In this document: positions 1 through 64,000 of the stretch, piece by piece
Numbering within the stretch: the first letter of the stretch is position 1
Layout: each line of letters begins with the position of its first letter
Source: a virus
Length of the DNA stretch: 64,000 bases
Direction: 5' to 3' (one strand)
Virus record (IMG/VR): IMGVR_UViG_3300022921_000002
Location: 124,001-188,000 of that record
The notes under the pieces: generated by a model
The model's database searches: none
Seen by the model: the letters and a program-made list of their open reading frames with translations, nothing else
What the model was told of the DNA's origin: nothing
Position numbers and translations under genes: made by a program

Positions 1-776
1 TCCTCAAGTTTATCGAGAACCTTAACGTAACCTTCACGGTCAAAACCGTATGGTACTTCAGTGATTGTCATTGTTGTTTTGGTTGGTTTACTGAAAACAC
101 CATTAACAGAATACTTATCTTCGATAGAATCATATGTAACTGTACCATTGAAATCAGGAAAGGACACTGGAAGTCTTCTCGATATGTTACCACTCGACAA
201 GTATTCATCGCAAGCACGAGAGAGATCGTTTTTTGATCGCGGAAGAATGTTTGTTGCGAAACCAGTTGCAATTCCTTTAGTTCCATTTGCCAATACCAAA
301 GGAATAACTGGCAGGTAGAATGCTGGCGGCTCATGCTCAGGATCATTATGTTCAGGTGACAATTCCAAATCTTTGATATATGTTTTGAAATTTTCATGGA
401 CACGAGTATATACATAACGTGCCGCACCAGGTTCTTGAACAAGTCGAGTACCAAATGACCCACGGCCTTCAACTAAACAAATATTGTTATTCCATGTTGC
501 TGCCATCAATTGACCGGCACCTGCCGCTGATGTTTCACCGTGGTTGTAGCCGTAATCAGAAATGATACCAGCAACAGCAGATACCTTTTTGAAATCTGAT
601 TTAGAGTTTAGCAATGAGGAGTACAAATAAAACCGTTGTACTGGTTTCAACCCATCAATCATATTTGGGATTGCTCTCGACTCAACCGTATACATTGCAA
701 ATGATAACCATTCGTTTTTAGCAACGGCGCTAATTGGGTATTGGTGTTGATCTTCAACAAAATCTAAAACGCTCAT
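1..776 (-). CDS. 52: DNA topoisomerase II medium subunit gp52 (partial, 3' end outside window)
   Basis: This is the breakage-reunion (GyrA/ParC-like) subunit of the T4-type topoisomerase, acting with the gp39 product encoded just upstream. I translated it from ATG at 774-776; it stays open to base 1, so the C-terminal part is missing. The N-terminus has the winged-helix stretch ending in GAARYVYTRV, where the first Tyr (about residue 121) is the expected DNA-linking tyrosine, followed by a PLVLANGTKGIATGFAT stretch typical of type IIA enzymes. A sigma70-type promoter lies directly upstream on the same strand. Family assignment is firm; only the extent is uncertain. Confidence 0.93.
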   Translation of the reverse strand, partial: MSVLDFVEDQHQYPISAVAKNEWLSFAMYTVESRAIPNMIDGLKPVQRFYLYSSLLNSKSDFKKVSAVAGIISDYGYNHGETSAAGAGQLMAATWNNNICLVEGRGSFGTRLVQEPGAARYVYTRVHENFKTYIKDLELSPEHNDPEHEPPAFYLPVIPLVLANGTKGIATGFATNILPRSKNDLSRACDEYLSSGNISRRLPVSFPDFNGTVTYDSIEDKYSVNGVFSKPTKTTMTITEVPYGFDREGYVKVLDKLE

Positions 777-800
777 AGTAATTCCTTTATGATTCTATCC

Positions 801-829
801 ATTCTACAACATTAAACCTGGTTTGTCAA
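801..829 (-). promoter_or_regulatory. sigma70-type promoter for gp52
   Basis: On the minus strand TTGACA (824-829) is followed by a 17-base spacer and TAGAAT (801-806). An AGAATCAT element follows downstream, as at several other promoters in the window. It overlaps the 3' end of the 50-residue gene upstream. Confidence 0.75.
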
Positions 830-964
830 CCGATAATTACAGTACACCATCCAACCTTCATAAGCAAAGTATGCCATGATGGGTCCAATGAATGGTGCAA
901 AGAATAGGTTGAGCATTATCCATGCAAACAAAATAGCTAACAATATGTCATACCATAAAATCAT
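812..964 (-). CDS. small membrane protein between gp39 and gp52 (50 aa)
   Basis: The start ATG (962-964) overlaps the gp39 stop codon as ATGA, which suggests translational coupling. The protein begins MILWYDILLAILFAWIM and contains one or two hydrophobic segments that could cross the membrane. I do not recognise the family. Its 3' end contains the -35 region of the gp52 promoter. Coupling to a topoisomerase gene does not by itself say what it does. The call rests on the overlap, membrane-like composition and the absence of any other gene in this gap. Confidence 0.55.
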   Translation of the reverse strand: MILWYDILLAILFAWIMLNLFFAPFIGPIMAYFAYEGWMVYCNYRLTNQV

Positions 965-2790
965 GCGAACATATACTCCTTACGCAAGGTTGAGTCTTTA
1001 CCGAACATCATTTGGAATACTGATGCATCATCAACCGTAACCGTATCATAAACCGGTTTATTAATAATGGTATCATATTCATCTTCGGTCAAGCTGCCTA
1101 GGCCTTTGATATAACGGTGCTTCCAATTTGTTTGTTCTTGTTTGAACTTTGAAGCATCTTCATATGTGTAGAACCATTTAATGTCTTTGCCTTTAGTTGA
1201 AATCATAATTGGAGTACGTGTGATTTTAACACGTTTCTCAGATAACAACCGCGGCCAAAATTTGTAAAAGAATGCAATCAGCAACGGACTGATGTGGCCA
1301 ATACCATCGTGGTCAGCATCGGTTAATGTTGCAATTGATTCATATGACATATTATCAATAGAATTTGGATTGTTAATGTCGAGGTTTAGAACCGCAACCA
1401 ATTCTGACAATTCTTTGTTCTTTAGCACATCCGCAGGTTTCATATCCCACGTGTTCATAATAACACCACGCAATGGATATGCACCAACCGTATCAGGATC
1501 ACGTACTTTGAGTAAGAAACCCATTGCCGAGTCACCTTCAACAATTTTCAGTGTTGAGTTTGGTTTGTTAGCAGAGATGTGCTTTGCAACTTTGACTTTT
1601 CTCAAATTCTTTTGAGCAATTGTAGCGGCACGTTTATCAGCAGCCTGTTTCTTTGCAAGCTGTGCTTCGATAATTGGTTCAATAATTGACGGTGTTGCCA
1701 TGATCTTACGAGCAAAGAATAAAGCATCTTTTACGTTTGCTTCTGTGTAGTGTTCTTTGACATTACCCATTGGGTTTGTTAACCGTTCCTTTGTTTGAGA
1801 ATCAAACTTTGGATTGGTGAAGTTTCGAGCAAACATAACCATGGTCAAACCATTTTTAATTGTCATATTACCGACTTCAATACGGTGTTTCCGTTTAATC
1901 ATAACAGCCAATTGAGTAATTACGTTATGCATTATCCAATCAACATAAGTACCACCTTGACGAGTATTCACACCATTAACAAATGAGTTTGAACGGAACC
2001 CATCAACTGAACCCGCAAAGAAAAAGGATAAGTTGTATGATTTCTCAATGATAACATCACTGCCATCTTTTACAAACATATCGGCATATTTTTTGAGGTT
2101 GTTGACCTTAATACGTTTCTTATTAAACGAAAACGAGATCTCAGGAAATGCCATTTGCAATGAAATCAACCGATCTTCAAGTAATACAATTGTATCAAGT
2201 TCAGAAAGGTTATTAACTTCAAACAAGTCAAAGTCAGGTATAAATGATACCTCAGTACCATTGCCTTCACGTTGACCATTCTTTTCATTAATAGTCTCGG
2301 CACCGTTCTTACATTCAACAATAAGCATATTGTTATTTGACCAAGTCTTACCGACAAATTTCTTTGATAGGAAATTGGTTGCCGCTGAACCGACACCGTT
2401 TGTACCGATTGTTACGCGTTCATCATCAAACGATGTACCAGCATTAACTCTTGTCCATGCCGCAGTTGCTCGAGCAATTTTTGTATCGGATGTTTCATCG
2501 TACACCAGTTCTTGTGGAATACCACGACCGTTGTCCGTAACGATTACTTTATCATCGGTCACAGATACATTAATACGGTTTGCGAATTTGAAATTTGTAC
2601 GAATTGCTTCATCAAGTGAGTTGTCGAGTATCTCATCAATCATTTTTGACAATGCAGGTACGTATGTGGCATTTTTCCACTCACCGAGAACAAACCGCTC
2701 AACCTGTTCTTTTGCACTTGAACCCATATACATTCCGATACGTTCACGGACGTGTTGGCGAGCAGTTAAAATTTTAAATTGTTCAGACAT
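961..2790 (-). CDS. 39: DNA topoisomerase II large subunit, fused gp39-gp60 type
   Basis: ATPase plus TOPRIM subunit of the T4-type topoisomerase II (GyrB/ParE-like), 609 residues. GHKL ATPase motifs are visible: EILDNSLDEA (about 53-62), VTDNGRGIP (84-92) and GTNGVGSAATN (129-139). A TOPRIM domain follows with VEGDSAMGFL (near 415-425) and DADHDGIGH (near 490). In T4 these two parts are split into genes 39 and 60; here one uninterrupted frame carries both. It should partner with gp52 downstream on the same strand. A TTGACA/TAGTAT promoter lies 30 bases upstream. Confidence 0.95.
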   Translation of the reverse strand: MSEQFKILTARQHVRERIGMYMGSSAKEQVERFVLGEWKNATYVPALSKMIDEILDNSLDEAIRTNFKFANRINVSVTDDKVIVTDNGRGIPQELVYDETSDTKIARATAAWTRVNAGTSFDDERVTIGTNGVGSAATNFLSKKFVGKTWSNNNMLIVECKNGAETINEKNGQREGNGTEVSFIPDFDLFEVNNLSELDTIVLLEDRLISLQMAFPEISFSFNKKRIKVNNLKKYADMFVKDGSDVIIEKSYNLSFFFAGSVDGFRSNSFVNGVNTRQGGTYVDWIMHNVITQLAVMIKRKHRIEVGNMTIKNGLTMVMFARNFTNPKFDSQTKERLTNPMGNVKEHYTEANVKDALFFARKIMATPSIIEPIIEAQLAKKQAADKRAATIAQKNLRKVKVAKHISANKPNSTLKIVEGDSAMGFLLKVRDPDTVGAYPLRGVIMNTWDMKPADVLKNKELSELVAVLNLDINNPNSIDNMSYESIATLTDADHDGIGHISPLLIAFFYKFWPRLLSEKRVKITRTPIMISTKGKDIKWFYTYEDASKFKQEQTNWKHRYIKGLGSLTEDEYDTIINKPVYDTVTVDDASVFQMMFGKDSTLRKEYMFA

Positions 2791-2819
2791 ATAGAATCAT
2801 TCCTTAGTTATCTTATACC

Positions 2820-2848
2820 ATACTAACAAAGTTTTCAGAACTTGTCAA
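2820..2848 (-). promoter_or_regulatory. sigma70-type promoter for gp39
   Basis: Minus-strand TTGACA (2843-2848), 17-base spacer, TAGTAT (2820-2825), directly upstream of the gp39 start at 2790. It matches the early promoter class found throughout the window. Confidence 0.75.
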
Positions 2849-3547
2849 CTACTTTTTTGTTAGGTAAATCATAAACTCGCCCCGCATGGCATGAATATCA
2901 GCATCATTCCATATCCGAGTTTTCATTGTATCTTCCATGAAATTCATATCAAATTGCAATGTATCAATAAGGGGTCGAAGAAATTGTTCTCTAAATTTAA
3001 TGAATTTTTGAGGACCATCAGTTGATGCTCGAAGGTGACACTCAACCGCAATGTGTTTTACATTATTAATACAGAAGTCGAGATTTTCCTTTGATAAGAC
3101 ATCATATTCTCCGCCTTCGCAATCAATTTTAAGATAGTCGATTTTATCAATATTGAATCTGTCAAGGAAATATGCAAATGATTTTACTTCAAACTCATCG
3201 GTATAAAATACGTTATCAGTATGACCCATTTCTGAACCAATTGCGTATGGGATAGGTACAACTTTTTGTTCAGGCTCGTCTATTACATACTGCCATGTAT
3301 TATTTACGATTGCTTTTAAAAATTTTGGGTTAGGTTCAATCGCATAAACCTTTTTAGCACCTCGGTCGAGAGCATGGGCAGTAAACATACCAACGCATGC
3401 TCCTACATCCACACATATATCACCGGGTTGTACCTTATACCACCATTCATAATCTTTTCGGACAAAAAATTCTCTATGCATTGTAGCTACGCTTACCATA
3501 CACAAATCACTCGTATCCATAAATAAATTCAATGCTTTGCCGCTCAT
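2849..3547 (-). CDS. FkbM-family SAM-dependent methyltransferase
   Basis: A 232-residue class I methyltransferase. The SAM-binding motif DVGACVGMFTAHALDRGA (about residues 47-64) is followed by VYAIEPNP (acidic loop) and DYLKIDCEGGEYDVL, the combination typical of FkbM-type O-methyltransferases. The substrate is not visible; sugars or surface glycans are usual for the family. A paralogue lies on the other strand at 9886-10599, sharing the YxWWYKVQPGD stretch before the SAM motif and the MIYLTKK C-terminus. A GGAGAC ribosome-binding site lies just before the ATG. Confidence 0.85.
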   Translation of the reverse strand: MSGKALNLFMDTSDLCMVSVATMHREFFVRKDYEWWYKVQPGDICVDVGACVGMFTAHALDRGAKKVYAIEPNPKFLKAIVNNTWQYVIDEPEQKVVPIPYAIGSEMGHTDNVFYTDEFEVKSFAYFLDRFNIDKIDYLKIDCEGGEYDVLSKENLDFCINNVKHIAVECHLRASTDGPQKFIKFREQFLRPLIDTLQFDMNFMEDTMKTRIWNDADIHAMRGEFMIYLTKK

Positions 3548-3561
3548 TATTGTCTCCTATA

Positions 3562-3627
3562 TTATAAGTTGCCAATCCAATGGCTGCAATCATCACACGG
3601 GTCGTCCCACAAATATACGGGCTCCAT
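3562..3627 (-). CDS. possible 21-residue Cys-containing peptide
   Basis: ATG at 3625-3627 preceded by GGAAAG gives a 21-residue peptide with a DPCDDCSHW motif, ending just before the methyltransferase ribosome-binding site. The CxxC pair and the location suggest a leader peptide or tiny metal-binding protein, but a chance frame of this length is quite possible. The rest of the gap 3548-3716 holds only a late promoter on the other strand. Confidence 0.22.
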   Translation of the reverse strand: MEPVYLWDDPCDDCSHWIGNL

Positions 3628-3665
3628 GCACTTTCCACTTTTGGTTGTTGATGTTGGCTATTTAT

Positions 3666-3673
3666 TATAAATA
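3666..3673 (+). promoter_or_regulatory. T4-type late promoter box TATAAATA
   Basis: Exact TATAAATA, the -10 element read by gp55-programmed polymerase in T4-like phages, 43 bases before the start of a virion-type gene at 3717. Confidence 0.75.
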
Positions 3674-3716
3674 CTCATACTAACTGATTCTATATAAATG
3701 TCAATAGGAAAATACC

Positions 3717-4205
3717 ATGCAAACAAATTATCTTGATCCAACCTCCTTTAAGGTTGCAGTTTCACGCCTTCCAAATGTTGAGTTTTTTACTCGACGAACA
3801 ATTATCCCAGGTGTTACAATGTCACCCGTGGCACGGCCATCACCTATTAGGAATTTATATGAGACCGCGGATCGACTCGAATATGCTGAACTTGATCTAA
3901 GTTTTGTGGTTGATGAAAATATGGCAAATTATCAGGAAATCCTATATTGGATGGAATCATTAGGCAAATCAGAAACGACTGATCAGTTTGCTCGTTTGGA
4001 AAAAGCAGATGAGGGCATCGTATCCGATGTTACTATTATTGTCGAGAACAGTAGTAAAAACCCAAATATGCTGTTTACGTTTACCGATTGTTTCCCAACA
4101 ATTTTATCACCGTTAAGCCTTGATATAACACAACAAGATATTGTATATCCCGAGGCAACAGTTACAATGAGACATAACGGATTTAAACTCACACAAGTTA
4201 GTTGA
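3717..4205 (+). CDS. putative tail-tube-like virion protein (gp19-like)
   Basis: A 162-residue protein behind a late promoter. It opens with SFKVAVSRLPNVEFF, followed by IPGVTMSPVARPSP, and has a long middle region LDLSFVVDENMANYQEILYWM and a C-terminal SLDITQQDIVYPEATVTMRH. This arrangement (strand, 'IPG' loop, 'F.VDE...NY.EI..WM') resembles the gp19 tail-tube superfamily and related short tail or baseplate proteins of marine T4-like phages, and the length equals T4 gp19 (163 residues). Sequence identity with T4 gp19 is not obvious, so another tube-like protein is possible. Confidence 0.5.
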   Translation: MQTNYLDPTSFKVAVSRLPNVEFFTRRTIIPGVTMSPVARPSPIRNLYETADRLEYAELDLSFVVDENMANYQEILYWMESLGKSETTDQFARLEKADEGIVSDVTIIVENSSKNPNMLFTFTDCFPTILSPLSLDITQQDIVYPEATVTMRHNGFKLTQVS

Positions 4206-4230
4206 CAAAATTCTAATTCTGTGTTAGAAT
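4202..4230 (+). promoter_or_regulatory. sigma70-type promoter for the uvsY-uvsW operon
   Basis: TTGACA (4202-4207), 17-base spacer, TAGAAT (4225-4230), overlapping the stop codon of the preceding gene. The -10 is part of TTAGAATCAT, an element that recurs at several promoters. Confidence 0.75.
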
Positions 4231-4259
4231 CATATATGATTGAAATAGTGAGGTAAAGA

Positions 4260-4697
4260 ATGAGTACTGATGATATAAGTGCGTTATGGTCGGTTGACTG
4301 CAAAATTGACGAAACAAATTTAGCCGGTGAATCAAAAAGAATTCCTGAGCTACATAACAAGTATTACAATTTATATTACAAAGAAGCACTTAAAGTTAAA
4401 AAGCTTAAGGCTGATTATAAAGAATTGGAAATGGCAAAGACTGAATGGTTTGATGGTTCTATGGCAATGGAAGATTTAGCCGAGCGAGGTTGGAAACCAT
4501 ACCAAAAGAAAATTATTAGACAGGATATGAATAAATATCTACAAGCGGATAAGGATATTATTAATTTAAGTTTAAAAATTGATTATCATTCTGCACGTGC
4601 TAACTTTCTTGAAGATATTATTAAAACCATTCATAGTAGAAATTTTATTGTAAAAAATATTATTGATATTATGAAATTCCAAGCAGGAGATTATTAA
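4260..4697 (+). CDS. uvsY: recombination mediator UvsY
   Basis: UvsY loads the UvsX recombinase onto gp32-coated single-stranded DNA. The 145-residue length is close to T4 UvsY (137). The C-terminal stretch IHSRNFIVKNIIDIMKFQAG aligns by eye with T4 IKSRGFAIKHIQDMRAFEAG, and the middle has the helical Lys-rich stretch and the QADKDIINLSLKIDY segment expected for the family. It starts an operon with a small unknown gene and uvsW. Confidence 0.85.
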   Translation: MSTDDISALWSVDCKIDETNLAGESKRIPELHNKYYNLYYKEALKVKKLKADYKELEMAKTEWFDGSMAMEDLAERGWKPYQKKIIRQDMNKYLQADKDIINLSLKIDYHSARANFLEDIIKTIHSRNFIVKNIIDIMKFQAGDY

Positions 4698-4960
4698 TGA
4701 CAGAAATTACTAATGTATATGGGCATCCTGCTATTTACCCAAATTCTGAAAACATTAAACCTCCATTGGAAAAAGAACGGCTTCGTGTGGTTGAAGCAGC
4801 TACACGCACTGAACTTGAACTCAATCAAATCAAAGAAATTGAAGAACGGGTTGAAGAGATAAATACACTCAAACAACAGGCAATAGCCCGCTATGACCCA
4901 TACGGTAATGCTGTTCCTATTGCTCATACTGAAGGTGAATTTGTAAATATTGAAGTATAG
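4697..4960 (+). CDS. small hypothetical protein between uvsY and uvsW
   Basis: An 87-residue acidic protein whose ATG overlaps the uvsY stop codon (TAATG). Residues 25-60 look like a coiled coil rich in Glu, Arg and Leu. I do not recognise it. Its position inside the recombination operon suggests an accessory role, but nothing in the sequence proves that. Confidence 0.75.
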   Translation: MTEITNVYGHPAIYPNSENIKPPLEKERLRVVEAATRTELELNQIKEIEERVEEINTLKQQAIARYDPYGNAVPIAHTEGEFVNIEV

Positions 4961-4966
4961 GATGAT

Positions 4967-6460
4967 ATGACTGAAATTGTTAATGTAGAACCAATTAATG
5001 CGGTTCATATGAAAGTAACTGCTGATCCGTCAACACGGCAAGAGATTATGAATTATTTCTCGTTTCGACCTGACGGCTATCAATTTGTGCCTTCATATAA
5101 GAACCGTGTGTGGGATGGATATATTCGTTTGTATCAACCAATGCGTCCTACGTTATATGTAGGTCTATTATCTTACCTCCAAAAATTCTGTGAAGATCGA
5201 GAGTATCAACTCAATATTGATGGTGAGTTATATGACCAAGAACCTGTTCCTGATGATTATGGATACGAAATTGCTCGTGAGATCAGCTGTAAATTTGAAC
5301 CACGTGATTATCAAAACGAGTACATTGTAAATGCTATTCGTAATAACAGATCACTTTCAGTATCACCAACCTCCTCGGGTAAATCGTTAATAATCTATTT
5401 ACTACAACAACATTATCATCAAGCATATGGTCACCGTACTTTGATTATTGTTCCGACAATTTCATTGGTATATCAGATGCAAGGTGACTTTGCAGATTAT
5501 GGTTGTGATCCTAAAGACATCTATACAATTAAAGGTGGTGTGGATAAGAACACTAATGCACCTATTGTTATATCAACATGGCAGTCACTTATTAAATTAC
5601 CTAAGGCATGGTTTGACCAATTTCGTGTTGTCCTTGGTGATGAAGCTCACTTGTTCCAGGCAAAATCACTCACTAAGATTATGGAAAAGTTGACCGACTG
5701 TAAATATCGCCATGGATTTACCGGTACATTGAAAGCATCAGAATCAAAAACACACCGACTTGTTCTTGAAGGATGTTTCGGGCAGGTAAAGAAATTTGTA
5801 TCAACAAAAGATTTGATGGACGCAGGTACTGTCGCTGACTTTAATGTTAAGGCAATTGTATTGAACTATACACCTGAGACCAAAAAGGATTTCAGAAAAG
5901 CATTGAGATCTGTTCAAGATACAAGCCGTAAGTATCCCGCAGAACGTGAGTTCATTATTAATAACAATAAAAGAAATATATTCATTCGGAACTTACTTTG
6001 GTCACTTAAAGATCAGAATAATCTTGTATTATTTGATCTCGTTGAAAAACATGGTAAAGTGTTAGAGCCACTCCTTCGGAGAGACGACCGTTGCTTGCAT
6101 TTTGTATATGGTGGAACTAAAGGTGATGAGCGTGAGCGGATTAGAAATCTCGTAGAAAATGATCCAGTTAAACAGCACGATATCCTTGCATCCTATGGTG
6201 TATTTTCGACTGGCGTCAACCTTAAGAAACTCGATAATGTGATATTTGCATCTGGTTCTAAATCTGAAATTAAAGTATTACAATCAATTGGACGCGCACT
6301 CCGTAAGGGTAATGATGCGGACAAGGCAACACTATATGATATTACCGATGATTTATCTTCAGGATCATTTGAAAACTATACTCTGAAACATTTCCGCAAA
6401 CGCATTGAAATATATGGATCCGAACAATTTAATTATAAAATTTATACTGTTAACATATAA
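4967..6460 (+). CDS. uvsW: ATP-dependent helicase UvsW
   Basis: Superfamily 2 RNA-DNA and Holliday-junction helicase, 497 residues. Visible motifs: Walker A SPTSSGKSLIIYLL (about 130-143), motif Ia LIIVPTISLVYQM, DEAH box GDEAHLFQ, motif III GFTGTL, and motif VI QSIGRALRKG. In T4 it branch-migrates stalled forks and switches replication from origin- to recombination-dependent initiation. It follows uvsY in one transcription unit. Confidence 0.93.
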   Translation: MTEIVNVEPINAVHMKVTADPSTRQEIMNYFSFRPDGYQFVPSYKNRVWDGYIRLYQPMRPTLYVGLLSYLQKFCEDREYQLNIDGELYDQEPVPDDYGYEIAREISCKFEPRDYQNEYIVNAIRNNRSLSVSPTSSGKSLIIYLLQQHYHQAYGHRTLIIVPTISLVYQMQGDFADYGCDPKDIYTIKGGVDKNTNAPIVISTWQSLIKLPKAWFDQFRVVLGDEAHLFQAKSLTKIMEKLTDCKYRHGFTGTLKASESKTHRLVLEGCFGQVKKFVSTKDLMDAGTVADFNVKAIVLNYTPETKKDFRKALRSVQDTSRKYPAEREFIINNNKRNIFIRNLLWSLKDQNNLVLFDLVEKHGKVLEPLLRRDDRCLHFVYGGTKGDERERIRNLVENDPVKQHDILASYGVFSTGVNLKKLDNVIFASGSKSEIKVLQSIGRALRKGNDADKATLYDITDDLSSGSFENYTLKHFRKRIEIYGSEQFNYKIYTVNI

Positions 6461-6546
6461 TATTGTTTATAGAGCATAAATGCTATTATACACAGTCTGG
6501 AATATTTGTCAATAGTTAATTTCAGTTATGTTAGAAAAAAAATCCA

Positions 6547-6575
6547 TTGACAATACCACAGAGTTGCGATATATT
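6547..6575 (+). promoter_or_regulatory. sigma70-type promoter for gp55-47-46
   Basis: TTGACA (6547-6552), 17-base spacer, TATATT (6570-6575), 31 bases upstream of the gp55 ATG. Confidence 0.75.
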
Positions 6576-6606
6576 AAAACTAATCTCAGTAAAGGAGGAT
6601 ACCGTA

Positions 6607-7119
6607 ATGGGAAAACCTACGAAACCTCGTAAGAAAAATTACGTCAACAATAAAGACTTATATGAAGCATTGATTGCATACAAAGGACGGATTAAAGAAG
6701 CAGAGGACAGTGGTGATGAAATTCCACGTGTTCCTGACTATATCGGCAAATGCATTTATCAGATCGCAACACGATTGGCAACTAAACCAAATTTTAGTGG
6801 CTATTCGTATAAGGAAGATATGATTAGTGACGGTATTGAGAATTGTCTACAATATATTAATAACTTTAATCCTGAGAAATCTCAAAACCCGTTTGCTTAC
6901 TTCACACAAATTATTTGGTTCGCATTTCTACGCCGTATTCAAAAAGAAAAGAAGCAAATGTATATTCGTTTTAAATCATCTCAACAAATGCTTGCATCAG
7001 GTGGTACCTATACAGGTGAAGATGTAACTCTTAACTTAACAACAAATGCTGATTATATGAACTCGTTCGTTCAGGATTTTGAAGATAAGTTGGCTAAGGA
7101 TAAAGCGAAAAAGAAATGA
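6607..7119 (+). CDS. 55: late-transcription sigma factor gp55
   Basis: Minimal sigma factor that directs host RNA polymerase to TATAAATA late promoters. I chose ATG 6607 because AAAGGAGG sits just upstream; an in-frame start at 6547 would lie inside the promoter. The 170-residue protein opens with YVNNKDLYEALI, as in T4 (YVNNKEL), then NFSGYSYKEDMISDGIENC and NPFAYFTQIIWFAFLRRIQKEKKQ, which match the sigma region 2-like core of gp55. It works with gp33, encoded at 22633. Confidence 0.93.
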   Translation: MGKPTKPRKKNYVNNKDLYEALIAYKGRIKEAEDSGDEIPRVPDYIGKCIYQIATRLATKPNFSGYSYKEDMISDGIENCLQYINNFNPEKSQNPFAYFTQIIWFAFLRRIQKEKKQMYIRFKSSQQMLASGGTYTGEDVTLNLTTNADYMNSFVQDFEDKLAKDKAKKK

Positions 7120-8180
7120 AAATAGCAATTATTACTGATATGCACATTGGTGTACGTGGTGACTCTAAAGTATTTCTGGATCATCAGGAAAGGTTCTTTA
7201 ATGAAGTATTCTTTCCGTATATTGATGAGCACAACATTAAAACAGTACTCGATTTAGGTGATACGTTTGACCGACGCAAGTTTGTTAATTACGTTACGCT
7301 TGACCGTGCTAAAAAGATGTTTTTTGACCAGCTAGCAAAACGTGAGATTGAATACCACGCAATCGTTGGTAATCATTCGGTATACTATACAAATACAAAC
7401 GAAATCAATTCAATGCGGTTGTTACTTCAAGAATATAGCAAGTTCCATATTTACGAAAGTAAACCTGTTGAGTTGACATTTGGCTCAACCGATGTTATAA
7501 TGGTTCCATGGATTACAAAAGATAATTCAGAAGACACTATGACTACAATGGCAGAATCAAAAGCAAATATTTGTATGGGTCACTTTTCAATCCAAGGATT
7601 TGAAATGCTCAAAGGAGCTATCAATGACCACGGGTTGACGCGTGAAATCTTTACACATTTTGAACAAGTATACTCAGGACACTTTCATCATCCATCAGAA
7701 TATGGAAATATCAAATATCTTGGTGCACCATATGAAATGACTTGGTCGGATTATGAAGGTCGACGTGGTTTCCGTGTTCTTGATACTGAAACACGTGAGC
7801 TTGAATGGGTTCTTAATCCATATGCGGTATATAATAAAATTGACTATGATGATACCGATATGACAATTGAAGATATTGCTAACCTTGATGTTTCGGCAAT
7901 TAAAGATACATACATTAAAGTAATCGTAAAGACAAGATCAAATCCGTATATCTATGATCTGTTTATGAATAAGCTTACCGACTCGGGTGCTGCCGATGTA
8001 AAAGCAATTGAGGACTCGTTAAACCTTGAAGATGCAGGAGTTGATGAGATCCTAGATGAAACAAAAGACACAAAGGATATTTTACATCAATATATTGAAT
8101 CAATTGATACAAGTGTTGATAAAGGAAATATTCTTAAAGTAATTGATGAGTTATATATTGAGGCACAGCAGATAGCATGA
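7116..8180 (+). CDS. 47: recombination endonuclease subunit gp47 (Mre11/SbcD-like)
   Basis: Nuclease subunit of the gp46/gp47 complex that resects DNA ends. The metallophosphoesterase motifs are all visible: ITDMHIG (residues 6-12), LGDTFDRRK, IVGNHSVYY, and GHFSIQG and YSGHFHHPSEYG near 150-205. Start and stop overlap both neighbours by 4 bases, consistent with a translationally coupled 55-47-46 operon. Confidence 0.95.
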   Translation: MKIAIITDMHIGVRGDSKVFLDHQERFFNEVFFPYIDEHNIKTVLDLGDTFDRRKFVNYVTLDRAKKMFFDQLAKREIEYHAIVGNHSVYYTNTNEINSMRLLLQEYSKFHIYESKPVELTFGSTDVIMVPWITKDNSEDTMTTMAESKANICMGHFSIQGFEMLKGAINDHGLTREIFTHFEQVYSGHFHHPSEYGNIKYLGAPYEMTWSDYEGRRGFRVLDTETRELEWVLNPYAVYNKIDYDDTDMTIEDIANLDVSAIKDTYIKVIVKTRSNPYIYDLFMNKLTDSGAADVKAIEDSLNLEDAGVDEILDETKDTKDILHQYIESIDTSVDKGNILKVIDELYIEAQQIA

Positions 8181-9889
8181 AGATTGTATTTAAAGAAGTT
8201 CGTTATAAAAACTTGTTATCTTCGGGTAATTCATGGACGGTTATTCCATTAAATCTCAGCAGAACCACACTTATTAGTGGTACAAACGGTAGCGGTAAAT
8301 CAACATTACTTGATGCTATCGTATTTGGTTTGTATGGCAAAGCATTCCGTAAAGTTAATAAAGCACAATTGATTAATAGTATTAACGGCCGTGAAACTGT
8401 TGTTGAGATAGCATTTCAGATCGGTCAGAATAACTTTATGATCCGTCGTGGTATTAAGCCAAATATCTTTGAGATATGGAAAAACGGTGAAATGATTAAT
8501 CAGGATGCTGCCTCACGTGACTATCAGGCATATCTTGAACAAAACATTTTAAACTTAAATTATAAATCGTTTAATCAAATTGTTGTATTGGGTTCAGCAA
8601 CATATGTTCCTTTTATGGAATTACCTGCTCATACACGCCGTGATATTATTGAAGACCTATTAGACATTCAGGTATTCAGTACAATGAATTTATTACTTAA
8701 AGATAAAGTTAATTCAAACAAAGAACAGATCACTGAAAACAGTTATCAAATGGATTTAACCGAATCAAAATTGAGCCAAGCAAAGGAACACAATGCATCA
8801 ATTCGTAAAATTCGAGAAGCTGAAGTGGACAAAGTTCGGCTTAAAATGTCCGAGCACATTGCAAAAATTGAAGGAGAAACAGAAAGCATTGGAATTCTCC
8901 AGGATAATATTACAACCCTCACATCCACAATATCCGATAAAGCTTCCCAAAAGTCTAAATTGGAAAAAGCAAAAAGCATTAGGCGAGATCTCGAATCATC
9001 ACTACGTGGACATGCAAAAGAATTAGCATTTTACCATGACCATGATAATTGCCCAACCTGTAAGCAAGGTATTGAGCATACGTTTAAAGAAAACATTATC
9101 ACTGAAAAAAGTAAAAAGCAAACTGAAATTGAAACAGCGTTGGTGCAACTTGCAGAAAAGGCAAAAGAATATACTGATAGGATTGAAGAGATCTCTAAGG
9201 TTGAGGATGTAATAACCGACCTAAACTTGACTATTGGTGAACACCGTGCTACTATTAAAATGTCAAAATCTGCATTGGTATCATATAAAAATGAATTGAC
9301 ACAAGCAGAGGCTGAACTCGAAGAAGTTGATACTTCAAAGCTGCAGCAATATGCCGACGCACTTACCAATTATGAGGTTGAGCAAACCGATCTGTTTAAC
9401 CATAAAGAAGTACTCAATATTGTTCAAACAATGCTACGTGATGGCGGTATTAAAACGCGGATCATCCGTCAATATATTCCAGTAATGAATAAACTGATTA
9501 ATAAGTACCTTGGTGCCTTTGACTTGTTTGTTGACTTTCAACTTGATGAAAATTTTAATGAGGTTATCAAATCAAGGTTCCGTGACCAATTCTCGTATGC
9601 TTCGTTTTCTGAAGGAGAAAAGCTACGTATTACCTTATCAATTATGTTAGCATGGCGTTCAGTTGCCAAACTACGCAATTCAGTTTCAACCAATCTATTG
9701 TTACTTGATGAAACACTTGACGGTGCACTCGACTCGGTAGGTATTGAAAATCTGATTGATACATTACACAATCTTAATTCAGATGATAATATTTTTGTTA
9801 TTAGTCATCGGGGTCATCAGTTTGGAGACAAGTTTGATTCCCATATCCGTTTTCAGAAAATAAAGAATTTTAGTGAGATCACAGCATGA
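8177..9889 (+). CDS. 46: recombination endonuclease subunit gp46 (Rad50/SbcC-like)
   Basis: ATPase partner of gp47, 570 residues. Walker A GTNGSGKSTLLDAI (about 36-49) at the N-terminus, long coiled-coil arms, a zinc-hook CPTC motif in the middle (about residue 293), then the ABC signature SFSEGEKLRITLS and Walker B LLLLDETLDG followed by ISHRGHQ. The order is typical of Rad50/SbcC proteins. It overlaps gp47 by ATGA. Confidence 0.95.
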   Translation: MKIVFKEVRYKNLLSSGNSWTVIPLNLSRTTLISGTNGSGKSTLLDAIVFGLYGKAFRKVNKAQLINSINGRETVVEIAFQIGQNNFMIRRGIKPNIFEIWKNGEMINQDAASRDYQAYLEQNILNLNYKSFNQIVVLGSATYVPFMELPAHTRRDIIEDLLDIQVFSTMNLLLKDKVNSNKEQITENSYQMDLTESKLSQAKEHNASIRKIREAEVDKVRLKMSEHIAKIEGETESIGILQDNITTLTSTISDKASQKSKLEKAKSIRRDLESSLRGHAKELAFYHDHDNCPTCKQGIEHTFKENIITEKSKKQTEIETALVQLAEKAKEYTDRIEEISKVEDVITDLNLTIGEHRATIKMSKSALVSYKNELTQAEAELEEVDTSKLQQYADALTNYEVEQTDLFNHKEVLNIVQTMLRDGGIKTRIIRQYIPVMNKLINKYLGAFDLFVDFQLDENFNEVIKSRFRDQFSYASFSEGEKLRITLSIMLAWRSVAKLRNSVSTNLLLLDETLDGALDSVGIENLIDTLHNLNSDDNIFVISHRGHQFGDKFDSHIRFQKIKNFSEITA

Positions 9890-10599
9890 ATATAAAAACA
9901 CTCCATAACGGCATGTCAGTTAATGGCATTAATGATTTAAAAACATCACTAACCTTATATGATGAATTCTTTGTTAAGAACACATATGACTGGTGGTACA
10001 AGGTACAGCCTGGTGATATTGTTATGGATATCGGTGCTTGTAATGGTATGTTTACCTGCAAAGCACTGGATCAAGGAGCAGCAAAGGTATATGCTGTAGA
10101 GCCAAACCCTATTCTTATTGAAACCATTTTTCATAATGCTATGCCGCATATCGTAAATAAAAAGACAAGCCCTCTGTCTGTTACGAATGCGTTTGTCGGT
10201 GGAAATATTGAAAACGGGTTTGGCGACTTTGATAAAGGTAGTGTTCCTATGTTATCATTTAAAGAATTGATTAAACGCCTTGAAATACAATACCTAGATT
10301 ATCTTAAAGTTGATTGCGAAGGTGGCGAGTTCAATATGTTTAATGAGGAGAATTGGGATTTTCTATCAAATAACGTAAAACACATTGCAATGGAAGTGCA
10401 CCTTGATGCATCACCGTCTGCACCTGATATGTTTATCAAAATGAGAGAAAAGCTACTACCAAAATTACAACAGGCAGGATTTCAATTGAATTTCCTTAAA
10501 CCTGAACATAAAACAAAGATGTGGAATGATTCGTGGATCAAAGGCAAATGGCCAATCGGTTGGGGTTCCTGTTGGATGATATATTTGACAAAAAAGTAG
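9886..10599 (+). CDS. FkbM-family SAM-dependent methyltransferase (paralogue)
   Basis: A 237-residue class I methyltransferase paralogous to the minus-strand gene at 2849-3547. The SAM motif is DIGACNGMFTCKALDQGA, followed by VYAVEPNP and DYLKVDCEGGEFNMF. The ATG overlaps the gp46 stop codon, so it is co-transcribed with the recombination genes, which is odd for a surface-sugar enzyme. The substrate is unknown. The two copies differ mainly in the middle loop and just before the C-terminus, where this one has a Trp/Gly-rich insertion. Confidence 0.85.
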   Translation: MNIKTLHNGMSVNGINDLKTSLTLYDEFFVKNTYDWWYKVQPGDIVMDIGACNGMFTCKALDQGAAKVYAVEPNPILIETIFHNAMPHIVNKKTSPLSVTNAFVGGNIENGFGDFDKGSVPMLSFKELIKRLEIQYLDYLKVDCEGGEFNMFNEENWDFLSNNVKHIAMEVHLDASPSAPDMFIKMREKLLPKLQQAGFQLNFLKPEHKTKMWNDSWIKGKWPIGWGSCWMIYLTKK

Positions 10600-10628
10600 T
10601 TGACAGAAACGGAAATCTGTTATAGTAT
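10600..10628 (+). promoter_or_regulatory. sigma70-type promoter for DNA polymerase
   Basis: TTGACA (10600-10605), 17-base spacer ending in AATCTGTTA, TAGTAT (10623-10628), 24 bases before the gp43 ATG. Confidence 0.78.
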
Positions 10629-10652
10629 GGACATAACATTGAAAGGATATCC

Positions 10653-13187
10653 ATGTCTAATTTTTACACCTCAGTTGAGCGTTTCGGTAATACCATCCTA
10701 TGGCGCGGTTATGAAAACGGTAAACGGTTTGAACGCAAAGTAAAGTATCAACCAACTCTGTATATCACCACACAACAAAAAGAATCAGAATACCAGTCAC
10801 TGTTTACAAAGGCACCAATCAAGCCAATGTTGCAAGATAGTATGAAAGATGCCAAGGAGTTCACCGAAAAGTATAAAGGTGTTCACGGACTTGAGATATG
10901 TGGTAATACAAATTATGTTTCACAATTTATTCAAGAAAAGTATCCTAATGAAATTAAATTTGATCCAACGCTCATTAACATTGTCAGTTTTGATATTGAG
11001 GTGGATATTGCTGATGGGTATCCTAACATGGATACTGCGGACAAGGAAATCACTTCCATCGCATATAAATCTTCAAAGTCAAACACATATCACTTGCTCG
11101 GCCGAAAAGAATATGATAAGCACAAGACCTTAACTAATATTGATACTGATGATATTCTGTGGATGCAGTTTGATACCGAAGAAGCATTACTCAAACGGTT
11201 TATTAGTATATGGGTAAATGACTATCCTGATATTGTTACAGGTTGGAATGTTGAATTCTTTGACATTCAATATATTATTACTCGTATGAAAAACCTATTA
11301 GGTGAAGAAAAGGTTAAAGAATTGTCACCATGGCGTTCGGTCCGACCGTATTCCCGCGAGTTCTTTGGTAAAGATCAAGGATCATATCGTATCAGCGGAA
11401 TTACCATTATCGACTATATGGATGCCTTCAAGAAATTTGGTTACAAGTACGGCCCACAAGAATCATGGAAACTTGACCATATTGCATACGTTGTGCTTGG
11501 TGAAAAGAAAATGGATTACTCTGAATACGGTAACCTAACTAATTTGTATGAGCAAAATCCTCAACTATATCTCGACTATAACCTTAAAGATACTTGGCTG
11601 ATCCAACGGTTTGAAGATGAAACATCATTACTTGAATTGGTTATGACCGTTGCATATGGCGGCGGTGTTAACTATGGTGATGCATTTGGTACAGTTGGTA
11701 TTTGGGAAACAACCTTGTATCGTAAACTGATTAAAGAAAAACGTATCCCACCAATCAAAGGTGGTCCAGGTCAACGTGCTGGAGAATTGGTTGGCGGTTA
11801 TGTAAAAGATCCTAGAGTTGGTATGCACCCATGGATTGTATCATTTGATTTGAACTCACTGTATCCGCACTTGATGCTACAATATAATATGTCACCTGAA
11901 ACCTACCTTGAGGATGAGCGTGAAAACGTATCACAGGATATGGTATTGAGTGGTAAATATCAATCAAGCCGTGAGAATATGTCCGTTGCTGCCAATGGTG
12001 CTTGTTTTACTAATGAGCATATCGGCATTATTCCTGAAATCATTAATGAGTATTATGGTAATCGTAAGATCATCAAAAAAGAAATGCTCGGTGTTGAACA
12101 AGAACTCGAGAATGCAACCGATCCTGCTATCAAAGAACAATTGAAACGTAAAGCAAACCAATTACATAACTCACAGATGGCTATCAAAATTAGTATGAAC
12201 TCACTATATGGTGCTATGGCAAATGTTTACTTCCTATATTATATTAACGATATGGCTGAAGCAATTACAACCTCAGGTCAATTGTCTATTCGGTATGCTC
12301 AAAAGTCAGTAAACAATTATCTCAACAAGATCCTTAAAACTGATACTGACTATATCGTATATATTGATACCGACTCAATCTATGTTGATATGGCACCGAT
12401 TGTAGAATCAGCATTTGGTACTGTTGATGTTGACCGCAAGAAAGGTGAGGAGTTCCTCGACAAAGTTTGCCAAATGAAAATTGAACCAGTGATTGATGCT
12501 GGTTATGAAGAACTCGCAAAGAAGATGGGCGCCTATCGCCAAGCAATGGGTATGAAACGAGAAAAGATTACTGATAAGTCGGTGTTTATTGCTAAGAAAC
12601 GGTACATTATGAATACACTGAATTCCGAAGGTGTTCACTATGAAGAGCCAAAGATTTCAGTTACAGGTTTAGAATCAGTACGCTCATCAACACCTGAGGT
12701 ATGCCGTGAGAAACTCAAAAAATCATTCAAAGTTATTATGAATGAAGGTGAAGAAGCAATGCAGCAGTTCATCCAGGATTTCCGTGAAGAATTCCGAACA
12801 CTTAATCCTGAAGACATCGGACGTAACAGCGGTACCGATAACATTGATAAGTACAAAGTAAAAGGTTCTTATAAGAAAGGTTGTCCAATGCACGTTCGTG
12901 GTTGTATTCTATACAACAATCATCTCAAACAGCTAGGACTAAATAAACGGTATGACTCAATTGCTGGTGGTGACAAGATCAAGTTTGTTTACTTGAAAAT
13001 GCCAAATCCTATCCGTGAAAACATTATTTCGTTTCCAGGAGCATTACCTAAAGAATTTGAGTTGACAAACTACATTGACTATGATAAACAATTTGAAAAG
13101 GTGTTCCTCAGTCCGATTGGATCAATCCTTGATGCGATTGGTTGGAATGCTGAAAAAATTAACACACTTGAAGATTTCTTTGGATAA
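10653..13187 (+). CDS. 43: family B DNA polymerase gp43
   Basis: Replicative DNA polymerase with proofreading, 844 residues and uninterrupted. Exonuclease motif I is FDIEVDIADG (about 112), exonuclease motifs II and III follow (GWNVEFFDIQY; YLDYNLKDTWL), motif A is SFDLNSLYPHLM (about 398), motif B includes KISMNSLYGAMAN, and motif C is YIDTDSIYVD (about 570). No intein or split is present, unlike some related phages. Confidence 0.97.
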   Translation: MSNFYTSVERFGNTILWRGYENGKRFERKVKYQPTLYITTQQKESEYQSLFTKAPIKPMLQDSMKDAKEFTEKYKGVHGLEICGNTNYVSQFIQEKYPNEIKFDPTLINIVSFDIEVDIADGYPNMDTADKEITSIAYKSSKSNTYHLLGRKEYDKHKTLTNIDTDDILWMQFDTEEALLKRFISIWVNDYPDIVTGWNVEFFDIQYIITRMKNLLGEEKVKELSPWRSVRPYSREFFGKDQGSYRISGITIIDYMDAFKKFGYKYGPQESWKLDHIAYVVLGEKKMDYSEYGNLTNLYEQNPQLYLDYNLKDTWLIQRFEDETSLLELVMTVAYGGGVNYGDAFGTVGIWETTLYRKLIKEKRIPPIKGGPGQRAGELVGGYVKDPRVGMHPWIVSFDLNSLYPHLMLQYNMSPETYLEDERENVSQDMVLSGKYQSSRENMSVAANGACFTNEHIGIIPEIINEYYGNRKIIKKEMLGVEQELENATDPAIKEQLKRKANQLHNSQMAIKISMNSLYGAMANVYFLYYINDMAEAITTSGQLSIRYAQKSVNNYLNKILKTDTDYIVYIDTDSIYVDMAPIVESAFGTVDVDRKKGEEFLDKVCQMKIEPVIDAGYEELAKKMGAYRQAMGMKREKITDKSVFIAKKRYIMNTLNSEGVHYEEPKISVTGLESVRSSTPEVCREKLKKSFKVIMNEGEEAMQQFIQDFREEFRTLNPEDIGRNSGTDNIDKYKVKGSYKKGCPMHVRGCILYNNHLKQLGLNKRYDSIAGGDKIKFVYLKMPNPIRENIISFPGALPKEFELTNYIDYDKQFEKVFLSPIGSILDAIGWNAEKINTLEDFFG

Positions 13188-13197
13188 AGGTAACACC

Positions 13198-13374
13198 ATG
13201 AACAACACAAAGCTTAATACACTTGAGGCAGCATGGCGGTATCAGAATACTGTTGTGGAAGCACTCGAAGCCGAAAATGCACCAGACAAATATATAACTA
13301 TTGCTAAAAAGAAACGGCTACAAATCAAAGATAAGATTGCAATTTTAAAAAATGAGGTACTAAATAATGACTGA
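13198..13374 (+). CDS. small hypothetical protein downstream of DNA polymerase
   Basis: A 58-residue Lys- and Ala-rich helical protein. ATG 13198 is preceded by AAAGG and lies 11 bases after the gp43 stop. It overlaps the next gene by 8 bases. I do not recognise the family. Confidence 0.65.
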   Translation: MNNTKLNTLEAAWRYQNTVVEALEAENAPDKYITIAKKKRLQIKDKIAILKNEVLNND

Positions 13375-13777
13375 TTGGGTAAACGATATCTATATGATGC
13401 ATAACAAATTTGGTGTGCGTGATTGGTTTGAAGAAAACAAAGATAATAAGGAATTGATGCGTAAGTATCTTATGTTCCGTTTGCTAATGTGTCAGGAGGA
13501 ACTTAGTGAAACACTTACTGCATATAATAATGGAGATTCTGAAGAGATCGTTGATGGTCTCATTGACCTTTGCGTTTTTGCTATTGGCACTCTCGACGTA
13601 TTTGGTGTTGATGCTAATGACGCTTGGGATCGTGTTTATAGTGCTAACATGGCAAAAGAGCCTGGAATTAAGCCGGGGCGTCCTAATCCGTTTGGGCTTC
13701 CAGATCTATTGAAACCTTCTGGATGGACAGCACCTAGCCACGAAGGTAATCATGGTAATTTAGATAAAGCGCTGTAA
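13367..13777 (+). CDS. MazG-like nucleotide pyrophosphohydrolase
   Basis: A 136-residue all-alpha NTP-PPase-type protein. The helix pair CQEELSETL and EEIVDGLIDLCVFAIG gives the EExxE...ExxD metal-binding pattern of MazG/HisE-type enzymes. These hydrolyse (d)NTPs or related alarmones; marine phages often carry one. The C-terminus is rich in Pro and Gly (PGRPNPFGLPDLL). Substrate not deducible. Confidence 0.72.
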   Translation: MTDWVNDIYMMHNKFGVRDWFEENKDNKELMRKYLMFRLLMCQEELSETLTAYNNGDSEEIVDGLIDLCVFAIGTLDVFGVDANDAWDRVYSANMAKEPGIKPGRPNPFGLPDLLKPSGWTAPSHEGNHGNLDKAL

Positions 13778-13788
13778 GTTTTACACTA

Positions 13789-13806
13789 CTGTCACAAAAC
13801 TTTAAA
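13789..13806 (+). promoter_or_regulatory. possible PHO box upstream of pstS
   Basis: CTGTCAC (13789-13795), four-base AAAA spacer, then CTTTAAA (13800-13806). The first half matches the CTGTCAY half-site of PhoB operators; the second is degenerate. It lies about 100 bases upstream of pstS. Host PhoB control of phage pstS is known in other marine phages; here it is inference from one good half-site. Confidence 0.4.
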
Positions 13807-13828
13807 GTTTCTTTAATAAATAATTTAA

Positions 13829-13857
13829 GGCAAAGTGGTAAAGACTTTGTCTTTTTT
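13829..13857 (+). terminator. terminator-like hairpin in the pstS leader
   Basis: GGCAAAG (13829-13835) pairs with CTTTGTC (13845-13851; one G-U pair) and is followed by TTTTTT. A second stem, GACGG/CCGTC, follows at about 13867-13883 before the ribosome-binding site. The first may terminate the polymerase/MazG transcript or attenuate pstS. Confidence 0.6.
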
Positions 13858-13901
13858 AATGCGAGCGACGGGGTAAAGCCGTCAAGCAAAAGGAGAACTA
13901 A

Positions 13902-14885
13902 ATGAAACTATTAAGCTTAATGGTTGCTATAATAGCAACTGCCACTATGGCAACTGCACGTGACCAAGTTCACGTAGCTGGATCTTCAACAGTATTACCC
14001 TATGCAGCAATTGTTGCAGAGGCTTTTGGAGAAAACTTTGACTTTCCAACACCAGTAATCGAATCAGGTGGCTCAGGTGCTGGACGTAAAAGACTATGTG
14101 AGGGTGTTGGCGCAAACACTATTGATATAGCAAACTCATCATCACACATTAAAGATTCAGATATTGCACGGTGTGCTTCAAATGGTGTAAGTGAGCCAGT
14201 TGAAGTTCGTATTGGATATGATGGTATCGTATTTGCAAGCCGCTTAGAAACTAAAGGGTTTGAAAACATTACACCTATGCATATCTATTTGGCAATTTCA
14301 AATAAATCAAATGCAGAAAACTGGAAAGAAGTAGATCCAAACTTTCCGGATCGTCCAATCAAAACATTTATTCCAGGTACCAAGCATGGTACACGTGAAG
14401 TGTTTGATAAGAAGGTTATGGTATCAGGTTGTAAATCAGCCGGTTCATATGACTTGTTCTTTAAACAGAATGGTGGAGATAAAAAGAAAGCCGAAAAAGA
14501 ATGTATGAAAGTTCGTACTGATGGTGTAAGCATTGATATTGATGGTGACTATACTGAAACCTTAAATCGTTTGAAAAATAACCCAGAAGGTATTGGCGTG
14601 TTTGGTCTATCATTCTTGTTGAATAATACAGATTCAATCTATGCTGCAAATGTAAATGGTGTTGCGCCTTCAACTGAAACAATTGCATCTGGTGAGTATC
14701 CAATCTCTCGCCCTTTGCAGTTTTATGTAAAAATGGAGCATATTGATTTTATTCCTGGTCTTAAGGAATATATCCAGTTCTTTGTTTCTGATGATATGGC
14801 TGGTCCCGATAGCCCTCTTGCTGAATATGGACTAGTAAGTGATCCTGAGTTGGCAGCCACCCAAGAAATGGTTGACAATTTTTAA
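13902..14885 (+). CDS. pstS: periplasmic phosphate-binding protein PstS
   Basis: High-affinity phosphate-binding protein, 327 residues, that would dock to the host PstCAB transporter in the periplasm. It has an N-terminal signal peptide (hydrophobic run ending ATMATA) and the family features VAGSSTVLPYA, ESGGSGAGRKRLCEG and GTKHGTREVF, which bind phosphate. ATG has a strong AAAGGAG site. Boosting host phosphate uptake is the usual explanation in phages. Confidence 0.93.
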   Translation: MKLLSLMVAIIATATMATARDQVHVAGSSTVLPYAAIVAEAFGENFDFPTPVIESGGSGAGRKRLCEGVGANTIDIANSSSHIKDSDIARCASNGVSEPVEVRIGYDGIVFASRLETKGFENITPMHIYLAISNKSNAENWKEVDPNFPDRPIKTFIPGTKHGTREVFDKKVMVSGCKSAGSYDLFFKQNGGDKKKAEKECMKVRTDGVSIDIDGDYTETLNRLKNNPEGIGVFGLSFLLNNTDSIYAANVNGVAPSTETIASGEYPISRPLQFYVKMEHIDFIPGLKEYIQFFVSDDMAGPDSPLAEYGLVSDPELAATQEMVDNF

Positions 14886-14900
14886 TTCAAATGATATAAT
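14872..14900 (+). promoter_or_regulatory. consensus sigma70 promoter at the pstS-PiT junction
   Basis: TTGACA (14872-14877), exactly 17 bases, TATAAT (14895-14900): a perfect consensus, starting inside the last codons of pstS. Confidence 0.8.
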
Positions 14901-14906
14901 AATCTG

Positions 14907-14938
14907 ATAGGCGGAATGTAAAGTTTCGCCTATTTTTT
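14907..14938 (+). terminator. terminator or attenuator directly after the pstS-PiT promoter
   Basis: ATAGGCG (14907-14913) pairs perfectly with CGCCTAT (14927-14933), 13-base loop, then a T-run. The predicted transcription start of the consensus promoter lies at the base of this stem, so it could attenuate that promoter as well as end the pstS message. Confidence 0.7.
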
Positions 14939-14953
14939 AACGGAGGAAAATAA

Positions 14954-15919
14954 ATGGAACTACTTACAATGTGGAGTCTTATTGGATTCCTGCTTGCTGC
15001 ATATGCAGTTATTGCCAACGATTCAGTACAAACGCTCGGTACTTGGATGGCATCAAACAATGAAAGATTTAATTATAAGGTATTATGGGCCGCGGCATCC
15101 GCTGTTTTGTTATATACACTCTGGTATGGGTGGTATATGAATGGTGGCGATATATCTTACGGCCGTTTGAATAAGATCCCATTCCAAGAAGTACAATGGT
15201 ATCACGCCGCGGCACCTGCTATTCTTGTTTTATTAACACGAATGGGTGTTCCGGTTTCAACATCGTTTTTGGTCTTATCAGTATTTGCTTCAACCTTTGT
15301 GTTGGAAAAAATGCTTATGAAATCAATTATGGGTTATGGTGTAGCCGCGGCATTTGCTTATGCTGTGTGGTTTGCTATCCATAAGTATTTTGGTAAATGG
15401 TACGACGAAACTCAACCAGTATCTGAAGGTAATAAAAAGTTTTGGCGTATTGCCCAATGGGTAGCAACAGGTGGATTATGGTTTACTTGGTTATCTCACG
15501 ATATTGCTAACATTGCGGTATTCCTACCACGTGCCATTCCAGTAGATCTAATGGTGTTTATCAGTATTGTGTTTATTGGCGGCTTGTTCTTTATGTTTAG
15601 AGAAAAAGGTGGTAAGATCCAAAAGATTGTTTTGGAAAAGCATAACACTCGATACGTACGATCGGCGACATTGATTGACTTATTCTATTGGCTATGCCTG
15701 TATTTCTTTAAAGAACTAAATGATATTCCTATGAGTACAACATGGGTATTCGTTGGTTTGCTCGCAGGCCGTGAACTTGCAATGGCAACGTACTTTGGTA
15801 AAAAGAAAACAAAATCTGTATTCCCATTAGTTGCTAAAGACTTTGGTAAGATGATGGTAGGACTTGGAGCTTCAGTTGCTCTTGTATTATTGGTCCATTA
15901 TGTTATTAATCCTACATAA
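14954..15919 (+). CDS. PiT-family inorganic phosphate transporter
   Basis: A 321-residue integral membrane protein with about nine hydrophobic segments. The PiT/SLC20 repeats are visible: an AVIANDSVQTLGTW stretch at the N-terminus (the family's ANDxxNxxG region) with GVPVSTSF, and SHDIANIAVFLPR with DIPMSTTWVFVGLLAGRE in the second half. It would import phosphate using the ion gradient. It sits directly after pstS, forming a phosphate-uptake module, with GGAGG upstream of the ATG. Confidence 0.88.
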   Translation: MELLTMWSLIGFLLAAYAVIANDSVQTLGTWMASNNERFNYKVLWAAASAVLLYTLWYGWYMNGGDISYGRLNKIPFQEVQWYHAAAPAILVLLTRMGVPVSTSFLVLSVFASTFVLEKMLMKSIMGYGVAAAFAYAVWFAIHKYFGKWYDETQPVSEGNKKFWRIAQWVATGGLWFTWLSHDIANIAVFLPRAIPVDLMVFISIVFIGGLFFMFREKGGKIQKIVLEKHNTRYVRSATLIDLFYWLCLYFFKELNDIPMSTTWVFVGLLAGRELAMATYFGKKKTKSVFPLVAKDFGKMMVGLGASVALVLLVHYVINPT

Positions 15920-15955
15920 CATTATGTTTCATTAATGCGATGTTAACGGTAACAT

Positions 15956-15963
15956 TATAAATA
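15956..15963 (+). promoter_or_regulatory. T4-type late promoter box TATAAATA
   Basis: Exact TATAAATA 47 bases before the gene at 16010, in the gap after the PiT gene. Confidence 0.7.
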
Positions 15964-16009
15964 GTGGGATCTTCAGACATAAATATTATTTTATAGAGGA
16001 GGTCCCACA

Positions 16010-16258
16010 ATGTGCAGTCCATTTGTACGTAAAGAAGCCAACCGAATGAATTGGATGATAAAGGGTCAGTTGATTGACCGAGCCGAAAGTGATAAAACAG
16101 TCGAGTATATCTATGACTCATATTTCAAAAGGTTGTGGAATAACAATGAAAACTATATCCACGAAACCGGTTTTGAACAAGCCTGGAAAATCCGTGAAGC
16201 AGAAATGATAAATGAAGATGTTAAAAGAGTTGCAGTCCTTGGAGGACACTTCGATTAA
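16010..16258 (+). CDS. hypothetical protein (82 aa)
   Basis: ATG 16010 follows a strong GAGGAGG site and a late promoter box. The protein is charged and probably helical (MCSPFVRKEANRMNWM... at the start). I do not recognise it. It is followed after 14 bases by the APH-like kinase gene. Confidence 0.7.
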   Translation: MCSPFVRKEANRMNWMIKGQLIDRAESDKTVEYIYDSYFKRLWNNNENYIHETGFEQAWKIREAEMINEDVKRVAVLGGHFD

Positions 16259-16272
16259 CAAGAAAGTATATT

Positions 16273-16830
16273 ATGGAAATAATGAGATCCCACCCTCATA
16301 ATACAGTATCATTTGATGGGACATATTATATAAAAGAATTTAAACACCATCGGCACCATTTAAATGAAGAATGGGCAATGCTATATGATGGCTTATATAA
16401 TAAATTTCCCGACATAACACCAGAACTTATAGACTTTGTACCAGGCAAGAAAATTGTTATGGAAGCGGTTGAAGGTTTGACTCCACAGCAAATTAAATAT
16501 GAGCGGTCGAGTGAAACTATACTTAACGATTTAAAAAAGTTACTTAGCATATCACAAAAAATCACCTCAGCATTTGCCGAATATTCTTTGGATCTTAAGG
16601 ATACATATTACTGCTATCACTATGACTTAAACCCTGGGAACCTTATCATACAAGATTTGGATAAACTTAAGTTCAAATTTATTGATATTGATTCTATCAG
16701 GTTTGACTATGCCTTTATGCGTCAAAGTTTATTTGATACATGGATTGCTGATATGTATTCCGAGTATAGATGTATGAAACTTGCGGAAGGACAAGCATGG
16801 GATACTTTTTTTACCGCGGTGAGGAATTAA
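16273..16830 (+). CDS. APH/choline-kinase-like phosphotransferase
   Basis: A 185-residue protein with the catalytic loop CYHYDLNPGNLIIQD (about 115-129), i.e. HxDxxxxN, followed by FKFIDIDSI as metal-binding segment. This is the signature of the aminoglycoside phosphotransferase/choline kinase branch of the protein-kinase fold. An upstream IKEF may supply the ATP-binding lysine. The length is well below a typical APH (about 250-300), so the N-lobe is reduced. The substrate cannot be read from sequence; sugars, choline or a small molecule are possible. Confidence 0.68.
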   Translation: MEIMRSHPHNTVSFDGTYYIKEFKHHRHHLNEEWAMLYDGLYNKFPDITPELIDFVPGKKIVMEAVEGLTPQQIKYERSSETILNDLKKLLSISQKITSAFAEYSLDLKDTYYCYHYDLNPGNLIIQDLDKLKFKFIDIDSIRFDYAFMRQSLFDTWIADMYSEYRCMKLAEGQAWDTFFTAVRN

Positions 16831-16854
16831 TTTGGTTTAAAAAGAAATTAACTA

Positions 16855-16883
16855 TTGACATTTAGTATAGAATCAGTTATATT
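16855..16883 (+). promoter_or_regulatory. sigma70-type promoter
   Basis: TTGACA (16855-16860), 17-base spacer ending AGAATCAGT, TATATT (16878-16883), 32 bases before the ATG at 16915. Confidence 0.78.
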
Positions 16884-16914
16884 GTTTATATAAGGTAAAC
16901 AAAGGAAAAACCAA

Positions 16915-17145
16915 ATGTCAAGAATTACACATCTTCATAACGGCGCAATGATTAAAGCCGACGTAATTGAAAGCTTTGACAAAGCAATCCGTGACGACTT
17001 TAATCTTCGTCCTGGTTTTGGCTCAACTGATTTTTGGAATTTTGTTGAGTCTGATATGTATATGGACTTATCTGGTGTGTATGCTTCATCTTATATTGAT
17101 GAATGCTTTGCCACCTTGGCAGAAATTGAAGTTTTAGGAGTATAA
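16915..17145 (+). CDS. hypothetical protein (76 aa)
   Basis: First gene of a small early operon of three. Acidic protein with an AAAGG site before the ATG. Aromatic-rich middle (DFWNFVESDMYMDL). No family recognised. Confidence 0.7.
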   Translation: MSRITHLHNGAMIKADVIESFDKAIRDDFNLRPGFGSTDFWNFVESDMYMDLSGVYASSYIDECFATLAEIEVLGV

Positions 17146-17147
17146 TA

Positions 17148-17387
17148 ATGGAACCTTGGATTCAAGAAACCCGCAATGGCTTTGAAATAGCCGAAGAAGA
17201 AATGAACCGTATTGAAGCTATGCCTGTTCAAGGTGAGCAATCAATAATGGTTCAACGTGACATGAAAGCATGGGCTGTTGAAAAAGGCGTTTGGCTATCC
17301 GAACACTATAAAAATATTATTGTTCTTCATGCTATTGACCGTGGATGGCTTCAAGAATATTCAAATGGTATGGAGGTTGTAGGATGA
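17148..17387 (+). CDS. hypothetical protein (79 aa)
   Basis: Second gene of the operon, two bases after the preceding stop and with GGAG upstream. It is Glu- and Trp-containing, with no recognised motif. The ATG of the next gene overlaps its stop. Confidence 0.7.
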   Translation: MEPWIQETRNGFEIAEEEMNRIEAMPVQGEQSIMVQRDMKAWAVEKGVWLSEHYKNIIVLHAIDRGWLQEYSNGMEVVG

Positions 17388-17653
17388 GGTATTGCGCAAA
17401 ATCAAACACCTTTGAATTTAAAGGCCGTGTGTATGATGTAGAATTTGGTTCTGATGATACACGTCATGGAGGGCCTTTTGACCGCGGCTCAGCGGATAGT
17501 TACTATGGGCGCGGTTATCGACCTCATTACTATGTTGGTGATACTGGAATGTCTGAAGCCGTTGCTGAGCTGACTGATATTGAAAAAGATGCGTACTATG
17601 CTGGGTATGAGTATAATGAAGAAATCGTTCGAGATTTTAAAGATTGGGGTTAA
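17384..17653 (+). CDS. hypothetical protein (89 aa)
   Basis: ATG 17384 overlaps the previous stop (ATGA) and has GGAGG upstream, so I prefer it to a longer frame. The protein has a charged Gly/Tyr/Arg-rich centre (GRGYRPHYYVGDTGMSEA) that may be disordered. Family unknown. Confidence 0.65.
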   Translation: MRYCAKSNTFEFKGRVYDVEFGSDDTRHGGPFDRGSADSYYGRGYRPHYYVGDTGMSEAVAELTDIEKDAYYAGYEYNEEIVRDFKDWG

Positions 17654-17677
17654 TTTCTTTTTAACTTAAATTAACCA

Positions 17678-17706
17678 TTGACATTTGTTGTCGAATCAGT
17701 TATATT
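17678..17706 (+). promoter_or_regulatory. sigma70-type promoter
   Basis: TTGACA (17678-17683), 17-base spacer ending CGAATCAGT, TATATT (17701-17706), then AGAATCA. Nearly identical to the promoter at 16855. Confidence 0.78.
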
Positions 17707-17732
17707 AGAATCAACAACAAAAGGAAAACACC

Positions 17733-18110
17733 ATGAACTATTCAGTATATCAAATTCAAATGACTCGTGAAATCGCCGACAAAGTAAACGCAGGCGAAAC
17801 TGTACCAGCATTTGAAGCTCGGAATAAAATGAATCTTGACTTTGCTGGTCACAAAATTGGTGGTTTGGCAGACGAGGCACTTACTGCCGGGTTTTATACT
17901 CACGTTGCTAACATTGAAGCTGACAGTGCAAACGATGTATTTGAAATTGGTAATATGGGTCCTGAGTCGGCAATCACTCGCTTTTCTCGTATGCACTCAC
18001 TATCAGTCGGTGATCTTATCGTTGATGAAGAAGGTCAGGTAATTGTTGTTGCTCCTATTGGTTTTGTAGCATTTGCCTTCCGTCCTGAAATGAACAAGGT
18101 TGCTGCATAA
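17733..18110 (+). CDS. hypothetical protein (125 aa)
   Basis: Preceded by an early promoter and AAAGGA. The C-terminal half contains RFSRMHSLSVGDLIVDEEGQ, then VAPIGFVAFAF. This 'HSLSVGD(L/V)' pattern occurs in phage proteins of unknown role that I associate with alphaproteobacterial phages; I cannot name a function. Confidence 0.7.
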   Translation: MNYSVYQIQMTREIADKVNAGETVPAFEARNKMNLDFAGHKIGGLADEALTAGFYTHVANIEADSANDVFEIGNMGPESAITRFSRMHSLSVGDLIVDEEGQVIVVAPIGFVAFAFRPEMNKVAA

Positions 18111-18130
18111 ATAAACTAAAGGAGTTTATA

Positions 18131-18727
18131 GTGGCAAAAGAATATATAGCAGAACTTGAGATCAGGCTCCCGGATAGAAACGGGGTGCCTGTTCCTGATA
18201 TTGAAATTAAAGAATGGGGTTTAAGCTTGGGCTGTCATAGCGTTGAGCTTACCGGTACATCTGATGATGGCTTTCGTATATTCACATTTAAAGGAATGAA
18301 CCGAGAGTCAGTTAGTAATATTGCCGCTCGAGTATCAGCGGTTGATGGAGTAACTTTTGATCCTGATTCAATATATGAAGCTGATACTAATTTTCCTGAC
18401 CATTTTACTTCTGCTCAAAATGCCATTATCTTTCCATCAAAGTTTGCTGCTGCTGAGTACACATATAGTGAAGAAGGAGACTTTATCGGTGTAGTCCTTG
18501 AAGATGGGCGGACATTATCTTCTGGTGATTACCTTGATATATCAGATACTATCATACCAGGTGGTGCTAAAGGAGTTATTAAAGGTAATCCGCATGACTA
18601 TGAAACTTCATTGGTAACTGATGAAACTTACGTAACTGATGGTGAAAACAATCCACAGATTGAAGATACGCCTGCCGAAGGTATGCCAGGTTGGGAATTA
18701 CCTAATATTGAAATACCTAACGAATAG
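18131..18727 (+). CDS. hypothetical acidic protein (198 aa), GTG start
   Basis: The start is GTG at 18131 with AAAGGAG nine bases upstream. Rich in Asp, Glu and Gly, it probably has a beta-rich N-terminal domain (AELEIRLPDRNGV) and a Pro/Glu-rich tail (PAEGMPGWELPNIEIP). No family recognised. It ends just upstream of the tmRNA promoter. Confidence 0.65.
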   Translation: MAKEYIAELEIRLPDRNGVPVPDIEIKEWGLSLGCHSVELTGTSDDGFRIFTFKGMNRESVSNIAARVSAVDGVTFDPDSIYEADTNFPDHFTSAQNAIIFPSKFAAAEYTYSEEGDFIGVVLEDGRTLSSGDYLDISDTIIPGGAKGVIKGNPHDYETSLVTDETYVTDGENNPQIEDTPAEGMPGWELPNIEIPNE

Positions 18728-18771
18728 CTGTATCATTTAAGTCACTAAAAATAATCAAAAATTTTATTTGG

Positions 18772-18801
18772 TTGACATTTCCGCAAAATAGTTTATATAT
18801 A
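18772..18801 (+). promoter_or_regulatory. sigma70-type promoter for the tmRNA
   Basis: TTGACA (18772-18777), 18-base spacer, TATATA (18796-18801), 10 bases before the first stem of the tmRNA acceptor piece. Confidence 0.65.
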
Positions 18802-18810
18802 TCTAGTAAT

Positions 18811-19077
18811 CGTTGATACAAGTCAACGCATGGATCGGACCGCGGGGCAGTACCGCGCTGCTCCACCATAAACACATTGACAATAATTTTAGTGTGTTTA
18901 TGATGGGGCAGAACAAGGATCGACGGACGTGAAGAGATGAGAGTAGATTACCGTGTTGGCCTACGTTATTAAGCCAAAAATTTTAATTGCAAATGACAAT
19001 TATAAACCATCTGGATTTGCCCTAGCGGCGTAATCAAAGGGGGTTGGCCACTTACCTAGCAACAGAAAATGTGGCAT
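18811..19077 (+). ncRNA. ssrA: circularly permuted two-piece tmRNA (alphaproteobacterial type)
   Basis: The acceptor piece comes first: stem CGTTGA/TCAACG (18811-18826), T-stem CGCGG/CCGCG (18841-18857), then CTGCTCC-ACCA ending at 18868. A 36-base intervening segment (18869-18904) folds into an 8-bp hairpin, TAAACACA/TGTGTTTA. The coding piece begins GGGGCAG (18905-18911), which pairs with CTGCTCC to give a 7-bp acceptor stem with G3:U70, the alanine identity pair. GGATCGACGG (18917-18926) matches the conserved tmRNA 5' region. The tag frame at 18989-19033 starts at GCA and encodes ANDNYKPSGFALAA plus stop. An H-type pseudoknot follows: GTTG 19043-19046 with CAAC 19060-19063, and GCCAC 19047-19051 with GTGGC 19071-19075. 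Exact mature ends are not determined. It should rescue stalled ribosomes together with host SmpB. Confidence 0.92.
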
Positions 19078-19105
19078 ATTTTTAACAAACAATAAAGGAA
19101 GTAAT

Positions 19106-19900
19106 ATGACCAAATTTCTATCAACAACAGCCCTTGTATTTGCGGGTACAGCGGCATTTGCAGATCAAGCAACAACACCAGCAGTCACACTTAGTGGCGA
19201 AATTGAAACAGTAATCGCTGAAGGTCTGAATGATAAATGGGGTGCAACTACTTCATTCGGTTTTGATGGCGCTTTGACAAACGGCGCTGCAACAGGTTCA
19301 ATGGAATTTGTTGTTGACTCTGATAATGATCTAACACTTGACGGTTGGTCAATGGGTACTAATGTTGCAGGAGTTGCAATGTCTTTTGGTGACCAAGGTA
19401 ACATTTGGTTTGACACAGAATCTGGTGCGACAATTGAAGAACCAACAATGGCAGATGAAAGCTTGTCTCTCGGTGTAGGTAGTGCAACCGTTGCGTTGGC
19501 ATTCACTGATATTGGTACGGACGTAACTGATATTGCTAACGTACAAGGTGCATACGGTCTGAACGTTGGCATTGCTAATATAACTGCAGCAGGTGATTAC
19601 AACATTGATTCCGAAGAATGGGTAGTTGGTGGCCGCGCTGATACAGCAGGAATGCTTGACAGTGTTCGTCTAGGTGGTGCCGCAACATACGGTTCTGCGT
19701 CAGAGAACATTGCTTTTGAAGCAGATGCTACTGTAATGGGCCTGACTGCATATGTTGCAGGTGACCAGGATGATCTTGCACAAAATATCGGTGGTTCATA
19801 TACATATGACCTAGGTGGTATTGATCTAAAAGGTGCTGTTGACTATGACATTGATGCAGAAACATATGCACCATCTGTAACAGCGACATTCGCATTTTAA
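19106..19900 (+). CDS. small outer-membrane porin-like protein
   Basis: A 264-residue protein with a clear signal peptide (hydrophobic run, cleavage after AAFA) and alternating short hydrophobic/polar strands throughout, ending in the C-terminal phenylalanine (SVTATFAF) that marks outer-membrane beta-barrels for the BAM machinery. It resembles short Gram-negative porins of marine alphaproteobacteria. As a phage gene it could replace or mask a host receptor or alter nutrient permeability. It follows the tmRNA, shares its likely promoter region, and ends in a strong terminator. Confidence 0.78.
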   Translation: MTKFLSTTALVFAGTAAFADQATTPAVTLSGEIETVIAEGLNDKWGATTSFGFDGALTNGAATGSMEFVVDSDNDLTLDGWSMGTNVAGVAMSFGDQGNIWFDTESGATIEEPTMADESLSLGVGSATVALAFTDIGTDVTDIANVQGAYGLNVGIANITAAGDYNIDSEEWVVGGRADTAGMLDSVRLGGAATYGSASENIAFEADATVMGLTAYVAGDQDDLAQNIGGSYTYDLGGIDLKGAVDYDIDAETYAPSVTATFAF

Positions 19901-19926
19901 AAAGTAATATTGTATAAATTTTAGAC

Positions 19927-19956
19927 GGGGTGGCATTAATTTGTCACCCCTTTTTT
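19927..19956 (+). terminator. rho-independent terminator after the porin gene
   Basis: GGGGTG (19927-19932) pairs with CACCCC (19945-19950), 12-base loop, then TTTTTT. Confidence 0.88.
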
Positions 19957-19959
19957 CAT

Positions 19960-19967
19960 TATAAATA
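19960..19967 (+). promoter_or_regulatory. T4-type late promoter box TATAAATA
   Basis: Exact TATAAATA right after the porin terminator and 29 bases before the heme oxygenase start, suggesting late expression of that gene. Confidence 0.7.
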
Positions 19968-19996
19968 ACTATATCATACCACGGAGGAAATTTATA

Positions 19997-20536
19997 ATGA
20001 GCAACGAGTTGAAAAAATTAACGTGGGATCATCATCAAGCAGCAGAACGGCGGGCATTTGCTCGTAAGCTTTTAAGAGGCGAGTTATCGGACTACGAATA
20101 TTATATATTCCTGGTCTGCCAATGGCACAATTATACACCACTTGAAAATGCTGTTATTATTCCACCTAATCTCAATGCTATATATCGAGCGGACCGTATC
20201 AAAGCTGATATGCAGGAACTCGAAAAACTACACGGATTTGGCCACCCATCGGCATTACCAACATCCGTAAAAGAATACCAAAACCATATTGGTCAACTTA
20301 CCGAATCTGAAAACAATCATGGTTTGCTTGCCCATATGTATACTAGGCATTTTGGTGAACTACACGGTGGACAAATAATCAAAAAGAAAGCACCGGGCTC
20401 AGGTACTATGTATGAGTTTGAAGGTGATAAAGAATTGCTTATCTCAGAGTTTAGAAAACTTCTTGACGATAGCATGGCACCCGAGGCAAAAAAGTGTTTT
20501 GAATTTGCCTCAAAATTATTTGATGAATTGTCATAA
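19997..20536 (+). CDS. ho1: heme oxygenase (biliverdin-producing)
   Basis: Opens heme to biliverdin, CO and iron, using ferredoxin or another reductant. The N-terminal LTWDHHQAAERRAF (residues 8-21) contains the axial-His region of HO1 proteins. HMYTRHFGELHGGQIIKKK (about 114-132) corresponds to the conserved HxYxRxLGxLxGGQ distal helix. At 179 residues it is slightly shorter than cellular HO1 (about 210-240), as phage versions often are. GGAGG lies upstream of the ATG. A bilin reductase follows after one small gene, so biliverdin is probably reduced further. Confidence 0.88.
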   Translation: MSNELKKLTWDHHQAAERRAFARKLLRGELSDYEYYIFLVCQWHNYTPLENAVIIPPNLNAIYRADRIKADMQELEKLHGFGHPSALPTSVKEYQNHIGQLTESENNHGLLAHMYTRHFGELHGGQIIKKKAPGSGTMYEFEGDKELLISEFRKLLDDSMAPEAKKCFEFASKLFDELS

Positions 20537-20541
20537 TATAA

Positions 20542-20570
20542 TTGACAATCCAAGTTTTGTGATATAAAAT
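20542..20570 (+). promoter_or_regulatory. sigma70-type promoter for the bilin reductase operon
   Basis: TTGACA (20542-20547), 17-base spacer, TAAAAT (20565-20570), 37 bases before the ATG at 20607. Confidence 0.72.
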
Positions 20571-20606
20571 AATACTATAATACAACATATTCTAAGGAGG
20601 AATCAA

Positions 20607-20774
20607 ATGCAAGATAACGCATTAGAAGACATTAACCTTAAACCTAAGAAACGTGCAGATCGACTTTCAAGAAGTATCAGCGCAAGGCGAAGGCGGAAAA
20701 TGTTGAAACAAGTAAGAGAAACGCGCTTACTAAACGCATATGCCAAATTGAAAAGGGCACGCAGAAAGAAATGA
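20607..20774 (+). CDS. small very basic protein between heme oxygenase and bilin reductase
   Basis: A 55-residue protein with the strong site AAGGAGG and ATG at 20607. It is extremely rich in Arg and Lys (ISARRRRKMLKQVRE; LKRARRKK at the end), so nucleic-acid binding is plausible. Its stop overlaps the ATG of the bilin reductase (ATGA), implying coupled translation. Family unknown. Confidence 0.65.
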   Translation: MQDNALEDINLKPKKRADRLSRSISARRRRKMLKQVRETRLLNAYAKLKRARRKK

Positions 20775-21454
20775 CACCACTATGGGATCGGCTTAACAGC
20801 TATGCTGAATACATATCAAATTCATTTGATAATAAGTTTAAGCGATATGATAACCAAAAATATACTGATGATATGCACTTTCCTGGATGGACTGATACCT
20901 TTTGGAATTCAGATCAAATCTACAAAGCGCATTTGAAAACCATTGTACCAGAAAACGGTAAAGGTTTATGGTTGATGCACGTTAACGTATTTCCAAAAGC
21001 AAATATTGAATTACCTATTCTTGGGTTTGATATTGTTGCCGGTCCCAAAAAGATTACAGGATCATTTATGGACTTTTCACCATTGTTAGGTTTTGCACAT
21101 CCTTACCATGATTATATGGAACGGCGAGTTGCTAACCTAGAATGGAATAAACCACGTGAATTACCACCGTGGGCAAAAGAAATCTTTTCAAGTGATATGC
21201 TTGCGGTTGGTAATATTAATACTGATGATGAGCTTAATCAGTTTATACAAGTGACAACTGATTTGGTAGATTATTATCTCGACAACCTTGATGATAACAC
21301 ATTTTACAGTCGGCGTGAAACAACACCTCTATTAAATAAGTATTGTCAAAATCAAAAATTAAATCCACATTTGCACCGATCCATTTTAGCAATGGGTATA
21401 TCCGAAGAAGATAAAGATGAATATGTAAATAACGTGCTATTCGAGGAGATTTAA
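20771..21454 (+). CDS. pcyX: ferredoxin-dependent bilin reductase, PcyX/PebS-like
   Basis: A 227-residue member of the FDBR family (PcyA, PebA, PebB, PebS, PcyX). Family features seen: ANIELPILGFDIVAGPKK, then GSFMDFSPLLG carrying the candidate catalytic Asp, PWAKEIFSSDMLAVG, and the C-terminal hallmark KDEYVNNVLFEEI. The length fits phage PebS/PcyX (about 230). The enzyme would reduce biliverdin to a bilin such as phycoerythrobilin with ferredoxin electrons. PcyX is known from uncultured marine phage sequences paired with heme oxygenase, which is the arrangement here. Which member of the family and which product are inferences. Confidence 0.82.
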   Translation: MTPLWDRLNSYAEYISNSFDNKFKRYDNQKYTDDMHFPGWTDTFWNSDQIYKAHLKTIVPENGKGLWLMHVNVFPKANIELPILGFDIVAGPKKITGSFMDFSPLLGFAHPYHDYMERRVANLEWNKPRELPPWAKEIFSSDMLAVGNINTDDELNQFIQVTTDLVDYYLDNLDDNTFYSRRETTPLLNKYCQNQKLNPHLHRSILAMGISEEDKDEYVNNVLFEEI

Positions 21455-22114
21455 ATGGCGTTTTTAGTACATCCCTTGCCACCAGTAAACGTATATGTTA
21501 AAATGGAATATCTATACGATTTGGATTTCGCTGACGACCGAGGATGGGGTAACTTAACTCCTGGCATTTGGATTAGTGTTAAATCAACTCAATCAAAAGC
21601 GTTATATTTTGAAACACTTCTTACAGACTATGGAGCATTATATGATAAATTACCTATATCAGCTTTTGTTTGGAAAGAAGACTTCGATCTTGAAGACCAG
21701 CTTCCACTTGATGTTCTTCAGCTTTGGGATTGTTTTGATTACGACCTTACCGTTATCCAAAAGCCAATCTTGTGTAGGTGTGAGTTTTTTGGAAAAGACA
21801 AAAAGATGCACGCAGGAGAATACGAATTTACCATAGATAATGCTCACAGAGATAACGCATATCTCGATACTAATTTTTCAGAACACGATCCAGAGCACAA
21901 ATCATTTAATGTTATTAGACTTGATAATGGTCAATTCGCTGCTCAACCAAACAACAGAGTTATATGGAGAGACAGTTCATTAACACCTGCTAATTTGAAA
22001 CGACCTGATTTTAAAGTGTGTACTCAAAACTACGCAGTAGAAGATCAACCCAAATGGTCGGTTGGCCACACTGATGAATGGCAATATAAAACAAAAGAGG
22101 AAGAAAACGGTTGA
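21455..22114 (+). CDS. conserved hypothetical protein following the bilin reductase (219 aa)
   Basis: The ATG abuts the bilin reductase stop with GAGGAG upstream, so the two are co-translated. It has ISVKSTQSKALYFETLL, KLPISAFVWK, LDVLQLWDCFDYDLTV and QFAAQPNNRVIWRD. The Trp/Asp-rich core suggests a compact beta-rich phage protein. It feels like a family shared by marine T4-like phages, but I cannot name a function or prove a role in bilin use. Confidence 0.75.
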   Translation: MAFLVHPLPPVNVYVKMEYLYDLDFADDRGWGNLTPGIWISVKSTQSKALYFETLLTDYGALYDKLPISAFVWKEDFDLEDQLPLDVLQLWDCFDYDLTVIQKPILCRCEFFGKDKKMHAGEYEFTIDNAHRDNAYLDTNFSEHDPEHKSFNVIRLDNGQFAAQPNNRVIWRDSSLTPANLKRPDFKVCTQNYAVEDQPKWSVGHTDEWQYKTKEEENG

Positions 22115-22139
22115 CAATAAATGGATGTTGTGATAATAT
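22111..22139 (+). promoter_or_regulatory. sigma70-type promoter upstream of the gp33-gp59 region
   Basis: TTGACA (22111-22116), 17-base spacer, TAATAT (22134-22139). It lies in the 156-base gap before the gene at 22271. The rest of this gap contains an open frame with CC and CKSCG motifs but no convincing start codon. Confidence 0.72.
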
Positions 22140-22270
22140 TAATATTGTAAGGAATCAAACAATAGCTGAGTTTGATAACCATAGGTATTTAATTACTTTA
22201 CATTATTGTAAGTCTTGCGGGTCTAAAAAGGCCAGCTCAAACATAACTCATATTAAAAAGGAGAAAACAG

Positions 22271-22474
22271 ATGTATGTTAAACACGTACTAGGCGAACGC
22301 AATAAATTGATGTATCGTGCTGAAATTCATAAAGATAATGAAGGAACATATTCTATTCGTTATTTCTCGGAAGCACAAGAAATTAAACGTGAAACTTTTG
22401 AAGGAAAATCTATCCACTATGTCGAGGATGCGGCTGATAATTGGATCAGTGGGATTAAGACATTAAATGGATAG
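22271..22474 (+). CDS. hypothetical protein (67 aa)
   Basis: Has AAAGGAG just upstream of the ATG. Charged protein with IHKDNEGTYSIRYF and a C-terminal VEDAADNWISG. It overlaps the next gene by 8 bases. No family recognised. Confidence 0.65.
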   Translation: MYVKHVLGERNKLMYRAEIHKDNEGTYSIRYFSEAQEIKRETFEGKSIHYVEDAADNWISGIKTLNG

Positions 22475-22661
22475 CAATAACATACCTGAAATCCGTGGTA
22501 ATACTTATGGTGTTGAAATTCAAATAAAAGATAGACCTTTTGTGAAAATTAATGGAAACATAGTTTATGAGGACAAGAAAGATGTAATGCTTTTTTGGAC
22601 AGCCTATAGAATGGGAAGGGACCATAAGAAAAATGAAATTAGACACGCGTTGGGACTTTAG
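22467..22661 (+). CDS. hypothetical protein (64 aa)
   Basis: Start overlaps the previous gene and its end overlaps the gp33 start, in a chain of coupled small genes. Basic C-terminus (RMGRDHKKNEIRHALGL). No family recognised. Confidence 0.6.
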   Translation: MDSNNIPEIRGNTYGVEIQIKDRPFVKINGNIVYEDKKDVMLFWTAYRMGRDHKKNEIRHALGL

Positions 22662-22905
22662 ACAAATGATTACACCGCCAAGGTCGCCTGAAAAAATCCA
22701 CCATGAAATTGCGGACATGCTGGCCAACGGTGTAAATTATATTGATGCGTTAGTTGAATATGCACGCAAGAATAATCTAGAAATCGAGGCAGTTGCTGAT
22801 ATCGTAAAGAAATCATCAATACTTAAAGAGAAACTTAGATCAGAAGCTGTGCAATTGAGATTGGTTGAAAAAGATGATAAAGACATCACAGAGCTTTGCA
22901 AATGA
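22633..22905 (+). CDS. 33: late-transcription co-activator gp33-like
   Basis: A 90-residue protein resembling T4 gp33, which bridges RNA polymerase and the sliding clamp for late transcription. KIHHEIADMLANGVNYIDAL, EYARKNNLEIEAVADIVKK and KLRSEAVQLRLVE follow the T4 pattern of three helices (DEIAKLL...; MSYLEA...; KIQSEA...). Its position directly before gp59 and gp32 matches the T4 order 33-59-32. Identity is moderate, so the call depends partly on synteny. Confidence 0.75.
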   Translation: MKLDTRWDFRQMITPPRSPEKIHHEIADMLANGVNYIDALVEYARKNNLEIEAVADIVKKSSILKEKLRSEAVQLRLVEKDDKDITELCK

Positions 22906-23476
22906 GGAAACTTTTCAGCTCTATATAAAATATCTTGCAATGAAAAAACACTTTACCACGGACGGTTATGACTATCAAAAATATCGTGGTAAAGTAAGAG
23001 CCAAATTTGAAACATATCGCACACGTAACGATGTTTTCTTCTTTCACAAATTGTCAACTAAGGATGAGCCAATAAATCAATTGTTGGCTAATATGGTTGT
23101 TAATCCTAATTCATGGATACGTGATATTGTTGAAGACATTGGTGATGAGCGATACGTTGATTGGCGCAAAAAGATGGATGCGTTAAGTTATACTTTTAAA
23201 TCTGATTTGAGTAAACTTGACGATAACTACCAAGCAAATTTTGTAACACCAGACGGACAGCATCCGCATATCTTACGTCTATATTTACAAAAGCAAATAT
23301 CACTTGAGACGTTTACAATAATTACCAATTTATCAAACATTTTTCCTTATTGGGATGATAATTTGGTTGACAAAATCGTTGCTCGTGATATAATTAGATT
23401 ATCCAAGAAATACAAACCGTTCTTGGAAATAAATGAAAAAAAGTTCAAGGATATCATCCGTGATCGGTTTTTCTGA
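22874..23476 (+). CDS. 59: helicase loader gp59
   Basis: Loads the gp41 helicase onto gp32-covered forks. ATG 22874 is preferred over TTG 22865. Features shared with T4 gp59: FQLYIKYLAMKKHF at the N-terminus, NDVFFFHKLS, LANMVVNPNSWIRDI, and ILRLYLQKQISLETFTI. About 200 residues versus 217 in T4. It overlaps gp33 and is followed by gp32, as in T4. Confidence 0.85.
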   Translation: MIKTSQSFANEETFQLYIKYLAMKKHFTTDGYDYQKYRGKVRAKFETYRTRNDVFFFHKLSTKDEPINQLLANMVVNPNSWIRDIVEDIGDERYVDWRKKMDALSYTFKSDLSKLDDNYQANFVTPDGQHPHILRLYLQKQISLETFTIITNLSNIFPYWDDNLVDKIVARDIIRLSKKYKPFLEINEKKFKDIIRDRFF

Positions 23477-23484
23477 TATAAATA
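23477..23484 (+). promoter_or_regulatory. T4-type late promoter box TATAAATA upstream of gp32
   Basis: TATAAATA begins within the gp59 stop codon, 73 bases before gp32. Just downstream GTTAAC-TGAT-GTTAAC forms a repeated palindrome in the leader. Confidence 0.6.
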
Positions 23485-23556
23485 GTTGGTTAACTGATGT
23501 TAACTACATTTCGCAACATAAAACGCTATACAAAGCAATATTAAGGAGATACGTAT

Positions 23557-24498
23557 ATGACTATGTCATTTGATGCACTCAAAAAGAATCGTTCAAGTTC
23601 TTTAAATAAATTGAACCAACAGCTCGACAAGATTTCTCAAAAGAGCTACTCTGATCCCAATGAAGGTAAAATGTGGAAACCAACTCGTGACAAAGCGGGT
23701 AATGGTTTTGCTATCATTCGTTTCTTGCCTGCCCCTCAAGGTGAAGAAATGCCATTCGTTCGTATTTGGGATCACGGTTTTCAAGGCCCAACAGGTCTGT
23801 GGTACATTGAAAACTCATTAACAACAATCGGTGCGGATGACCCGGTTTCAGAATTTAATTCAAAATTGTGGAACTCAGGTATTGAGTCCGATAAAGAACA
23901 GGCACGCAAACAGAAGCGTCGTCTGAAGTATGTTGCCAATGTCCTTATTGTAAAAGACAGCGCAAACCCTGATAATGACGGCAAGGTCTTTATGTACCAA
24001 TTCGGTAAAAAGATCTTCGACAAACTGAATGATATGATGAACCCTCAGTTCGAGGATGAAACACCAGTAAACCCATTTGATTTTTGGGAAGGTGCAAATT
24101 TCCGTTTGAAAATCCGTAAGTTTGAAGGATATCCAAACTATGACAAATCAGAATTTGATTCACCGTCACCTATTGCCGAAGATGATGCAGAAATCGAAGC
24201 TATCTGGAACCAACAGCATAAACTGCAAGAGTTGGTTGATCCAAAGAACTTCAAAGATTATAATGAATTGAAAGCAAAGCTACACCGTGTACTTGCTTTG
24301 AATGAAGAACCATCTGATCCAACAACTGCTGTTGGTGACGCCGATGATGATCTTGATTTGAGTAGCCTGGGTAATGCAGCAACGTCGGCACCTCAACCGA
24401 CAATGCCTACCGCAATGCCTGAAACATCATCCACAACCATGTCAATGGACGACGATGATGAAGATCTTTCAATCTTTAAGGAACTAGCAAATGGTTAG
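23557..24498 (+). CDS. 32: single-stranded DNA-binding protein gp32
   Basis: Cooperative ssDNA-binding protein, 313 residues. The basic N-terminus KKNRSSSLNKL corresponds to the LAST motif used for cooperativity. The OB core includes FAIIRFLPAPQGEEMPFVRIWDHGF and NFRLKIRKFEGYPNYDKSEF. The C-terminus is strongly acidic (SMDDDDEDLS), as needed for partner binding. There is no cysteine anywhere, so the zinc site of T4 gp32 is absent. Confidence 0.93.
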   Translation: MTMSFDALKKNRSSSLNKLNQQLDKISQKSYSDPNEGKMWKPTRDKAGNGFAIIRFLPAPQGEEMPFVRIWDHGFQGPTGLWYIENSLTTIGADDPVSEFNSKLWNSGIESDKEQARKQKRRLKYVANVLIVKDSANPDNDGKVFMYQFGKKIFDKLNDMMNPQFEDETPVNPFDFWEGANFRLKIRKFEGYPNYDKSEFDSPSPIAEDDAEIEAIWNQQHKLQELVDPKNFKDYNELKAKLHRVLALNEEPSDPTTAVGDADDDLDLSSLGNAATSAPQPTMPTAMPETSSTTMSMDDDDEDLSIFKELANG

Positions 24499-24817
24499 TA
24501 AAACCTACGAAGAGGTTTTAGACTTTGACTTCGGCTTCAGCTTCATTGATGAAGAGCTTCAGGAAAAAGAAGCTGCTGCCGAGGAAAAAATTCAAGAAGT
24601 CAGTAGTGAAAAGCAATCACTCGAGGATCAACTTAATGATGCTAAAGTAGCTGCCGATGACTTTGAATATCGTCTAGAACTTTTATTCAAATCTGTAACA
24701 CCTTTTCTGGATAATCTATGTAAGAACCCAGATAAGTCAACAATCTATTGGCCCGATAGAGTCGGGAAAATACAATCATATAAAGAAAAACTAATGACGA
24801 TTGTAGAGGGAAAATAA
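24491..24817 (+). CDS. coiled-coil protein between gp32 and UvsX (108 aa)
   Basis: Starts inside the gp32 stop region (8-base overlap). Residues 20-60 form an acidic coiled coil (EELQEKEAAAEEKIQEV). The C-terminal part includes YWPDRVGKIQSYKEKL. The gene is co-transcribed with gp32 and uvsX, suggesting a recombination or replication accessory, but I do not recognise the family. Confidence 0.7.
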   Translation: MVSKTYEEVLDFDFGFSFIDEELQEKEAAAEEKIQEVSSEKQSLEDQLNDAKVAADDFEYRLELLFKSVTPFLDNLCKNPDKSTIYWPDRVGKIQSYKEKLMTIVEGK

Positions 24818-24818
24818 T

Positions 24819-25907
24819 ATGAGTCTTTTAGACAAACTTGTGAAGAATTCTACCATTAAACTGACGGCACAGTTATCTGAGTCAAAAGTTTTTGGTAAGA
24901 AAGAAATGGCACCAACACCTGTACCTATGGTAAATGTTGCGCTGTCAGGTCGTGTTGATGGTGGACTATCACCAGGTCTCCTTGTTTTGGCAGGTCCATC
25001 AAAACACTTTAAGTCGGCGTTTGCTTTGCTAACAGCAGCCGCTTATTTAAACAAGCATGAAGATGCAATCTTGCTCTTTTATGATTCGGAATTTGGTACA
25101 CCTCAATCATATTTTGAATCATTTGGTATTGACATGGATCGAGTCGTCCATACACCAATCACCAATGTTGAAGAACTCAAATTTGATGTTACGAAACAGT
25201 TGGACGGTATTGAGAAAAAAGATAATGTTTGTATTATCATTGACTCAGTCGGTAACCTTGCATCTAAGAAAGAAGTCGAAGATGCGATGAATGAAAAATC
25301 AGTTGCTGATATGTCTCGAGCAAAGGCACTGAAATCATTGTTCCGTATTGTTACACCACATCTTAATTTGAAAGATATCCCACTGATTGCGGTAAACCAT
25401 ACTTATCAGGAAATTGGTTTGTTTCCTAAAGCTATTGTTTCAGGTGGGACTGGTATTTATTACTCTGCTGATGCAATTTGGATTATTGGTCGCCAACAGG
25501 ATAAGGTTGGTACTGAAATTCAAGGTTATCACTTTGTTATTAATATTGAAAAATCACGCCATGTTAAAGAAAAATCTAAAATTCCAATTAGTGTAAGTTG
25601 GGATGGCGGTATTGTGAAGTGGTCTGGTTTGATGGATGTAGCTGAAAAAGGTGGTTACCTCCGTAAACCAAAAGTTGGTTGGTATGAAGCAGTTAACCCA
25701 GAAACCGGTGAGGTTATTTCTGAAAAGCTGATGCGTGCCAAAGAGGTTAACGATAACAAAGAGTTTTGGCTAATGATGTTTGAGAAAACTGATCTCACAA
25801 CATATATTAAAGAAGCCTTTACAATTGGAGCCTCAGGTAGTATTATGCGTGAAGAAACGGATGAACCTGAAGTAATTGAAGATCTTGTTGTGGATACCGA
25901 AGAATAA
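24819..25907 (+). CDS. uvsX: RecA-like recombinase UvsX
   Basis: Strand-exchange protein, 362 residues. Walker A is AGPSKHFKSAFAL (about 58-70), very like T4 GPSKSFKS. Walker B is VCIIIDSVGNLASK, followed by PLIAVNHTYQE and SGGTGIYYSADAIW. The C-terminus is acidic. It works with UvsY (4260) and gp32 (immediately upstream). Confidence 0.95.
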   Translation: MSLLDKLVKNSTIKLTAQLSESKVFGKKEMAPTPVPMVNVALSGRVDGGLSPGLLVLAGPSKHFKSAFALLTAAAYLNKHEDAILLFYDSEFGTPQSYFESFGIDMDRVVHTPITNVEELKFDVTKQLDGIEKKDNVCIIIDSVGNLASKKEVEDAMNEKSVADMSRAKALKSLFRIVTPHLNLKDIPLIAVNHTYQEIGLFPKAIVSGGTGIYYSADAIWIIGRQQDKVGTEIQGYHFVINIEKSRHVKEKSKIPISVSWDGGIVKWSGLMDVAEKGGYLRKPKVGWYEAVNPETGEVISEKLMRAKEVNDNKEFWLMMFEKTDLTTYIKEAFTIGASGSIMREETDEPEVIEDLVVDTEE

Positions 25908-25910
25908 CAG

Positions 25911-25939
25911 TTGACAAGTTCTTACATCTGTAATACAAT
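25911..25939 (+). promoter_or_regulatory. sigma70-type promoter for gp41
   Basis: TTGACA (25911-25916), 17-base spacer with CATCTGTAA, TACAAT (25934-25939). Confidence 0.75.
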
Positions 25940-25944
25940 TAATA

Positions 25945-25974
25945 TTGTGGCGGGTAACTTATTGCTCGCCACAA
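25945..25974 (+). promoter_or_regulatory. stable hairpin in the gp41 leader
   Basis: TTGTGGCG (25945-25952) pairs perfectly with CGCCACAA (25967-25974), 14-base loop, placed at the 5' end of the transcript from the promoter at 25911. There is no T-run, so it looks like a leader structure that protects RNA or controls translation rather than a terminator. Confidence 0.6.
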
Positions 25975-25998
25975 ATCATCTCAACTTATGGATATCCA

Positions 25999-27417
25999 AT
26001 GATTGAAAAAACAGTATTAACAAACCTTATATTTAACCGTGAGTATTTTCAAAAGGTATTTCCGTATATTAAATCGGATTACTTTGAGGATGCTAATATC
26101 AAAAAGATCTTTGATACATATTCGTCATATGTTGAAGATTACAAAGAACCACCTTCCGTCGAAGCACTCAAGCTGTCCGTTGATAAACGTAAAGATTTGA
26201 ATGAAGATACCTATAAAGGTGTTATGACTGAAATTGATACAATGGCAATTGATGAGAATACTAACTTTGATTGGTTGGTAGGTGAAACAGAAAAATTCTG
26301 TCAAGACCGTGATTTATATAATGCAATTCGTAAAGCAATTTTGGTTGTTGATGGCACTGATAAAGAATTTGATAAAGGTGCCTTACCTCAACTTTTGAGT
26401 GACTCACTTTCTGTTAATTTTGATACATCAATCGGCCATGATTACTTTGAAGATTATGACTCTCGATATGACTTTTATCATAAGAAAGAAGAGCGTATTC
26501 CATTCGATATTGAATTACTTAACAAGATTACTAAAGGTGGTTTGCCGCGCAAATCTATGACTGTATTGTTGGCAACAACAGGTGGTGGTAAATCATTAGT
26601 TAAATGCCATCATGCTGCATCGGCATTGATGCACGGTAACAATGTCTTATACATTACAATGGAAATGGCAGAAGAACGTATCTCTGAACGCATTGATGCT
26701 AATATGATGGATGTAACAATTGATGAAGTTTCTGAAACCCCACGTGATGTATTTGCTAAACGTATTAATCGCTTCAAAGGCAAAACAACAGGCAAACTTG
26801 TTGTTAAAGAATATCCAACAGGTTCGGCTCACGTTGGTCATTTCCGACATTTGCTAAACGAATTAAAAATGAAACGCAACTTCACTCCTGATATTATCTT
26901 TATTGATTATCTAAACATATGTGCGTCGGCACGTGTCAAAGGTGCAGCTGCAGCTAACTCATATACATTAGTTAAATCAATTGCCGAGGAGGTGCGTGGT
27001 CTTGCTATGGAATACAATTGTGCCGTTGTTACTAGTTCTCAGTTTAACCGTGATGGGTATGGTAATTCTGATGTGGATCTTACGAATACTTCTGAATCCA
27101 TGGGTATTACTCATACTGCTGATTGTATTATTGGCTTGATCTCATCTGAAGAACTCGACAACCTTGGTCAATTAATGTTTAAACAATTGAAAAATCGTTG
27201 GGGTGATTTGAATTATTTCCGCCGATTTGTTGTTGGTATTGACCGTGCTAAAATGAAACTGTATGACCTTGAGGATTATGCTCAGACAAGTATTAGCCAA
27301 GACACCGCTAATACAACACCACAACAACCAAGATCTTTTGATGATGCACCTGTATTTGATAAAGGCAATTTTGGTAAAAGTAAAAAGAAATTATTTGACT
27401 CAGGAGATTTAATGTAA
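25999..27417 (+). CDS. 41: replicative DNA helicase gp41 (DnaB-like)
   Basis: Hexameric 5'-3' replicative helicase, about 472 residues from ATG 25999. A more upstream start would place coding sequence in the leader hairpin, and T4 gp41 begins similarly (short leader then ILxHLIF). Walker A: LLATTGGGKSLVKC. Walker B: DIIFIDYLNICAS. DnaB motif 4: VVTSSQFNRDGYG. It pairs with the gp61 primase encoded at 44152. Confidence 0.93.
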   Translation: MIEKTVLTNLIFNREYFQKVFPYIKSDYFEDANIKKIFDTYSSYVEDYKEPPSVEALKLSVDKRKDLNEDTYKGVMTEIDTMAIDENTNFDWLVGETEKFCQDRDLYNAIRKAILVVDGTDKEFDKGALPQLLSDSLSVNFDTSIGHDYFEDYDSRYDFYHKKEERIPFDIELLNKITKGGLPRKSMTVLLATTGGGKSLVKCHHAASALMHGNNVLYITMEMAEERISERIDANMMDVTIDEVSETPRDVFAKRINRFKGKTTGKLVVKEYPTGSAHVGHFRHLLNELKMKRNFTPDIIFIDYLNICASARVKGAAAANSYTLVKSIAEEVRGLAMEYNCAVVTSSQFNRDGYGNSDVDLTNTSESMGITHTADCIIGLISSEELDNLGQLMFKQLKNRWGDLNYFRRFVVGIDRAKMKLYDLEDYAQTSISQDTANTTPQQPRSFDDAPVFDKGNFGKSKKKLFDSGDLM

Positions 27418-27608
27418 TGGCTTATGTTGTGACTCAAAAAGATAAACGTTGGCAGTTATACAATACGGAAAGTGACGAATGGATTGAAATAAATGTTAGT
27501 AAACGTGAGGCTAACAAGATGGCTCGTCGCCTAAACCTTGGGTCAGGTTTCTATCAATCACCTGTACCTTCCTTTTTTCAGAAATATAACAATTCAGCAG
27601 AATTATAA
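27417..27608 (+). CDS. hypothetical protein (63 aa)
   Basis: ATG overlaps the gp41 stop (TAATGG). N-terminal half looks like a small beta-hairpin domain (KDKRWQLYNTESDEWIEI), then a basic helix (KREANKMARRL). No family recognised. Confidence 0.65.
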   Translation: MAYVVTQKDKRWQLYNTESDEWIEINVSKREANKMARRLNLGSGFYQSPVPSFFQKYNNSAEL

Positions 27609-27611
27609 ATA
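27604..27611 (+). promoter_or_regulatory. T4-type late promoter box TATAAATA
   Basis: Exact TATAAATA overlapping the stop of the preceding gene, 29 bases before the late gene at 27640. It opens the large late block. Confidence 0.78.
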
Positions 27612-27639
27612 GTTTTAAATCAACACAGCGGAGCTTAAT

Positions 27640-28350
27640 ATGTTACGGTTTAAGACATTTATAAATGAGAAAAAAGATCCTGAAGCAAAGGAAAAGATGC
27701 ACCTTGCGCACTTTAATGACGAAGTAAATCGTGTTAAAAAAGAAACAGGCAAGGACCATGTGGTATTACATCATAATAACAAAAAGCATCAAATTACCCA
27801 TGCCGAAAAGGTTAGTGGTACACCGAAAGCCGATTTTAAACTACACGATAAAAAAGGCAATCACGTTTACGTTTCTCATAAGGATTATAAAGGTTCAGGT
27901 GATGCTGCTAAATCGTACAATCAATTAGGTGGTGTTTCAAAGTTTAAAGATCATCCCGCGGTTAAAAAATTCCAAAAAGCTATTGAAAAAGATCATGGTG
28001 GTACTGCCGAAGGAAAAGGCACTATTTCTATGCATCTCGACAATAAAAACAAACAACACCATGACCTAGTTAAAAAGGCATTGTTTGGTAAAGATCACGG
28101 CGGTAAGCACGGCAATGATGCGTGTCATAGTTTGATTCAAGGGCATATGAATTTGAAAAAGCATAAAGATGGGCATCATATTGACGCTCACCATATTATG
28201 CACCATGACGAGCCAATTAAACACGACTATCATATCTTTGCAAGAACAGCAAAAAGTGGTAGCTCAAAAAGAAACGATTTGGGACTAAAGCATACTCGTG
28301 TCGGCATTGGTATGAAAGCCGGGCGTAAAATATCTCACGAAGTTAAGTAA
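27640..28350 (+). CDS. Lys/His-rich putative internal head protein
   Basis: A 236-residue highly basic protein behind a late promoter. It starts MLRFKTFINE, matching the MKxFxxxIxE tag shared by several proteins in this window and resembling the capsid-targeting sequences that gp21 cleaves after (L/I)xE in T4 internal proteins. The body is Lys/His/Gly-rich with beta-strand-like repeats (HVYVSHKDYKGSG; GKGTISMHLDNKNKQHHD). The ORGANISATION suggests a DNA-binding or enzymatic protein packaged in the head. No family recognised; localisation is inference. Confidence 0.65.
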   Translation: MLRFKTFINEKKDPEAKEKMHLAHFNDEVNRVKKETGKDHVVLHHNNKKHQITHAEKVSGTPKADFKLHDKKGNHVYVSHKDYKGSGDAAKSYNQLGGVSKFKDHPAVKKFQKAIEKDHGGTAEGKGTISMHLDNKNKQHHDLVKKALFGKDHGGKHGNDACHSLIQGHMNLKKHKDGHHIDAHHIMHHDEPIKHDYHIFARTAKSGSSKRNDLGLKHTRVGIGMKAGRKISHEVK

Positions 28351-29579
28351 TGAAAAAATTTAGTACATTATTAAACGAGGCTAAAAACCTGCATATGACC
28401 CATGCGGAAGATGCGGTTATTGACGGCGGTGTTATGGGAACACGTAACGTCATTAATCATCTACGAGATATACGGGATATGCTTGGCGGCACATCAAAAT
28501 CAGCGGTTAACATTAGTGTTAAGTGGGATGGCGCACCTGCTGTATTTGCAGGTACTGACCCGAGTGATGGTAAATTCTTTGTTGCCAAAAAAGGTATATT
28601 CAATAAGAACCCAAAAGTATATAAAACGCATGCTGAAATTGATGCGGATACAAGTGGTGAACTTGCAGTAAAATTAAAACTTGCTCTTGATGAGTTTTCA
28701 AAACTCGGTATCAAAGGTGTAGTACAAGGTGATTTTTTATATGAAAGAAGTGATATTAAAGAAGATACGATTGATGGAGAACCGCATATTACTTTCCATC
28801 CTAATACGATTGTTTATGCGGTACCAAAGTCGTCAGCCCTTGCTAAAGAAATACTCGGATCCAAGGTCGGTGTGGTCTGGCATACAGTCTATCGAGGAGA
28901 ATCATTTGAAACAATGTCAGCAAGTTTTGGAGAGGAGATTGCATCTGGACTCAAAAAGGTAAAATCCTGTTGGAGTGTTGATGCGGTATTCCGAGATCAA
29001 TCAGGTACAGCTAATATGACAAAAGCTGAAACCGATGCAGTAACACTTGCGCTATCAAACGCAGGTAAGTTATTCCGTATGGTACCGAAAAAGACATTAG
29101 ATGATGTTGCTAATAACGAAGATATCAATAAAAGATTAAACGTATATATTAATTCAAAGGTTCGTGAAGGACAGCGGGTTGGTAAACCTAAAGCTTTCAT
29201 TAAAGGATTTGAGAAATATATGAATACTTATTTTGATAAAGAAATCGCTGAAAAGAAATCACCTAAGGGTAAAGCGGCATGGCAAGGTAAAAAAGATGTT
29301 GCTATGAAGTTCTTTAAAACAAACAAATCAAAAGATCTTGAGAATATGTTTACAATGTATAATCACATCGTAGACGCAAAGCACCTTATTGTTAAAAAGC
29401 TTAACATGGTAGGTGGATTAAGAACCTTACTCAAAACGAGTAAAGGATATGAAGTAACAGGTCAAGAAGGGTTTGTCGCTATTGATAGGTATGGCAAAAA
29501 CGCATTAAAACTTGTTGACAGATTAGAATTTAGTAAAGCTAATTTCTCAGACAAGTATATCAAAGGGTGGACAAAATAA
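28350..29579 (+). CDS. covalent nucleotidyltransferase/ligase-like protein with capsid-targeting N-terminus
   Basis: A 409-residue protein starting MKKFSTLLNEA, i.e. an (L)xE site at residues 8-10. The body has ligase-superfamily motifs: motif I VKWDGAPA (K58-x-D-G), motif III-like VVQGDFLYE (about 125-132), VVWHTVYRGE (175-184), motif IV QEGFVAI (372-378) and motif V-like ALKLVDR (385-391). That order fits DNA/RNA ligases and capping enzymes. The true phage DNA ligase is separate (63030). It is co-expressed with late genes, so a virion-packaged nucleic-acid ligase or nucleotidyltransferase is possible; activity is unproven. Confidence 0.65.
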   Translation: MKKFSTLLNEAKNLHMTHAEDAVIDGGVMGTRNVINHLRDIRDMLGGTSKSAVNISVKWDGAPAVFAGTDPSDGKFFVAKKGIFNKNPKVYKTHAEIDADTSGELAVKLKLALDEFSKLGIKGVVQGDFLYERSDIKEDTIDGEPHITFHPNTIVYAVPKSSALAKEILGSKVGVVWHTVYRGESFETMSASFGEEIASGLKKVKSCWSVDAVFRDQSGTANMTKAETDAVTLALSNAGKLFRMVPKKTLDDVANNEDINKRLNVYINSKVREGQRVGKPKAFIKGFEKYMNTYFDKEIAEKKSPKGKAAWQGKKDVAMKFFKTNKSKDLENMFTMYNHIVDAKHLIVKKLNMVGGLRTLLKTSKGYEVTGQEGFVAIDRYGKNALKLVDRLEFSKANFSDKYIKGWTK

Positions 29580-29866
29580 TGGCATGGGTTGACGTACCAG
29601 GATCACCAACAGTTTTAGTAAGTGGAACACCTACTGCGATTTGGCAATACGGTAACGCGCCATTAGCTGGTGAATACTATGAAGATGCAAATGGAACTGT
29701 TACAAATGGTATCAGATCTTTCACACCTCCAGGCGGCAATACACAAGAAACATATGTAAAGTGTCGTAAGGTTCAGCCAGCCGCAGGAGGAAAAATTTAT
29801 ACTGATTCCAACACGAACGGCCCTTGGTCTGAACTATCTAAAAACTATTTTGACACGAGGATTTAA
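29579..29866 (+). CDS. putative virion protein (95 aa)
   Basis: Starts at the ATG overlapping the previous stop (TAATG) with sequence MAWVDVPGSPTVLVSG. It is Gly/Pro/Thr/Tyr-rich and beta-prone, like small decoration or fibre-associated proteins. It directly precedes another structural-looking gene and lies in the late block. No precise family. Confidence 0.55.
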   Translation: MAWVDVPGSPTVLVSGTPTAIWQYGNAPLAGEYYEDANGTVTNGIRSFTPPGGNTQETYVKCRKVQPAAGGKIYTDSNTNGPWSELSKNYFDTRI

Positions 29867-29869
29867 CAG

Positions 29870-30655
29870 ATGGCTATTTGGAACAAACTAACTCAAGCTT
29901 TTTTACAAGGTAATAAAACTTTATTTGAAGCATTTGTTCTAGCAGATAAAGACGGCAATATTATCAACACATTTGGTTCGGCGTCTAATATTCCAATTGC
30001 TGCGGGGCAAGTAGATGGATATTCTCATATCAACAAGTTCGCTCATACAGGTGACGATATTAATGGTACGACTACTATTTGGGATGGTTCAAATGGTGTA
30101 TATACTTGGCCAACCGCAGCGGGTGTAGTAACAGTTGCTTCTTCGTCTCAAAGCGGTGAGACAGTTGTTGTTGAAGGACTTGACGTAAATTATAATATCG
30201 TATCAGAAGAAACAACAATTGGTGGAACAACCACCGCAGAATTTTATCGTATCTACCGTGCTTATATGACAGGCGATCAAAATGAGAATGATGTTACCTT
30301 CTCAATTGGTGGAACTACATACGCTATTATATTAGCAGACAACGGTCAAACTTTGATGAGTACCTATACAGTTCCTGCCGGTAAGACGGCGTATTTGATG
30401 CAATTGACTTGTACAATGGATAAAACAAATGCTCCAACATACTTTAGATTAATGTCACGTCCAGTAGATAATGGAACTGCATTTAATATTAAATCACAGC
30501 TTGGATCACAAGGTGGTAATCCAGTAAACTTTGAATATGCTGTACCTCTTAGGTTTCCAGAAAAAACTGACATTAAAGTTGATGTTATCACTGTCGGTTC
30601 AGTAGGTTGTGGTGCAACTTACGATTTAATATTAGTAGACAATCCTATTCCATAA
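29870..30655 (+). CDS. putative virion structural protein (261 aa)
   Basis: Beta-rich, low in Lys and Cys, with many Gly/Thr/Asn/Val residues and repeated strand patterns (GVVTVASSSQSGETVVVEG; TVPAGKTAYLMQLTCTM). Such composition is typical of tail-fibre, collar or capsid-decoration proteins. It is in the late block. No enzyme motif. The 160-base gap after it (30656-30816) has a TAATAAATA box at 30728-30736 and a CCTAG/CTAGG hairpin near 30758-30774. Confidence 0.6.
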   Translation: MAIWNKLTQAFLQGNKTLFEAFVLADKDGNIINTFGSASNIPIAAGQVDGYSHINKFAHTGDDINGTTTIWDGSNGVYTWPTAAGVVTVASSSQSGETVVVEGLDVNYNIVSEETTIGGTTTAEFYRIYRAYMTGDQNENDVTFSIGGTTYAIILADNGQTLMSTYTVPAGKTAYLMQLTCTMDKTNAPTYFRLMSRPVDNGTAFNIKSQLGSQGGNPVNFEYAVPLRFPEKTDIKVDVITVGSVGCGATYDLILVDNPIP

Positions 30656-30816
30656 GACAATTTGTCACTGTTGTCTAAACCGAATAACGGCTATTCCAAA
30701 TTGGTAACCCTTATTTACCTATTTTCCTAATAAATATATTTGTAAAAAGGATTAAACCTAGGCATACGGTCTAGGATCGGATCATACAACATACACATAT
30801 ATTAGAGGAAACGGAA

Positions 30817-31047
30817 ATGACACAAGCAATCCTTATGGCCCACAGCTACTCAACGAGGGCAATTGAAACTATCATTGAAGCATACAGAACTTTCAAACAA
30901 GAGAGAGCTGCAAAGAAAATAGCTAAACAAACCATCAAAGAATTATCTAAATTAACTGATAAAGAGTTAAACGATATTGGTCTCAGTAGAGGTGATATTT
31001 GGTACATTGCTCATAATCAAAACGATAATTTGAGAGGGTGGGTTTAA
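30817..31047 (+). CDS. DUF1127-domain small protein
   Basis: A 76-residue protein whose C-terminal half, SKLTDKELNDIGLSRGDIWYIA, is the DUF1127 core (L.DRxLxDIGLxRxDI) common in alphaproteobacteria, where such proteins have been linked to small-RNA and phosphate or stress regulation. The helical Arg/Lys-rich N-terminal half is also typical. GAGGAAA site upstream. It begins a four-gene island with atpE that looks host-derived. Confidence 0.82.
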   Translation: MTQAILMAHSYSTRAIETIIEAYRTFKQERAAKKIAKQTIKELSKLTDKELNDIGLSRGDIWYIAHNQNDNLRGWV

Positions 31048-31226
31048 TGACAACTTTAGTAGCAAACTATGTCTTTTCGCCCTTGTCGGGTTTGTGGTCT
31101 TCACTAGATCGTTATTCGCAAATGATTGGCTACAGCCGAGCGGCAGCGGAGCTCGCAAGAATGGGTATGATAGAGGAATCGAAACGTTGTATGATGGAAA
31201 TCGGGAGATTGCAAAATGACCGGTGA
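31047..31226 (+). CDS. small protein linked to DUF1127 and atpE (59 aa)
   Basis: ATG 31047 overlaps the DUF1127 stop (TAATGA). Sequence includes [20 protein letters not shown], a pattern I associate with small alphaproteobacterial proteins related to DUF1127. It overlaps atpE by 11 bases. Function unknown. Confidence 0.65.
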
Positions 31227-31440
31227 TATCGCAACAATGGGTGCCTTAATTGGCGCAGGGCTAGCAACATTCGGAATGGGTGGCGCTGCCATCGGAGTAG
31301 GAATGATTGTTGGTAGTGTACTAAAAGTAATGCCTAAGAAACCAGATACAGGTACAATGTTTGTTGGTATTGCGTTTGCTGAAGCATTAGGAATCTTCGC
31401 ATTTCTCGTAGCGCTTTTGCTAATGTTTGCCGTTGTCTAA
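31216..31440 (+). CDS. atpE: F-type ATP synthase subunit c
   Basis: A 74-residue hairpin of two membrane helices. Helix 1 has the glycine zipper [14 protein letters not shown] (residues 20-33). The polar loop is MPKKPDTG (39-46). Helix 2, [20 protein letters not shown], carries Glu56 in the position of the proton-binding carboxylate (Asp61 in E. coli) within AExLGIFAFLxALLL, which is diagnostic. Length and start match alphaproteobacterial c subunits. The loop lacks the usual R-(Q/N)-P, which contacts the F1 stalk. No other ATP synthase gene is in the window. It would insert in the host membrane and perhaps join or disturb the c-ring. Confidence 0.88.
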
Positions 31441-31653
31441 ATGGGGCCAACAACACCTTCGGCTGAGATAGTCGATAAGGTTGGTTTTTACGCTTTCTTT
31501 GTAATGACACTTTTAACTGTAGTGTGTATTGCATTTGGATTTTTTGCGGTAATTCAAAAGTTTAAACAACCTAATTGGTCCGAAGCTTGCATTGAGGCAG
31601 GCGGAGTTCCAGTCAAATTAGCTAAGTCAACATTCGACTGTAAAGTAATATAA
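31441..31653 (+). CDS. small single-span membrane protein next to atpE
   Basis: Start ATG abuts the atpE stop. One strong transmembrane helix (GFYAFFVMTLLTVVCIAFGF, about 15-34) and a soluble C-terminus with two Cys (SEACIEAGG...TFDCKVI). Not recognised. It is co-translated with atpE, so it may act with it at the membrane; that is inference. Confidence 0.65.
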   Translation: MGPTTPSAEIVDKVGFYAFFVMTLLTVVCIAFGFFAVIQKFKQPNWSEACIEAGGVPVKLAKSTFDCKVI

Positions 31654-31656
31654 ATA
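31649..31656 (+). promoter_or_regulatory. T4-type late promoter box TATAAATA
   Basis: Exact TATAAATA overlapping the stop of the membrane protein gene, 50 bases before the sulfotransferase gene at 31706. Confidence 0.68.
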
Positions 31657-31657
31657 A

Positions 31658-31684
31658 AAAGGTGTTCATTAGTTGGGCACCTTT
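31658..31684 (+). terminator. hairpin after the atpE island
   Basis: AAAGGTG (31658-31664) pairs with CACCTTT (31678-31684), 13-base loop, followed by a weak T-rich tail. It could end the atpE transcript, or sit in the leader of the downstream late transcript. Confidence 0.5.
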
Positions 31685-31705
31685 CATCATTTTAAAGGTT
31701 ATATT

Positions 31706-32347
31706 ATGCCAGTCTTTACAGTTGAAATCAACAATAAAGTAGTTGAGTTTACGCATATACCAAAATGCGGCGGTACATCCGCAAAATGTATGATGCTTGA
31801 AGCATCAGGATTTGATTGGAGAAACTCCCCGGCAAATGATTGGGGATTGCCAATAAGCCAAAGAAAACATCAAAAACAAAATAACAAATTCATGGATCGG
31901 CATGGAAAAGGTAAATTTGGTAACGTAGATTATCGGTTTACTATTATCCGTGATCCTATTAAAAGACTTGTGTCTTGTTATACAAACCGAGTGTTATTTT
32001 ATAATAAGATGAGAAATCGTGGGTGGGATAATTTTGTTGATAACTTAGGTAACTATGCAGCAGGTGATATTTCTCACCATTCTTTTCCAATGACGTATTG
32101 GCTAGGTAACGATCCTAACCGATATGATAAGATCTTTACAGTATCACAGGTTAGCACAGATATGCGTGAATGGTTATCAGAAATTGCAAACACTGATGTA
32201 CCTGCGCTGCAGCGACAAGATGGTGGTAGAGAAAAACAAAGTAAAATTGTTATTACTAAAGATCAGATAACAAGAATTAAAAAATACTATAAAAATGATT
32301 ATGAGAATTGGTGGAATGATAAGGTTGTTCCACAGGAGTTTGTATAA
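31706..32347 (+). CDS. sulfotransferase-family protein
   Basis: About 213 residues from ATG 31706 (AAAGG upstream). FTHIPKCGGTSAK is the 5'-phosphosulfate-binding loop for PAPS and YRFTIIRDPIKRLVSCYTNR is the 3'-phosphate-binding segment; both are standard in sulfotransferases. It would transfer sulfate to a glycan or other acceptor. A second sulfotransferase follows immediately, with ATG overlapping this stop. Confidence 0.82.
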   Translation: MPVFTVEINNKVVEFTHIPKCGGTSAKCMMLEASGFDWRNSPANDWGLPISQRKHQKQNNKFMDRHGKGKFGNVDYRFTIIRDPIKRLVSCYTNRVLFYNKMRNRGWDNFVDNLGNYAAGDISHHSFPMTYWLGNDPNRYDKIFTVSQVSTDMREWLSEIANTDVPALQRQDGGREKQSKIVITKDQITRIKKYYKNDYENWWNDKVVPQEFV

Positions 32348-33027
32348 TGTATATCCCAGAAATCAATACTTATTTTGTCCATGTTCCTAAAGCAGGTGGA
32401 ACAAGTGTTGAATTATTCTTTCTTCGTAATGTATGTGGTTATCCTGACTTTCAAGAAAGAAATATGTTTCGGCAATTTATAACAAAATACGGTGGGCGAA
32501 TAAATGCCTCACGGTATCATTTTGGACAACCAACACCTGAAATATTACCTACTGGTGAAACACAGCATTTATCAGCATGGCAATTGAAAGCTTGGAATGA
32601 TAAAGCCTTCACAGGATCTAAATATACATTTGCATTTGTCCGAAATCCTTTTCATAAATTTGTATCTGAGGTTATTTGGAAGCGTGAAAGGCTACCTGGT
32701 AAAGTAAATATGACATTTGAACAGCAGATTAGAGCTATGGAAATGGAATATCAGCGGAATAATATGAAAATACGTACTCCGCATAATGCACCGCAATGGA
32801 AGTTTGTATATGATGAAAAAGATAATCTTATTGTTGATGATGTATTTAGACTCGAGGAAATGGATAAAGCACAAAAGGTTATATCGGAAAAACTCGGCAT
32901 ACCTATAAACTTTGGGCATGAAAATAGAACAGCACGAAAAGATTATAAAGAATATTTGAATGCCAATTTAGTAAAACAACTTAAACCGTTAATTCAAAAA
33001 GATATGGAAGTATTCGGTTATGATTAA
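32347..33027 (+). CDS. sulfotransferase-family protein (second)
   Basis: A 226-residue sulfotransferase: VHVPKAGGTSVELFFL (5'-PSB loop) and YTFAFVRNPFHKFVSEVIW (3'-PB region). It differs substantially from the upstream copy, so it is not a recent duplication. It overlaps the glycosyltransferase gene downstream, supporting a glycan modification role. Confidence 0.82.
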   Translation: MYIPEINTYFVHVPKAGGTSVELFFLRNVCGYPDFQERNMFRQFITKYGGRINASRYHFGQPTPEILPTGETQHLSAWQLKAWNDKAFTGSKYTFAFVRNPFHKFVSEVIWKRERLPGKVNMTFEQQIRAMEMEYQRNNMKIRTPHNAPQWKFVYDEKDNLIVDDVFRLEEMDKAQKVISEKLGIPINFGHENRTARKDYKEYLNANLVKQLKPLIQKDMEVFGYD

Positions 33028-33727
33028 AACATTATGGATATATTGGAATACAGGAATTAAAGCAGCACCTCCAATTGTTCATAAATGCGTTGACAGTTGG
33101 AAACACCATAATCCTACATGGAAAATAGTATTACTTGATAATACAAATCTTAGGGATTATTACAAAGGCACACAAAATGGGCGTAGCATTCAGGCATGGT
33201 CTGATGTTGTTCGCATTAACTTACTTAAAGAATACGGCGGAGTATGGGTAGATGCAACCGTTGCTTGTAATAAACCACTTGATAGTTGGTTACCTGCTCA
33301 TGCTAAAACCGGTTTCTTTGCGTTCCGAAAACCAAAACCTGATACCGAAGTTGCAAGTTGGTTTCTATATGCTGATAAAGATAATTGCATTGTGGATCGG
33401 TGGAAATTATTGGTTGATGAATATTGGAAGAACCGCCCAAATATGGATTATCTGTGGTTTCATGGTTTATTTAATAATGTATTAGAAGACCCTGCTTGTC
33501 AGACAATGTGGAACAAAACTAAACCATGGCTGGCTAATCATAAACCGCTTCCTGAAACACCTGACAACCCACATTGGTTTACACCATATAATGCCAGCCG
33601 ATGGACAAAAATAAGAAAACAAGGATTGCCATTAACAGGACCTTGTTATAAATTAGCACATGGAACATCTAGGAGAATGATCCAAGAACCTACTATTATG
33701 AGGATATTTAATTATGAAAGTAAATAA
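33020..33727 (+). CDS. glycosyltransferase, capsular polysaccharide/GT32 type
   Basis: A 235-residue protein. IPK-like start TLWIYWNTGIKAAPPIVHKC, then QAWSDVVRINLLKEYGGVWV and DATVAC, the typical DXD-bearing region of GT32/Caps_synth glycosyltransferases that use nucleotide sugars. It ends in a His/Arg-rich segment (YKLAHGTSRRMI). Start and stop overlap neighbours. Confidence 0.82.
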   Translation: MIKTLWIYWNTGIKAAPPIVHKCVDSWKHHNPTWKIVLLDNTNLRDYYKGTQNGRSIQAWSDVVRINLLKEYGGVWVDATVACNKPLDSWLPAHAKTGFFAFRKPKPDTEVASWFLYADKDNCIVDRWKLLVDEYWKNRPNMDYLWFHGLFNNVLEDPACQTMWNKTKPWLANHKPLPETPDNPHWFTPYNASRWTKIRKQGLPLTGPCYKLAHGTSRRMIQEPTIMRIFNYESK

Positions 33728-34475
33728 GTATTATATAATTTATACTAATGATAACCTATCAAAACAATACGCAAATGATGCTGCCGAGCAATGTAAAAAG
33801 CTTGGAGTAAATTATGAGTTATACGAAGGATGGAAACCACAAGGTGGTCCTGGTCAAATGTGGAGAAAGTTTACCGCTGAAACAGGAATTCCAATCAAAT
33901 CATTTAAAAGAATGATGGTTGGTGCTCATGGTTGTATGGCTTCTCATTTACAATTATGGCAAAGGATTGTTCAGAATAAAGAATGTGCTGTTATATTAGA
34001 ACACGATGGGATGATGCTTCATAAAGTAAAGTTGGATATTCCTGATAACAAAATCGTTGCGTTAGGATACAAATATAGAGAATGGGAAAACTATGACTAT
34101 AAAACCGCAGGTCAACCCGAAAGAATTAAAGATGTGAAATTTCATCCAGGTTCTCATGCGTATGCTATTACACACATTACCGCGCAGAAAATGATTGATG
34201 AAGTAACAAAGGTAGGTGTTACCGAGGCAATTGATAATCGTTGGTTTATGAGCAGTCGGAAAAATTTTACTAAAATACCAATGGCTATTTGTGATCCTAT
34301 AGCAGCAATTGGGTGGTTAAGATTATCAACTATTCAGAAATATAGTGCCACTCATAATAATCATGCCGAAATGTTAGAATCTTTTAAGAACAACTTTAAA
34401 GGTCAGCTAAAGGAATCAATCGTTATACCCAAAGGGTCTGTAAATATTATAAATAGAAACAAAATCAGAGAATAG
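33714..34475 (+). CDS. glycosyltransferase family 25-like protein
   Basis: A 253-residue protein. MVGAHGCMASHLQLWQRI and AVILEHDGMM match the GT25 (LPS galactosyltransferase-like) signature, in which ExD binds the metal-sugar nucleotide. PGSHAYAITHITAQKMID also fits the family. Together with the GT32-type and two sulfotransferase genes it forms a compact glycan-decoration module in the late block. Confidence 0.78.
   Translation: MKVNKYYIIYTNDNLSKQYANDAAEQCKKLGVNYELYEGWKPQGGPGQMWRKFTAETGIPIKSFKRMMVGAHGCMASHLQLWQRIVQNKECAVILEHDGMMLHKVKLDIPDNKIVALGYKYREWENYDYKTAGQPERIKDVKFHPGSHAYAITHITAQKMIDEVTKVGVTEAIDNRWFMSSRKNFTKIPMAICDPIAAIGWLRLSTIQKYSATHNNHAEMLESFKNNFKGQLKESIVIPKGSVNIINRNKIRE
34448..34455 (+). 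promoter_or_regulatory. T4-type late promoter box TATAAATA
   Basis: Exact TATAAATA inside the end of the glycosyltransferase gene, 29 bases before the polyprotein gene. Confidence 0.75.
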
Positions 34476-34484
34476 AGGTATCTT

Positions 34485-37400
34485 ATGGCAGACGAAAGCA
34501 ATAAGGACAAAAAGAAAAAGGTTAAGGGATTTAAAGAATTTGATCCTGGAAACTATATTGATATTGAACCTACTATCAATGAAGCAAAAGTAGGCGAGGT
34601 TGTTATTTCTTGGGGACGTATGAACCCTATTACAACTGGGCACGAAAAACTTATCAATAGAGTTTTAAATGTAGCAAAATCAAAGAATGCTATTCCTGCT
34701 GTATTTTTAACACATTCTCAAGATAAAACAAAAAATCCATTGTCATATAATGATAAGATCAAATATGCCGAGGTAGCATTTGGTAAAATCATTAAAAGAT
34801 CAACTGCCAAGACAATCATTCAATTAATGCAGCAGTTACAAAAGAAATTTAAAAAGGTAACTCTCGTTGTTGGTTCTGACCGATATAAAGAGATGGATAC
34901 ATTGCTTAACAAATACAATGGTAAAGAATATAAATTTGATGAAATAGAAGTTGTATCCGCAGGTGCTAGAGATCCTGACGCTGAAGGTGTTAAAGGAATG
35001 TCAGCATCAAAAATGCGTGAGTATGCTGTTTCAGATAATATCAAAAAGTTTACTACAGGATTACCTAGTAAGCTAAAAACAAGCGCGGCCGACATTATGG
35101 CCAGCATTAAAAAGGGAATGGGAATGTCGGAAGAATATAACGAAGATAACTTTATCGAAGAAGATGAATTAGACGAAGCTTTGACTCGACAGCAGCGTAT
35201 TAAACGCGGCCGTCAAATGCGAAGAATGCGTGTTAAAATGAAACGAGGTCGGGAAAAGGCAAAGCGGCGCCGTGCCAATATTGATGTTTTGAAAAGAAGA
35301 TCAAGAAAAGCAGCACGTAATATAATTAAAAAGCGTCTTGCTGGTAATAAACGATATGCTGATATGGAGCCTGCGGAAAAGGAACGTATTGATAAACGCA
35401 TTGAAAAGATTTCAAAACAACGTATTGATAACCTGGCAATTAAATTGTTACCTTCTGTTAAAAAGAAAGAACGTGAGAGATTACAAGCACGTCATAATAA
35501 GAATGAGTCTGTTGATCTGAATGAGATGTGGGGTGCATATGTAACTAAGCGACCACATATGCTTATGGATAAAAACAACAAACCAAAGTTTGATAAACGG
35601 TTTAAGATGTTTAAACCTAAACAAGTTACAGAGATGAATGAGTTTGATATTGAAGATATCGTTGAACTTATGGAATCAGTTGAAAAATTTACCGAAACAA
35701 CAGGTAAATATTACACAGGTGTTGCTAAAAATAAGAAAGATGACCGTGAAGATCATTTTGAACGTAATGCTAAAAAGGCTGATGATGATCCTTCAGCATA
35801 TAGGCCAGCACCAGGTGATAAAGAAGCAAAGACAAAAGAATCAAAGCATACAAAAAAAGCACGAGCGATGGGTTACACTGAAGAATTTGATTTTTTAGGT
35901 GAAGATGCCGCAGGCAAATCATTAGCTGATAAAGCAAAGAAATCTGACATGCCTGCAGGGATTTTACGTAAAGTATATAACCGTGGTGTTGCCGCATGGA
36001 AAACAGGTCACCGCCCAGGAACAACACCTGAACAATGGGGACATGCTCGAGTAAATTCATTTATTACTAAATCCTCTGGTACATGGGGTAAGGCTGATAA
36101 AGACCTTGCTGCAAAGGTTAATGAATCAGTAGAAACAGTTAATGAAGTTAGGAGAAACGCTATGGCTGCCAAGCCTAAGAACACTAAAGCAGAACGTGAG
36201 AGTAGACTAGCACAGAATATGAAAAAATTAAAGGATATGCGTAAATCTGATAAGTCTTGGGGTAAATCAAGCGCATTTGATTATCACGAGGAAGTAGAAC
36301 TTGACGAATTAACAGCAGCTGAGAAAAAGCTAGTAAATCAAATGTATGATAAAAAAGGCAACCTCACACCACATGGTAAAAAAGTAATGAACCACGGTAA
36401 GAAAAAAGGTGATAAAGGTTTTGTTGAATCGTTAGATGATAAGTTTGAAGCATTCATCTCACTTAATGAAGCCGCAACGCCTCAAATGAAAAAGGCAGCT
36501 GCAAGTATCGAAGCATATGCAAAGAAAAGCGGTGGCATTGATAAAGCAGACTTTATGAAAGCAGCAAAGATGCTATCATCTGGTAATGCTGGTATAAAAT
36601 TCGTTAAATTTGTAGATGATCTTGATACAGAACCACGCGAATGGTTAATCACTAATCTTGCTAAGACTATGGGTAAACAAACAGTTGAAAAAATGTTTAA
36701 AGTTAAAATCCGTGAAGAAGTAGAACTAGATGAAGCCGAAATGAGCCTATATGATAAAATAAAGGCAGCAAGAGCAAACCCATCACCAGACAAGCCTGCA
36801 AGAGGTCGTGGATCAAAAAATCGTAATCCAAAAACTTATGACCCACGCAAAGCACTAGACAAAGAAGATGATCGTCTTCAAGGTATGGTAAAGAAAAAAT
36901 TGAAAAAAGAAGAGTTTGAACTTGATGAAGATCTTACACACCAGACAGTAAAGCCACCGAATCATACTAAAAAGTTTTCTGGGAAAGATTCTCGTGACAC
37001 ACAAGACACATCGGCGAATGAGTGGGATGCGCCAGGTAATAAGCGTCATACTGTAACGAGTAGTCAAGCAGATGCTCATGATAAAACTGCTGCACATCAC
37101 AATGAGGTTGCGGATGCTCATACAAAGGCAGGCGAAAAATCTTCTAGTCCAACTTTACAAAGATTGCATCACCAAGCCTCAGTCCATCATAAGAAGGCAG
37201 CAGAAGCACACTTTAATGCTTCTCATTCTAGTTCAGGTGCAGATAAAGATGGTTCTATTCAAAAAAAGGCAAAGGATCTGCATATGGCATACCATCTAAC
37301 TATGCATGCTAACAAGATGTCTCAAGAAGTAAGAAATAAGGGTTCTAAAGCAAAGCGTATCCTTGAAGAAGTAGAAGAGCTTGATGAAGATGCTAAAATG

Positions 37401-37748
37401 AAAAAGCAATCTGATGATAACCTAAAAAGTTTACATAAGCAATTCAAAGGTCAAGATCAAAAAATGCCATCAACTCAGCATATGATGAAGCGTATCACTA
37501 AAGAAATGAAACGCCGTAATATGGGTGAGTCTGAAGAAGCAGCAAAGTTAGCATCTGTTGCTAACGGTGGTGTTCAGGATAAAGAAGATAAATTTAGAAA
37601 TGCATTAAACCGTGTTCGTAATAAAAAATCAATGAAAGATGAAAGCTCTTGTGGATCATCAAAGAAAAGAAATGAAGAAGCTGGCGCAGGCGAAGAAGGT
37701 ACAGCTAAATTAGTTAAAAGACTAAAGAAGGATACACCTAATGCATAG
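34485..37748 (+). CDS. modular late protein with N-terminal NMNAT-like domain; probable prohead-cleaved polyprotein
   Basis: A 1087-residue single frame behind a late promoter. Eight (L/I)xE sites punctuate it: INE 31-33, LDE 229-231, LNE 345-347, LDE 606-608, LNE 660-662, LDE 748-750, LDE 813-815, LDE 966-968, usually within EEVELDE-like runs. Between them: (34-231) a nucleotidylyltransferase domain with WGRMNPITTGHEKL (HxGH-like) and GMSASKMREYA (ISxTxxR-like); (232-347) an Arg/Lys-rich block; (about 470-545) a segment ILRKVYNRGVAAWKTGHRPG known in other phage proteins; (663-750) a helical domain; (816-968) a His/Ala-rich helical block (TAAHHNEVADAHTKAGEK); and a basic C-terminus. LxE is the cleavage pattern of T4 gp21 protease, so I infer processing into packaged peptides. 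Processing is not proven. Confidence 0.8.
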   Translation: MADESNKDKKKKVKGFKEFDPGNYIDIEPTINEAKVGEVVISWGRMNPITTGHEKLINRVLNVAKSKNAIPAVFLTHSQDKTKNPLSYNDKIKYAEVAFGKIIKRSTAKTIIQLMQQLQKKFKKVTLVVGSDRYKEMDTLLNKYNGKEYKFDEIEVVSAGARDPDAEGVKGMSASKMREYAVSDNIKKFTTGLPSKLKTSAADIMASIKKGMGMSEEYNEDNFIEEDELDEALTRQQRIKRGRQMRRMRVKMKRGREKAKRRRANIDVLKRRSRKAARNIIKKRLAGNKRYADMEPAEKERIDKRIEKISKQRIDNLAIKLLPSVKKKERERLQARHNKNESVDLNEMWGAYVTKRPHMLMDKNNKPKFDKRFKMFKPKQVTEMNEFDIEDIVELMESVEKFTETTGKYYTGVAKNKKDDREDHFERNAKKADDDPSAYRPAPGDKEAKTKESKHTKKARAMGYTEEFDFLGEDAAGKSLADKAKKSDMPAGILRKVYNRGVAAWKTGHRPGTTPEQWGHARVNSFITKSSGTWGKADKDLAAKVNESVETVNEVRRNAMAAKPKNTKAERESRLAQNMKKLKDMRKSDKSWGKSSAFDYHEEVELDELTAAEKKLVNQMYDKKGNLTPHGKKVMNHGKKKGDKGFVESLDDKFEAFISLNEAATPQMKKAAASIEAYAKKSGGIDKADFMKAAKMLSSGNAGIKFVKFVDDLDTEPREWLITNLAKTMGKQTVEKMFKVKIREEVELDEAEMSLYDKIKAARANPSPDKPARGRGSKNRNPKTYDPRKALDKEDDRLQGMVKKKLKKEEFELDEDLTHQTVKPPNHTKKFSGKDSRDTQDTSANEWDAPGNKRHTVTSSQADAHDKTAAHHNEVADAHTKAGEKSSSPTLQRLHHQASVHHKKAAEAHFNASHSSSGADKDGSIQKKAKDLHMAYHLTMHANKMSQEVRNKGSKAKRILEEVEELDEDAKMKKQSDDNLKSLHKQFKGQDQKMPSTQHMMKRITKEMKRRNMGESEEAAKLASVANGGVQDKEDKFRNALNRVRNKKSMKDESSCGSSKKRNEEAGAGEEGTAKLVKRLKKDTPNA

Positions 37749-38013
37749 CTTCAAGCAACATTTGGAAGCATGCTGGTCTGATTACAAACAGGTTGGCATG
37801 AAGAAAAAAGGTGACAAGATGGTACCTAATTGTGTACCAAAGAATGAAAGTATTCCACCTGAAGTTGTGGGTGCGGCAATTGCTGCTCCTATGGTTGCAC
37901 AAGGTATTAAGCATACCGCAAAAGGTGTTGCCAAAGCAGTTAAAGGTGCTATTAAGGCACGTAGAGCTATTAAGAATGCAGGTCAACGAATTGCTGATAA
38001 GGTAGTAAAATGA
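37741..38013 (+). CDS. small putative packaged head protein (90 aa)
   Basis: Starts MHSFKQHLEA, the shared tag-like N-terminus, then CWSDYKQVGMKKKGDKMVPN ending in NCVPK, a small Cys-containing module, then an Ala/Lys-rich amphipathic C-terminal helix (GVAKAVKGAIKARRAIK). It overlaps the polyprotein gene by 8 bases. Basic and late, so likely virion-associated; family unnamed. Confidence 0.65.
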   Translation: MHSFKQHLEACWSDYKQVGMKKKGDKMVPNCVPKNESIPPEVVGAAIAAPMVAQGIKHTAKGVAKAVKGAIKARRAIKNAGQRIADKVVK

Positions 38014-38297
38014 AAACATTTAAACAATATATCTTTGCTGAGCATACACAATGTGGAACACCTGATTGTTGTGGTGAATGTGATACCGCCGTTACCGAAG
38101 GCTCAGAAACCTGGGAAGCTGGATATAAGCGCCGTGTTGTAAAAACAACTGATCCTGACCATAAAGAGGCAGGACATAATTGGCGTATTAAAGGTAAAGA
38201 TAAATCTCATCTTACTATTAAATTATATAAAGAAAAGCCTTCACAACAAGAATTCAATAAACAAATGAAAAGAGTTGCAGGACACGAGTTCGGATGA
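38010..38297 (+). CDS. small putative packaged head protein, Cys-rich (95 aa)
   Basis: Starts MKTFKQYIFAEH, tag-like. A cysteine cluster CGTPDCCGEC (about 15-24) may bind metal. The rest is basic and beta-prone (HNWRIKGKDKSHLTIKLYK). ATGA overlap with the preceding gene, part of a four-gene run of similar proteins. Confidence 0.65.
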   Translation: MKTFKQYIFAEHTQCGTPDCCGECDTAVTEGSETWEAGYKRRVVKTTDPDHKEAGHNWRIKGKDKSHLTIKLYKEKPSQQEFNKQMKRVAGHEFG

Positions 38298-38587
38298 AAA
38301 GCTTTAAGCAATATATTTCTGAAGGTATCATGGTTAAACTGATTCGTGGTAAAGGCCAGGATACTTTAAAAATGAAAGACACTAAAGAAAAGAGTTGGGT
38401 TGAATTACGCGGCAAACCTAATTTTGAAACTAAATATGATAAAAGGGATCCGTTACATAAAGCAATTACGGCGCTAGGTAAATCGGCAAGCATATCTGAT
38501 TTTATGAATGGTGATGAAGTAAGTATAAATCCAAACCATCCTGACGGTAAGAAAGCGTTGGCAACTATAAAGAAGTTAATGAAATGA
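38294..38587 (+). CDS. small putative packaged head protein (97 aa)
   Basis: Starts MKSFKQYISEG, the clearest capsid-targeting-like tag with ISE at residues 8-10. Basic body (KWVEL-like strands, DPLHKAITALGKSASISDFM, then HPDGKKALATIKKLMK). ATGA overlaps with both neighbours. Confidence 0.68.
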   Translation: MKSFKQYISEGIMVKLIRGKGQDTLKMKDTKEKSWVELRGKPNFETKYDKRDPLHKAITALGKSASISDFMNGDEVSINPNHPDGKKALATIKKLMK

Positions 38588-38850
38588 AAACATTTAAACA
38601 ACATATGGAAGCAACATACCAAGGTAAAGAGGTTAAGTTAAACAAACCTATGGCGGGTGATGTTGCTAAATCAAAAGTATTCGTTGATCCTGATGGCGAC
38701 GGTGTTGCTAAAAAAGTTAATTTTGGTGACAAGAATATGACAATTAAAAAGCATATTCCAGGTCGACGTAAATCTTTTAGAGCAAGACATAATTGCGATA
38801 ATCCTGGGCCAAAAGATAAGGCACGATATTGGTCTTGTAAAGCCTGGTAA
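38584..38850 (+). CDS. small putative packaged head protein (88 aa)
   Basis: Starts MKTFKQHMEATYQ, tag-like. Contains VFVDPDGDGVAKKV and a conserved basic C-terminus, GRRKSFRARHNCDNPGPKDK followed by ARYWSCKAW, that I associate with other marine phage proteins. Last of the four-gene run. Confidence 0.68.
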   Translation: MKTFKQHMEATYQGKEVKLNKPMAGDVAKSKVFVDPDGDGVAKKVNFGDKNMTIKKHIPGRRKSFRARHNCDNPGPKDKARYWSCKAW

Positions 38851-38854
38851 ATAT

Positions 38855-38862
38855 TATAAATA
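38855..38862 (+). promoter_or_regulatory. T4-type late promoter box TATAAATA
   Basis: Exact TATAAATA five bases after the preceding stop, 27 bases before the ATG at 38889. Confidence 0.75.
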
Positions 38863-38888
38863 AAACAAACAGCAAATAGAGAAGTAAT

Positions 38889-39233
38889 ATGTATAGTTTT
38901 TCAGAACATAGTCTTATTGAACACGTTGAGGCACATCTCATTGAGAATGATCTTGTACTTGATAATATAGATGACGAACAACTTGACGAAATCATCGGTA
39001 TGGCCGCAAAGGCTGTAGGGGCAGTTGCTAAGGTAGGTGCAAAAGGTGTTCGACGAGCATTAACAAATAAACAAGGTCAATTCCGTTTATCAACTGCTGG
39101 GCGTAATACGGCACGTGCTAATAAAGCAAAACGTATTAATGATAGAGCAAATGCTATCCGTGATAGAAAAACCACAAAGGCGAATATTGACAAGGCCAGA
39201 GAAAACTTACGCAAAGCAAGAGAGGGAAAATAA
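38889..39233 (+). CDS. small basic putative packaged head protein (114 aa)
   Basis: N-terminus MYSFSEHSLIEHVEAHLIE is acidic and contains LIE (9-11), then EQLDEIIGM with an LDE site near 37. The remainder is Arg/Lys/Ala-rich (AKAVGAVAKVGAKGVRRAL and RANAIRDRKTTKANIDKARE), like a propeptide followed by a DNA-binding mature part. Processing is inferred. Confidence 0.65.
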   Translation: MYSFSEHSLIEHVEAHLIENDLVLDNIDDEQLDEIIGMAAKAVGAVAKVGAKGVRRALTNKQGQFRLSTAGRNTARANKAKRINDRANAIRDRKTTKANIDKARENLRKAREGK

Positions 39234-39234
39234 A

Positions 39235-39798
39235 ATGGACACGAATACAGTTAGAGAAGCAATTATTGATGCCCTCGGTCGAGTAGGTGAACTCGACGAA
39301 AAGAAAATGGATCCAGTGGGGCAGGCTGACGCAGATATTGATAACGATGGAGACGTTGATAATTCAGATGAATATCTTCACAAACGTCGCAAAGCTATCA
39401 AAAAGGCTATGAAAGAAGAGCAAGAAGCTCGCTTAAATGAAGCAACAGCTATGACTGCTGGGCCAAAAGGTAGCTTAGGCGGAATTGGTAAAAAACCATC
39501 TATGCCTGCTCCTGGAGATAGTAAAAGAACTATTAATGCTCCAAAAGGAACCGCACGTCATCATGCCGATATGGCAGCAAAACATCAGCAGTCAGCTGAG
39601 CATCACGGAAGAAGAGCATCTGAACATGAGGATGAAGGAAATGATGATAAAGCAGATCATCATTATGATAAAATGCAACATCACGATAATGCGGCTGATG
39701 CGCATCAGCATGCACAAGATATGATTAAGAAACACGGTTCCGATCATCCTGAAGCTCAAAAAGCATCTAAAGAAGCTAATAAGCATAAATTATCATAA
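39235..39798 (+). CDS. putative virion protein with Ca-binding-like and His-rich segments (187 aa)
   Basis: ATG 39235 follows GAGGG. VGELDEKK gives an LDE site near residue 20. DADIDNDGDVDNSDEYL (about 32-48) resembles an EF-hand or dockerin loop. ARLNEATAM (near 68) is another LxE site. The C-terminal half is a His/Ala/Asp helical block (MAAKHQQSAEHHGRRA; HHDNAADAHQHAQDM) similar in style to residues 816-968 of the 1087-residue protein. Probably head-packaged and processed. Confidence 0.65.
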   Translation: MDTNTVREAIIDALGRVGELDEKKMDPVGQADADIDNDGDVDNSDEYLHKRRKAIKKAMKEEQEARLNEATAMTAGPKGSLGGIGKKPSMPAPGDSKRTINAPKGTARHHADMAAKHQQSAEHHGRRASEHEDEGNDDKADHHYDKMQHHDNAADAHQHAQDMIKKHGSDHPEAQKASKEANKHKLS

Positions 39799-39835
39799 GA
39801 ATAAATAAGAAACCCAAATAAGGAGATAAAAACAA

Positions 39836-40138
39836 ATGGCACTTTGGGGAAAAACCGACACATTAGCAGATGTTCCAAAATGGTTGGAAGACGACGCTAA
39901 TAATACAAACAAATCAAATGATCGCGACAACGCGGTGTTTGTTGACCTTACAGAAGCTGGAGTTGCAGCTAACAGAGCAAAAGGTTTGACAGGTCCGGGC
40001 TGGTGGTTGTACCACACATCAAATGGCCGTCATTATGCAGAATGCTTGGTACCAATGAAAGTATCCGCGGGAGATGCAGGTGACCTTGGTGTAACAGGTG
40101 ATACTGCTGTTGAAGACTTAATCGTAGCTGATACTTAA
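39836..40138 (+). CDS. small putative virion protein (100 aa)
   Basis: Late-block gene with AAGGAG upstream. Contains DRDNAVFVDLTEAGVAANR, then GLTGPGWWLYHTSNGRHYAE, a beta-rich motif that recurs in marine T4-like virion proteins as I recall. Acidic and small, likely structural or decoration; no named family. Confidence 0.62.
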   Translation: MALWGKTDTLADVPKWLEDDANNTNKSNDRDNAVFVDLTEAGVAANRAKGLTGPGWWLYHTSNGRHYAECLVPMKVSAGDAGDLGVTGDTAVEDLIVADT

Positions 40139-40154
40139 GTAAAGAAAATATAAT

Positions 40155-40529
40155 ATGAAATTAACAGAATCAACCTTTCTGTTATTTGCCGCAAAACATT
40201 ATGATAATCCACAATGCTCCGACGTATCAGAGTTTGAAGAGGATTTAAAACGTTTTCATTATTTACGAAAACTATTTGGCAGATATAGGCAAGATAAAGA
40301 TTTAAAAGAAAGGTTGATTCTGAATCACCTGATAATCATATATAACGTATTCGGTGAACAAGCAACGAGTATTTTGTTTATGAGACTTTATGAATACCAT
40401 GATTATTTAAAACCGTTTGTTGAATACTTAAACTTCATGCCTACGGTTATTGAATATGATGGGATTATTATACACAAGGATAGTATTGTGTCTGATAAGT
40501 GTATTAAAGAAAAACTCGAAGGAATTTGA
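40155..40529 (+). CDS. conserved hypothetical protein (124 aa)
   Basis: Helical protein (FLLFAAKHYDNPQCSD...; LILNHLIIIYNVFGEQATS). The chain just before the structural-like gene at 40533 suggests a virion or assembly role. I associate this pair with marine T4-like phages but cannot name it. Confidence 0.68.
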   Translation: MKLTESTFLLFAAKHYDNPQCSDVSEFEEDLKRFHYLRKLFGRYRQDKDLKERLILNHLIIIYNVFGEQATSILFMRLYEYHDYLKPFVEYLNFMPTVIEYDGIIIHKDSIVSDKCIKEKLEGI

Positions 40530-40532
40530 CCC

Positions 40533-41669
40533 ATGGTCGTTGATCTATTTTTAGTTTACCAATTCATCCGCCGTTTGGCTACACCATTTAATAAGTGGGA
40601 AGCATATAAGCAAGGTATTATTGATAAAGATGGTAAAGTATTAATCAAATCAAAAGATTTTACAAAAGGTTCTCAACGTAAAGCGTGGGGAATTTTTGAT
40701 AGAATGATTGCTAACCTTAAAAAGTTGTTGGCAAAGGTACCTGGCGGTAGTTCTCAGTTTGCATCATATGCTGCCGCATTGTTTCTAATTAAAGAATACA
40801 AACATTTTACCGATGAATCATTACTAAATGAAGAATGGACTGATGAACAATTAGATGAATCAATGCATTTATTTCATATTAGATATAATCATTATACCAT
40901 ACTCTCCGAAAATGTCAATGGTTATTTTGATGAACTTGATGAAAAACTTAAAGCATCAGATGATATGGGTGTGTGGGTAAAAGATTTTCAGAAATCAGAT
41001 GCACCACAATTCAAAGGCAAATCTCAAAAGAAAAGACAACAAATGGCCGTTGCTGCAAAGCTTGACGCAATGGATGAAGAATTACAAGAAGGCGCATTTA
41101 AAAGAATAGCACAAGTGCAATCAAATAAAGCAGATCGTATGGCTTCAAACGACAAAAAAGGTTTGGATACGTATAAGAAAAAACCAAAAACTGAAATTAA
41201 AGAAGCTGCTTCTCCACGTTGGAAAAAAGCTGGACCAAACGGCGAAATACAAGCCACTATTGGTGGAAAGAAATATCAAATAGAAAAATCCTTAGATCAC
41301 AATGAACGCCATAAAGGTGAGTGGAAAGTTATGGTTTGGGATAAGCGTAGAAACAGCTGGGAGTGGGAAACCACTGAGTACGGTAAAGCCAACGCTAAAG
41401 ATTGGATTATGGATAGACTAAAAGAATCAGCTACTAATATGCGTAATATAAAACTTGTTAATAAAATCAAGAAGTCTGGTGTTGTAAAATCTGGTTCTAT
41501 GTCACAGAATGATCCCAAAAAATCTGTTGATACAAAACCTGAAATTACAGAAGAAATGCCAGCCAATGCAGTAAGTACCGGTGCAATTGCTAATATGGAT
41601 GCGTCGGGAATTGATAACAAAAAGAAAAAGAAAAAGATTAAGGATATGATGAGGAGAACCCTACAATGA
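40533..41669 (+). CDS. putative virion protein with multiple LxE sites (378 aa)
   Basis: N-terminal part is hydrophobic-aromatic (VVDLFLVYQFIRRLATPFNKW) and resembles a conserved module of marine T4-like phages. LxE sites: LNEEW and LDESM near 100-112, FDELDEKL near 135, EELQEGAFK near 185. The second half carries a small beta domain (GGKKYQIEKS...WKVMVWDKRRNSWEWE) and a basic end with TEEMPANAVSTG. It fits a structural protein trimmed by the prohead protease. Confidence 0.65.
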   Translation: MVVDLFLVYQFIRRLATPFNKWEAYKQGIIDKDGKVLIKSKDFTKGSQRKAWGIFDRMIANLKKLLAKVPGGSSQFASYAAALFLIKEYKHFTDESLLNEEWTDEQLDESMHLFHIRYNHYTILSENVNGYFDELDEKLKASDDMGVWVKDFQKSDAPQFKGKSQKKRQQMAVAAKLDAMDEELQEGAFKRIAQVQSNKADRMASNDKKGLDTYKKKPKTEIKEAASPRWKKAGPNGEIQATIGGKKYQIEKSLDHNERHKGEWKVMVWDKRRNSWEWETTEYGKANAKDWIMDRLKESATNMRNIKLVNKIKKSGVVKSGSMSQNDPKKSVDTKPEITEEMPANAVSTGAIANMDASGIDNKKKKKKIKDMMRRTLQ

Positions 41670-42523
41670 TTACTATAGAGCAATTTAGCGCTATGATCCC
41701 AACTAACAAAGATCCACAACCGTGGTTTGATGCGGCAGTGGAAAAGTTTGATGAATATAACATTAATACTCCAAATAGAATTGCAGGCTTTATGGCACAG
41801 TGTGCTCATGAGTCAGCAGACTTTACACGTTTAACTGAAAACCTTAACTATTCGGAAAAAGCATTGAACTCGGTGTTTAGTCGCTATTTCGGAAAAGGAA
41901 AACGAAATGCTAAAGAATACGCTCGAAACCAGGAAAAGATTGCAAACTATGTCTATCAAGACGAGTTTAGATCCAAGCGAGGAGCTTTGGGAAACACTGA
42001 ACCCGGGGATGGCTGGCTATTTAGGGGTAGAGGTATCAAACAGCTTACGGGCAGAAATAATTACGCGGCTTTTGGAAAGTCCGTTGGAATGTCAGCCGAG
42101 GAAGCTGCAGAATATGTAGCAACACCAAAAGGTGCTATTGAGTCAGCATGCTGGTTCTGGGCATCTAATAAACTCGACAAATATGCCGATAATGGTGATA
42201 ATGTGGGGTTGACAAAAAAGATTAATGGTGGTACAATTGGATTAGATGACCGTAACCGTCGTTGGGAATCAGCCTTAGCCATCCTCGGTGGTGAAATGCC
42301 TGCACCTAAAAAAGCAGCACCTAAGAAAGCTGCAGGTGTGCGTACACTACGCAAAGGTATGAAAGGTGATGACGTTGCTAAAATGCAAAAGGCAATTGGT
42401 GTAGGAGCTGATGGCGATTTTGGATTTGGAACTCTTACTGCTGTTAAAAAATGGCAAAAGATGAACGGATTGGTTGCAGATGGTATTGTAGGTCCTGCTA
42501 CACAAGCAAAGATGTTTAAATAA
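41666..42523 (+). CDS. endolysin: GH19 chitinase-like domain plus peptidoglycan-binding domain
   Basis: A 285-residue lysozyme-like protein. The GH19-type domain has QCAHESADFTRLTENLNYS (catalytic Glu in HES), then GDGWLFRGRGIKQLTGRNNY, all typical of phage chitinase-like muramidases. After a Lys/Ala/Pro linker comes a C-terminal PG_binding_1 domain (LRKGMKGDDVAKMQKAIG...VGPATQAKMF). No signal peptide, so a holin is needed. Spanin-like genes lie downstream. Confidence 0.9.
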   Translation: MITIEQFSAMIPTNKDPQPWFDAAVEKFDEYNINTPNRIAGFMAQCAHESADFTRLTENLNYSEKALNSVFSRYFGKGKRNAKEYARNQEKIANYVYQDEFRSKRGALGNTEPGDGWLFRGRGIKQLTGRNNYAAFGKSVGMSAEEAAEYVATPKGAIESACWFWASNKLDKYADNGDNVGLTKKINGGTIGLDDRNRRWESALAILGGEMPAPKKAAPKKAAGVRTLRKGMKGDDVAKMQKAIGVGADGDFGFGTLTAVKKWQKMNGLVADGIVGPATQAKMFK

Positions 42524-42560
42524 ATAAATAAATGACGGAATTAAACAAAGGAGACACAAA

Positions 42561-42773
42561 ATGTCACTAGAGAAAATTGTAGAAGCGGCAATGTCTGAAA
42601 AGCCATTGGATCTGAAAGAAGCATTTGAAGCTGAAGTTGAAGAGCGTATTATGGCTGCATTGGCAGAGAAATACAAAAAAGCAATGGAAGCAAAAGATGA
42701 AGACGACGACGATGAAGATGATGACGATGAGGACGAAGATGATGATGACGATGAGGACGAAGACGAAAAGTAA
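42561..42773 (+). CDS. 67: prohead core protein gp67-like
   Basis: A 70-residue protein with a helical N-terminal half (LKEAFEAEVEERIMAALAEK) and an almost purely Asp/Glu tail of about 25 residues. This layout matches T4 gp67 (PIP), an acidic prohead core protein cleaved by gp21 to form internal peptides. It lies between endolysin and spanin genes instead of next to the capsid genes as in T4. AAAGGAG upstream. Confidence 0.7.
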   Translation: MSLEKIVEAAMSEKPLDLKEAFEAEVEERIMAALAEKYKKAMEAKDEDDDDEDDDDEDEDDDDDEDEDEK

Positions 42774-42786
42774 GTCTTCTTAACAT

Positions 42787-43236
42787 ATGGCAAAACTATA
42801 TCTGTTACTTATTGTCTGTGGTTTAATTGGTGGTGTAGGATATGGTGCTAAATCATATTATGAATGGTCGGAAGCAACCATTTCAACACTTCGTACTAAT
42901 AACGTTCAATTAGCATCTGCGGCGGAAACTCTACAAAATACTGTAGACACAATGGCCGCAGATGCAGAACGTAACGAAAAACTCAATCAAAACCTGACAG
43001 CGCAACTAAATGAATCACGAGAGTATTTAAATACTTTGCGTGCTAAATTTGCGCGAATTGATTTAACTATGGAAGCGCTAACTGACGCGCAAAATTTGGA
43101 AGAAAGGGTAAACAATGCTGTTGAAAGACTTATCAGTGATATTGCCGATGAAACTACTCCTCCTAGTGCTGTTGATGATACTCCTAACAGCATGCTCGGG
43201 GAGGACAGTGGAACCGACAGTAGTAACGTCGACTGA
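42787..43236 (+). CDS. inner-membrane spanin (Rz-like)
   Basis: A 149-residue protein with an N-terminal membrane anchor (LYLLLIVCGLIGGVGYGA) followed by a long coiled coil (about 30-115), the standard i-spanin layout. The 3' end encloses the start of a lipoprotein gene in another frame, the classic Rz/Rz1 arrangement. It would join inner and outer membranes at lysis. Confidence 0.78.
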   Translation: MAKLYLLLIVCGLIGGVGYGAKSYYEWSEATISTLRTNNVQLASAAETLQNTVDTMAADAERNEKLNQNLTAQLNESREYLNTLRAKFARIDLTMEALTDAQNLEERVNNAVERLISDIADETTPPSAVDDTPNSMLGEDSGTDSSNVD

Positions 43237-43492
43237 ATACATCCAGCAAAACATTCCTATTCAAGGTAGGCCGGCTAAAGTAGATTTTCCGCCTGTAGAT
43301 TGGTATGTTATCACCGAAGAAAATTTGGAAGAAAAGATTGATGAAATTGAAGCTCAACAAGGATCTGTTGTTGTTTTTGCTGTAACATCAAAAGGATACG
43401 AAAATCTTGCATTAGGTATTGCTGAATTGCGTCGCTATATTAATGAACAAAAAGCGATAATTGTGTACTACGAGGAAGCATTAAAAGAATAA
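43115..43492 (+). CDS. outer-membrane lipoprotein spanin (Rz1-like), overlapping start
   Basis: Signal sequence LLLLVLLMILLTACSG has a lipobox ending in Cys, so it should be a lipoprotein. ATG 43115 has GAAAGGG upstream; ATG 43148 is an alternative giving a shorter signal. The mature part is about 100 residues, with Pro residues and then a helix. It starts inside the i-spanin gene (+1 frame relative) but ends well beyond it, and is longer than typical Rz1. Confidence 0.75.
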   Translation: MLLKDLSVILPMKLLLLVLLMILLTACSGRTVEPTVVTSTEYIQQNIPIQGRPAKVDFPPVDWYVITEENLEEKIDEIEAQQGSVVVFAVTSKGYENLALGIAELRRYINEQKAIIVYYEEALKE

Positions 43493-43495
43493 ATA

Positions 43496-43524
43496 TTGAC
43501 AATACTATAGATTTGTGATACATT
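43496..43524 (+). promoter_or_regulatory. sigma70-type promoter
   Basis: TTGACA (43496-43501), 17-base spacer, TACATT (43519-43524), upstream of the gene at 43606. The remaining leader to 43605 shows no gene. Confidence 0.72.
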
Positions 43525-43605
43525 TAAGGGGAGCATAGTGTTTGTTTTCTTTTTTTATTTAATCACAGGTGATTTGCAGGCACCTAAAGTAAAAAGGCTA
43601 GAAAA

Positions 43606-44094
43606 TTGGCACAATCTAATTGGGAAACAGATATCGCCCTAATAAAATCGGATATCAAGCAAATACAAAAATTCTTTAACAGAGTTGAAGATTCTATGGA
43701 CATGATGGCAGAACTGTCTAAAAACGTTGCTGTTCAAAATGAAGTCCTAGATAACACTAAAGATAAGTTAGATGATGTTGAAAAGCTGTGCGAAGAAACA
43801 AAACGCACCGATGAACTACGCATGAATGTTTTAAGTGATAGACTTGAAGAGTATAGACGATCTTCAAGAGAGGATCATCAACGTTTAGCAGATCATAATG
43901 CAGATAAGCGAAATAACCACGTCAAAGAAATATTAGACAAAATTGACAACATGGAAAAATCAGTACATCAAAGAATTAACGACCAACAAAAAAAGATCAA
44001 TCATCTTGAGAACTGGCGTTATTATATGATGGGTATTGGAGCTGTTGTTTTAATTTTCATTGCGAGAGTAAATTGGCCAGAATTATTTGGTTGA
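43606..44094 (+). CDS. coiled-coil protein with C-terminal membrane anchor (TTG start)
   Basis: The only plausible start is TTG 43606, with AAAAAGG ten bases upstream. The 162 residues form an extended coiled coil (DIKQIQKFFNRVEDSMDMM to KINHLENW), ending in a membrane helix YYMMGIGAVVLIFIARV. The layout resembles XhlA-type hemolysin/holin-associated proteins. Its separate early promoter argues against being only a lysis gene. Function uncertain. Confidence 0.68.
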   Translation: MAQSNWETDIALIKSDIKQIQKFFNRVEDSMDMMAELSKNVAVQNEVLDNTKDKLDDVEKLCEETKRTDELRMNVLSDRLEEYRRSSREDHQRLADHNADKRNNHVKEILDKIDNMEKSVHQRINDQQKKINHLENWRYYMMGIGAVVLIFIARVNWPELFG

Positions 44095-44119
44095 CAAACC
44101 TTTAAATCTGTAATATTAT
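44091..44119 (+). promoter_or_regulatory. sigma70-type promoter for primase
   Basis: TTGACA (44091-44096), 17-base spacer with AATCTGTAA, TATTAT (44114-44119), 33 bases before the ATG at 44152. Confidence 0.78.
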
Positions 44120-44151
44120 AGATTTATACATTAACAATTGAGCTTTATATT

Positions 44152-45168
44152 ATGGTTGACTTTACAGAGCTGAAGTATGCCCAGATGTTATCTGGCCGAC
44201 TCGAAAACTTCAGAATACGCAACACCAATCCTTACAAAATCAACTTTCGTTGTCCCATATGTGGAGACAGTCAAAAGTCACGTTCAAAATCACGTGGGTG
44301 GTTACTCGAGTCAAAAAATACGTTTCACTTCTATTGTCATAACTGTGCTTCAAGCCAAAGCTTTTCATTCTTTTTGAAAGGTCAGGATCAAGTATTGTAT
44401 AATGACTATATAGCTGAAAAGTTTGTTGCGAATACTCATTCAAAATCTACTAAGGATGATGATAATACCGAACAGTTTAAAACTAAGGCACCAACCTTTA
44501 ATAAGACTAACCCGCTATCAAAGATTAAAAAGGTTAGTCAACTAAAGTTCGACCACCCAGTCAAAAAATATATACAGCAACGGCAAATACCACCTCACCA
44601 ACATTATCGTTTGTATTATGCTCCTAAGTTTAAAACATGGATTAATAGTGTAATACCAAACAAGTTTGAAAATGTTGGTAAAGATGAGCCACGCCTAATC
44701 ATACCTTTTCTTGATAAGAACGGTAAATGTTTTGGCGTATCAGCTCGTGGGTTTAGTGATTACGGAATGCGTTATATAACTATTATGTTTGAGGACAGAC
44801 CTAAGATATTTGGCCTTGACAAAGTAGACTTCAATGATGTATATTATATTACAGAAGGTGCAATTGATTCTTTCTTTTTACAGAATGCTGTAGCAATGGC
44901 AGGCGCCGAAGGTAATACAAAAGGTGTTGATAATACTGATAATGCCGTATTTGTTTTTGATGCTGAACCACGTAATAAAGAAATACACAAGCGTATGGAA
45001 AAGGTAATTGAGGCAGGTCTTGGTATCTGTATTTGGCCAAGTAATTTGCCGGGCAAAGACATTAATGAAATGGTTCTTGAAGGTATAAATGCCGAAAAGG
45101 TAATCGAAGAAAACACATATAGAGGCTTAACTGCAAAATTAAAATTTGCTGATTGGCGTAAAACATAG
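44152..45168 (+). CDS. 61: DNA primase gp61
   Basis: A 338-residue DnaG-type primase. N-terminal zinc ribbon CPICGDS ... FYCHNC (about 32-66). The TOPRIM region includes YYITEGAIDSFFLQNAVAMAGAEG and VFVFDAEPRNKEI (about 225-275). It would prime lagging strands with the gp41 helicase. Confidence 0.92.
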   Translation: MVDFTELKYAQMLSGRLENFRIRNTNPYKINFRCPICGDSQKSRSKSRGWLLESKNTFHFYCHNCASSQSFSFFLKGQDQVLYNDYIAEKFVANTHSKSTKDDDNTEQFKTKAPTFNKTNPLSKIKKVSQLKFDHPVKKYIQQRQIPPHQHYRLYYAPKFKTWINSVIPNKFENVGKDEPRLIIPFLDKNGKCFGVSARGFSDYGMRYITIMFEDRPKIFGLDKVDFNDVYYITEGAIDSFFLQNAVAMAGAEGNTKGVDNTDNAVFVFDAEPRNKEIHKRMEKVIEAGLGICIWPSNLPGKDINEMVLEGINAEKVIEENTYRGLTAKLKFADWRKT

Positions 45169-45178
45169 AGGAACTAAA

Positions 45179-45847
45179 ATGAAAACCAGACTTATTGGAT
45201 ATACTCAACCTGTAGAAGGTGAAATCATTGGACTTGATAATGTTCAAGATTTGATTGCATACTGTGCTCGAGTATCAAACCCGAGTAATCAATTGAACCA
45301 AGAAACGGCACCTAAGTTGCTATCCTATCTTGCAAAGCATGCTCATTGGTCACCATTTGAAATGGCAAATGCGACATTAGAAATTGAAACAACGCGGGAT
45401 ATTGCGCGTCAGATGTTACGTCACCGTTCGTTTGCCTTTCAAGAATTTAGTCAACGATACGCCGATCCGAGAGATATGGATAACACTTTTGTAATGCGTG
45501 AAGCACGTCTACAGGATCTCAAAAACCGTCAGAACAGCATTGACTCAGATGATGAACGGTTGCAAATGATGTGGGAATCAAAGCAAGGTGAAGTTATCCG
45601 TGCTGCAAAGGATGCATACAATTGGGCCATTGAAAACGGTATTGCAAAAGAACAGGCACGTGCTGTATTACCCGAAGGTAATACCATTTCTCGTTTGTAT
45701 ATGCAAGGTTCTATTCGTTCATGGATCCATTATATTGAACTGCGTTCAGCAAACGGAACTCAAAAAGAACATATGGAAATTGCCCGTGAAGTTGCTTGCG
45801 CTATATCCAAAATATTTCCAGTGATTGATACTTATGTCCAAAAATAA
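45179..45847 (+). CDS. thyX: flavin-dependent thymidylate synthase ThyX
   Basis: Makes dTMP from dUMP with FAD and methylene-THF. The ThyX motif RHRSFAFQEFSQRY (RHRxxSxxxxSxR, about 84-97) is complete. About 222 residues. ATG 45179 is preceded by GAGG. It is adjacent to the ribonucleotide reductase genes, forming a dNTP supply block. The 151-base gap after it (45848-45998) holds no gene. Confidence 0.95.
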   Translation: MKTRLIGYTQPVEGEIIGLDNVQDLIAYCARVSNPSNQLNQETAPKLLSYLAKHAHWSPFEMANATLEIETTRDIARQMLRHRSFAFQEFSQRYADPRDMDNTFVMREARLQDLKNRQNSIDSDDERLQMMWESKQGEVIRAAKDAYNWAIENGIAKEQARAVLPEGNTISRLYMQGSIRSWIHYIELRSANGTQKEHMEIAREVACAISKIFPVIDTYVQK

Positions 45848-45998
45848 ATATTTTTATATACCGGAAAATGGTTTCTGGAATGATAAATATGAGTACCATG
45901 GCAATCTATGGTAAGAATAATCCCTATTAGCACAAAATATGCCACATCCTCAAGGTGCGGTTTTTCTGTCCTTAACACATACGAAAGAGGTTCACCGA

Positions 45999-47273
45999 AT
46001 GTTTGACTCCCGAGCACTACCTAAAGATATAGTAAATTACGTTATTAAACGTGACGGATCAACAAAGAGTTTTGATTCAAGTAAGATTGCATATGCGGTT
46101 AATAATGCTATGAAAGCAATTGGTATTCGAGCAAAATCCTTACCTGGTGAAATTGCATTTGAAGTTACAAAAAGTATTAACGAAGATGCTGAGGATGTTA
46201 TTGTTGATGTTGATACAGTACACAAAACAGTTGAGAACGTGATGATGGATATGGGATTACACGACTTAGCTCGTGAGTATATCCTTTTTCGTTTTAACAA
46301 CCAACCTGACATTTTCCGTAAACGTACAAACCTTAAACCATATGAGTATCCGCAACTCGTTGAGTATACTGATGCTATCCGACATTCATATTGGGTACAT
46401 ACCGAGTTTAATTATTCGTCCGATATCCAGGATATGAAAGTGCGTATGACTGAGTCTGAGGTTGATATTGTTAAAAAAGCAATGCTTGCTATCTCACAAA
46501 TTGAGGTACAGGTAAAAACATTTTGGGCAAAGATTGGTGATAAATTTCCTAAGCCTGAAGTACAAGGTGTTGGTGTAACATTTGGTGAATCAGAAGTACG
46601 CCATGCCGATGCCTATTCTAATCTCATTGAAATTATGGGTCTCAATGATGAATTTGAAAAGGTTGTAGAAATTCCTGCAATGAAAAAACGCATTGCCTAT
46701 CTTGAGCAATCAATTGCAGCACCTGTTGATAATAAGGATTACTTCCATAAGATTATCCTATTCTCAATGTTTGTTGAAAACGTATCACTGTTTTCACAAT
46801 TTCTAATTATGATGGCGTTTAATAAACATAGAAATTTACTTAAAGGTATTTCTAATGCTGTTGAGGCAACATCAAAAGAAGAAGATATCCATGCTCGTTT
46901 CGGATTTGAGCTTGTAAACATTATCCGTGAAGAAAATCCTGATTGGTTTGACAAAGATAGTATTGCTGAAGTCAACCGCCTGTGCCGTGATGCATTTAAA
47001 GCAGAGTCTGCAATTGTTGATTGGATCTATGGTGATGCCGATCTCGATTTTCTACCTAAAGCGACTGTCAAAGAATTCCTAAAGCATCGTTTCAATCAAT
47101 CATTAAAGGCAATTGATATGAAGCCTTTATATGATGTTGACGAGGAAGCCGTAAAGAGTACTGATTGGTTTGTTGAAGAAATTTTGAGTACAAAGAATAT
47201 TGACTTCTTTGTTAAACGCTCAACTGCATATTCAAAGAAAACCAAGGCATTCACCGAAGATGATTTATTTTAA
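45999..47273 (+). CDS. nrdB: class I ribonucleotide reductase beta subunit with N-terminal ATP-cone
   Basis: Radical-generating subunit, about 424 residues from ATG 45999 (GAAAGAGG upstream). Residues about 10-100 form an ATP-cone (YVIKRDGSTKSFDSSKI at its start), normally on NrdA. The NrdB core follows: first-pair ligands GESEVRHADAYSNL (E-x-x-H with a Tyr four residues after the His, in the radical position) and VENVSLFSQF plus EEDIHARFGFE for the second half. ATP-cones on NrdB are known in a minority of lineages, where they control activity through beta oligomerisation. Confidence 0.92.
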   Translation: MFDSRALPKDIVNYVIKRDGSTKSFDSSKIAYAVNNAMKAIGIRAKSLPGEIAFEVTKSINEDAEDVIVDVDTVHKTVENVMMDMGLHDLAREYILFRFNNQPDIFRKRTNLKPYEYPQLVEYTDAIRHSYWVHTEFNYSSDIQDMKVRMTESEVDIVKKAMLAISQIEVQVKTFWAKIGDKFPKPEVQGVGVTFGESEVRHADAYSNLIEIMGLNDEFEKVVEIPAMKKRIAYLEQSIAAPVDNKDYFHKIILFSMFVENVSLFSQFLIMMAFNKHRNLLKGISNAVEATSKEEDIHARFGFELVNIIREENPDWFDKDSIAEVNRLCRDAFKAESAIVDWIYGDADLDFLPKATVKEFLKHRFNQSLKAIDMKPLYDVDEEAVKSTDWFVEEILSTKNIDFFVKRSTAYSKKTKAFTEDDLF

Positions 47274-47285
47274 AAGGAAAACACT

Positions 47286-48941
47286 ATGAGAGATTTTTAT
47301 TGGCTAAACGAAGACTCAAGGACATTTTTATCAAGAGGTTATTTGAGTAAAGGTGAAACAGCTAAGCAACGAATTAGAGATATTGCTGATAAAGCTGAAG
47401 AGTACTTGGATATCAAAGGATTTAGTGACAAGTTTTATGGGTATATGAGTAAAGGTTATTATTCATTAGCGTCACCTGTGTGGGCAAATTATGGTAAAGA
47501 ACGTGGTTTGCCTGTATCTTGTTTTGGATCATATATTGATGATAGTATGCAATCAATTTTATTTGGGCATGCTGAAAATGGAATGCTAATGAAAAACGGT
47601 GGTGGCACGTCAGGTTACTTTGGTGCTGTCCGTGGGCGAGGTGCTGAAATCACAGATCAAGGTGAGTCGTCAGGTTCAGTACATTTTATGCAGATGTATG
47701 ATACATTGGCATCAGTTGTATCACAAGGTTCTGTCCGTCGTGGTTTCTTTGCAGCATATCAAGATATTGAACACCCCGATGCTGATGAGTTCCTTGACAT
47801 TGCAACAGAAGGTAATCCTATTCAAGGGTTAACAACAGGCATTACTGTTTCCGATAAGTTCATTAAAGAAATGAAAGATGGTGATCCACAGAAACGCGCA
47901 TTGTGGGCAAAAGTTTTACAGCGCCGTTCTGAAGTTGGTTTTCCATATATTCTGTATTCTGATAATGTAAACAATGGCCGTCCTGATGTTTATAAAGATA
48001 AGGATATGAAAGTACACGCATCTAATATGTGTGCTGAAATCGCATTACCGTCAAGCGCCGAAGAAACATTTACTTGTGTTCTATCATCACTAAATTTATT
48101 ACATTGGGATGAGATTAAAGAAACCGATGCAATTGAAACTTTGGTTATGTTCCTTGATACTGTATGTCAAGAATTCATTAATAAGACTGAAGGTCAAATT
48201 TATATGAAACGTGCTCGTGACTTTGCTATGAACCATCGGGCATTAGGTGCAGGTGTACTAGGTTGGCATTCCTATTTGCAATCAAAGATGATTGCTTTTG
48301 AATCAAAAGAAGCAGCACAGCTCAATGTTGAAATTGCTAAAACATTCCATGATAGATCATACGCGGCATCTGCTGAACTTGCGGACAAACTTGGTGAACC
48401 ACCTTTGCTAAAAGGTTATGGCCGTCGTAATTCAACAACAATGGCAATTGCTCCGACTAAATCATCAAGCTTTATTTTAGGCCAAGTATCACAATCAATT
48501 GAACCTGAGTTTAGTAACTGTTATGTTAAAGACTTGGCAAAAATGAAAGTGACAATTAAGAACCCGTATCTTTTGAAACTGTTAAAGAAAAAAGATCAGG
48601 ATAAATCAGAGGTTTGGGAATCAATTCGTAATGCTGATGGATCAGTACAACATTTGATCTTTTTGTCTGAGGAAGAAAAAGAAGTATTCAAAACATTCTC
48701 AGAAATCAATCCATACACAATTATTGACCAGGCTGCTATTCGTCAACAGTATATTGACCAATCACAAAGTTTAAACTTGATGCTTGATCCTGACCTTTCA
48801 GTTAAAGAAATCAATGCGTTGTACCTATATGCTCATGAGATGGGTGTTAAAAGTTTGTATTATAGTTATTCTATGTCAGCAGCACAATCATTAACACGGA
48901 AACGAGTTTCATCAATGGAGTGCGCAGCCTGCGAAGCATAA
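47286..48941 (+). CDS. nrdA: class I ribonucleotide reductase alpha subunit, short form lacking ATP-cone
   Basis: Catalytic subunit, 551 residues versus about 760 in E. coli. The N-terminal ATP-cone is absent; the protein begins near SRTFLSRGYL. Active-site residues are present: PVSCFGSYI, ASNMCAEIALPS (N-x-C-x-E), FTCVLSSLNL, and the YYSYSMS tyrosines, with a C-terminal ECAACEA redox pair. The missing cone is carried by NrdB instead. Glutaredoxin at 61657 may re-reduce it. Confidence 0.94.
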   Translation: MRDFYWLNEDSRTFLSRGYLSKGETAKQRIRDIADKAEEYLDIKGFSDKFYGYMSKGYYSLASPVWANYGKERGLPVSCFGSYIDDSMQSILFGHAENGMLMKNGGGTSGYFGAVRGRGAEITDQGESSGSVHFMQMYDTLASVVSQGSVRRGFFAAYQDIEHPDADEFLDIATEGNPIQGLTTGITVSDKFIKEMKDGDPQKRALWAKVLQRRSEVGFPYILYSDNVNNGRPDVYKDKDMKVHASNMCAEIALPSSAEETFTCVLSSLNLLHWDEIKETDAIETLVMFLDTVCQEFINKTEGQIYMKRARDFAMNHRALGAGVLGWHSYLQSKMIAFESKEAAQLNVEIAKTFHDRSYAASAELADKLGEPPLLKGYGRRNSTTMAIAPTKSSSFILGQVSQSIEPEFSNCYVKDLAKMKVTIKNPYLLKLLKKKDQDKSEVWESIRNADGSVQHLIFLSEEEKEVFKTFSEINPYTIIDQAAIRQQYIDQSQSLNLMLDPDLSVKEINALYLYAHEMGVKSLYYSYSMSAAQSLTRKRVSSMECAACEA

Positions 48942-48944
48942 ATT

Positions 48945-50141
48945 ATGGAATATATGAAATTTTTTAAAGACACGGTTGCATCATTTAGAAGCGACGGAAG
49001 ATATCGAGTATTTAATGATATTATCCGTGAAAAGGGTCAGTTTCCTAGGGCTATTTGGTATGGGAAATATGCACCAAAGAATATTGTTAATTGGTGCTCA
49101 AATGATTATTTGGGTATGGGTCAAAACCAATATGTCATAGATGCTATGCATACTGCATTAGATCAAACAGGTTCAGGTTCCGGCGGTACGAGAAATATCG
49201 GCGGAACCTCAGTTTTCCATGTAACACTTGAACGTGAAATTGCAACACTACACCAACGTGAAAACGCATTACTGTTTAGTAGTGCATACGTTGCCAATGA
49301 GTGGGCTCTAATTGCTCTTTCACGCATCATCCCAAACATTTGCTTTATATCTGATAATAAAAACCATGCCTCAATCATTATGGGAGTAAAGCACAGCCGT
49401 GCACCTAAAATGATTTTTAAGCATAATGATATGGCAGATCTCGAGAAATGTTTAAAGGCAGCAAAAAAGAATAAGCAAATTCCTTGCGTATTGTTTGAGT
49501 CCGTATATTCAATGGACGGTGATGTTGCGCCTATTAAAGAAATCGTTGAGTTATCACATAAATATAACGCAATGACTTATATAGATGAAGTCCATGCGGT
49601 TGGTTTGTATGGTCCTACAGGTGCAGGTTATTGTGAACATTTAAATTTATATTCCGATGATATTGATATTATCAACGGCACGTTAGGAAAAGCATATGGG
49701 GTACAAGGCGGGTATATTTCAGGTAAGCAAGAAGTTATTGATGCGATTAGATTGGTTGCATCAGGGTTCATATTCACCACCTCCATGTCACCTGTTATAT
49801 GTGCTGGGGCACTCGCCAGTATAAAATATCTCAAAGACCATTCTTGTCTAAGAGATCAACAACAAGAACGAGTAAAAAAGCTCAGACAAATGTTAGAAGA
49901 AGCAGGATTGAATATACATCCTAATGCTTGTACTCACATTATCCCAGTAATGATTAATGATGCCTTTAAATGTAAAGAAGCATCGGATAGATTACTAAAC
50001 GAATTCGGTATATACATTCAACCGATTAATTCACCAACAGTAGAGGCAGGTACCGAAAGGTTACGTATTGCTCCTACACCATACCATACCGATTTGATGA
50101 TGGTGGAATTAGTCGAAGCGCTGAAAGAAGTATTGAAATGA
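48945..50141 (+). CDS. hemA: 5-aminolevulinate synthase
   Basis: Condenses glycine and succinyl-CoA to ALA (Shemin pathway), first step of heme synthesis in alphaproteobacteria. The 398-residue PLP enzyme has [45 protein letters not shown], and [13 protein letters not shown] with the PLP lysine. The near-diagnostic [14 protein letters not shown] (versus the related KBL/BioF) supports ALAS. It begins 3 bases after nrdA, so it is in the nucleotide operon. The start MEYMKFF fits cellular ALAS starts. The phage also encodes heme oxygenase and bilin reductase (19997-21454). Confidence 0.9.
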
Positions 50142-50182
50142 ATCAATTAGAAAATGCCTTCTTCAGTAAAAAGGAAAAAACT

Positions 50183-50602
50183 ATGAGTAAAGTAAAAAAG
50201 GCATTTTGGTTTTGCCTAGGAATTATTTTGGTAGGTGTGGCATATCTTGGTGTATTACTACCCGGTCTACCTTGGTCAACACCAATTCTAGGTGCAACAT
50301 TCTGTTTTGCCAAATCAAGTGACAGACTGCATAATTGGATTATGAATCATCCACGGTTCGGTCCATTTGTTAAAAACTGGGGTACATACCGTGTATATCC
50401 AACAGCGGCTAAATGGTTGATGGTTGCCGTAATGAGTACATCCTTGGCATTTATGTGGTTTGGTACAGGAAACGAAAAAGCAACATTATATCTGTTTATT
50501 ACTTTTGCCTTAATTGTTACGTGGGCGTGGCGTTATCCAGGATCACAAGAAATTGCCGAAAAAAGAATTGCCGAAGGTAAAAAGATTGGTTGGCTAAAGT
50601 AA
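50183..50602 (+). CDS. DUF454 (YbaN-like) inner-membrane protein
   Basis: I chose ATG 50183, preceded by AAAAAGGA, over an in-frame ATG at 50138 overlapping the hemA stop. The protein (about 139 residues) has three to four membrane helices. GVLLPGLPWSTPILGATFCFAKSSDRLHNW with HPRFGPFVKNW is the DUF454 signature. Function of this family is unknown. Location directly after hemA is notable. Confidence 0.8.
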   Translation: MSKVKKAFWFCLGIILVGVAYLGVLLPGLPWSTPILGATFCFAKSSDRLHNWIMNHPRFGPFVKNWGTYRVYPTAAKWLMVAVMSTSLAFMWFGTGNEKATLYLFITFALIVTWAWRYPGSQEIAEKRIAEGKKIGWLK

Positions 50603-50612
50603 ATAAATAAGA

Positions 50613-50807
50613 ATGGATCGCTGCAAAAAACAACACATTTTATTTGAAAAAATTAGTAATGGATCTTACAAAGCGATAGATACATGGTGTGGCAATGTGT
50701 TAGAAGATGAAACAGTTTGGTATTGCAGTGATGAATGTATGGAAAAAGGTGAAGAAGGAAAGCCTTTAAAATACAAGAAAGATTATAATGAAATAAGCAT
50801 TGACTGA
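50613..50807 (+). CDS. hypothetical protein with Cys residues (64 aa)
   Basis: Starts MDRCKKQHILFEKI and has WCGNVL and YCSDECMEKGEEG: four Cys in C...C...CxxxC spacing suggest a small metal-binding domain. No family recognised. Confidence 0.6.
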   Translation: MDRCKKQHILFEKISNGSYKAIDTWCGNVLEDETVWYCSDECMEKGEEGKPLKYKKDYNEISID

Positions 50808-50818
50808 GGAGTTATACT

Positions 50819-51841
50819 ATGAAGCGAATACTAATCACTGGTGGCGGTGGATTTATTGCTCACCATTTAATTAACCAGGTACTTATCCGAACAGACTGGG
50901 AAATTGTAACACTTGATCGGTTAGATTACAGTGGCAATCTCAATCGACTCCATGATTTACTTCAGGACCGAACTCCTGCCGAACGTAAACGTGTACGGAC
51001 AATCTTCCATGATTTAAAAGCAGAAATCAACCCAATGCTTGAAGCAGACATTGGTAAGGTTGATATTATTGCTCACCTTGCCGCAGGTTCCCACGTTGAC
51101 CGTTCAATCGAGCGTCCTATGGAATTTGTCATGGACAATGTAGTGGGTACAGCTAATCTTTTAGATTATGGCCGTAGGCAGGATAACCTTGAAAGGTTCT
51201 TATACTTTTCAACTGATGAAGTATTCGGCCCTGCACCTGATGGTATTAAGTATGACGAGTACGACCGTTATAATTGTACTAATCCTTACTCAGCATCTAA
51301 AGCTGGTGCTGAGGAATTGGCTGTTGCATACCAAAATACTTATAATATGCCAATCTATATTACGCATACTATGAACGTATTTGGACAACGGCAACATCCT
51401 GAAAAGTTTATTCCAATGACTATTAGGAATGTTCGAGATGGCGGTATGGTAACTATTCACAGTGATGAAACAAAAACAATTCCAGGATCACGCCATTACA
51501 TCCATGCTGAAGATGTAGCTGATGCAACAATGTTCTTATTGGAACACAACCGCACATTGGATATGACAAACAACACAGGAATTAAATGCCCTAAGTTTAA
51601 TATCTGTGGTGCTACGGAATTAAACAATTTGGAACTTGCACAGCTTATCGCTGATTCCCAAGGAAAGGAATTGAATTATCAATTTATGGATTTCCACAGT
51701 AGCCGTCCTGGTCACGATCTTCGATATGCACTCAGCGGTGATAGAATGGCGAATATGGGATGGACACCTCAACCTGTTGAGAAAAGACTTGATGAAGTAG
51801 TACATTGGACATTAGAAAATAAAAGGTGGCTTGACATATGA
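50819..51841 (+). CDS. NAD-dependent sugar epimerase/dehydratase (RmlB-like)
   Basis: A 340-residue extended SDR enzyme. NAD-binding GGGGFIAHHLI at the N-terminus, then HLAAGSHVDRSIERP, YFSTDEVFG and the catalytic YSASKAGAEEL (YxxxK). The pattern with STDEV is typical of dTDP-glucose 4,6-dehydratase-like enzymes. It opens a sugar-modification cluster. GGAG upstream of the ATG. Confidence 0.88.
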   Translation: MKRILITGGGGFIAHHLINQVLIRTDWEIVTLDRLDYSGNLNRLHDLLQDRTPAERKRVRTIFHDLKAEINPMLEADIGKVDIIAHLAAGSHVDRSIERPMEFVMDNVVGTANLLDYGRRQDNLERFLYFSTDEVFGPAPDGIKYDEYDRYNCTNPYSASKAGAEELAVAYQNTYNMPIYITHTMNVFGQRQHPEKFIPMTIRNVRDGGMVTIHSDETKTIPGSRHYIHAEDVADATMFLLEHNRTLDMTNNTGIKCPKFNICGATELNNLELAQLIADSQGKELNYQFMDFHSSRPGHDLRYALSGDRMANMGWTPQPVEKRLDEVVHWTLENKRWLDI

Positions 51842-52401
51842 ATTGGGAAACATTTATAGAACAGAACTATGAGCATGCTTGCAATACAAAAACTGATATT
51901 GATGAGCATCTGCCAATCCTAAGAGCATTAGGTGACCAATGCGACCATATTACAGAAATGGGTGTTAGGTTTGGTGCAAGTTCAAAAGCATTCTTATGCT
52001 GTGACGTAACACTTATTTCATATGATATTGAATATAACGAACAAGTAAATAGATTATTTGAAATTGCAAAAGATGCTGGTAAATCGGTTGAGTACATTAT
52101 TCAAGATGTTCTCAAAACAGAAATTGTACCAACTGACTTGTTGTTTATTGATACATGGCACTCAAACGAGCAATTGAGACAAGAACTTGCATTGCACGGA
52201 AATCAAGCACAGAAATTTCTAGTGTTCCATGATACACAAACTTATGGTCTTCAAGATGAAAGTTGGAATAAGATTAAACCGAGTGAACCGGGGTGTGGTT
52301 TGTTACCTGCCATTATTGATTTTATAATTGAAAATCCGCATTGGCAATTCCATACACACCGAACAAATTGTAATGGACTGACTGTATTAGAGAGAAGATA
52401 A
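51838..52401 (+). CDS. class I SAM-dependent methyltransferase-like protein
   Basis: A 187-residue protein. ITEMGVRFGASSKAFL fits a SAM-binding loop, VTLISYDIEYNEQ supplies the acidic residue, and DLLFIDTWHSNEQLRQEL (FIDxxH) and FLVFHDTQTYG resemble CmcI/Methyltransf_24-type enzymes. Start overlaps the epimerase stop and its end overlaps the next gene. Substrate likely a sugar or peptide; not deducible. Confidence 0.7.
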   Translation: MNWETFIEQNYEHACNTKTDIDEHLPILRALGDQCDHITEMGVRFGASSKAFLCCDVTLISYDIEYNEQVNRLFEIAKDAGKSVEYIIQDVLKTEIVPTDLLFIDTWHSNEQLRQELALHGNQAQKFLVFHDTQTYGLQDESWNKIKPSEPGCGLLPAIIDFIIENPHWQFHTHRTNCNGLTVLERR

Positions 52402-53948
52402 TGATTGTAGATTGCTTTCCGTTTTTTGCACCGACAAATGAAGAAATACTATATTTAAGAGTTAACCTACTCAAAGATGTTGTTGATAAATTTATTATTG
52501 TTGAAAGTAACAAAACTCATAGTGGTGAACCTGTTGAGCGTCGGTTCCTTGAGATTGCTCGTAATCAAGGTTTGCCGATGGAAAAGATCATTTATATTGA
52601 GCATGATATTCCTGAAACTGAAGATTTAAAAACATTAGCAATTGATAGAGTAAACGCAGGTACTAATAAAAATAATATTGATTCATTATATGCAAGAGTA
52701 CGTGAGCGTTTACAAAAAGATGCTTGTATCAATGCTTTTAATCAATTTAATGATGATGACGTTTTTATCTATGGTGATGCCGATGAGATTATCAATCCTC
52801 AGCATGTGGAATGGTTAGCAAACCTGTGCCGCGCCAATACATCCGTGATTTTAAAAATACCTCTTGTTTATTTACAAGGTCGTGCAGATCTGCGTGTCCA
52901 TCACCGCAATGGTCAACCGCTTATTTGGATGCGTGCTATGTTCTTTGCAACAAAGGGACAGATATGGAAAAATGGTGGTTTTAATAATATTCGTTGTGGT
53001 AATATGCAGGATGATGTTAGATTTCCTATTCAAGATGGTAAAGTCATACAGGATCTTGGGTGGCATTTGGCATGGATGGGAACAAACGACCAACGTAATA
53101 AAAAAGCACGTTCATTTGCTCATGCCTTTGATAAATTCCAATGGATGAAGAAACAAGATGATTTTGTGAACGGTGGATACGAAAAACATTTCAATAGCAA
53201 TGATCCAGTTGAAGGTGGTATTGCACCTGATGGAAATCCTGGGCATATATTGAAAAGATATCCTCTCGATAAATTACCAAAAATGCTACTTGATACTCCA
53301 TACCTTAGTAAATTCTTTTTACCTGAAGTTGATATAATGAAAGAGTTTACGTTTAATCACTGTGTTTGTTATTGGTGCCAAAAATTGGATTGGCCTTTGA
53401 TGTATGATCTTGACGGCGATGGTAAAAAGACATGGTTTGAAATACCACGGAGTTGTTCTGTCACAGTAAAAGAAAGTCATCCTAACCGCAAGCAAGTTAG
53501 CCAGGATGATCCTGAGTACAAAAATGCAAAAAAACCACTCATTATATTTACAGAACCCGTTGAAAGGTTTTTGTCTTGTATGAACGTATATCTTGTACCA
53601 GGTCAACGGTATTACGATTATGGTAAAGATATTTTTAAATCATTTGATGTTAATCTTGAAGATTGTACCAAACAAGAAAAGATTGATTATTTCTTTACAC
53701 ATTTAAATAAGGTGTGTTCTTATCATCAAGTACACCATTTCCATCCGCAAGTTAGATTTATTGATTTTGAAACATTTGATGAGTTTACGGTTATCAACAA
53801 ACACGAAACAAGTAATTATCTTGGAACTGACCGTGTAATGAATAAAACAACAAAAGAAATAAATGAAAGCGATTTAACCAAAGATCAACTTGACTTCATA
53901 CGTTGGGTTTATCGAGAAGATTACGAGTTCTTTAAAAATTATGGCTAA
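52401..53948 (+). CDS. fusion: GT17-type glycosyltransferase plus sulfotransferase-like domain
   Basis: A 515-residue protein. The N-terminal part (1-about 300) is GT17-like: MIVDCFPFFAPTNEEILYLR, KFIIVESNKTHSGEP, FIYGDADEIINPQHVEWL. The C-terminal part (about 310-515) looks like a sulfotransferase: KTWFEIPRSCSVTVKESH as degenerate 5'-PSB and PLIIFTEPVERFLSCMNVYL as 3'-PB segment. A fused enzyme that adds and sulfates a sugar is a plausible reading. The sulfotransferase half lacks the usual PKxGT and could be inactive. Confidence 0.72.
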   Translation: MIVDCFPFFAPTNEEILYLRVNLLKDVVDKFIIVESNKTHSGEPVERRFLEIARNQGLPMEKIIYIEHDIPETEDLKTLAIDRVNAGTNKNNIDSLYARVRERLQKDACINAFNQFNDDDVFIYGDADEIINPQHVEWLANLCRANTSVILKIPLVYLQGRADLRVHHRNGQPLIWMRAMFFATKGQIWKNGGFNNIRCGNMQDDVRFPIQDGKVIQDLGWHLAWMGTNDQRNKKARSFAHAFDKFQWMKKQDDFVNGGYEKHFNSNDPVEGGIAPDGNPGHILKRYPLDKLPKMLLDTPYLSKFFLPEVDIMKEFTFNHCVCYWCQKLDWPLMYDLDGDGKKTWFEIPRSCSVTVKESHPNRKQVSQDDPEYKNAKKPLIIFTEPVERFLSCMNVYLVPGQRYYDYGKDIFKSFDVNLEDCTKQEKIDYFFTHLNKVCSYHQVHHFHPQVRFIDFETFDEFTVINKHETSNYLGTDRVMNKTTKEINESDLTKDQLDFIRWVYREDYEFFKNYG

Positions 53949-54174
53949 AAGAGATAACAGCGCAAAAGTAATTCAAAAATTACAATATGACATTGACCAG
54001 GAAAAAAAGCAAAAGGCAATATATCGTAAAGAGATTGATGAGCTTCGGCAACAAAAGATGATGTTATTTGAAACAATGGTTGCACTTGTGGATGACGATA
54101 CATATTGGTCAGATGATGCTAAACAGTCTGGTATTATAAACCGTTTGAAAAAAGTGCTACAACAAACCAAATAA
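53941..54174 (+). CDS. small coiled-coil protein (77 aa)
   Basis: ATG 53941 overlaps the preceding stop. MAKRDNSAKVIQKLQYDIDQ is followed by a basic coiled coil and a DDDTYWSDDAKQSGII segment. No family recognised; the overlap suggests it is translated with the fusion protein. Confidence 0.6.
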   Translation: MAKRDNSAKVIQKLQYDIDQEKKQKAIYRKEIDELRQQKMMLFETMVALVDDDTYWSDDAKQSGIINRLKKVLQQTK

Positions 54175-54177
54175 CTA

Positions 54178-54207
54178 TTGACATTACTAATAGAATCAGT
54201 TTATATT
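54178..54207 (+). promoter_or_regulatory. sigma70-type promoter
   Basis: TTGACA (54178-54183), 18-base spacer with AGAATCAGTT, TATATT (54202-54207), then AGAATCAT. Upstream of the hydrolase gene at 54240. Confidence 0.76.
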
Positions 54208-54239
54208 AGAATCATAATAAATATAAACTTGAGGTAGTA

Positions 54240-54776
54240 ATGTTAAATTTTGTCAAAAATACACCGATCGCAGTAACACAATCTGTTATCCGAATAATCC
54301 TTGTTCTAGGACTTGTAGTTGCTGCTAGCACAAGCCAAGCAGAAGCACAACGGATTGTTGGATTTAATCCATTAGAATTCCCTGAAGAGCACTGTCTTGC
54401 CTTAAATATTTACTACGAAGCACGAGGTAGTAACCTGGCAGATAAAGCAGCTGTTGCTGATGTTGTTATAAATCGTATGAATGATACACGTTACCCAAAT
54501 ACAATTTGTGGTGTAGTACAAGACGGTTATGTTAAAGGTCGCCGTGATTGCCAGTTTAGCTGGTACTGTGACGGAAAATCTGATGTTCCCATAGATCTTG
54601 ACCGTTGGTCAGAAGCACAGAATATTGCGTTTGCAATGACAAAATGGAGTGAGTTCCGTGGCATCAGTGAAGGTGCAACTCATTACCATGCCGATTATGT
54701 ACGTCCTTATTGGGCTTCAAGTCTACAACTTGTTGGTACAATCGGCCGTCACGTTTTTTACCGGTGGAATAAATAA
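54240..54776 (+). CDS. SleB-like cell wall hydrolase with signal sequence
   Basis: A 178-residue protein with an N-terminal hydrophobic signal or signal-anchor (IIRIILVLGLVVAASTSQAEA) and the Hydrolase_2/SleB domain: CLALNIYYEARGSNLADKAA, ADVVINRM, then C-rich GRRDCQFSWYCDGK. These enzymes cut peptidoglycan glycan strands. It has its own early promoter, so it could act in entry-related or early wall remodelling as well as lysis. It is separate from the GH19 endolysin at 41666. Confidence 0.85.
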   Translation: MLNFVKNTPIAVTQSVIRIILVLGLVVAASTSQAEAQRIVGFNPLEFPEEHCLALNIYYEARGSNLADKAAVADVVINRMNDTRYPNTICGVVQDGYVKGRRDCQFSWYCDGKSDVPIDLDRWSEAQNIAFAMTKWSEFRGISEGATHYHADYVRPYWASSLQLVGTIGRHVFYRWNK

Positions 54777-54908
54777 ATGATTGAAATAGTCGGAATATTC
54801 CGTGAAGAAGTAATTAAGAAAACATTCAAATGCCCTTTAGATGCAGGTGAGTTTAAAGATTTTCTTGATGCACAATACCCAATTAAAGTAATATGGAGGA
54901 AGATATAA
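54777..54908 (+). CDS. small hypothetical protein (43 aa)
   Basis: ATG directly after the hydrolase stop; last base overlaps the next ATG. Sequence MIEIVGIFREEVIKKTFKC..., mixed charge. Tightly packed within the operon, which supports it being real, but no RBS stands out. Confidence 0.45.
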   Translation: MIEIVGIFREEVIKKTFKCPLDAGEFKDFLDAQYPIKVIWRKI

Positions 54909-55219
54909 TGTCAGAAGAAAGATACGTTGTTGTTACATCAGTTTCTCAATTTAGAATACGGCATGCTATTCCAATGAGTAAATTACAAGAACTCAATCCT
55001 GATATGCCTGTTGATCCCAAATGGGCTGAAGATACTGTTGTAATGAATGAAGTAAAAGAATTTTCACAAACTCATCTTGGTGATACTATTATGGATACGT
55101 TTGTTCTTGATGAAGAAAGAGTACTTCAACTGTTTGACCGTGATAATGATTATCTATCAGAATGGGATACAGAAAAGAAATTAAACTGGATCCATGATTG
55201 GAAGGAAAAACCACTGTGA
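54908..55219 (+). CDS. hypothetical protein (103 aa)
   Basis: ATG 54908 with GGAGGAAG upstream. Acidic protein (MPVDPKWAEDTVVMNEVKEF; DRDNDYLSEWDTEKKLN). No family recognised. Confidence 0.68.
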   Translation: MSEERYVVVTSVSQFRIRHAIPMSKLQELNPDMPVDPKWAEDTVVMNEVKEFSQTHLGDTIMDTFVLDEERVLQLFDRDNDYLSEWDTEKKLNWIHDWKEKPL

Positions 55220-55413
55220 CCCATTCCGTCGAAGAACTATATGAAAAGATAAATGTATTATATAACAAAGGAATAGAATTACACCGTGAAAGGTACCGTG
55301 TAGCAGGCAGTTATGATGAAATACAATGTCAGTATATGGTTGACGATATAAAAGCATTGGCACGCGAGATTGAACATGGTCCTATTGATTTAAATAGAGA
55401 TTTTAGTAAGTAA
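55216..55413 (+). CDS. hypothetical protein (65 aa), GTG start
   Basis: GTG 55216 overlaps the preceding stop as GTGA and has GGAAGG upstream. Helical charged protein (VEELYEKINVLYNKGIEL; YMVDDIKALAREIEHG). No family recognised. Confidence 0.6.
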   Translation: MTHSVEELYEKINVLYNKGIELHRERYRVAGSYDEIQCQYMVDDIKALAREIEHGPIDLNRDFSK

Positions 55414-55414
55414 A

Positions 55415-55732
55415 ATGGAACATAAAGAATTAACACCTGACTGTTGGGTGGTAATAAGATCAAATAATACAGAGCCTCCGCATTATAGATTGCTTGTAGG
55501 TTTTGAAGAAAAAGATGAATATAAAGTTAGCACAAAGATTGAATCCTGTGAAGCTGTACAGAAAGATTATGTGTTTACAACCGACAAGGTAAAATATTTT
55601 TGTAATGACAAGAACCGTGGTTTAAGACCAGTTATTAACCACGTATATCTTTCAATGGTTGACTCAAGTCAGCATGACATAACATTAGTCAGAAACGATG
55701 AGTATTTCTCACTACTACATTATATGGAATAA
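55415..55732 (+). CDS. hypothetical protein (105 aa)
   Basis: Follows the previous gene after one base. Beta-prone charged protein (DCWVVIRSNNTEPPHYRLLV). Ends three bases before the sugar dehydrogenase gene. No family recognised. Confidence 0.65.
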   Translation: MEHKELTPDCWVVIRSNNTEPPHYRLLVGFEEKDEYKVSTKIESCEAVQKDYVFTTDKVKYFCNDKNRGLRPVINHVYLSMVDSSQHDITLVRNDEYFSLLHYME

Positions 55733-55735
55733 AAT

Positions 55736-56503
55736 ATGAAAATTTTGATATGCGGCCATGGTTTCGTTGGTAAGGCTCACGGGTTATTTTTATCATCACA
55801 CCATGATATTAAAGTGTATGATCCACAATTGGGTTATAAAGATACTACAGTATTTAATGATGCTGACGCAGTTATTATTGCCGTTTCCACTCCCGAAGGT
55901 GAAGATGGTCAATGCGATATGTCAAATGTGTATGACACAATCGAGCGCATTATGCCAGGAACACCTGTTCTTATAAAATCAACGGTCAGTCTTGAAGGTT
56001 GGCGGTTGATTAACCGTGCCTATCCAAATGAATTTATTACCTTTTCTCCCGAATACCTCCGAGCAGATTATGCTATGGAAGATTTTAAAAATCAAAAAAG
56101 TATAGCTGTAGGTGGCGGTGATGTTAATTTATGGGTTGGTATATTATCAGAATCATTAGAAATACGTGTTGATATTATGAACCCCGAGGTACTTATTTTA
56201 AACAAGTATTTTAGAAATGCGTTTTTGGCAATGAAAGTTGCCTTCTTTGAACAGATGTATGATATGGCGATTACGTCAGGTGTTGATCCGCACGAATTAT
56301 TGGCAACTGTTTCAGATGATAAACGTATTGGTAAAAGTCATACATATATTAATACAAATGACCGAGGTTTCGGTGGTCATTGTTTCCCAAAAGATACATC
56401 AGCTTTATTGGCAACAGGCCATCAAATGGGTTACGACTTGTCCATCTTATCCGAGGCAATGCAATACAATGAAAGGTTGCGAAATGAGAAAAATAATATA
56501 TGA
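55736..56503 (+). CDS. UDP-glucose/GDP-mannose dehydrogenase-like protein (short form)
   Basis: A 255-residue protein. NAD-binding MKILICGHGFVGKAHGLF, then IIAVSTPEGEDGQCD, TFSPEYLRADYAMEDF, and FGGHCFPKDTSAL with the catalytic Cys of nucleotide-sugar 6-dehydrogenases. Cellular UGDs are about 390-450 residues; this lacks the C-terminal UDP-binding domain, so activity or acceptor may differ. It would yield a uronic-acid sugar nucleotide. Confidence 0.85.
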   Translation: MKILICGHGFVGKAHGLFLSSHHDIKVYDPQLGYKDTTVFNDADAVIIAVSTPEGEDGQCDMSNVYDTIERIMPGTPVLIKSTVSLEGWRLINRAYPNEFITFSPEYLRADYAMEDFKNQKSIAVGGGDVNLWVGILSESLEIRVDIMNPEVLILNKYFRNAFLAMKVAFFEQMYDMAITSGVDPHELLATVSDDKRIGKSHTYINTNDRGFGGHCFPKDTSALLATGHQMGYDLSILSEAMQYNERLRNEKNNI

Positions 56504-56693
56504 CAATATCTGCGAAGTCGTAAGTACACGGACCGATGTTATAGTTGAAGCTGAAGCCGATAATATGAGACCAGGAGTTTCATTTGAAGCATATGTAGCA
56601 AACAATAAAATTAAAATGAAATGGAACGGCAAGATTTACGTTGGTAATGTGTCAGGTATGGAATTTACATCAACAGGACCTAAAGAACTATGA
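56484..56693 (+). CDS. small hypothetical protein (69 aa)
   Basis: ATG 56484 within the dehydrogenase 3' end (20-base overlap) with GAAAGG upstream. Likely a small beta protein (VSFEAYVANNKIKMKWNGKI). Ends overlapping the cytidylyltransferase gene by ATGA. Not recognised. Confidence 0.55.
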   Translation: MRKIIYDNICEVVSTRTDVIVEAEADNMRPGVSFEAYVANNKIKMKWNGKIYVGNVSGMEFTSTGPKEL

Positions 56694-57097
56694 AGGTGGG
56701 GTTTACTGCATCGGCATTTGATTTACTCCACGCAGGACACGTTCAAATGTTAAGAGATGCAAGAGAACAATGTGACTTTTTGATATGCGGATTGCAAATT
56801 GATCCGACATTAGACCGAGCCGATAAGAATGCTCCTGTGCAAAATATAGTTGAAAGATATACACAATTAAAAGCAATTAGTTACGTTGATGAGATCATTC
56901 CGTATTTGACAGAATCAGATCTTTGTGATATATTATCAATGTACCACATAGATGTTCGTATTCTAGGTGTTGAGTACAAAGAAAAAGATTTCACAGGTAA
57001 AGACATATGCCGCAAACGTGGCATTGATTTATATTTTAATAAACGAGATCACCGTTTTAGTACAAGTGATTTAAGAAGGAGAGTTTGTAATGACTGA
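56690..57097 (+). CDS. cytidylyltransferase-like protein (TagD/HldE type)
   Basis: A 135-residue single-domain nucleotidyltransferase. GFTASAFDLLHAGHVQML contains the HxGH motif and RFSTSDLRRRV at the C-terminus is the family RxSTTxLRRR-type motif. It would activate a polyol- or sugar-phosphate with CTP or ATP. It sits among sugar genes. Confidence 0.85.
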   Translation: MKVGFTASAFDLLHAGHVQMLRDAREQCDFLICGLQIDPTLDRADKNAPVQNIVERYTQLKAISYVDEIIPYLTESDLCDILSMYHIDVRILGVEYKEKDFTGKDICRKRGIDLYFNKRDHRFSTSDLRRRVCND

Positions 57098-57269
57098 TGG
57101 ACCATTTAAAGCGGCATTTGATGCAGATACTACCGGCGTAGTGCATCGTGAGATTATAACCTATCGTATGAAGAACGGTATGATGGTAAAAGAAACCGCA
57201 TGCCGTGATTACTATAAATCTGGTGATTACCATGATAGCATATCAACACAACCGTTGGTGCAACGATGA
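57090..57269 (+). CDS. small hypothetical protein (59 aa)
   Basis: AAGGAGAG upstream of ATG 57090; overlaps both neighbours by a few bases. FKAAFDADTTGVVHREIITY. No family recognised. Confidence 0.6.
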   Translation: MTDGPFKAAFDADTTGVVHREIITYRMKNGMMVKETACRDYYKSGDYHDSISTQPLVQR

Positions 57270-57448
57270 GTGATGAGCAATGGCAAATAGATTCTGATAT
57301 GCTGATTCAACTTCATAATACCGCAAGGATTATGGAACAATCCGATAATACGGCAGGTAATGAACTCCGACAAATTGCCGACCGTTTTAGTACACTAATT
57401 AAAAATGCACATAGTCGAAGACATTGGTGCAATGGGAATGAGAAATAA
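57266..57448 (+). CDS. small hypothetical protein (60 aa)
   Basis: ATGA overlap with the previous gene. Helical (MLIQLHNTARIMEQSDNTAG). The final base overlaps the next ATG. No family recognised. Confidence 0.58.
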   Translation: MSDEQWQIDSDMLIQLHNTARIMEQSDNTAGNELRQIADRFSTLIKNAHSRRHWCNGNEK

Positions 57449-57621
57449 TGTTTAAATTGTTTAAATCTAATACAGACGCAGAAATTGATTTTGGGCAAGA
57501 TGTATCAATGGTACCACAGATTGAAATAGTACCTGAGCCATCATTATCAGATATGCTCAAATTGGTTGAAGAACGTCTTGACCGTATTGAAAGTAAAATT
57601 GACAAACTACTCAATGAGTAA
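57448..57621 (+). CDS. small hypothetical protein (57 aa)
   Basis: ATG at the previous stop (TAATG). MFKLFKSNTDAEIDFG, then an acidic C-terminal coiled coil (SDMLKLVEERLDRIESKIDK). The next gene starts inside it. Confidence 0.58.
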   Translation: MFKLFKSNTDAEIDFGQDVSMVPQIEIVPEPSLSDMLKLVEERLDRIESKIDKLLNE

Positions 57622-58984
57622 GGTTTGGTTAGGTATAAGTGAAGGCTTCCATGATGCCGGTGTAAGTATGATTTGGAACGGGCAAATATTGTCGGCAACT
57701 CATGCTGAACGGTTTAGTCGTAAAAAGAATGACCGTTGGGTTCATCCTATGCAGTATCCGCAAGGTATTAATAACGGATATGATAAGATTGCTTTTTATG
57801 AAAAACCTTGGTTGAAAACAACGCGTCAGCTATGGGCAGGTCAAGGTTTAAAACCAAAACGTACTAAATACAACAAGTCATTCCATCACCATGAGTCTCA
57901 TGCTGCCGCAGGGTTTTATACTTCAAAGTTTGATTCCTGTAATATTTTAGTTATTGATGCAATTGGTGAATGGGATACTGTTTCCGTTTGGAAAGCATGG
58001 ACGAAGAACGGTATACCAAAAATGATTAAATTAAAATCATATAAGTATCCGTTTTCAGTGGGTTTGTTTTATTCAGCAATTACTAAATCAATTAAATTGA
58101 AGCCACAGGAAGATGAATATATTACCATGGGTATGGCAGCATACGGCGAGCCAATTTATACCGATGAGCTCAAAGAAATAATGCTACACAAAAATTGCCA
58201 TAAAGGAATAGCGCAATTTCAATATGCAAAAGATGAAGATATTGCGGCATCAGCACAAAAGGTTGTTGAAGATTTCATTATTGAAATGGTAAAAGATTAT
58301 TGCCCACACGAAAACCTGATTATGATGGGTGGTGTGGCATTGAATTGTGTTGCGAATACAAAGGTTGCTGAACTTGGTAAAAACATTTGGATTATGCCAA
58401 ATCCTGGTGATTGTGGATCTTCATTAGGTGCTGCGGCACTAGGTTATGGAAAGAAATTGATATGGGAAGATCCATATCTTGGAACGGAGATTAAAAATGA
58501 AGTACAAATTAGTGGCGTTGTTCAGCATCTTATTGATAATTCCTATTGCGGTATTGCGAATGGCCGCGCTGAGTTTGGCCCTCGTGCCCTTGGCAATCGT
58601 AGCCTTATCGCTGACCCTCGACGAGATGTTAAAGATACCGTTAACGAAATTAAACGTAGACAAAAATTTCGACCCTTTGCACCTGCGATCCTGGAAGAAT
58701 TTGCTAATGAATATTTCCAAGGACCAATGAATGAGTATATGCAATTTGTGGCGCAAGCCAAACACGACTATAAATCTGTAACCCACGTTGATGGTTCAGC
58801 ACGTGTTCAAATTGTAAAACCAAACTGTAAATCTATATTACGCCCAATACTTGAGGAATGGTATGAAAAGACAGGTTGTCCAATGTTATTGAATACGAGT
58901 TTAAATATTAAAGGTCAACCGATGGTTGATACTTGGGAACACGCATTAGAATTTGAAAAGAAATATAATGTTAAAGTCTTCTAA
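57614..58984 (+). CDS. carbamoyltransferase (NodU/CmcH-like)
   Basis: About 456 residues from ATG 57614, which overlaps the preceding stop region. N-terminal Kae1-like domain: GISEGFHDAGVSMI, HHESHAAAGFYTSKF and LVIDAIGEWDTVS. Central MGGVALNCVANTK. C-terminal NGRAEFGPRALGNRSLIADP and KFRPFAPAI, then NTSLNIKGQPMV. These are the diagnostic motifs. It transfers carbamoyl from carbamoyl phosphate to a hydroxyl, on a sugar or, in some phages, a hypermodified base. The acceptor is unknown; no hydroxymethylase is in view. Confidence 0.92.
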   Translation: MSKVWLGISEGFHDAGVSMIWNGQILSATHAERFSRKKNDRWVHPMQYPQGINNGYDKIAFYEKPWLKTTRQLWAGQGLKPKRTKYNKSFHHHESHAAAGFYTSKFDSCNILVIDAIGEWDTVSVWKAWTKNGIPKMIKLKSYKYPFSVGLFYSAITKSIKLKPQEDEYITMGMAAYGEPIYTDELKEIMLHKNCHKGIAQFQYAKDEDIAASAQKVVEDFIIEMVKDYCPHENLIMMGGVALNCVANTKVAELGKNIWIMPNPGDCGSSLGAAALGYGKKLIWEDPYLGTEIKNEVQISGVVQHLIDNSYCGIANGRAEFGPRALGNRSLIADPRRDVKDTVNEIKRRQKFRPFAPAILEEFANEYFQGPMNEYMQFVAQAKHDYKSVTHVDGSARVQIVKPNCKSILRPILEEWYEKTGCPMLLNTSLNIKGQPMVDTWEHALEFEKKYNVKVF

Positions 58985-59819
58985 ATATATTCTTGCAACA
59001 GGCTGCAGTTATACGGATTTAGAATATCGTTCTCCTCATTATGACATTAAACCATGGCCTATGTGGCCTGAACTTGTTGGTGACTATTTAAGTTTGCCTG
59101 TTAAAAATATTGCAAAGTGCGGTGCAGGAAATGATTTTATGTTGGATCAACTTATTCCTATAATTGCAAAAGATCATATGAATATTGATTGCGTTATGAT
59201 ACAATGGTCGGCAATAGACCGATGGTCAGTTTATAGTGATGATATATTTTTAAATAACCCAAAATCTGATATTCAAAATGAGAATACACAAGATCCTCAT
59301 AAGTTGGTTAGTAAAGAACGGGCAGGATATTATGAGCGTTTAGAATATTCAAAATATTTAATGAAAAGAATTAATGCTAAAGGAACTATAACACTTGTAC
59401 AGTTATTCTTTCAGCAATGTTTGACTATTGAAAGATTATGCCGTGCGCTTGGGATCAAATGCGTACACCTACAAGCATGTGGTCATATAGGTTTAAGTTA
59501 TGTAAACTCTGCATTAAAAATAATGGGTGAAAAATTTACTTCACACGAGCAACATATGGAATGGATGAAACAAGTAAGTTCATTACCTGAATACAAAGAA
59601 TTGTATAATGAAAAAACTACAATGATTAACTTTCCCAAAACAAGTTCTATTCCTTTAGTAAAAGTATCGGATGATCCAATATATTGGTCAGTACAGCACT
59701 TGTTTAATTCAAACCGAGATAAATATCGCATCGGACCATTAGATAGTCATCCTTCTGAAGATGGTCAGAATTTGATGGCTGAAATGTTTTACTTGAAATA
59801 TAATGAGGTTTATGGATAA
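58968..59819 (+). CDS. SGNH/GDSL-like hydrolase (first of a pair)
   Basis: About 283 residues from ATG 58968. Block I-like ILATGCSYTD (Ser nucleophile region), GAGNDFML (block III-like), and DSHPSEDGQNLMA near the end (Asp-x-x-His block V). These suggest a sugar O-acetyl- or related esterase. It overlaps the carbamoyltransferase gene and is followed directly by a paralogue. Confidence 0.72.
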   Translation: MLKSSKYILATGCSYTDLEYRSPHYDIKPWPMWPELVGDYLSLPVKNIAKCGAGNDFMLDQLIPIIAKDHMNIDCVMIQWSAIDRWSVYSDDIFLNNPKSDIQNENTQDPHKLVSKERAGYYERLEYSKYLMKRINAKGTITLVQLFFQQCLTIERLCRALGIKCVHLQACGHIGLSYVNSALKIMGEKFTSHEQHMEWMKQVSSLPEYKELYNEKTTMINFPKTSSIPLVKVSDDPIYWSVQHLFNSNRDKYRIGPLDSHPSEDGQNLMAEMFYLKYNEVYG

Positions 59820-60640
59820 TGCTACTTGCTGCTGGTTGTAGTTATACTGACGAAAATTTTACCTCGGTACTTCATCCTGAATATGATACTTCATATAAAA
59901 AATGGCCTGAGATAGTTGCTGATAAACTTGGTGTAATGCATAAGAACCTAGGTGCCTGTGGTGCAGGTAATGATTATATCACAAAGCAACTGACAATGGA
60001 AATACTTAAAAATCATAAAAACATTACTGCCGTTATGGTTGGATGGACTGAAATACATCGCTTTACTATCTTTGACTTTTATCGCTGTAATCCGTTCGCA
60101 ACTGTTGCAAACCATAAAGTACCTTCTATGAAAACATATAAAAAATTTGAAACTTCTCAGGAAGAACGGGCATTGTTACCGTTCTATGATCTATTATATA
60201 GTTATGGTTTATTTGACAAACCAAGCAACGGTGGTAATACTCAAAACCTTTTCGTTTATATGGTGAGGCAACTTTTAGATGGTATGTTTCAAATACAGGA
60301 ATTATGCTCTACCTTTAATATACCTTACATCGGTGGACAGCTATGCGGATATACTGACCGTGAAAAGTGGCACACGTTGTCAAAAATATATGGCGACATT
60401 CCATTTTCAGAATCAGCATGGACAAGTATGTTTGGTGAATTAGAAGAACTGTGGAGACTTAAACCAAACAGCCATATTGGATATCCGTTTATGAAAACAC
60501 TAGGTGGTTATAGTATTAATAGTTTATTAACATACGACCAAGGACATAAGGTTTCAGAGATAGACTCTCATCCAAATGAAAAAGGTCACCAATTTATAGC
60601 GGATTTATACTATGACAAATATAGAAAAACTTATTCTTAA
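59819..60640 (+). CDS. SGNH/GDSL-like hydrolase (second, tandem paralogue)
   Basis: A 273-residue paralogue: LLAAGCSYTDENF, CGAGNDYITKQL, and IDSHPNEKGHQFIADLYY. The same conserved blocks and Trp-rich centre (MVGWTEIHRF) as the upstream copy. Low overall similarity indicates old duplication. Stop and start overlap by one base. Confidence 0.72.
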   Translation: MLLAAGCSYTDENFTSVLHPEYDTSYKKWPEIVADKLGVMHKNLGACGAGNDYITKQLTMEILKNHKNITAVMVGWTEIHRFTIFDFYRCNPFATVANHKVPSMKTYKKFETSQEERALLPFYDLLYSYGLFDKPSNGGNTQNLFVYMVRQLLDGMFQIQELCSTFNIPYIGGQLCGYTDREKWHTLSKIYGDIPFSESAWTSMFGELEELWRLKPNSHIGYPFMKTLGGYSINSLLTYDQGHKVSEIDSHPNEKGHQFIADLYYDKYRKTYS

Positions 60641-60740
60641 ATTAAAATTTAAATGGTTGTATTTTAAACTACGATTTAAAAAAGATGTAATCAAAGATGA
60701 AGATGTAGACATTTACATATACGAGGCTGACGATGATTAG
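60612..60740 (+). CDS. small hypothetical protein (42 aa)
   Basis: ATG 60612 lies inside the end of the SGNH gene and the stop inside the start of the HAD gene. Basic N-terminal half (KLILKLKFKWLYFKLRFKK), acidic C-terminal half. It fills the only gap between the two genes. No clear RBS. Confidence 0.4.
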   Translation: MTNIEKLILKLKFKWLYFKLRFKKDVIKDEDVDIYIYEADDD

Positions 60741-61440
60741 ATATATTTTTGACGTTGATGGTACACTAACACCGAGTCGTCAAAAGATGGACCGTAAGTT
60801 TAAAAAGTTCTTTTTGAAATTTATGGAAACTCATAAGGTGTGGATTGTAACAGGATCGGACTATGCCAAAACAAAGGAACAACTAGGTGCTGATATTACC
60901 GAAAATGTTGTTACTTGTTATAATTGTTCTGGCAACGAAACAAGGCATAGAGGACAAATTGTAAACGCATCAACCTGGGAATTACCTGATGAAGTACGAG
61001 CATTTCTCAACCTTCAGTTGACTATTTCAGAATTTGTTTTGAGAACAGGTAATCACATTGAAGAACGGCGAGGTTGTGTTAACTTTAGTGTCGTTGGTAG
61101 AAATGCCACACTCGGTGAACGTAAACTCTATATTGAATATGATAAGAAAACAAATGAAAGACGCAATCTTGCCAATAACTTTAATTATGTTTTTGGATCA
61201 GAATCAATGGGTCTTCATGCCGTGATTGGCGGTGATACTGGATTAGACATATATCCTATCGGTAAAGATAAATCACAAATACTTCAAGATTTTAATGCTG
61301 ATGATGATATACAGTTCTTTGGTGATAAAATGGATATCGGAGGTAATGATTATCCTTTAGCACGTGTTAATAAGGCAGGAACAAATCATCACGTTAAAGA
61401 TTGGCGTGAAACTTGGGAGATACTAAAATGTTTACCATAG
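60733..61440 (+). CDS. HAD-family phosphatase resembling eukaryote-type phosphomannomutase
   Basis: A 235-residue protein. HAD motif I IFDVDGTLTPSR (5-16) with both catalytic Asp; motif II VTGSDY; NFSVVGRNATLGER matches the PMM substrate-binding RNG/GR region; FFGDKMDIGGNDYPLA is motif IV with the PMM GDKTxxGGND pattern. Cellular PMM interconverts mannose-6-P and mannose-1-P, which would feed sugar nucleotides for this cluster. Bacteria normally use another PMM family, so this is unusual. Confidence 0.8.
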   Translation: MIRYIFDVDGTLTPSRQKMDRKFKKFFLKFMETHKVWIVTGSDYAKTKEQLGADITENVVTCYNCSGNETRHRGQIVNASTWELPDEVRAFLNLQLTISEFVLRTGNHIEERRGCVNFSVVGRNATLGERKLYIEYDKKTNERRNLANNFNYVFGSESMGLHAVIGGDTGLDIYPIGKDKSQILQDFNADDDIQFFGDKMDIGGNDYPLARVNKAGTNHHVKDWRETWEILKCLP

Positions 61441-61664
61441 AAATGGACTGGGATGAAACTGCAGTTCAAGTATTAGATCAAAGTGGCCATTATGAAGATG
61501 TTGAATATATTATCTATGAGGATATTGTTTACATTAGGCAATGGGATGAAGATCTTCAAAGATATAGTGTAATCGCTATGACTGCTGAAATGTTTAGGGA
61601 TTTTGGTTTTGCCCTCGACTTACCTGAAGGTGCATACATAACAAAAAGGAAAGAAGATGATTGA
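61428..61664 (+). CDS. hypothetical acidic protein (78 aa)
   Basis: ATG 61428 with GGGAG upstream, overlapping the HAD gene. Acidic, with Tyr-rich beta segments (VEYIIYEDIVYIRQWDEDLQ). It overlaps the glutaredoxin start by 8 bases. No family recognised. Confidence 0.6.
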   Translation: MFTIEMDWDETAVQVLDQSGHYEDVEYIIYEDIVYIRQWDEDLQRYSVIAMTAEMFRDFGFALDLPEGAYITKRKEDD

Positions 61665-61905
61665 AATTTACGGAACACCAACTTGCGGATATTGTTTGAG
61701 AGCAAAAAGACTTGCACAGTCTCACGATATTGTGACAGAATATAAAGATATAACCTTTACAAATTTTAGAGAGGAATTGCTTGAACGCAAATCTGATTAT
61801 ACAACGGTTCCTCAAATTTGGTGGCACGGAAAATATATTGGCGGTTATAATGAATTAGCTAATGAAATCGAGAACACGAGAAATTTTGGAGATGGTCCTT
61901 TTTAA
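61657..61905 (+). CDS. grx: glutaredoxin
   Basis: An 82-residue thioredoxin-fold protein with active site TPTCGYCLRAK (CxxC at about 10-13), TVPQIWWHGKYIGGYNEL (cis-Pro and GG) as in glutaredoxins. It probably reduces the phage NrdA (CAAC tail). AAAGGAA upstream. Confidence 0.92.
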   Translation: MIEIYGTPTCGYCLRAKRLAQSHDIVTEYKDITFTNFREELLERKSDYTTVPQIWWHGKYIGGYNELANEIENTRNFGDGPF

Positions 61906-61908
61906 CTA

Positions 61909-61937
61909 TTGACATTCCTGTTCTAATAGTGTAGATT
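61909..61937 (+). promoter_or_regulatory. sigma70-type promoter for the small-gene/ligase operon
   Basis: TTGACA (61909-61914), 17-base spacer, TAGATT (61932-61937), then AGAATCAT. Upstream of 61965. Confidence 0.77.
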
Positions 61938-61964
61938 AGAATCATCAAATAAAGGAATCATATT

Positions 61965-62207
61965 ATGACATACACCGTTGAACTCGACATTTCATCCGAA
62001 GCTGACCACAAAGAAGTTGTACAATTCGCAGCTGAACATGGCTGCCGTGTAATTATGCGTGTTGAAGAAGGTCCTGCTGGAGGAAATCCTCTTTACACAT
62101 TTGGTTCTGAAAATTTTGATATGATCCAAGAATTAACCGAACAAGTACTCGGTGCAGGCCACGGATTTGATGAAGAAGAACTTAAAACTATGATCGTGGA
62201 GGTATAA
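61965..62207 (+). CDS. hypothetical acidic protein (80 aa)
   Basis: AAAGGA upstream. TVELDISSEADHKEVVQFAA, with C-terminal DEEELKTMIVEV. Small alpha/beta fold likely. No family recognised. First gene of the operon ending in DNA ligase. Confidence 0.68.
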   Translation: MTYTVELDISSEADHKEVVQFAAEHGCRVIMRVEEGPAGGNPLYTFGSENFDMIQELTEQVLGAGHGFDEEELKTMIVEV

Positions 62208-62209
62208 TA

Positions 62210-62377
62210 ATGTTAGATCAAATGGAATTCGCAAAACGTTTACGTGGCTTAGCTCGTCGCTCAGATAATTTTGGTAAAGACCGTGAAACTATTCTTGAAG
62301 AAATCATTATGATGGCTGAGCATTACGAAACTTGGGCTGAACGTATTGAAAAGCAAATGGAAATGGAGGCAGCTTAA
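62210..62377 (+). CDS. small hypothetical protein (55 aa)
   Basis: GGAGG nine bases before ATG 62210. Helical charged protein (MEFAKRLRGLARRSDNFG; MAEHYETWAERIEKQMEME). Last base overlaps the next ATG. No family recognised. Confidence 0.65.
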   Translation: MLDQMEFAKRLRGLARRSDNFGKDRETILEEIIMMAEHYETWAERIEKQMEMEAA

Positions 62378-62706
62378 TGTCCATGCATATGGTTCGTGGT
62401 GTACAAGTCCACGGTAATTCAAAAAAGAAATTAACACCACGTGATAAAAAAGCGGCGGTCGAGCATGAGAAATGGTTGGCAAAGATGGGTGTTGGTAAAA
62501 CAAAGGCACGTAATACTAATACTATTCCTGATTATGACACAGGACCACGTATGACCTCTGATAAGGTTGCTGGTAACGGTGCTAAAAAAGAAGCAACACA
62601 ATATACTGGTAATTATATTATCGGTATTGGTCAAATGCATAAATCTAACGGTGTTCCTATCACTCGTAAAGAAGATGCGGTTGCAATCGCAAGTATGAGG
62701 CGCTAA
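62377..62706 (+). CDS. conserved hypothetical basic protein (109 aa)
   Basis: ATG at the previous stop (TAATG), GGAGG upstream. VRGVQVHGNSKKKLTPRDKK and AAVEHEKWLAKMGVGKTKA are motifs I believe recur in phage proteins; no function known. Basic, possibly nucleic-acid-binding. Confidence 0.7.
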   Translation: MSMHMVRGVQVHGNSKKKLTPRDKKAAVEHEKWLAKMGVGKTKARNTNTIPDYDTGPRMTSDKVAGNGAKKEATQYTGNYIIGIGQMHKSNGVPITRKEDAVAIASMRR

Positions 62707-62909
62707 TGAAACTTACAACTGATATGATTATTGATGATGAGTACATTATGTTTGGTGACAAAGTTACTCGTTTTGAGGTTGTGGATAATAAAGGCCGCGC
62801 CTATGTAAAACACCGTGTACAAGAGCTAAAGTTTCAACTACAAGATGATGGTAGAACACTTAAAGCATTTGTGCGATTTGAAGAAGAGGAGGAAATATCA
62901 AATGACTAA
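62706..62909 (+). CDS. small hypothetical protein (67 aa)
   Basis: Overlaps previous stop (TAATGA). Beta-rich with acidic tail (VRFEEEEEISND). No family recognised. Confidence 0.6.
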   Translation: MKLTTDMIIDDEYIMFGDKVTRFEVVDNKGRAYVKHRVQELKFQLQDDGRTLKAFVRFEEEEEISND

Positions 62910-63033
62910 ACTTATTTATGGAACAGCAATAGCATTTGCTCTGGTACTATCTAGTTGGTATCTGATCCACATTTGGTCGGATTGTCTTAATGAAAATTCA
63001 GTATTTACCTGTATGAGGATGTTAAGTAAATGA
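62902..63033 (+). CDS. small single-span membrane protein (43 aa)
   Basis: ATG 62902 follows GAGGAGG. One transmembrane helix (LIYGTAIAFALVLSSWYLI) and a short tail with two Cys. Stop overlaps the ligase ATG. Confidence 0.55.
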   Translation: MTKLIYGTAIAFALVLSSWYLIHIWSDCLNENSVFTCMRMLSK

Positions 63034-64000
63034 AGATAATTATGAATACCGAATCAATCTATAAACGCGATTCAAAAGAAGCAATCCGTGTATGGTTTGG
63101 TGAAGTAGGAGTAGATGGTGATACCTATGGTTGGCGCAGTACAGCAGGTTTGTTGGACGGCAAAAAAGTCACGTCAGGTTGGAAAATAGTTGAGCAAAAA
63201 AATGTCGGTAAGGCAAATGAAACCTCACTTGAGGAACAGGCTGTATCTGAAATGAACTCAGACTATGATAAAAAACTTGAACGTGGCTATTTCAAAACCA
63301 TTGCTGATATTGATAAATTCACTAAGATCAAACCAATGTTGGCTGCAAAGTATGAAGATGTTACAATTAACTTTGAAACTCAAAGATATTATACTCAACC
63401 AAAATTAGATGGTATTCGGTGTATTGCTCGAGCGGATGGATTGTGGTCTCGTGGGTTTAAAGAAATCATTAGTGTACCTCATATCCATGAAAGTTTAAAA
63501 TGGTATTTTGATAAACATCCTGATGCTATTCTTGATGGTGAGTTATACAACCATGACCTCCGTGAAAACTTTAATAAGATCACATCGTTGGTCCGCAAAA
63601 CAAAACCAGAACCTTGGGACATTAAAGACTCAAAAAGATTGGTAGAATATCACGTTTATGATCTAATCAGTTCAAATGAAGTATTTTCAAAACGAATTGA
63701 TGAATTATGCCTATTGGAATTTGACCCGTGTATTCAAGTTGTTAAAACAGAAGAAGTACATAGCTTTGAAGAAATTGACGCTAAATATGGTGGATACCTT
63801 GAAGCAGGTTACGAAGGACAAATGGTCCGTGCTGATAATGTTTACCAACAAAACAAACGGTCAAAGTTTTTACTTAAACGTAAAGAGTTTCTAACTGATG
63901 AGTTTACAGTTATCGGTGTTGAAGAAGGTAAAGGTAATTGGTCAGGACATATCAAACGGTTTATCCTTGAATTAAAAGATGGTACTCAATTTGGTGCAGG
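63030..64000 (+). CDS. 30: ATP-dependent DNA ligase gp30 (partial, 3' end outside window)
   Basis: Seals nicks in phage DNA. The catalytic motif I YTQPKLDGIRC contains the Lys that is adenylated (about residue 125). Motif III DAILDGELYNHD, motif IV GYEGQMVR and motif V KFLLKRK follow; the OB domain continues past the window end. ATG 63030 overlaps the previous stop; ATG 63042 is an alternative. Confidence 0.95.
   Translation, partial: MKIIMNTESIYKRDSKEAIRVWFGEVGVDGDTYGWRSTAGLLDGKKVTSGWKIVEQKNVGKANETSLEEQAVSEMNSDYDKKLERGYFKTIADIDKFTKIKPMLAAKYEDVTINFETQRYYTQPKLDGIRCIARADGLWSRGFKEIISVPHIHESLKWYFDKHPDAILDGELYNHDLRENFNKITSLVRKTKPEPWDIKDSKRLVEYHVYDLISSNEVFSKRIDELCLLEFDPCIQVVKTEEVHSFEEIDAKYGGYLEAGYEGQMVRADNVYQQNKRSKFLLKRKEFLTDEFTVIGVEEGKGNWSGHIKRFILELKDGTQFGA

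Follow-up and report, generated by a model that had tools for sequence, protein, structure and literature searches.

We analysed a window of 64,000 nt that forms part of the 221,447-base virus record IMGVR_UViG_3300022921_000002. Its plus strand carries a heme oxygenase (HO) gene, a short basic reading frame and a ferredoxin-dependent bilin reductase (FDBR) gene, preceded by a terminator, a promoter motif and a ribosome-binding site. Their coordinates are collected in Table 1.

Table 1. Features of the cassette and associated genes, in window coordinates
Feature	Position	Strand	Evidence or remark
Permuted alphaproteobacterial-type tmRNA	18768..19076 or 18768..19124	+	Rfam RF01849 (alpha_tmRNA) 106.7 bits; ARAGORN
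Intrinsic terminator of upstream porin-like gene	19927..19956	+	9-bp stem, TTTTTT; insulates cassette
TATAAATA, T4-type late promoter motif heading cassette	19960..19967	+	sequence; conserved upstream of HO
GGAGG ribosome-binding site of HO gene	19983..19987	+	sequence
Heme oxygenase, HO-1 type, 179 aa	19997..20536	+	PF01126 E 6e-22; PDB heme oxygenases E 4e-11
55-aa basic (Arg/Lys-rich) protein	20607..20774	+	between HO and FDBR; overlaps FDBR start by 4 nt
Ferredoxin-dependent bilin reductase, 227 aa, sister to PcyX (“K-type”)	20771..21454	+	PF05996 E 8e-18; tree; model
Lys56 codon (PcyA Glu76 / PcyX Asp55 position)	20936..20938	+	Lys in all K-type relatives
His70 codon (PcyA His88)	20978..20980	+	invariant
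Asp87 codon (PcyA Asp105, catalytic)	21029..21031	+	invariant
5-aminolevulinate synthase (AlaS, Shemin pathway)	48945..50141	+	TIGR01821 559 bits, cut-off 338.6

Cassette proteins and the K-type branch of bilin reductases

The HO and FDBR reading frames are both intact at the coordinates that an earlier note on this DNA had given for them. The HO protein scores 78.8 bits against PF01126 (cut-off 23), and its proximal His13 and distal G-E-L-H-G-G-Q helix (G-x-L-x-G-G-Q) are kept in relatives. The FDBR scores 65.4 bits against PF05996 (Fe_bilin_red; cut-off 31), with PcyX (5owg) as its best solved relative (E 4e-39). The structure prediction that had been proposed as a check yielded an FDBR fold: the AlphaFold model, built with 46 relatives, is an alpha/beta/alpha sandwich (pLDDT 94.5, pTM 0.91) that Foldseek matches to PcyA, PcyX, PebB, PebA, phytochromobilin synthase and PebS. 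Profile matches, intact frames and fold together confirm the pair, and the identities of the two genes are near certain. Measured against the nearest relative (L015), dN/dS is about 0.06 for HO (0.014/0.243) and about 0.11 for the FDBR (0.042/0.379). Such strong purifying selection indicates that both are kept as working proteins.

An alignment in PcyA numbering identifies Asp87 and His70 as the catalytic Asp-His pair, which never varies across relatives. The position of PcyA Glu76 differs between the groups: the window protein and all relatives of its branch have Lys there, the entire PcyX clade has Asp, PcyA has Glu, and PebS, PebA and PebB have Ala, Ser or Thr. For convenience, we refer to the branch with Lys at this position as “K-type”. 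In PcyX the Asp-His pair reportedly suffices, and the Asp at the Glu76 place is said not to be catalytic. Glu76 itself is specific to PcyA and is needed for reduction of the 18-vinyl group (PMC10151467).

Scans of IMG/VR yielded 121 contigs with a K-type FDBR and 80 Mosig-like PcyX contigs. The phylogeny suggested in the earlier note places the 227-aa protein within the FDBRs: K-type groups with PcyX against PcyA at 100/100, while PebS and PebA/B lie far outside. The protein had been described as PcyX/PebS-type. The comparison with PebS did not survive the tree; that with PcyX held as far as the grouping goes, but the protein falls outside PcyX proper, since every relative carries Lys at the Asp55 site. 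K-type is therefore a sister branch of PcyX, and it is not PebS. A first tree did not resolve the branching order of K-type and PcyX. In a thinned tree with long branches removed, K-type forms one group at 89/69 and PcyX one group at 97/93, and we regard support for K-type monophyly as moderate.

A bacterial origin of the K-type FDBR was considered and rejected, as bacterial or plasmid homologues were found only in phage-looking MAG contigs. Two remote FDBR-like proteins of the alphaproteobacterial genome G300 (L271 and L273) were likewise dismissed as a bacterial source, since they are without the catalytic motifs; lacking the Asp-His pair, they are perhaps of a pre-PcyA kind. The MAG scans also returned probable phage HO-FDBR contigs in bins assigned to Bacteroidetes, Rhodobacteraceae, Pirellulales and Gammaproteobacteria (L096-L099, L100 and L101), and a cyanobacterial-type PcyA in a MAG titled Bifidobacterium breve (L103, CALPNT020000001.1), likely a mislabelled or contaminated bin.

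Gene neighbourhood, virus and host

Among 113 K-type contigs that do not end immediately upstream of the FDBR, 110 have HO directly before it and the remaining three have less than 940 bp of upstream sequence; HO also directly precedes the FDBR in all PcyX-type contigs (76/76). Adjacent, slightly more distant and frame-overlapping genes are pooled in these counts. Kept in over 120 related contigs, the pair is not a chance arrangement. K-type pairs are located ahead of gp59-gp32-uvsX and PcyX pairs beside gp13/gp14. Only in the main K-type clade do relatives of the 55-aa ORF separate the two genes, and there in most contigs; basal K-type lineages and PcyX phages lack the ORF, which has no Pfam match.

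Several neighbouring genes were evaluated. The ORF at 21455-22114, labelled “ferredoxin” in PHROGs, was rejected as an electron donor: its few Cys residues are scattered, it shows neither an iron-sulphur motif nor a Pfam match, and the label derives from cyanophage records also called purM. Its product (phrog_3704) shares 78% identity with a cyanophage gene that carries both the purM and the ferredoxin annotation; neither fits its sequence. This identity is far above the 45% of the DNA polymerase and suggests exchange between phages. Ferrochelatase and 2OG-Fe(II) oxygenases were excluded as fixed partners, being present in some PcyX phages and absent from K-type contigs. Between the tmRNA and HO lies an ORF (19106-19900) for a porin-like protein with a signal peptide and a C-terminal Phe; related ORFs occur in 37 relatives, and it has no Pfam, PHROG or NCBIfam match. 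The tmRNA itself sits upstream of the cassette in the window. Among contigs with at least 4 kb upstream of the FDBR, a tmRNA is found there in 27 of 44 of the K-type versus 1 of 39 of the PcyX-type, so that it was not retained as a fixed partner. Over 40 related contigs carry tmRNAs with varying tag peptides (e.g. ANDNFAPSGYALAA) upstream of HO-FDBR.

The phage encodes gp23, gp32, gp43, gp59, uvsX, uvsY, uvsW, gp33 and gp45, which agrees with its earlier description as T4-like; its DNA polymerase is ~45% identical to that of the nearest phages in the phage collection, all of them cyanophages. Searches of the whole 221-kb record, run with positive controls, revealed no psbA/D, phycobiliprotein, phytochrome PHY domain, Fer2 ferredoxin or flavodoxin, and motif scans of the record gave no convincing ORF for hli or a 4Fe-4S motif. 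In these searches the reported absence of photosynthesis genes holds for the full record. Elsewhere, a phage gene at L008:15420-17459 (record 115420-117459) joins a CHASE2 sensor to a class III adenylate/guanylate cyclase domain, and the record outside the window (ORFs of L007-L008) encodes homologues of the curli secretion proteins CsgG and CsgF, together with a protein containing a FecR domain.

GapR and DUF1127 proteins are typical of alphaproteobacteria. The phage encodes a GapR-like protein, a DUF1127 protein and a Shemin-type AlaS, and these signs, with the RF01849 tmRNA, make the alphaproteobacterial host assumed in the earlier note likely. The host is probably non-photosynthetic. A Rhodobacteraceae MAG bin includes three K-type contigs, which is weak host evidence.

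Late promoter motif and 5-aminolevulinate synthase

The cassette is headed by TATAAATA; in T4 and in cyanomyoviruses, late promoters have the form TATAAATA/NATAAATA (PMC2984593). Across the window, TATAAATA is not in excess (8 found against 8.6 expected), and all eight copies (8/8) are on the plus strand. In relatives, HO has a late motif no more than about 110 nt ahead of it in 72 of 102 contigs and 31 of 44 clusters, against a background of 3%, and ahead of gp32 in 101 of 103 contigs (44 of 45 clusters). It precedes each of nine other tested genes in at most 1 cluster and is absent from the FDBR, gp59, uvsX and gp41 upstream regions across relatives. Because the flanks differ between clusters, the motif is conserved and not just inherited in an identical stretch. 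A terminator and a late motif of its own upstream of HO make the cassette its own transcription unit. The late coactivator gp33 and the clamp gp45 are encoded in the phage. From the motif, which gp32 shares, we consider the cassette to be probably expressed late or middle-and-late; some cyanophage middle genes also carry the late promoter motif (PMC2984593).

A gene overlooked in the earlier note, encoding AlaS, is located ~27 kb downstream of the cassette in the window and starts 3 nt after a ribonucleotide reductase gene. On the KBL/BioF models the best rival reaches 320 bits, below that model's own cut-off. Eleven K-type records, window included, either extend to about 30 kb downstream or contain AlaS; seven of them have the gene and four are missing it; in the six other positive records it lies 24-29 kb downstream of the FDBR on the same strand. 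We rejected the proposition that AlaS always accompanies HO-FDBR: of 20 AlaS contigs, none has an FDBR over the cut-off, most end before the expected FDBR place, and only three reach at least ~29 kb upstream. Since AlaS is missing from some K-type records and some AlaS contigs have no detectable FDBR, the coupling is partial. Because new heme uses up as much iron as HO later gives back, the presence of AlaS speaks for bilin supply rather than for iron release. A DUF454 gene (50138-50602) overlaps the end of AlaS and follows AlaS in 31 AlaS contigs, a possible functional partner.

Possible roles of the cassette and comparison with known systems

For the activity, product, timing, host ferredoxin use and purpose of the cassette, we infer the following scheme. 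HO would open host heme to biliverdin IXalpha, which the FDBR, with electrons from host ferredoxin, would reduce to an ethylidene-type bilin, a plant-like bile pigment, leaving the 18-vinyl group unreduced. Host ferredoxin is proposed as the donor, no ferredoxin or flavodoxin having been found in the phage. Transcription from the T4-late-type promoter behind the terminator would turn the module on late or middle-and-late, and the phage AlaS would raise flux into the heme pathway, with the bilin, not iron, as the wanted product. That the cassette is a self-contained module by which an alphaproteobacterial T4-like phage makes a vinyl-keeping bilin, likely phycoerythrobilin (PEB), via host ferredoxin is the explanation we favour, with slightly better than even confidence. 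Against it count that no bilin acceptor (phycobiliprotein or phytochrome) was found in the phage, that AlaS is present in only seven of the 11 records, that the CB_2 phage FDBR discussed below makes a different bilin, that the late motif also marks some middle genes of cyanophages, and the 89/69 value for K-type monophyly.

A PEB-type product appears most likely by analogy, given the absence of Glu76 and the PEB made by the sister group PcyX, the closest characterised relative of K-type (PMC11480375). The same two observations weigh against the doubtful but possible alternative that the K-type FDBR makes another bilin, whether phycocyanobilin (PCB), for which the Glu76 needed in 18-vinyl reduction is absent, a two-electron product (for example 15,16-dihydrobiliverdin or phytochromobilin) or a new isomer set by Lys56. 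In favour of this alternative, Lys56 is invariant and unlike the residues of PcyA (E), PcyX (D) and PebS/PebA/PebB (A/S/T), and the FDBR of a peat-bog phage, CB_2, which is also without Asp55 and may or may not be K-type, makes PCB (PMC11480375). A broader and quite improbable reading takes K-type as an FDBR family in its own right, carried by T4-like phages of alphaproteobacteria, where Lys56 would set a regiospecificity unlike that of PcyA, PcyX and PebS and the late bilin would serve a purpose unrelated to photosynthesis.

The candidate purposes include a host photoreceptor, light or oxidative protection, and iron from old heme. In the last case, HO would free iron from existing host cytochromes late in infection and the FDBR would do no more than remove inhibitory or photoreactive biliverdin. 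Iron supply is a published suggestion (PMC11480375), the FDBR never occurs without HO, and Pelagibacter phage Mosig, the nearest cultured relative, has adjoining 2OG-Fe(II) oxygenase genes; however, the AlaS of seven of 11 records would raise heme synthesis and so consume iron, Mosig has a ferrochelatase annotation near its HO-FDBR pair, and a four-electron reductase is a costly disposal route for biliverdin. We consider iron salvage unlikely. Also improbable is a hijacked chromophore, in which a bacteriophytochrome or another bilin protein of the host would carry the reduced bilin in place of biliverdin and its signalling would change. In its favour, the CB_2 HO and PcyA gave a functional phytochrome in E. 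coli (PMC11480375), and with no acceptor found in the phage, one would have to come from the host. A cyanobacterial host whose phycobilisomes are kept supplied by the pair, as in cyanophages, would accord with T4 genes nearest those of cyanophages (DNA polymerase 45%, phrog_3704 gene 78%); set against GapR, DUF1127, AlaS, the permuted tmRNA of alpha type next to the cassette and the absence of psbA, it is very hard to sustain.

Phage cassettes with HO, FDBR and AlaS are a known kind: hemO-pcyA/X-valaS cassettes, some broken with valaS nearby, have been published from marine and freshwater phages (Wegner et al. 2024, PMC11480375), where the CB_2 enzymes were active with PCB as product and the purpose of the cassette was called enigmatic. 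In the literature searched, which did not extend to the first PcyX papers (Ledermann 2016, 2018) or to supplements, neither the Lys-type branch nor its promoter nor the neighbouring tmRNA was described, and we claim no priority. What phages gain from bilins when their hosts lack phycobilisomes is recognised as an open question (PMC11480375). The K-type branch is large and narrows it: with hosts that are probably alphaproteobacteria, HO and FDBR always paired, a promoter of T4-late type, AlaS often present and an active-site Lys that does not vary, the question turns into tests of product, timing and the need for iron.

Among known systems, PebS of cyanophage P-SSM2 is likewise a four-electron phage FDBR, paired with a phage HO in the literature, but belongs to the PebA/PebS branch, far from the window FDBR. 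PcyA of cyanobacteria and cyanophages shares the fold and the Asp105/His88 equivalents, whereas the window FDBR lacks Glu76 and Asp220 and falls in a separate clade at 100/100. The cassettes of Wegner et al. 2024 similarly unite all three functions in one phage; in the window, AlaS is 27 kb away by ribonucleotide reductase and the FDBR is K-type, although their contigs may include K-type. PcyX (5owg, EBK42635; Pelagibacter phage Mosig) is alike in its sister-group position, Asp-His pair, C-terminal NPH motif, HO immediately upstream and T4-like phage of a heterotroph. The two enzymes differ in sequence (36% identity) and at the active site (PcyX Asp55, window Lys56), and their genes in setting: the PcyX pair stands beside the gp13/gp14 neck genes, while the window pair stands ahead of gp59-gp32-uvsX, with a 55-aa ORF between HO and FDBR and a late-type promoter of its own.

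Follow-up and report, generated by a model that had tools for sequence, protein, structure and literature searches.

A predicted phage 5-aminolevulinate synthase between ribonucleotide reductase and DUF454 genes, and late promoters at heme oxygenase

A 221-kb, T4-like marine phage carries, directly behind its genes for ribonucleotide reductase (RNR), a gene that by every available sequence test encodes an ordinary 5-aminolevulinate synthase (ALAS). The gene adds one more to the phage valaS genes already described in 2024 (Wegner et al. 2024; PMC11480375), and in that respect the headline is not new; the new details are the fixed gene neighbours of phage ALAS and a late control of the heme-degrading genes that ALAS does not share. 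We think it fairly probable that this is a working Shemin-pathway ALAS whose product, ALA, would be taken to heme by host enzymes and followed later in infection by a gp55-driven breakdown of heme. The identity of the enzyme, its intact active site, the operon, the linkages, the promoter contrast and the lack of ALA dehydratase and ferrochelatase are all read from sequence, while whatever the phage gains from them is inference.

According to the running text of PMC11480375, ALAS genes are found in marine and freshwater phage contigs, both with and without hemO/pcyX, and occur singly, in three-gene cassettes or in 'broken cassettes' in which hemO and pcyA/X stand together with alaS nearby. One such enzyme, from a freshwater (peat-bog) phage, has proven activity, making ALA and complementing an ALA auxotroph, and both kinds of role for phage ALAS are already proposed there. 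The window gene shares with the valaS genes of that text the Shemin ALAS, the marine or freshwater setting, the viral clade and the intact PLP lysine, as well as the frequent presence nearby of hemO and a ferredoxin-dependent bilin reductase (FDBR). In contrast, its running text mentions neither the neighbouring RNR and DUF454 genes nor the late-promoter difference, and ribonucleotide, nrd, DUF454 and thyX have 0 occurrences there. The same text describes a hemO–pcyA–alaS island in Bradyrhizobium ORS278 that brings the same three enzyme types together within one genome but, unlike the phage arrangement, is bacterial and contiguous and adjoins a phytochrome gene.

The window, that is, the whole stretch of 64,000 nucleotides analysed, corresponds to positions 124001–188000 of a virus record of 221,447 bases. 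Its features discussed here are the following.

6547–7119, plus strand: late sigma factor gp55 (phrog_234, 207 bits)
19960–19967, plus strand: T4-type late promoter TATAAATA (the core sequence of T4 late promoters), 29 bp upstream of where heme oxygenase starts
19997–20536, plus strand: heme oxygenase (PF01126, 79 bits, cut-off 23)
20771–21454, plus strand: ferredoxin-dependent bilin reductase of the PcyX/PcyA branch, with Lys56 (PF05996, 65 bits)
45179–45847, plus strand: thyX, for a flavin-dependent thymidylate synthase, preceding the RNR genes (PF02511, 146 bits)
45939–47273, plus strand: RNR small subunit (nrdB) with an N-terminal ATP cone (PF00268 and PF03477)
47286–48941, plus strand: RNR large subunit (nrdA; PF02867, 313 bits; phrog_84, 489 bits)
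48945–50141, plus strand: 5-aminolevulinate synthase (valaS), 398 aa, PLP lysine K249 (TIGR01821, alignment to solved ALAS, invariant catalytic residues)
50138–50602, plus strand: DUF454 (YbaN-type) small membrane protein (PF04304, 94 bits, cut-off 35)

Identity of the enzyme

The reading frame is complete, with an ATG start, no internal stops and 398 codons for amino acids. Among NCBIfam profiles it matches TIGR01821 (EC 2.3.1.37) at 559.3 bits against a cut-off of 338.6, whereas the models for glycine C-acetyltransferase (320.4 bits, cut-off 460) and BioF (318.9 bits, cut-off 426.5) stay below theirs, and no KBL, BioF or serine palmitoyltransferase profile cut-off is reached. The closest solved structures are likewise bacterial ALAS (7x98, 432 bits; 2bwn from R. 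capsulatus, 404 bits), with KBL at ∼217 bits. A preliminary description of this DNA had preferred ALAS over KBL/BioF, and these matches bear it out; the three sequence motifs that it quoted all occur in the translation.

The match to bacterial ALAS (HemA) is full-length, with identical catalytic and substrate residues. In R. capsulatus numbering, assigned by alignment, R21, T83, N85, I86, H142, D214, H217, K248, T365 and R374 are all kept, and these include the PLP lysine and residues of the succinyl-CoA/glycine site (R21, T83, N85, K248, T365); the catalytic and substrate residues are invariant across the ∼115 viral homologues and 80 bacterial ALAS compared. In cyclizing ALAS (cALAS) serine replaces both Thr83 and Thr365 (PMC4525017), and the window enzyme retains threonine at 83 and 365. 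It is therefore most improbable that the gene encodes a paralogue (KBL, AONS or a cyclizing ALAS) with no role in heme supply: the common fold family does produce cross-matches of 275–320 bits, but the ALAS cut-off is well exceeded while those of KBL and BioF are all missed, the two threonines are in place, and the genes checked showed no recognisable amide synthase or CoA-ligase partner.

Position 342, linked to 'heme feedback', is Lys rather than His in the window ALAS, and the protein ends at residue 398, before Cys400. An argument from the loss of His342 to release from heme feedback was considered and dropped on the bacterial control, since 74 of the 80 bacterial ALAS compared also lack this histidine (just 6/80 have it), so its absence does not discriminate and is no sign of escape from heme inhibition.

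A scan of viral contigs yielded 55 ALAS loci at 62–100 per cent identity. In a tree built from ALAS of 56 viral and 80 bacterial rows, a set that does not include Pelagibacter ALAS, every viral ALAS falls on one side of a single branch (SH-aLRT 100, stem 0.88), and the window ALAS groups with viral and not bacterial ALAS, in the phage valaS clade. This viral clade is separate from its bacterial counterparts and sits on a long stem; the closest bacterial proteins found share ∼50–56 per cent identity with the window ALAS. Across 50,697 phage records, the search for ALAS in isolated phages gave only matches below 38 per cent identity, KBL/BioF-like where annotated.

The ribonucleotide reductase neighbourhood

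As had been noted earlier, ALAS lies inside the RNR operon: nrdA stops at 48941 and ALAS begins at 48945, leaving a gap of 3 nt. Most contigs syntenic with the window have RNR genes followed by ALAS, and the order RNR–ALAS–DUF454 is conserved across them. The RNR genes themselves vary, comprising an ATP-cone NrdB and then NrdA in the window, a 765-aa NrdA and then a 375-aa NrdB in L007, and a 595-aa NrdA and then a glutaredoxin-like/NrdB fusion in L040, and they represent at least three class I lineages.

ALAS is also found in contexts without RNR (L364–L380, including L377; L051; L055), and because of this its RNR neighbourhood is a conserved slot and no requirement. There is nearly an even chance that the position is incidental, ALAS being a hitch-hiking gene in a metabolic island and functionally untied to RNR. 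Those other contexts point that way, as do the ∼35 kb that separate ALAS from RNR in G079; that the gene order has outlasted the exchange of one RNR lineage for another argues the other way. A tie through B12, with tetrapyrrole supplied for a cobalamin-dependent (class II) RNR, would agree with the RNR–ALAS order of most syntenic contigs but was rejected as highly improbable, because all three RNR types examined (window, L007, L040) have class I small subunits.

A recurrent DUF454 neighbour

The start of the DUF454 gene overlaps the ALAS stop codon (ATGA). Viral relatives of DUF454 number at least 572, and among the 80 viral loci that match this DUF454 group best, 68 have an ALAS gene in the 8-kb flank, on the DUF454 strand and at a median gap of 18 bp. 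When a divergent freshwater DUF454 served as query, ALAS was present in 20/80 loci, always on the opposite strand and with many contigs short, and with a third query in 47 of 68 newly fetched loci; the three query sets overlap, and their counts are not additive. The arrangement varies between lineages. A methyltransferase-like ORF, ALAS and DUF454 follow one another in L377; DUF454, ALAS and bilin reductase form a contiguous cassette in L359 and L360; and ALAS, DUF454 and heme oxygenase are all present but far apart in G079 (a 201-kb record). In L055 ALAS and DUF454 are convergent, and the gene between them (11183–12062) is ferritin-like (Dps-type).

The link between ALAS and DUF454 appears strong but not exclusive, because some viral DUF454 relatives occur without ALAS (e.g., L159–L161 and L361). 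Where RNR is followed by DUF454 in L160 and L191, replacement of ALAS by C5-pathway genes was considered and rejected: the intervening ORFs, among them one for a cell-wall hydrolase and one for a protein that is acyltransferase-like but unrelated, contain no heme gene.

On the bacterial side, no DUF454 gene was found within 8 kb of hemA in 80 alphaproteobacterial-type ALAS loci, and a single one of the alphaproteobacterial DUF454 regions inspected, from Agrobacterium, looked heme-related, its DUF454 gene adjoining what we read as putative hemin-transport genes. A structure model of the protein (pTM 0.51) gave no significant match in the PDB. Several reports hint at a tie between the family and iron or heme: ybaN (DUF454) is a predicted Fur target in E. 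coli (PMC3224099), DUF454 is upregulated in Avibacterium under iron starvation (PMC7970244), and DUF454 co-occurs with T11SS genes, as does heme oxygenase (PMC12282271). The repeated pairing with ALAS gives a starting point for work on this widespread family of membrane proteins, which has no assigned function.

Heme oxygenase and bilin reductase

Profile matches confirm both genes, which lie 27.5–28.9 kb upstream of ALAS. All seven related ALAS records extending 27 kb or more upstream contain heme oxygenase (G000, G005, G079, G081, G082, G084, G085); its low frequency in a first count of ALAS loci (2/47) reflects short contigs. G080 keeps the bilin reductase at the edge of the record (L107). 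Heme oxygenase is present and ALAS absent in G077 (183 kb), and the ALAS contigs L046, L051 and L055, which belong to other phage lineages, have no heme oxygenase on their sequence. Neither ALA dehydratase nor ferrochelatase was found in the phage, so the middle of the pathway must be run by host enzymes.

The nearest sequence relatives of the window reductase are PcyX of marine phages and the FDBR of pelagiphage Mosig, and it shares with them an adjacent heme oxygenase; among structures it matches PcyX (5owg) at 138 bits and PcyA at 58 bits. It differs from PcyX in that Lys56 stands at the position of the catalytic Asp55, which is also that of the catalytic Glu76 of PcyA, and neither acid is present. 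Mosig, at ∼33 per cent identity, has Asp at that position. The lysine occurs in 81 of the 81 viral sequences compared, and the second Asp and the His are kept. In PcyA, Glu76 is needed for 18-vinyl reduction (PMC10151467). Because the product cannot be named from the sequence, the label PcyX is unsafe for the window enzyme and is best dropped.

Two reading frames flank this pair of genes. Just before heme oxygenase (19106–19900) lies a 264-aa ORF whose product looks porin-like and begins much like a signal peptide, and for which there was no Pfam or PHROG match. Right after the bilin reductase, the ORF at 21455–22114 matches phrog_3704 ('ferredoxin') at 328 bits and has no Pfam match; no ferredoxin cysteine motif was seen in it, and the PHROG name may be wrong.

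Late promoters and timing

In the stretches tested, TATAAATA occurs at 29 sites, 20 of which sit 15–60 bp before an ORF, compared with 6 per cent for permuted octamers; this placement is not due to chance. The window has eight sites, all on the plus strand, as are most of its genes. Of 41 distinct viral regions upstream of heme oxygenase, 27 carry the octamer, as against 1/51 for ALAS, 0/41 for bilin reductase and 0/48 for DUF454, and the related loci in which it stands just upstream of ALAS (L019–L021) represent at most two distinct sequences. From 38862 to the end of the window there is none, so the RNR–ALAS–DUF454 block is without one nearby.

The upstream sequences of heme oxygenase thus give good support to its late expression. 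ALAS may be expressed early or in the middle phase, although lack of a late promoter is no proof of early expression. Entry to and exit from the heme pathway would probably be expressed at different times, because late promoters precede heme oxygenase so much more often than ALAS.

These results leave only part of the preliminary description's account of heme standing. The cassette that it placed 28 kb upstream does contain heme oxygenase and a bilin reductase, but the name PcyX was only partly right, Asp55 being absent. Its view that the phage controls both the entry and the exit of the heme pathway holds as gene content in the seven far-reaching records. As to whether contigs with heme oxygenase also carry ALAS, the same seven records have both, and G077 has heme oxygenase alone. 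That heme flux is boosted to feed heme oxygenase was not borne out, given the late promoters at heme oxygenase and none at ALAS, and given the three contigs on whose sequence ALAS occurs and heme oxygenase does not.

It is conceivable, but rather doubtful, that heme made through phage ALAS is mainly consumed by the heme oxygenase and bilin reductase of the phage, yielding bilin or free iron. Such a role would suit the presence of heme oxygenase in every far-reaching record, the contiguous cassettes of L359 and L360 and the three-gene cassettes reported in the text of PMC11480375. It sits poorly with late promoters found at heme oxygenase and not at ALAS in this lineage, and with the occurrence of each gene in the other's absence: heme oxygenase in G077, and ALAS, as far as the contig sequences go, in L046, L051 and L055, so that ALAS has no need of heme oxygenase.

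Proposed role

Under the reading that we favour, of synthesis by way of the host and later breakdown, the phage gene would encode a functional Shemin-pathway ALAS of the valaS clade, and host enzymes would carry its ALA to heme and other tetrapyrroles. The supply of heme could in this way be kept up as host transcription declines, and the DUF454 membrane protein, co-translated with ALAS, probably acts in the same process, as their linkage suggests. Later, gp55-dependent transcription would switch on heme oxygenase and bilin reductase, which would convert heme to biliverdin, iron and some reduced bilin.

A fuller version is offered only tentatively. It would make DUF454 an ALAS/heme partner kept by several phage lineages in varied arrangements, join early ALA and heme synthesis with RNR to late gp55-driven breakdown, and have the Lys-bearing reductase form a product that is neither PEB nor PCB. 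Viral control of heme supply is confirmed as widespread among aquatic phages, and the frame of gene order and promoters makes the story of viral heme supply testable.

Carrier phage and probable host

The T4-like genes of the record include those for DNA polymerase, helicases, SbcC/D-like subunits, UvsX/UvsY, gp59, SSB and gp55, and the closest relatives of its DNA polymerase are cyanophage T4-like polymerases (∼45 per cent). The phage also encodes a permuted tmRNA of alphaproteobacterial type (18768–19124, with the alpha_tmRNA match of 107 bits at 18768–19076), because of which an alphaproteobacterial host is likely, a tmRNA of this type suggesting the host class without proving it. Alphaproteobacterial hosts make ALA by an ALAS of their own, according to the running text of PMC11480375, and the phage gene would therefore add to the host route rather than replace it.

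The tag predicted for the phage tmRNA is ANDNYKPSGFALAA. In the G000 record, which has a phage-encoded gp55, TATAAATA lies 15–60 bp before many ORFs. Positions 57566–58984 of the window encode a Nol-like carbamoyltransferase (phrog_1601, 294 bits).
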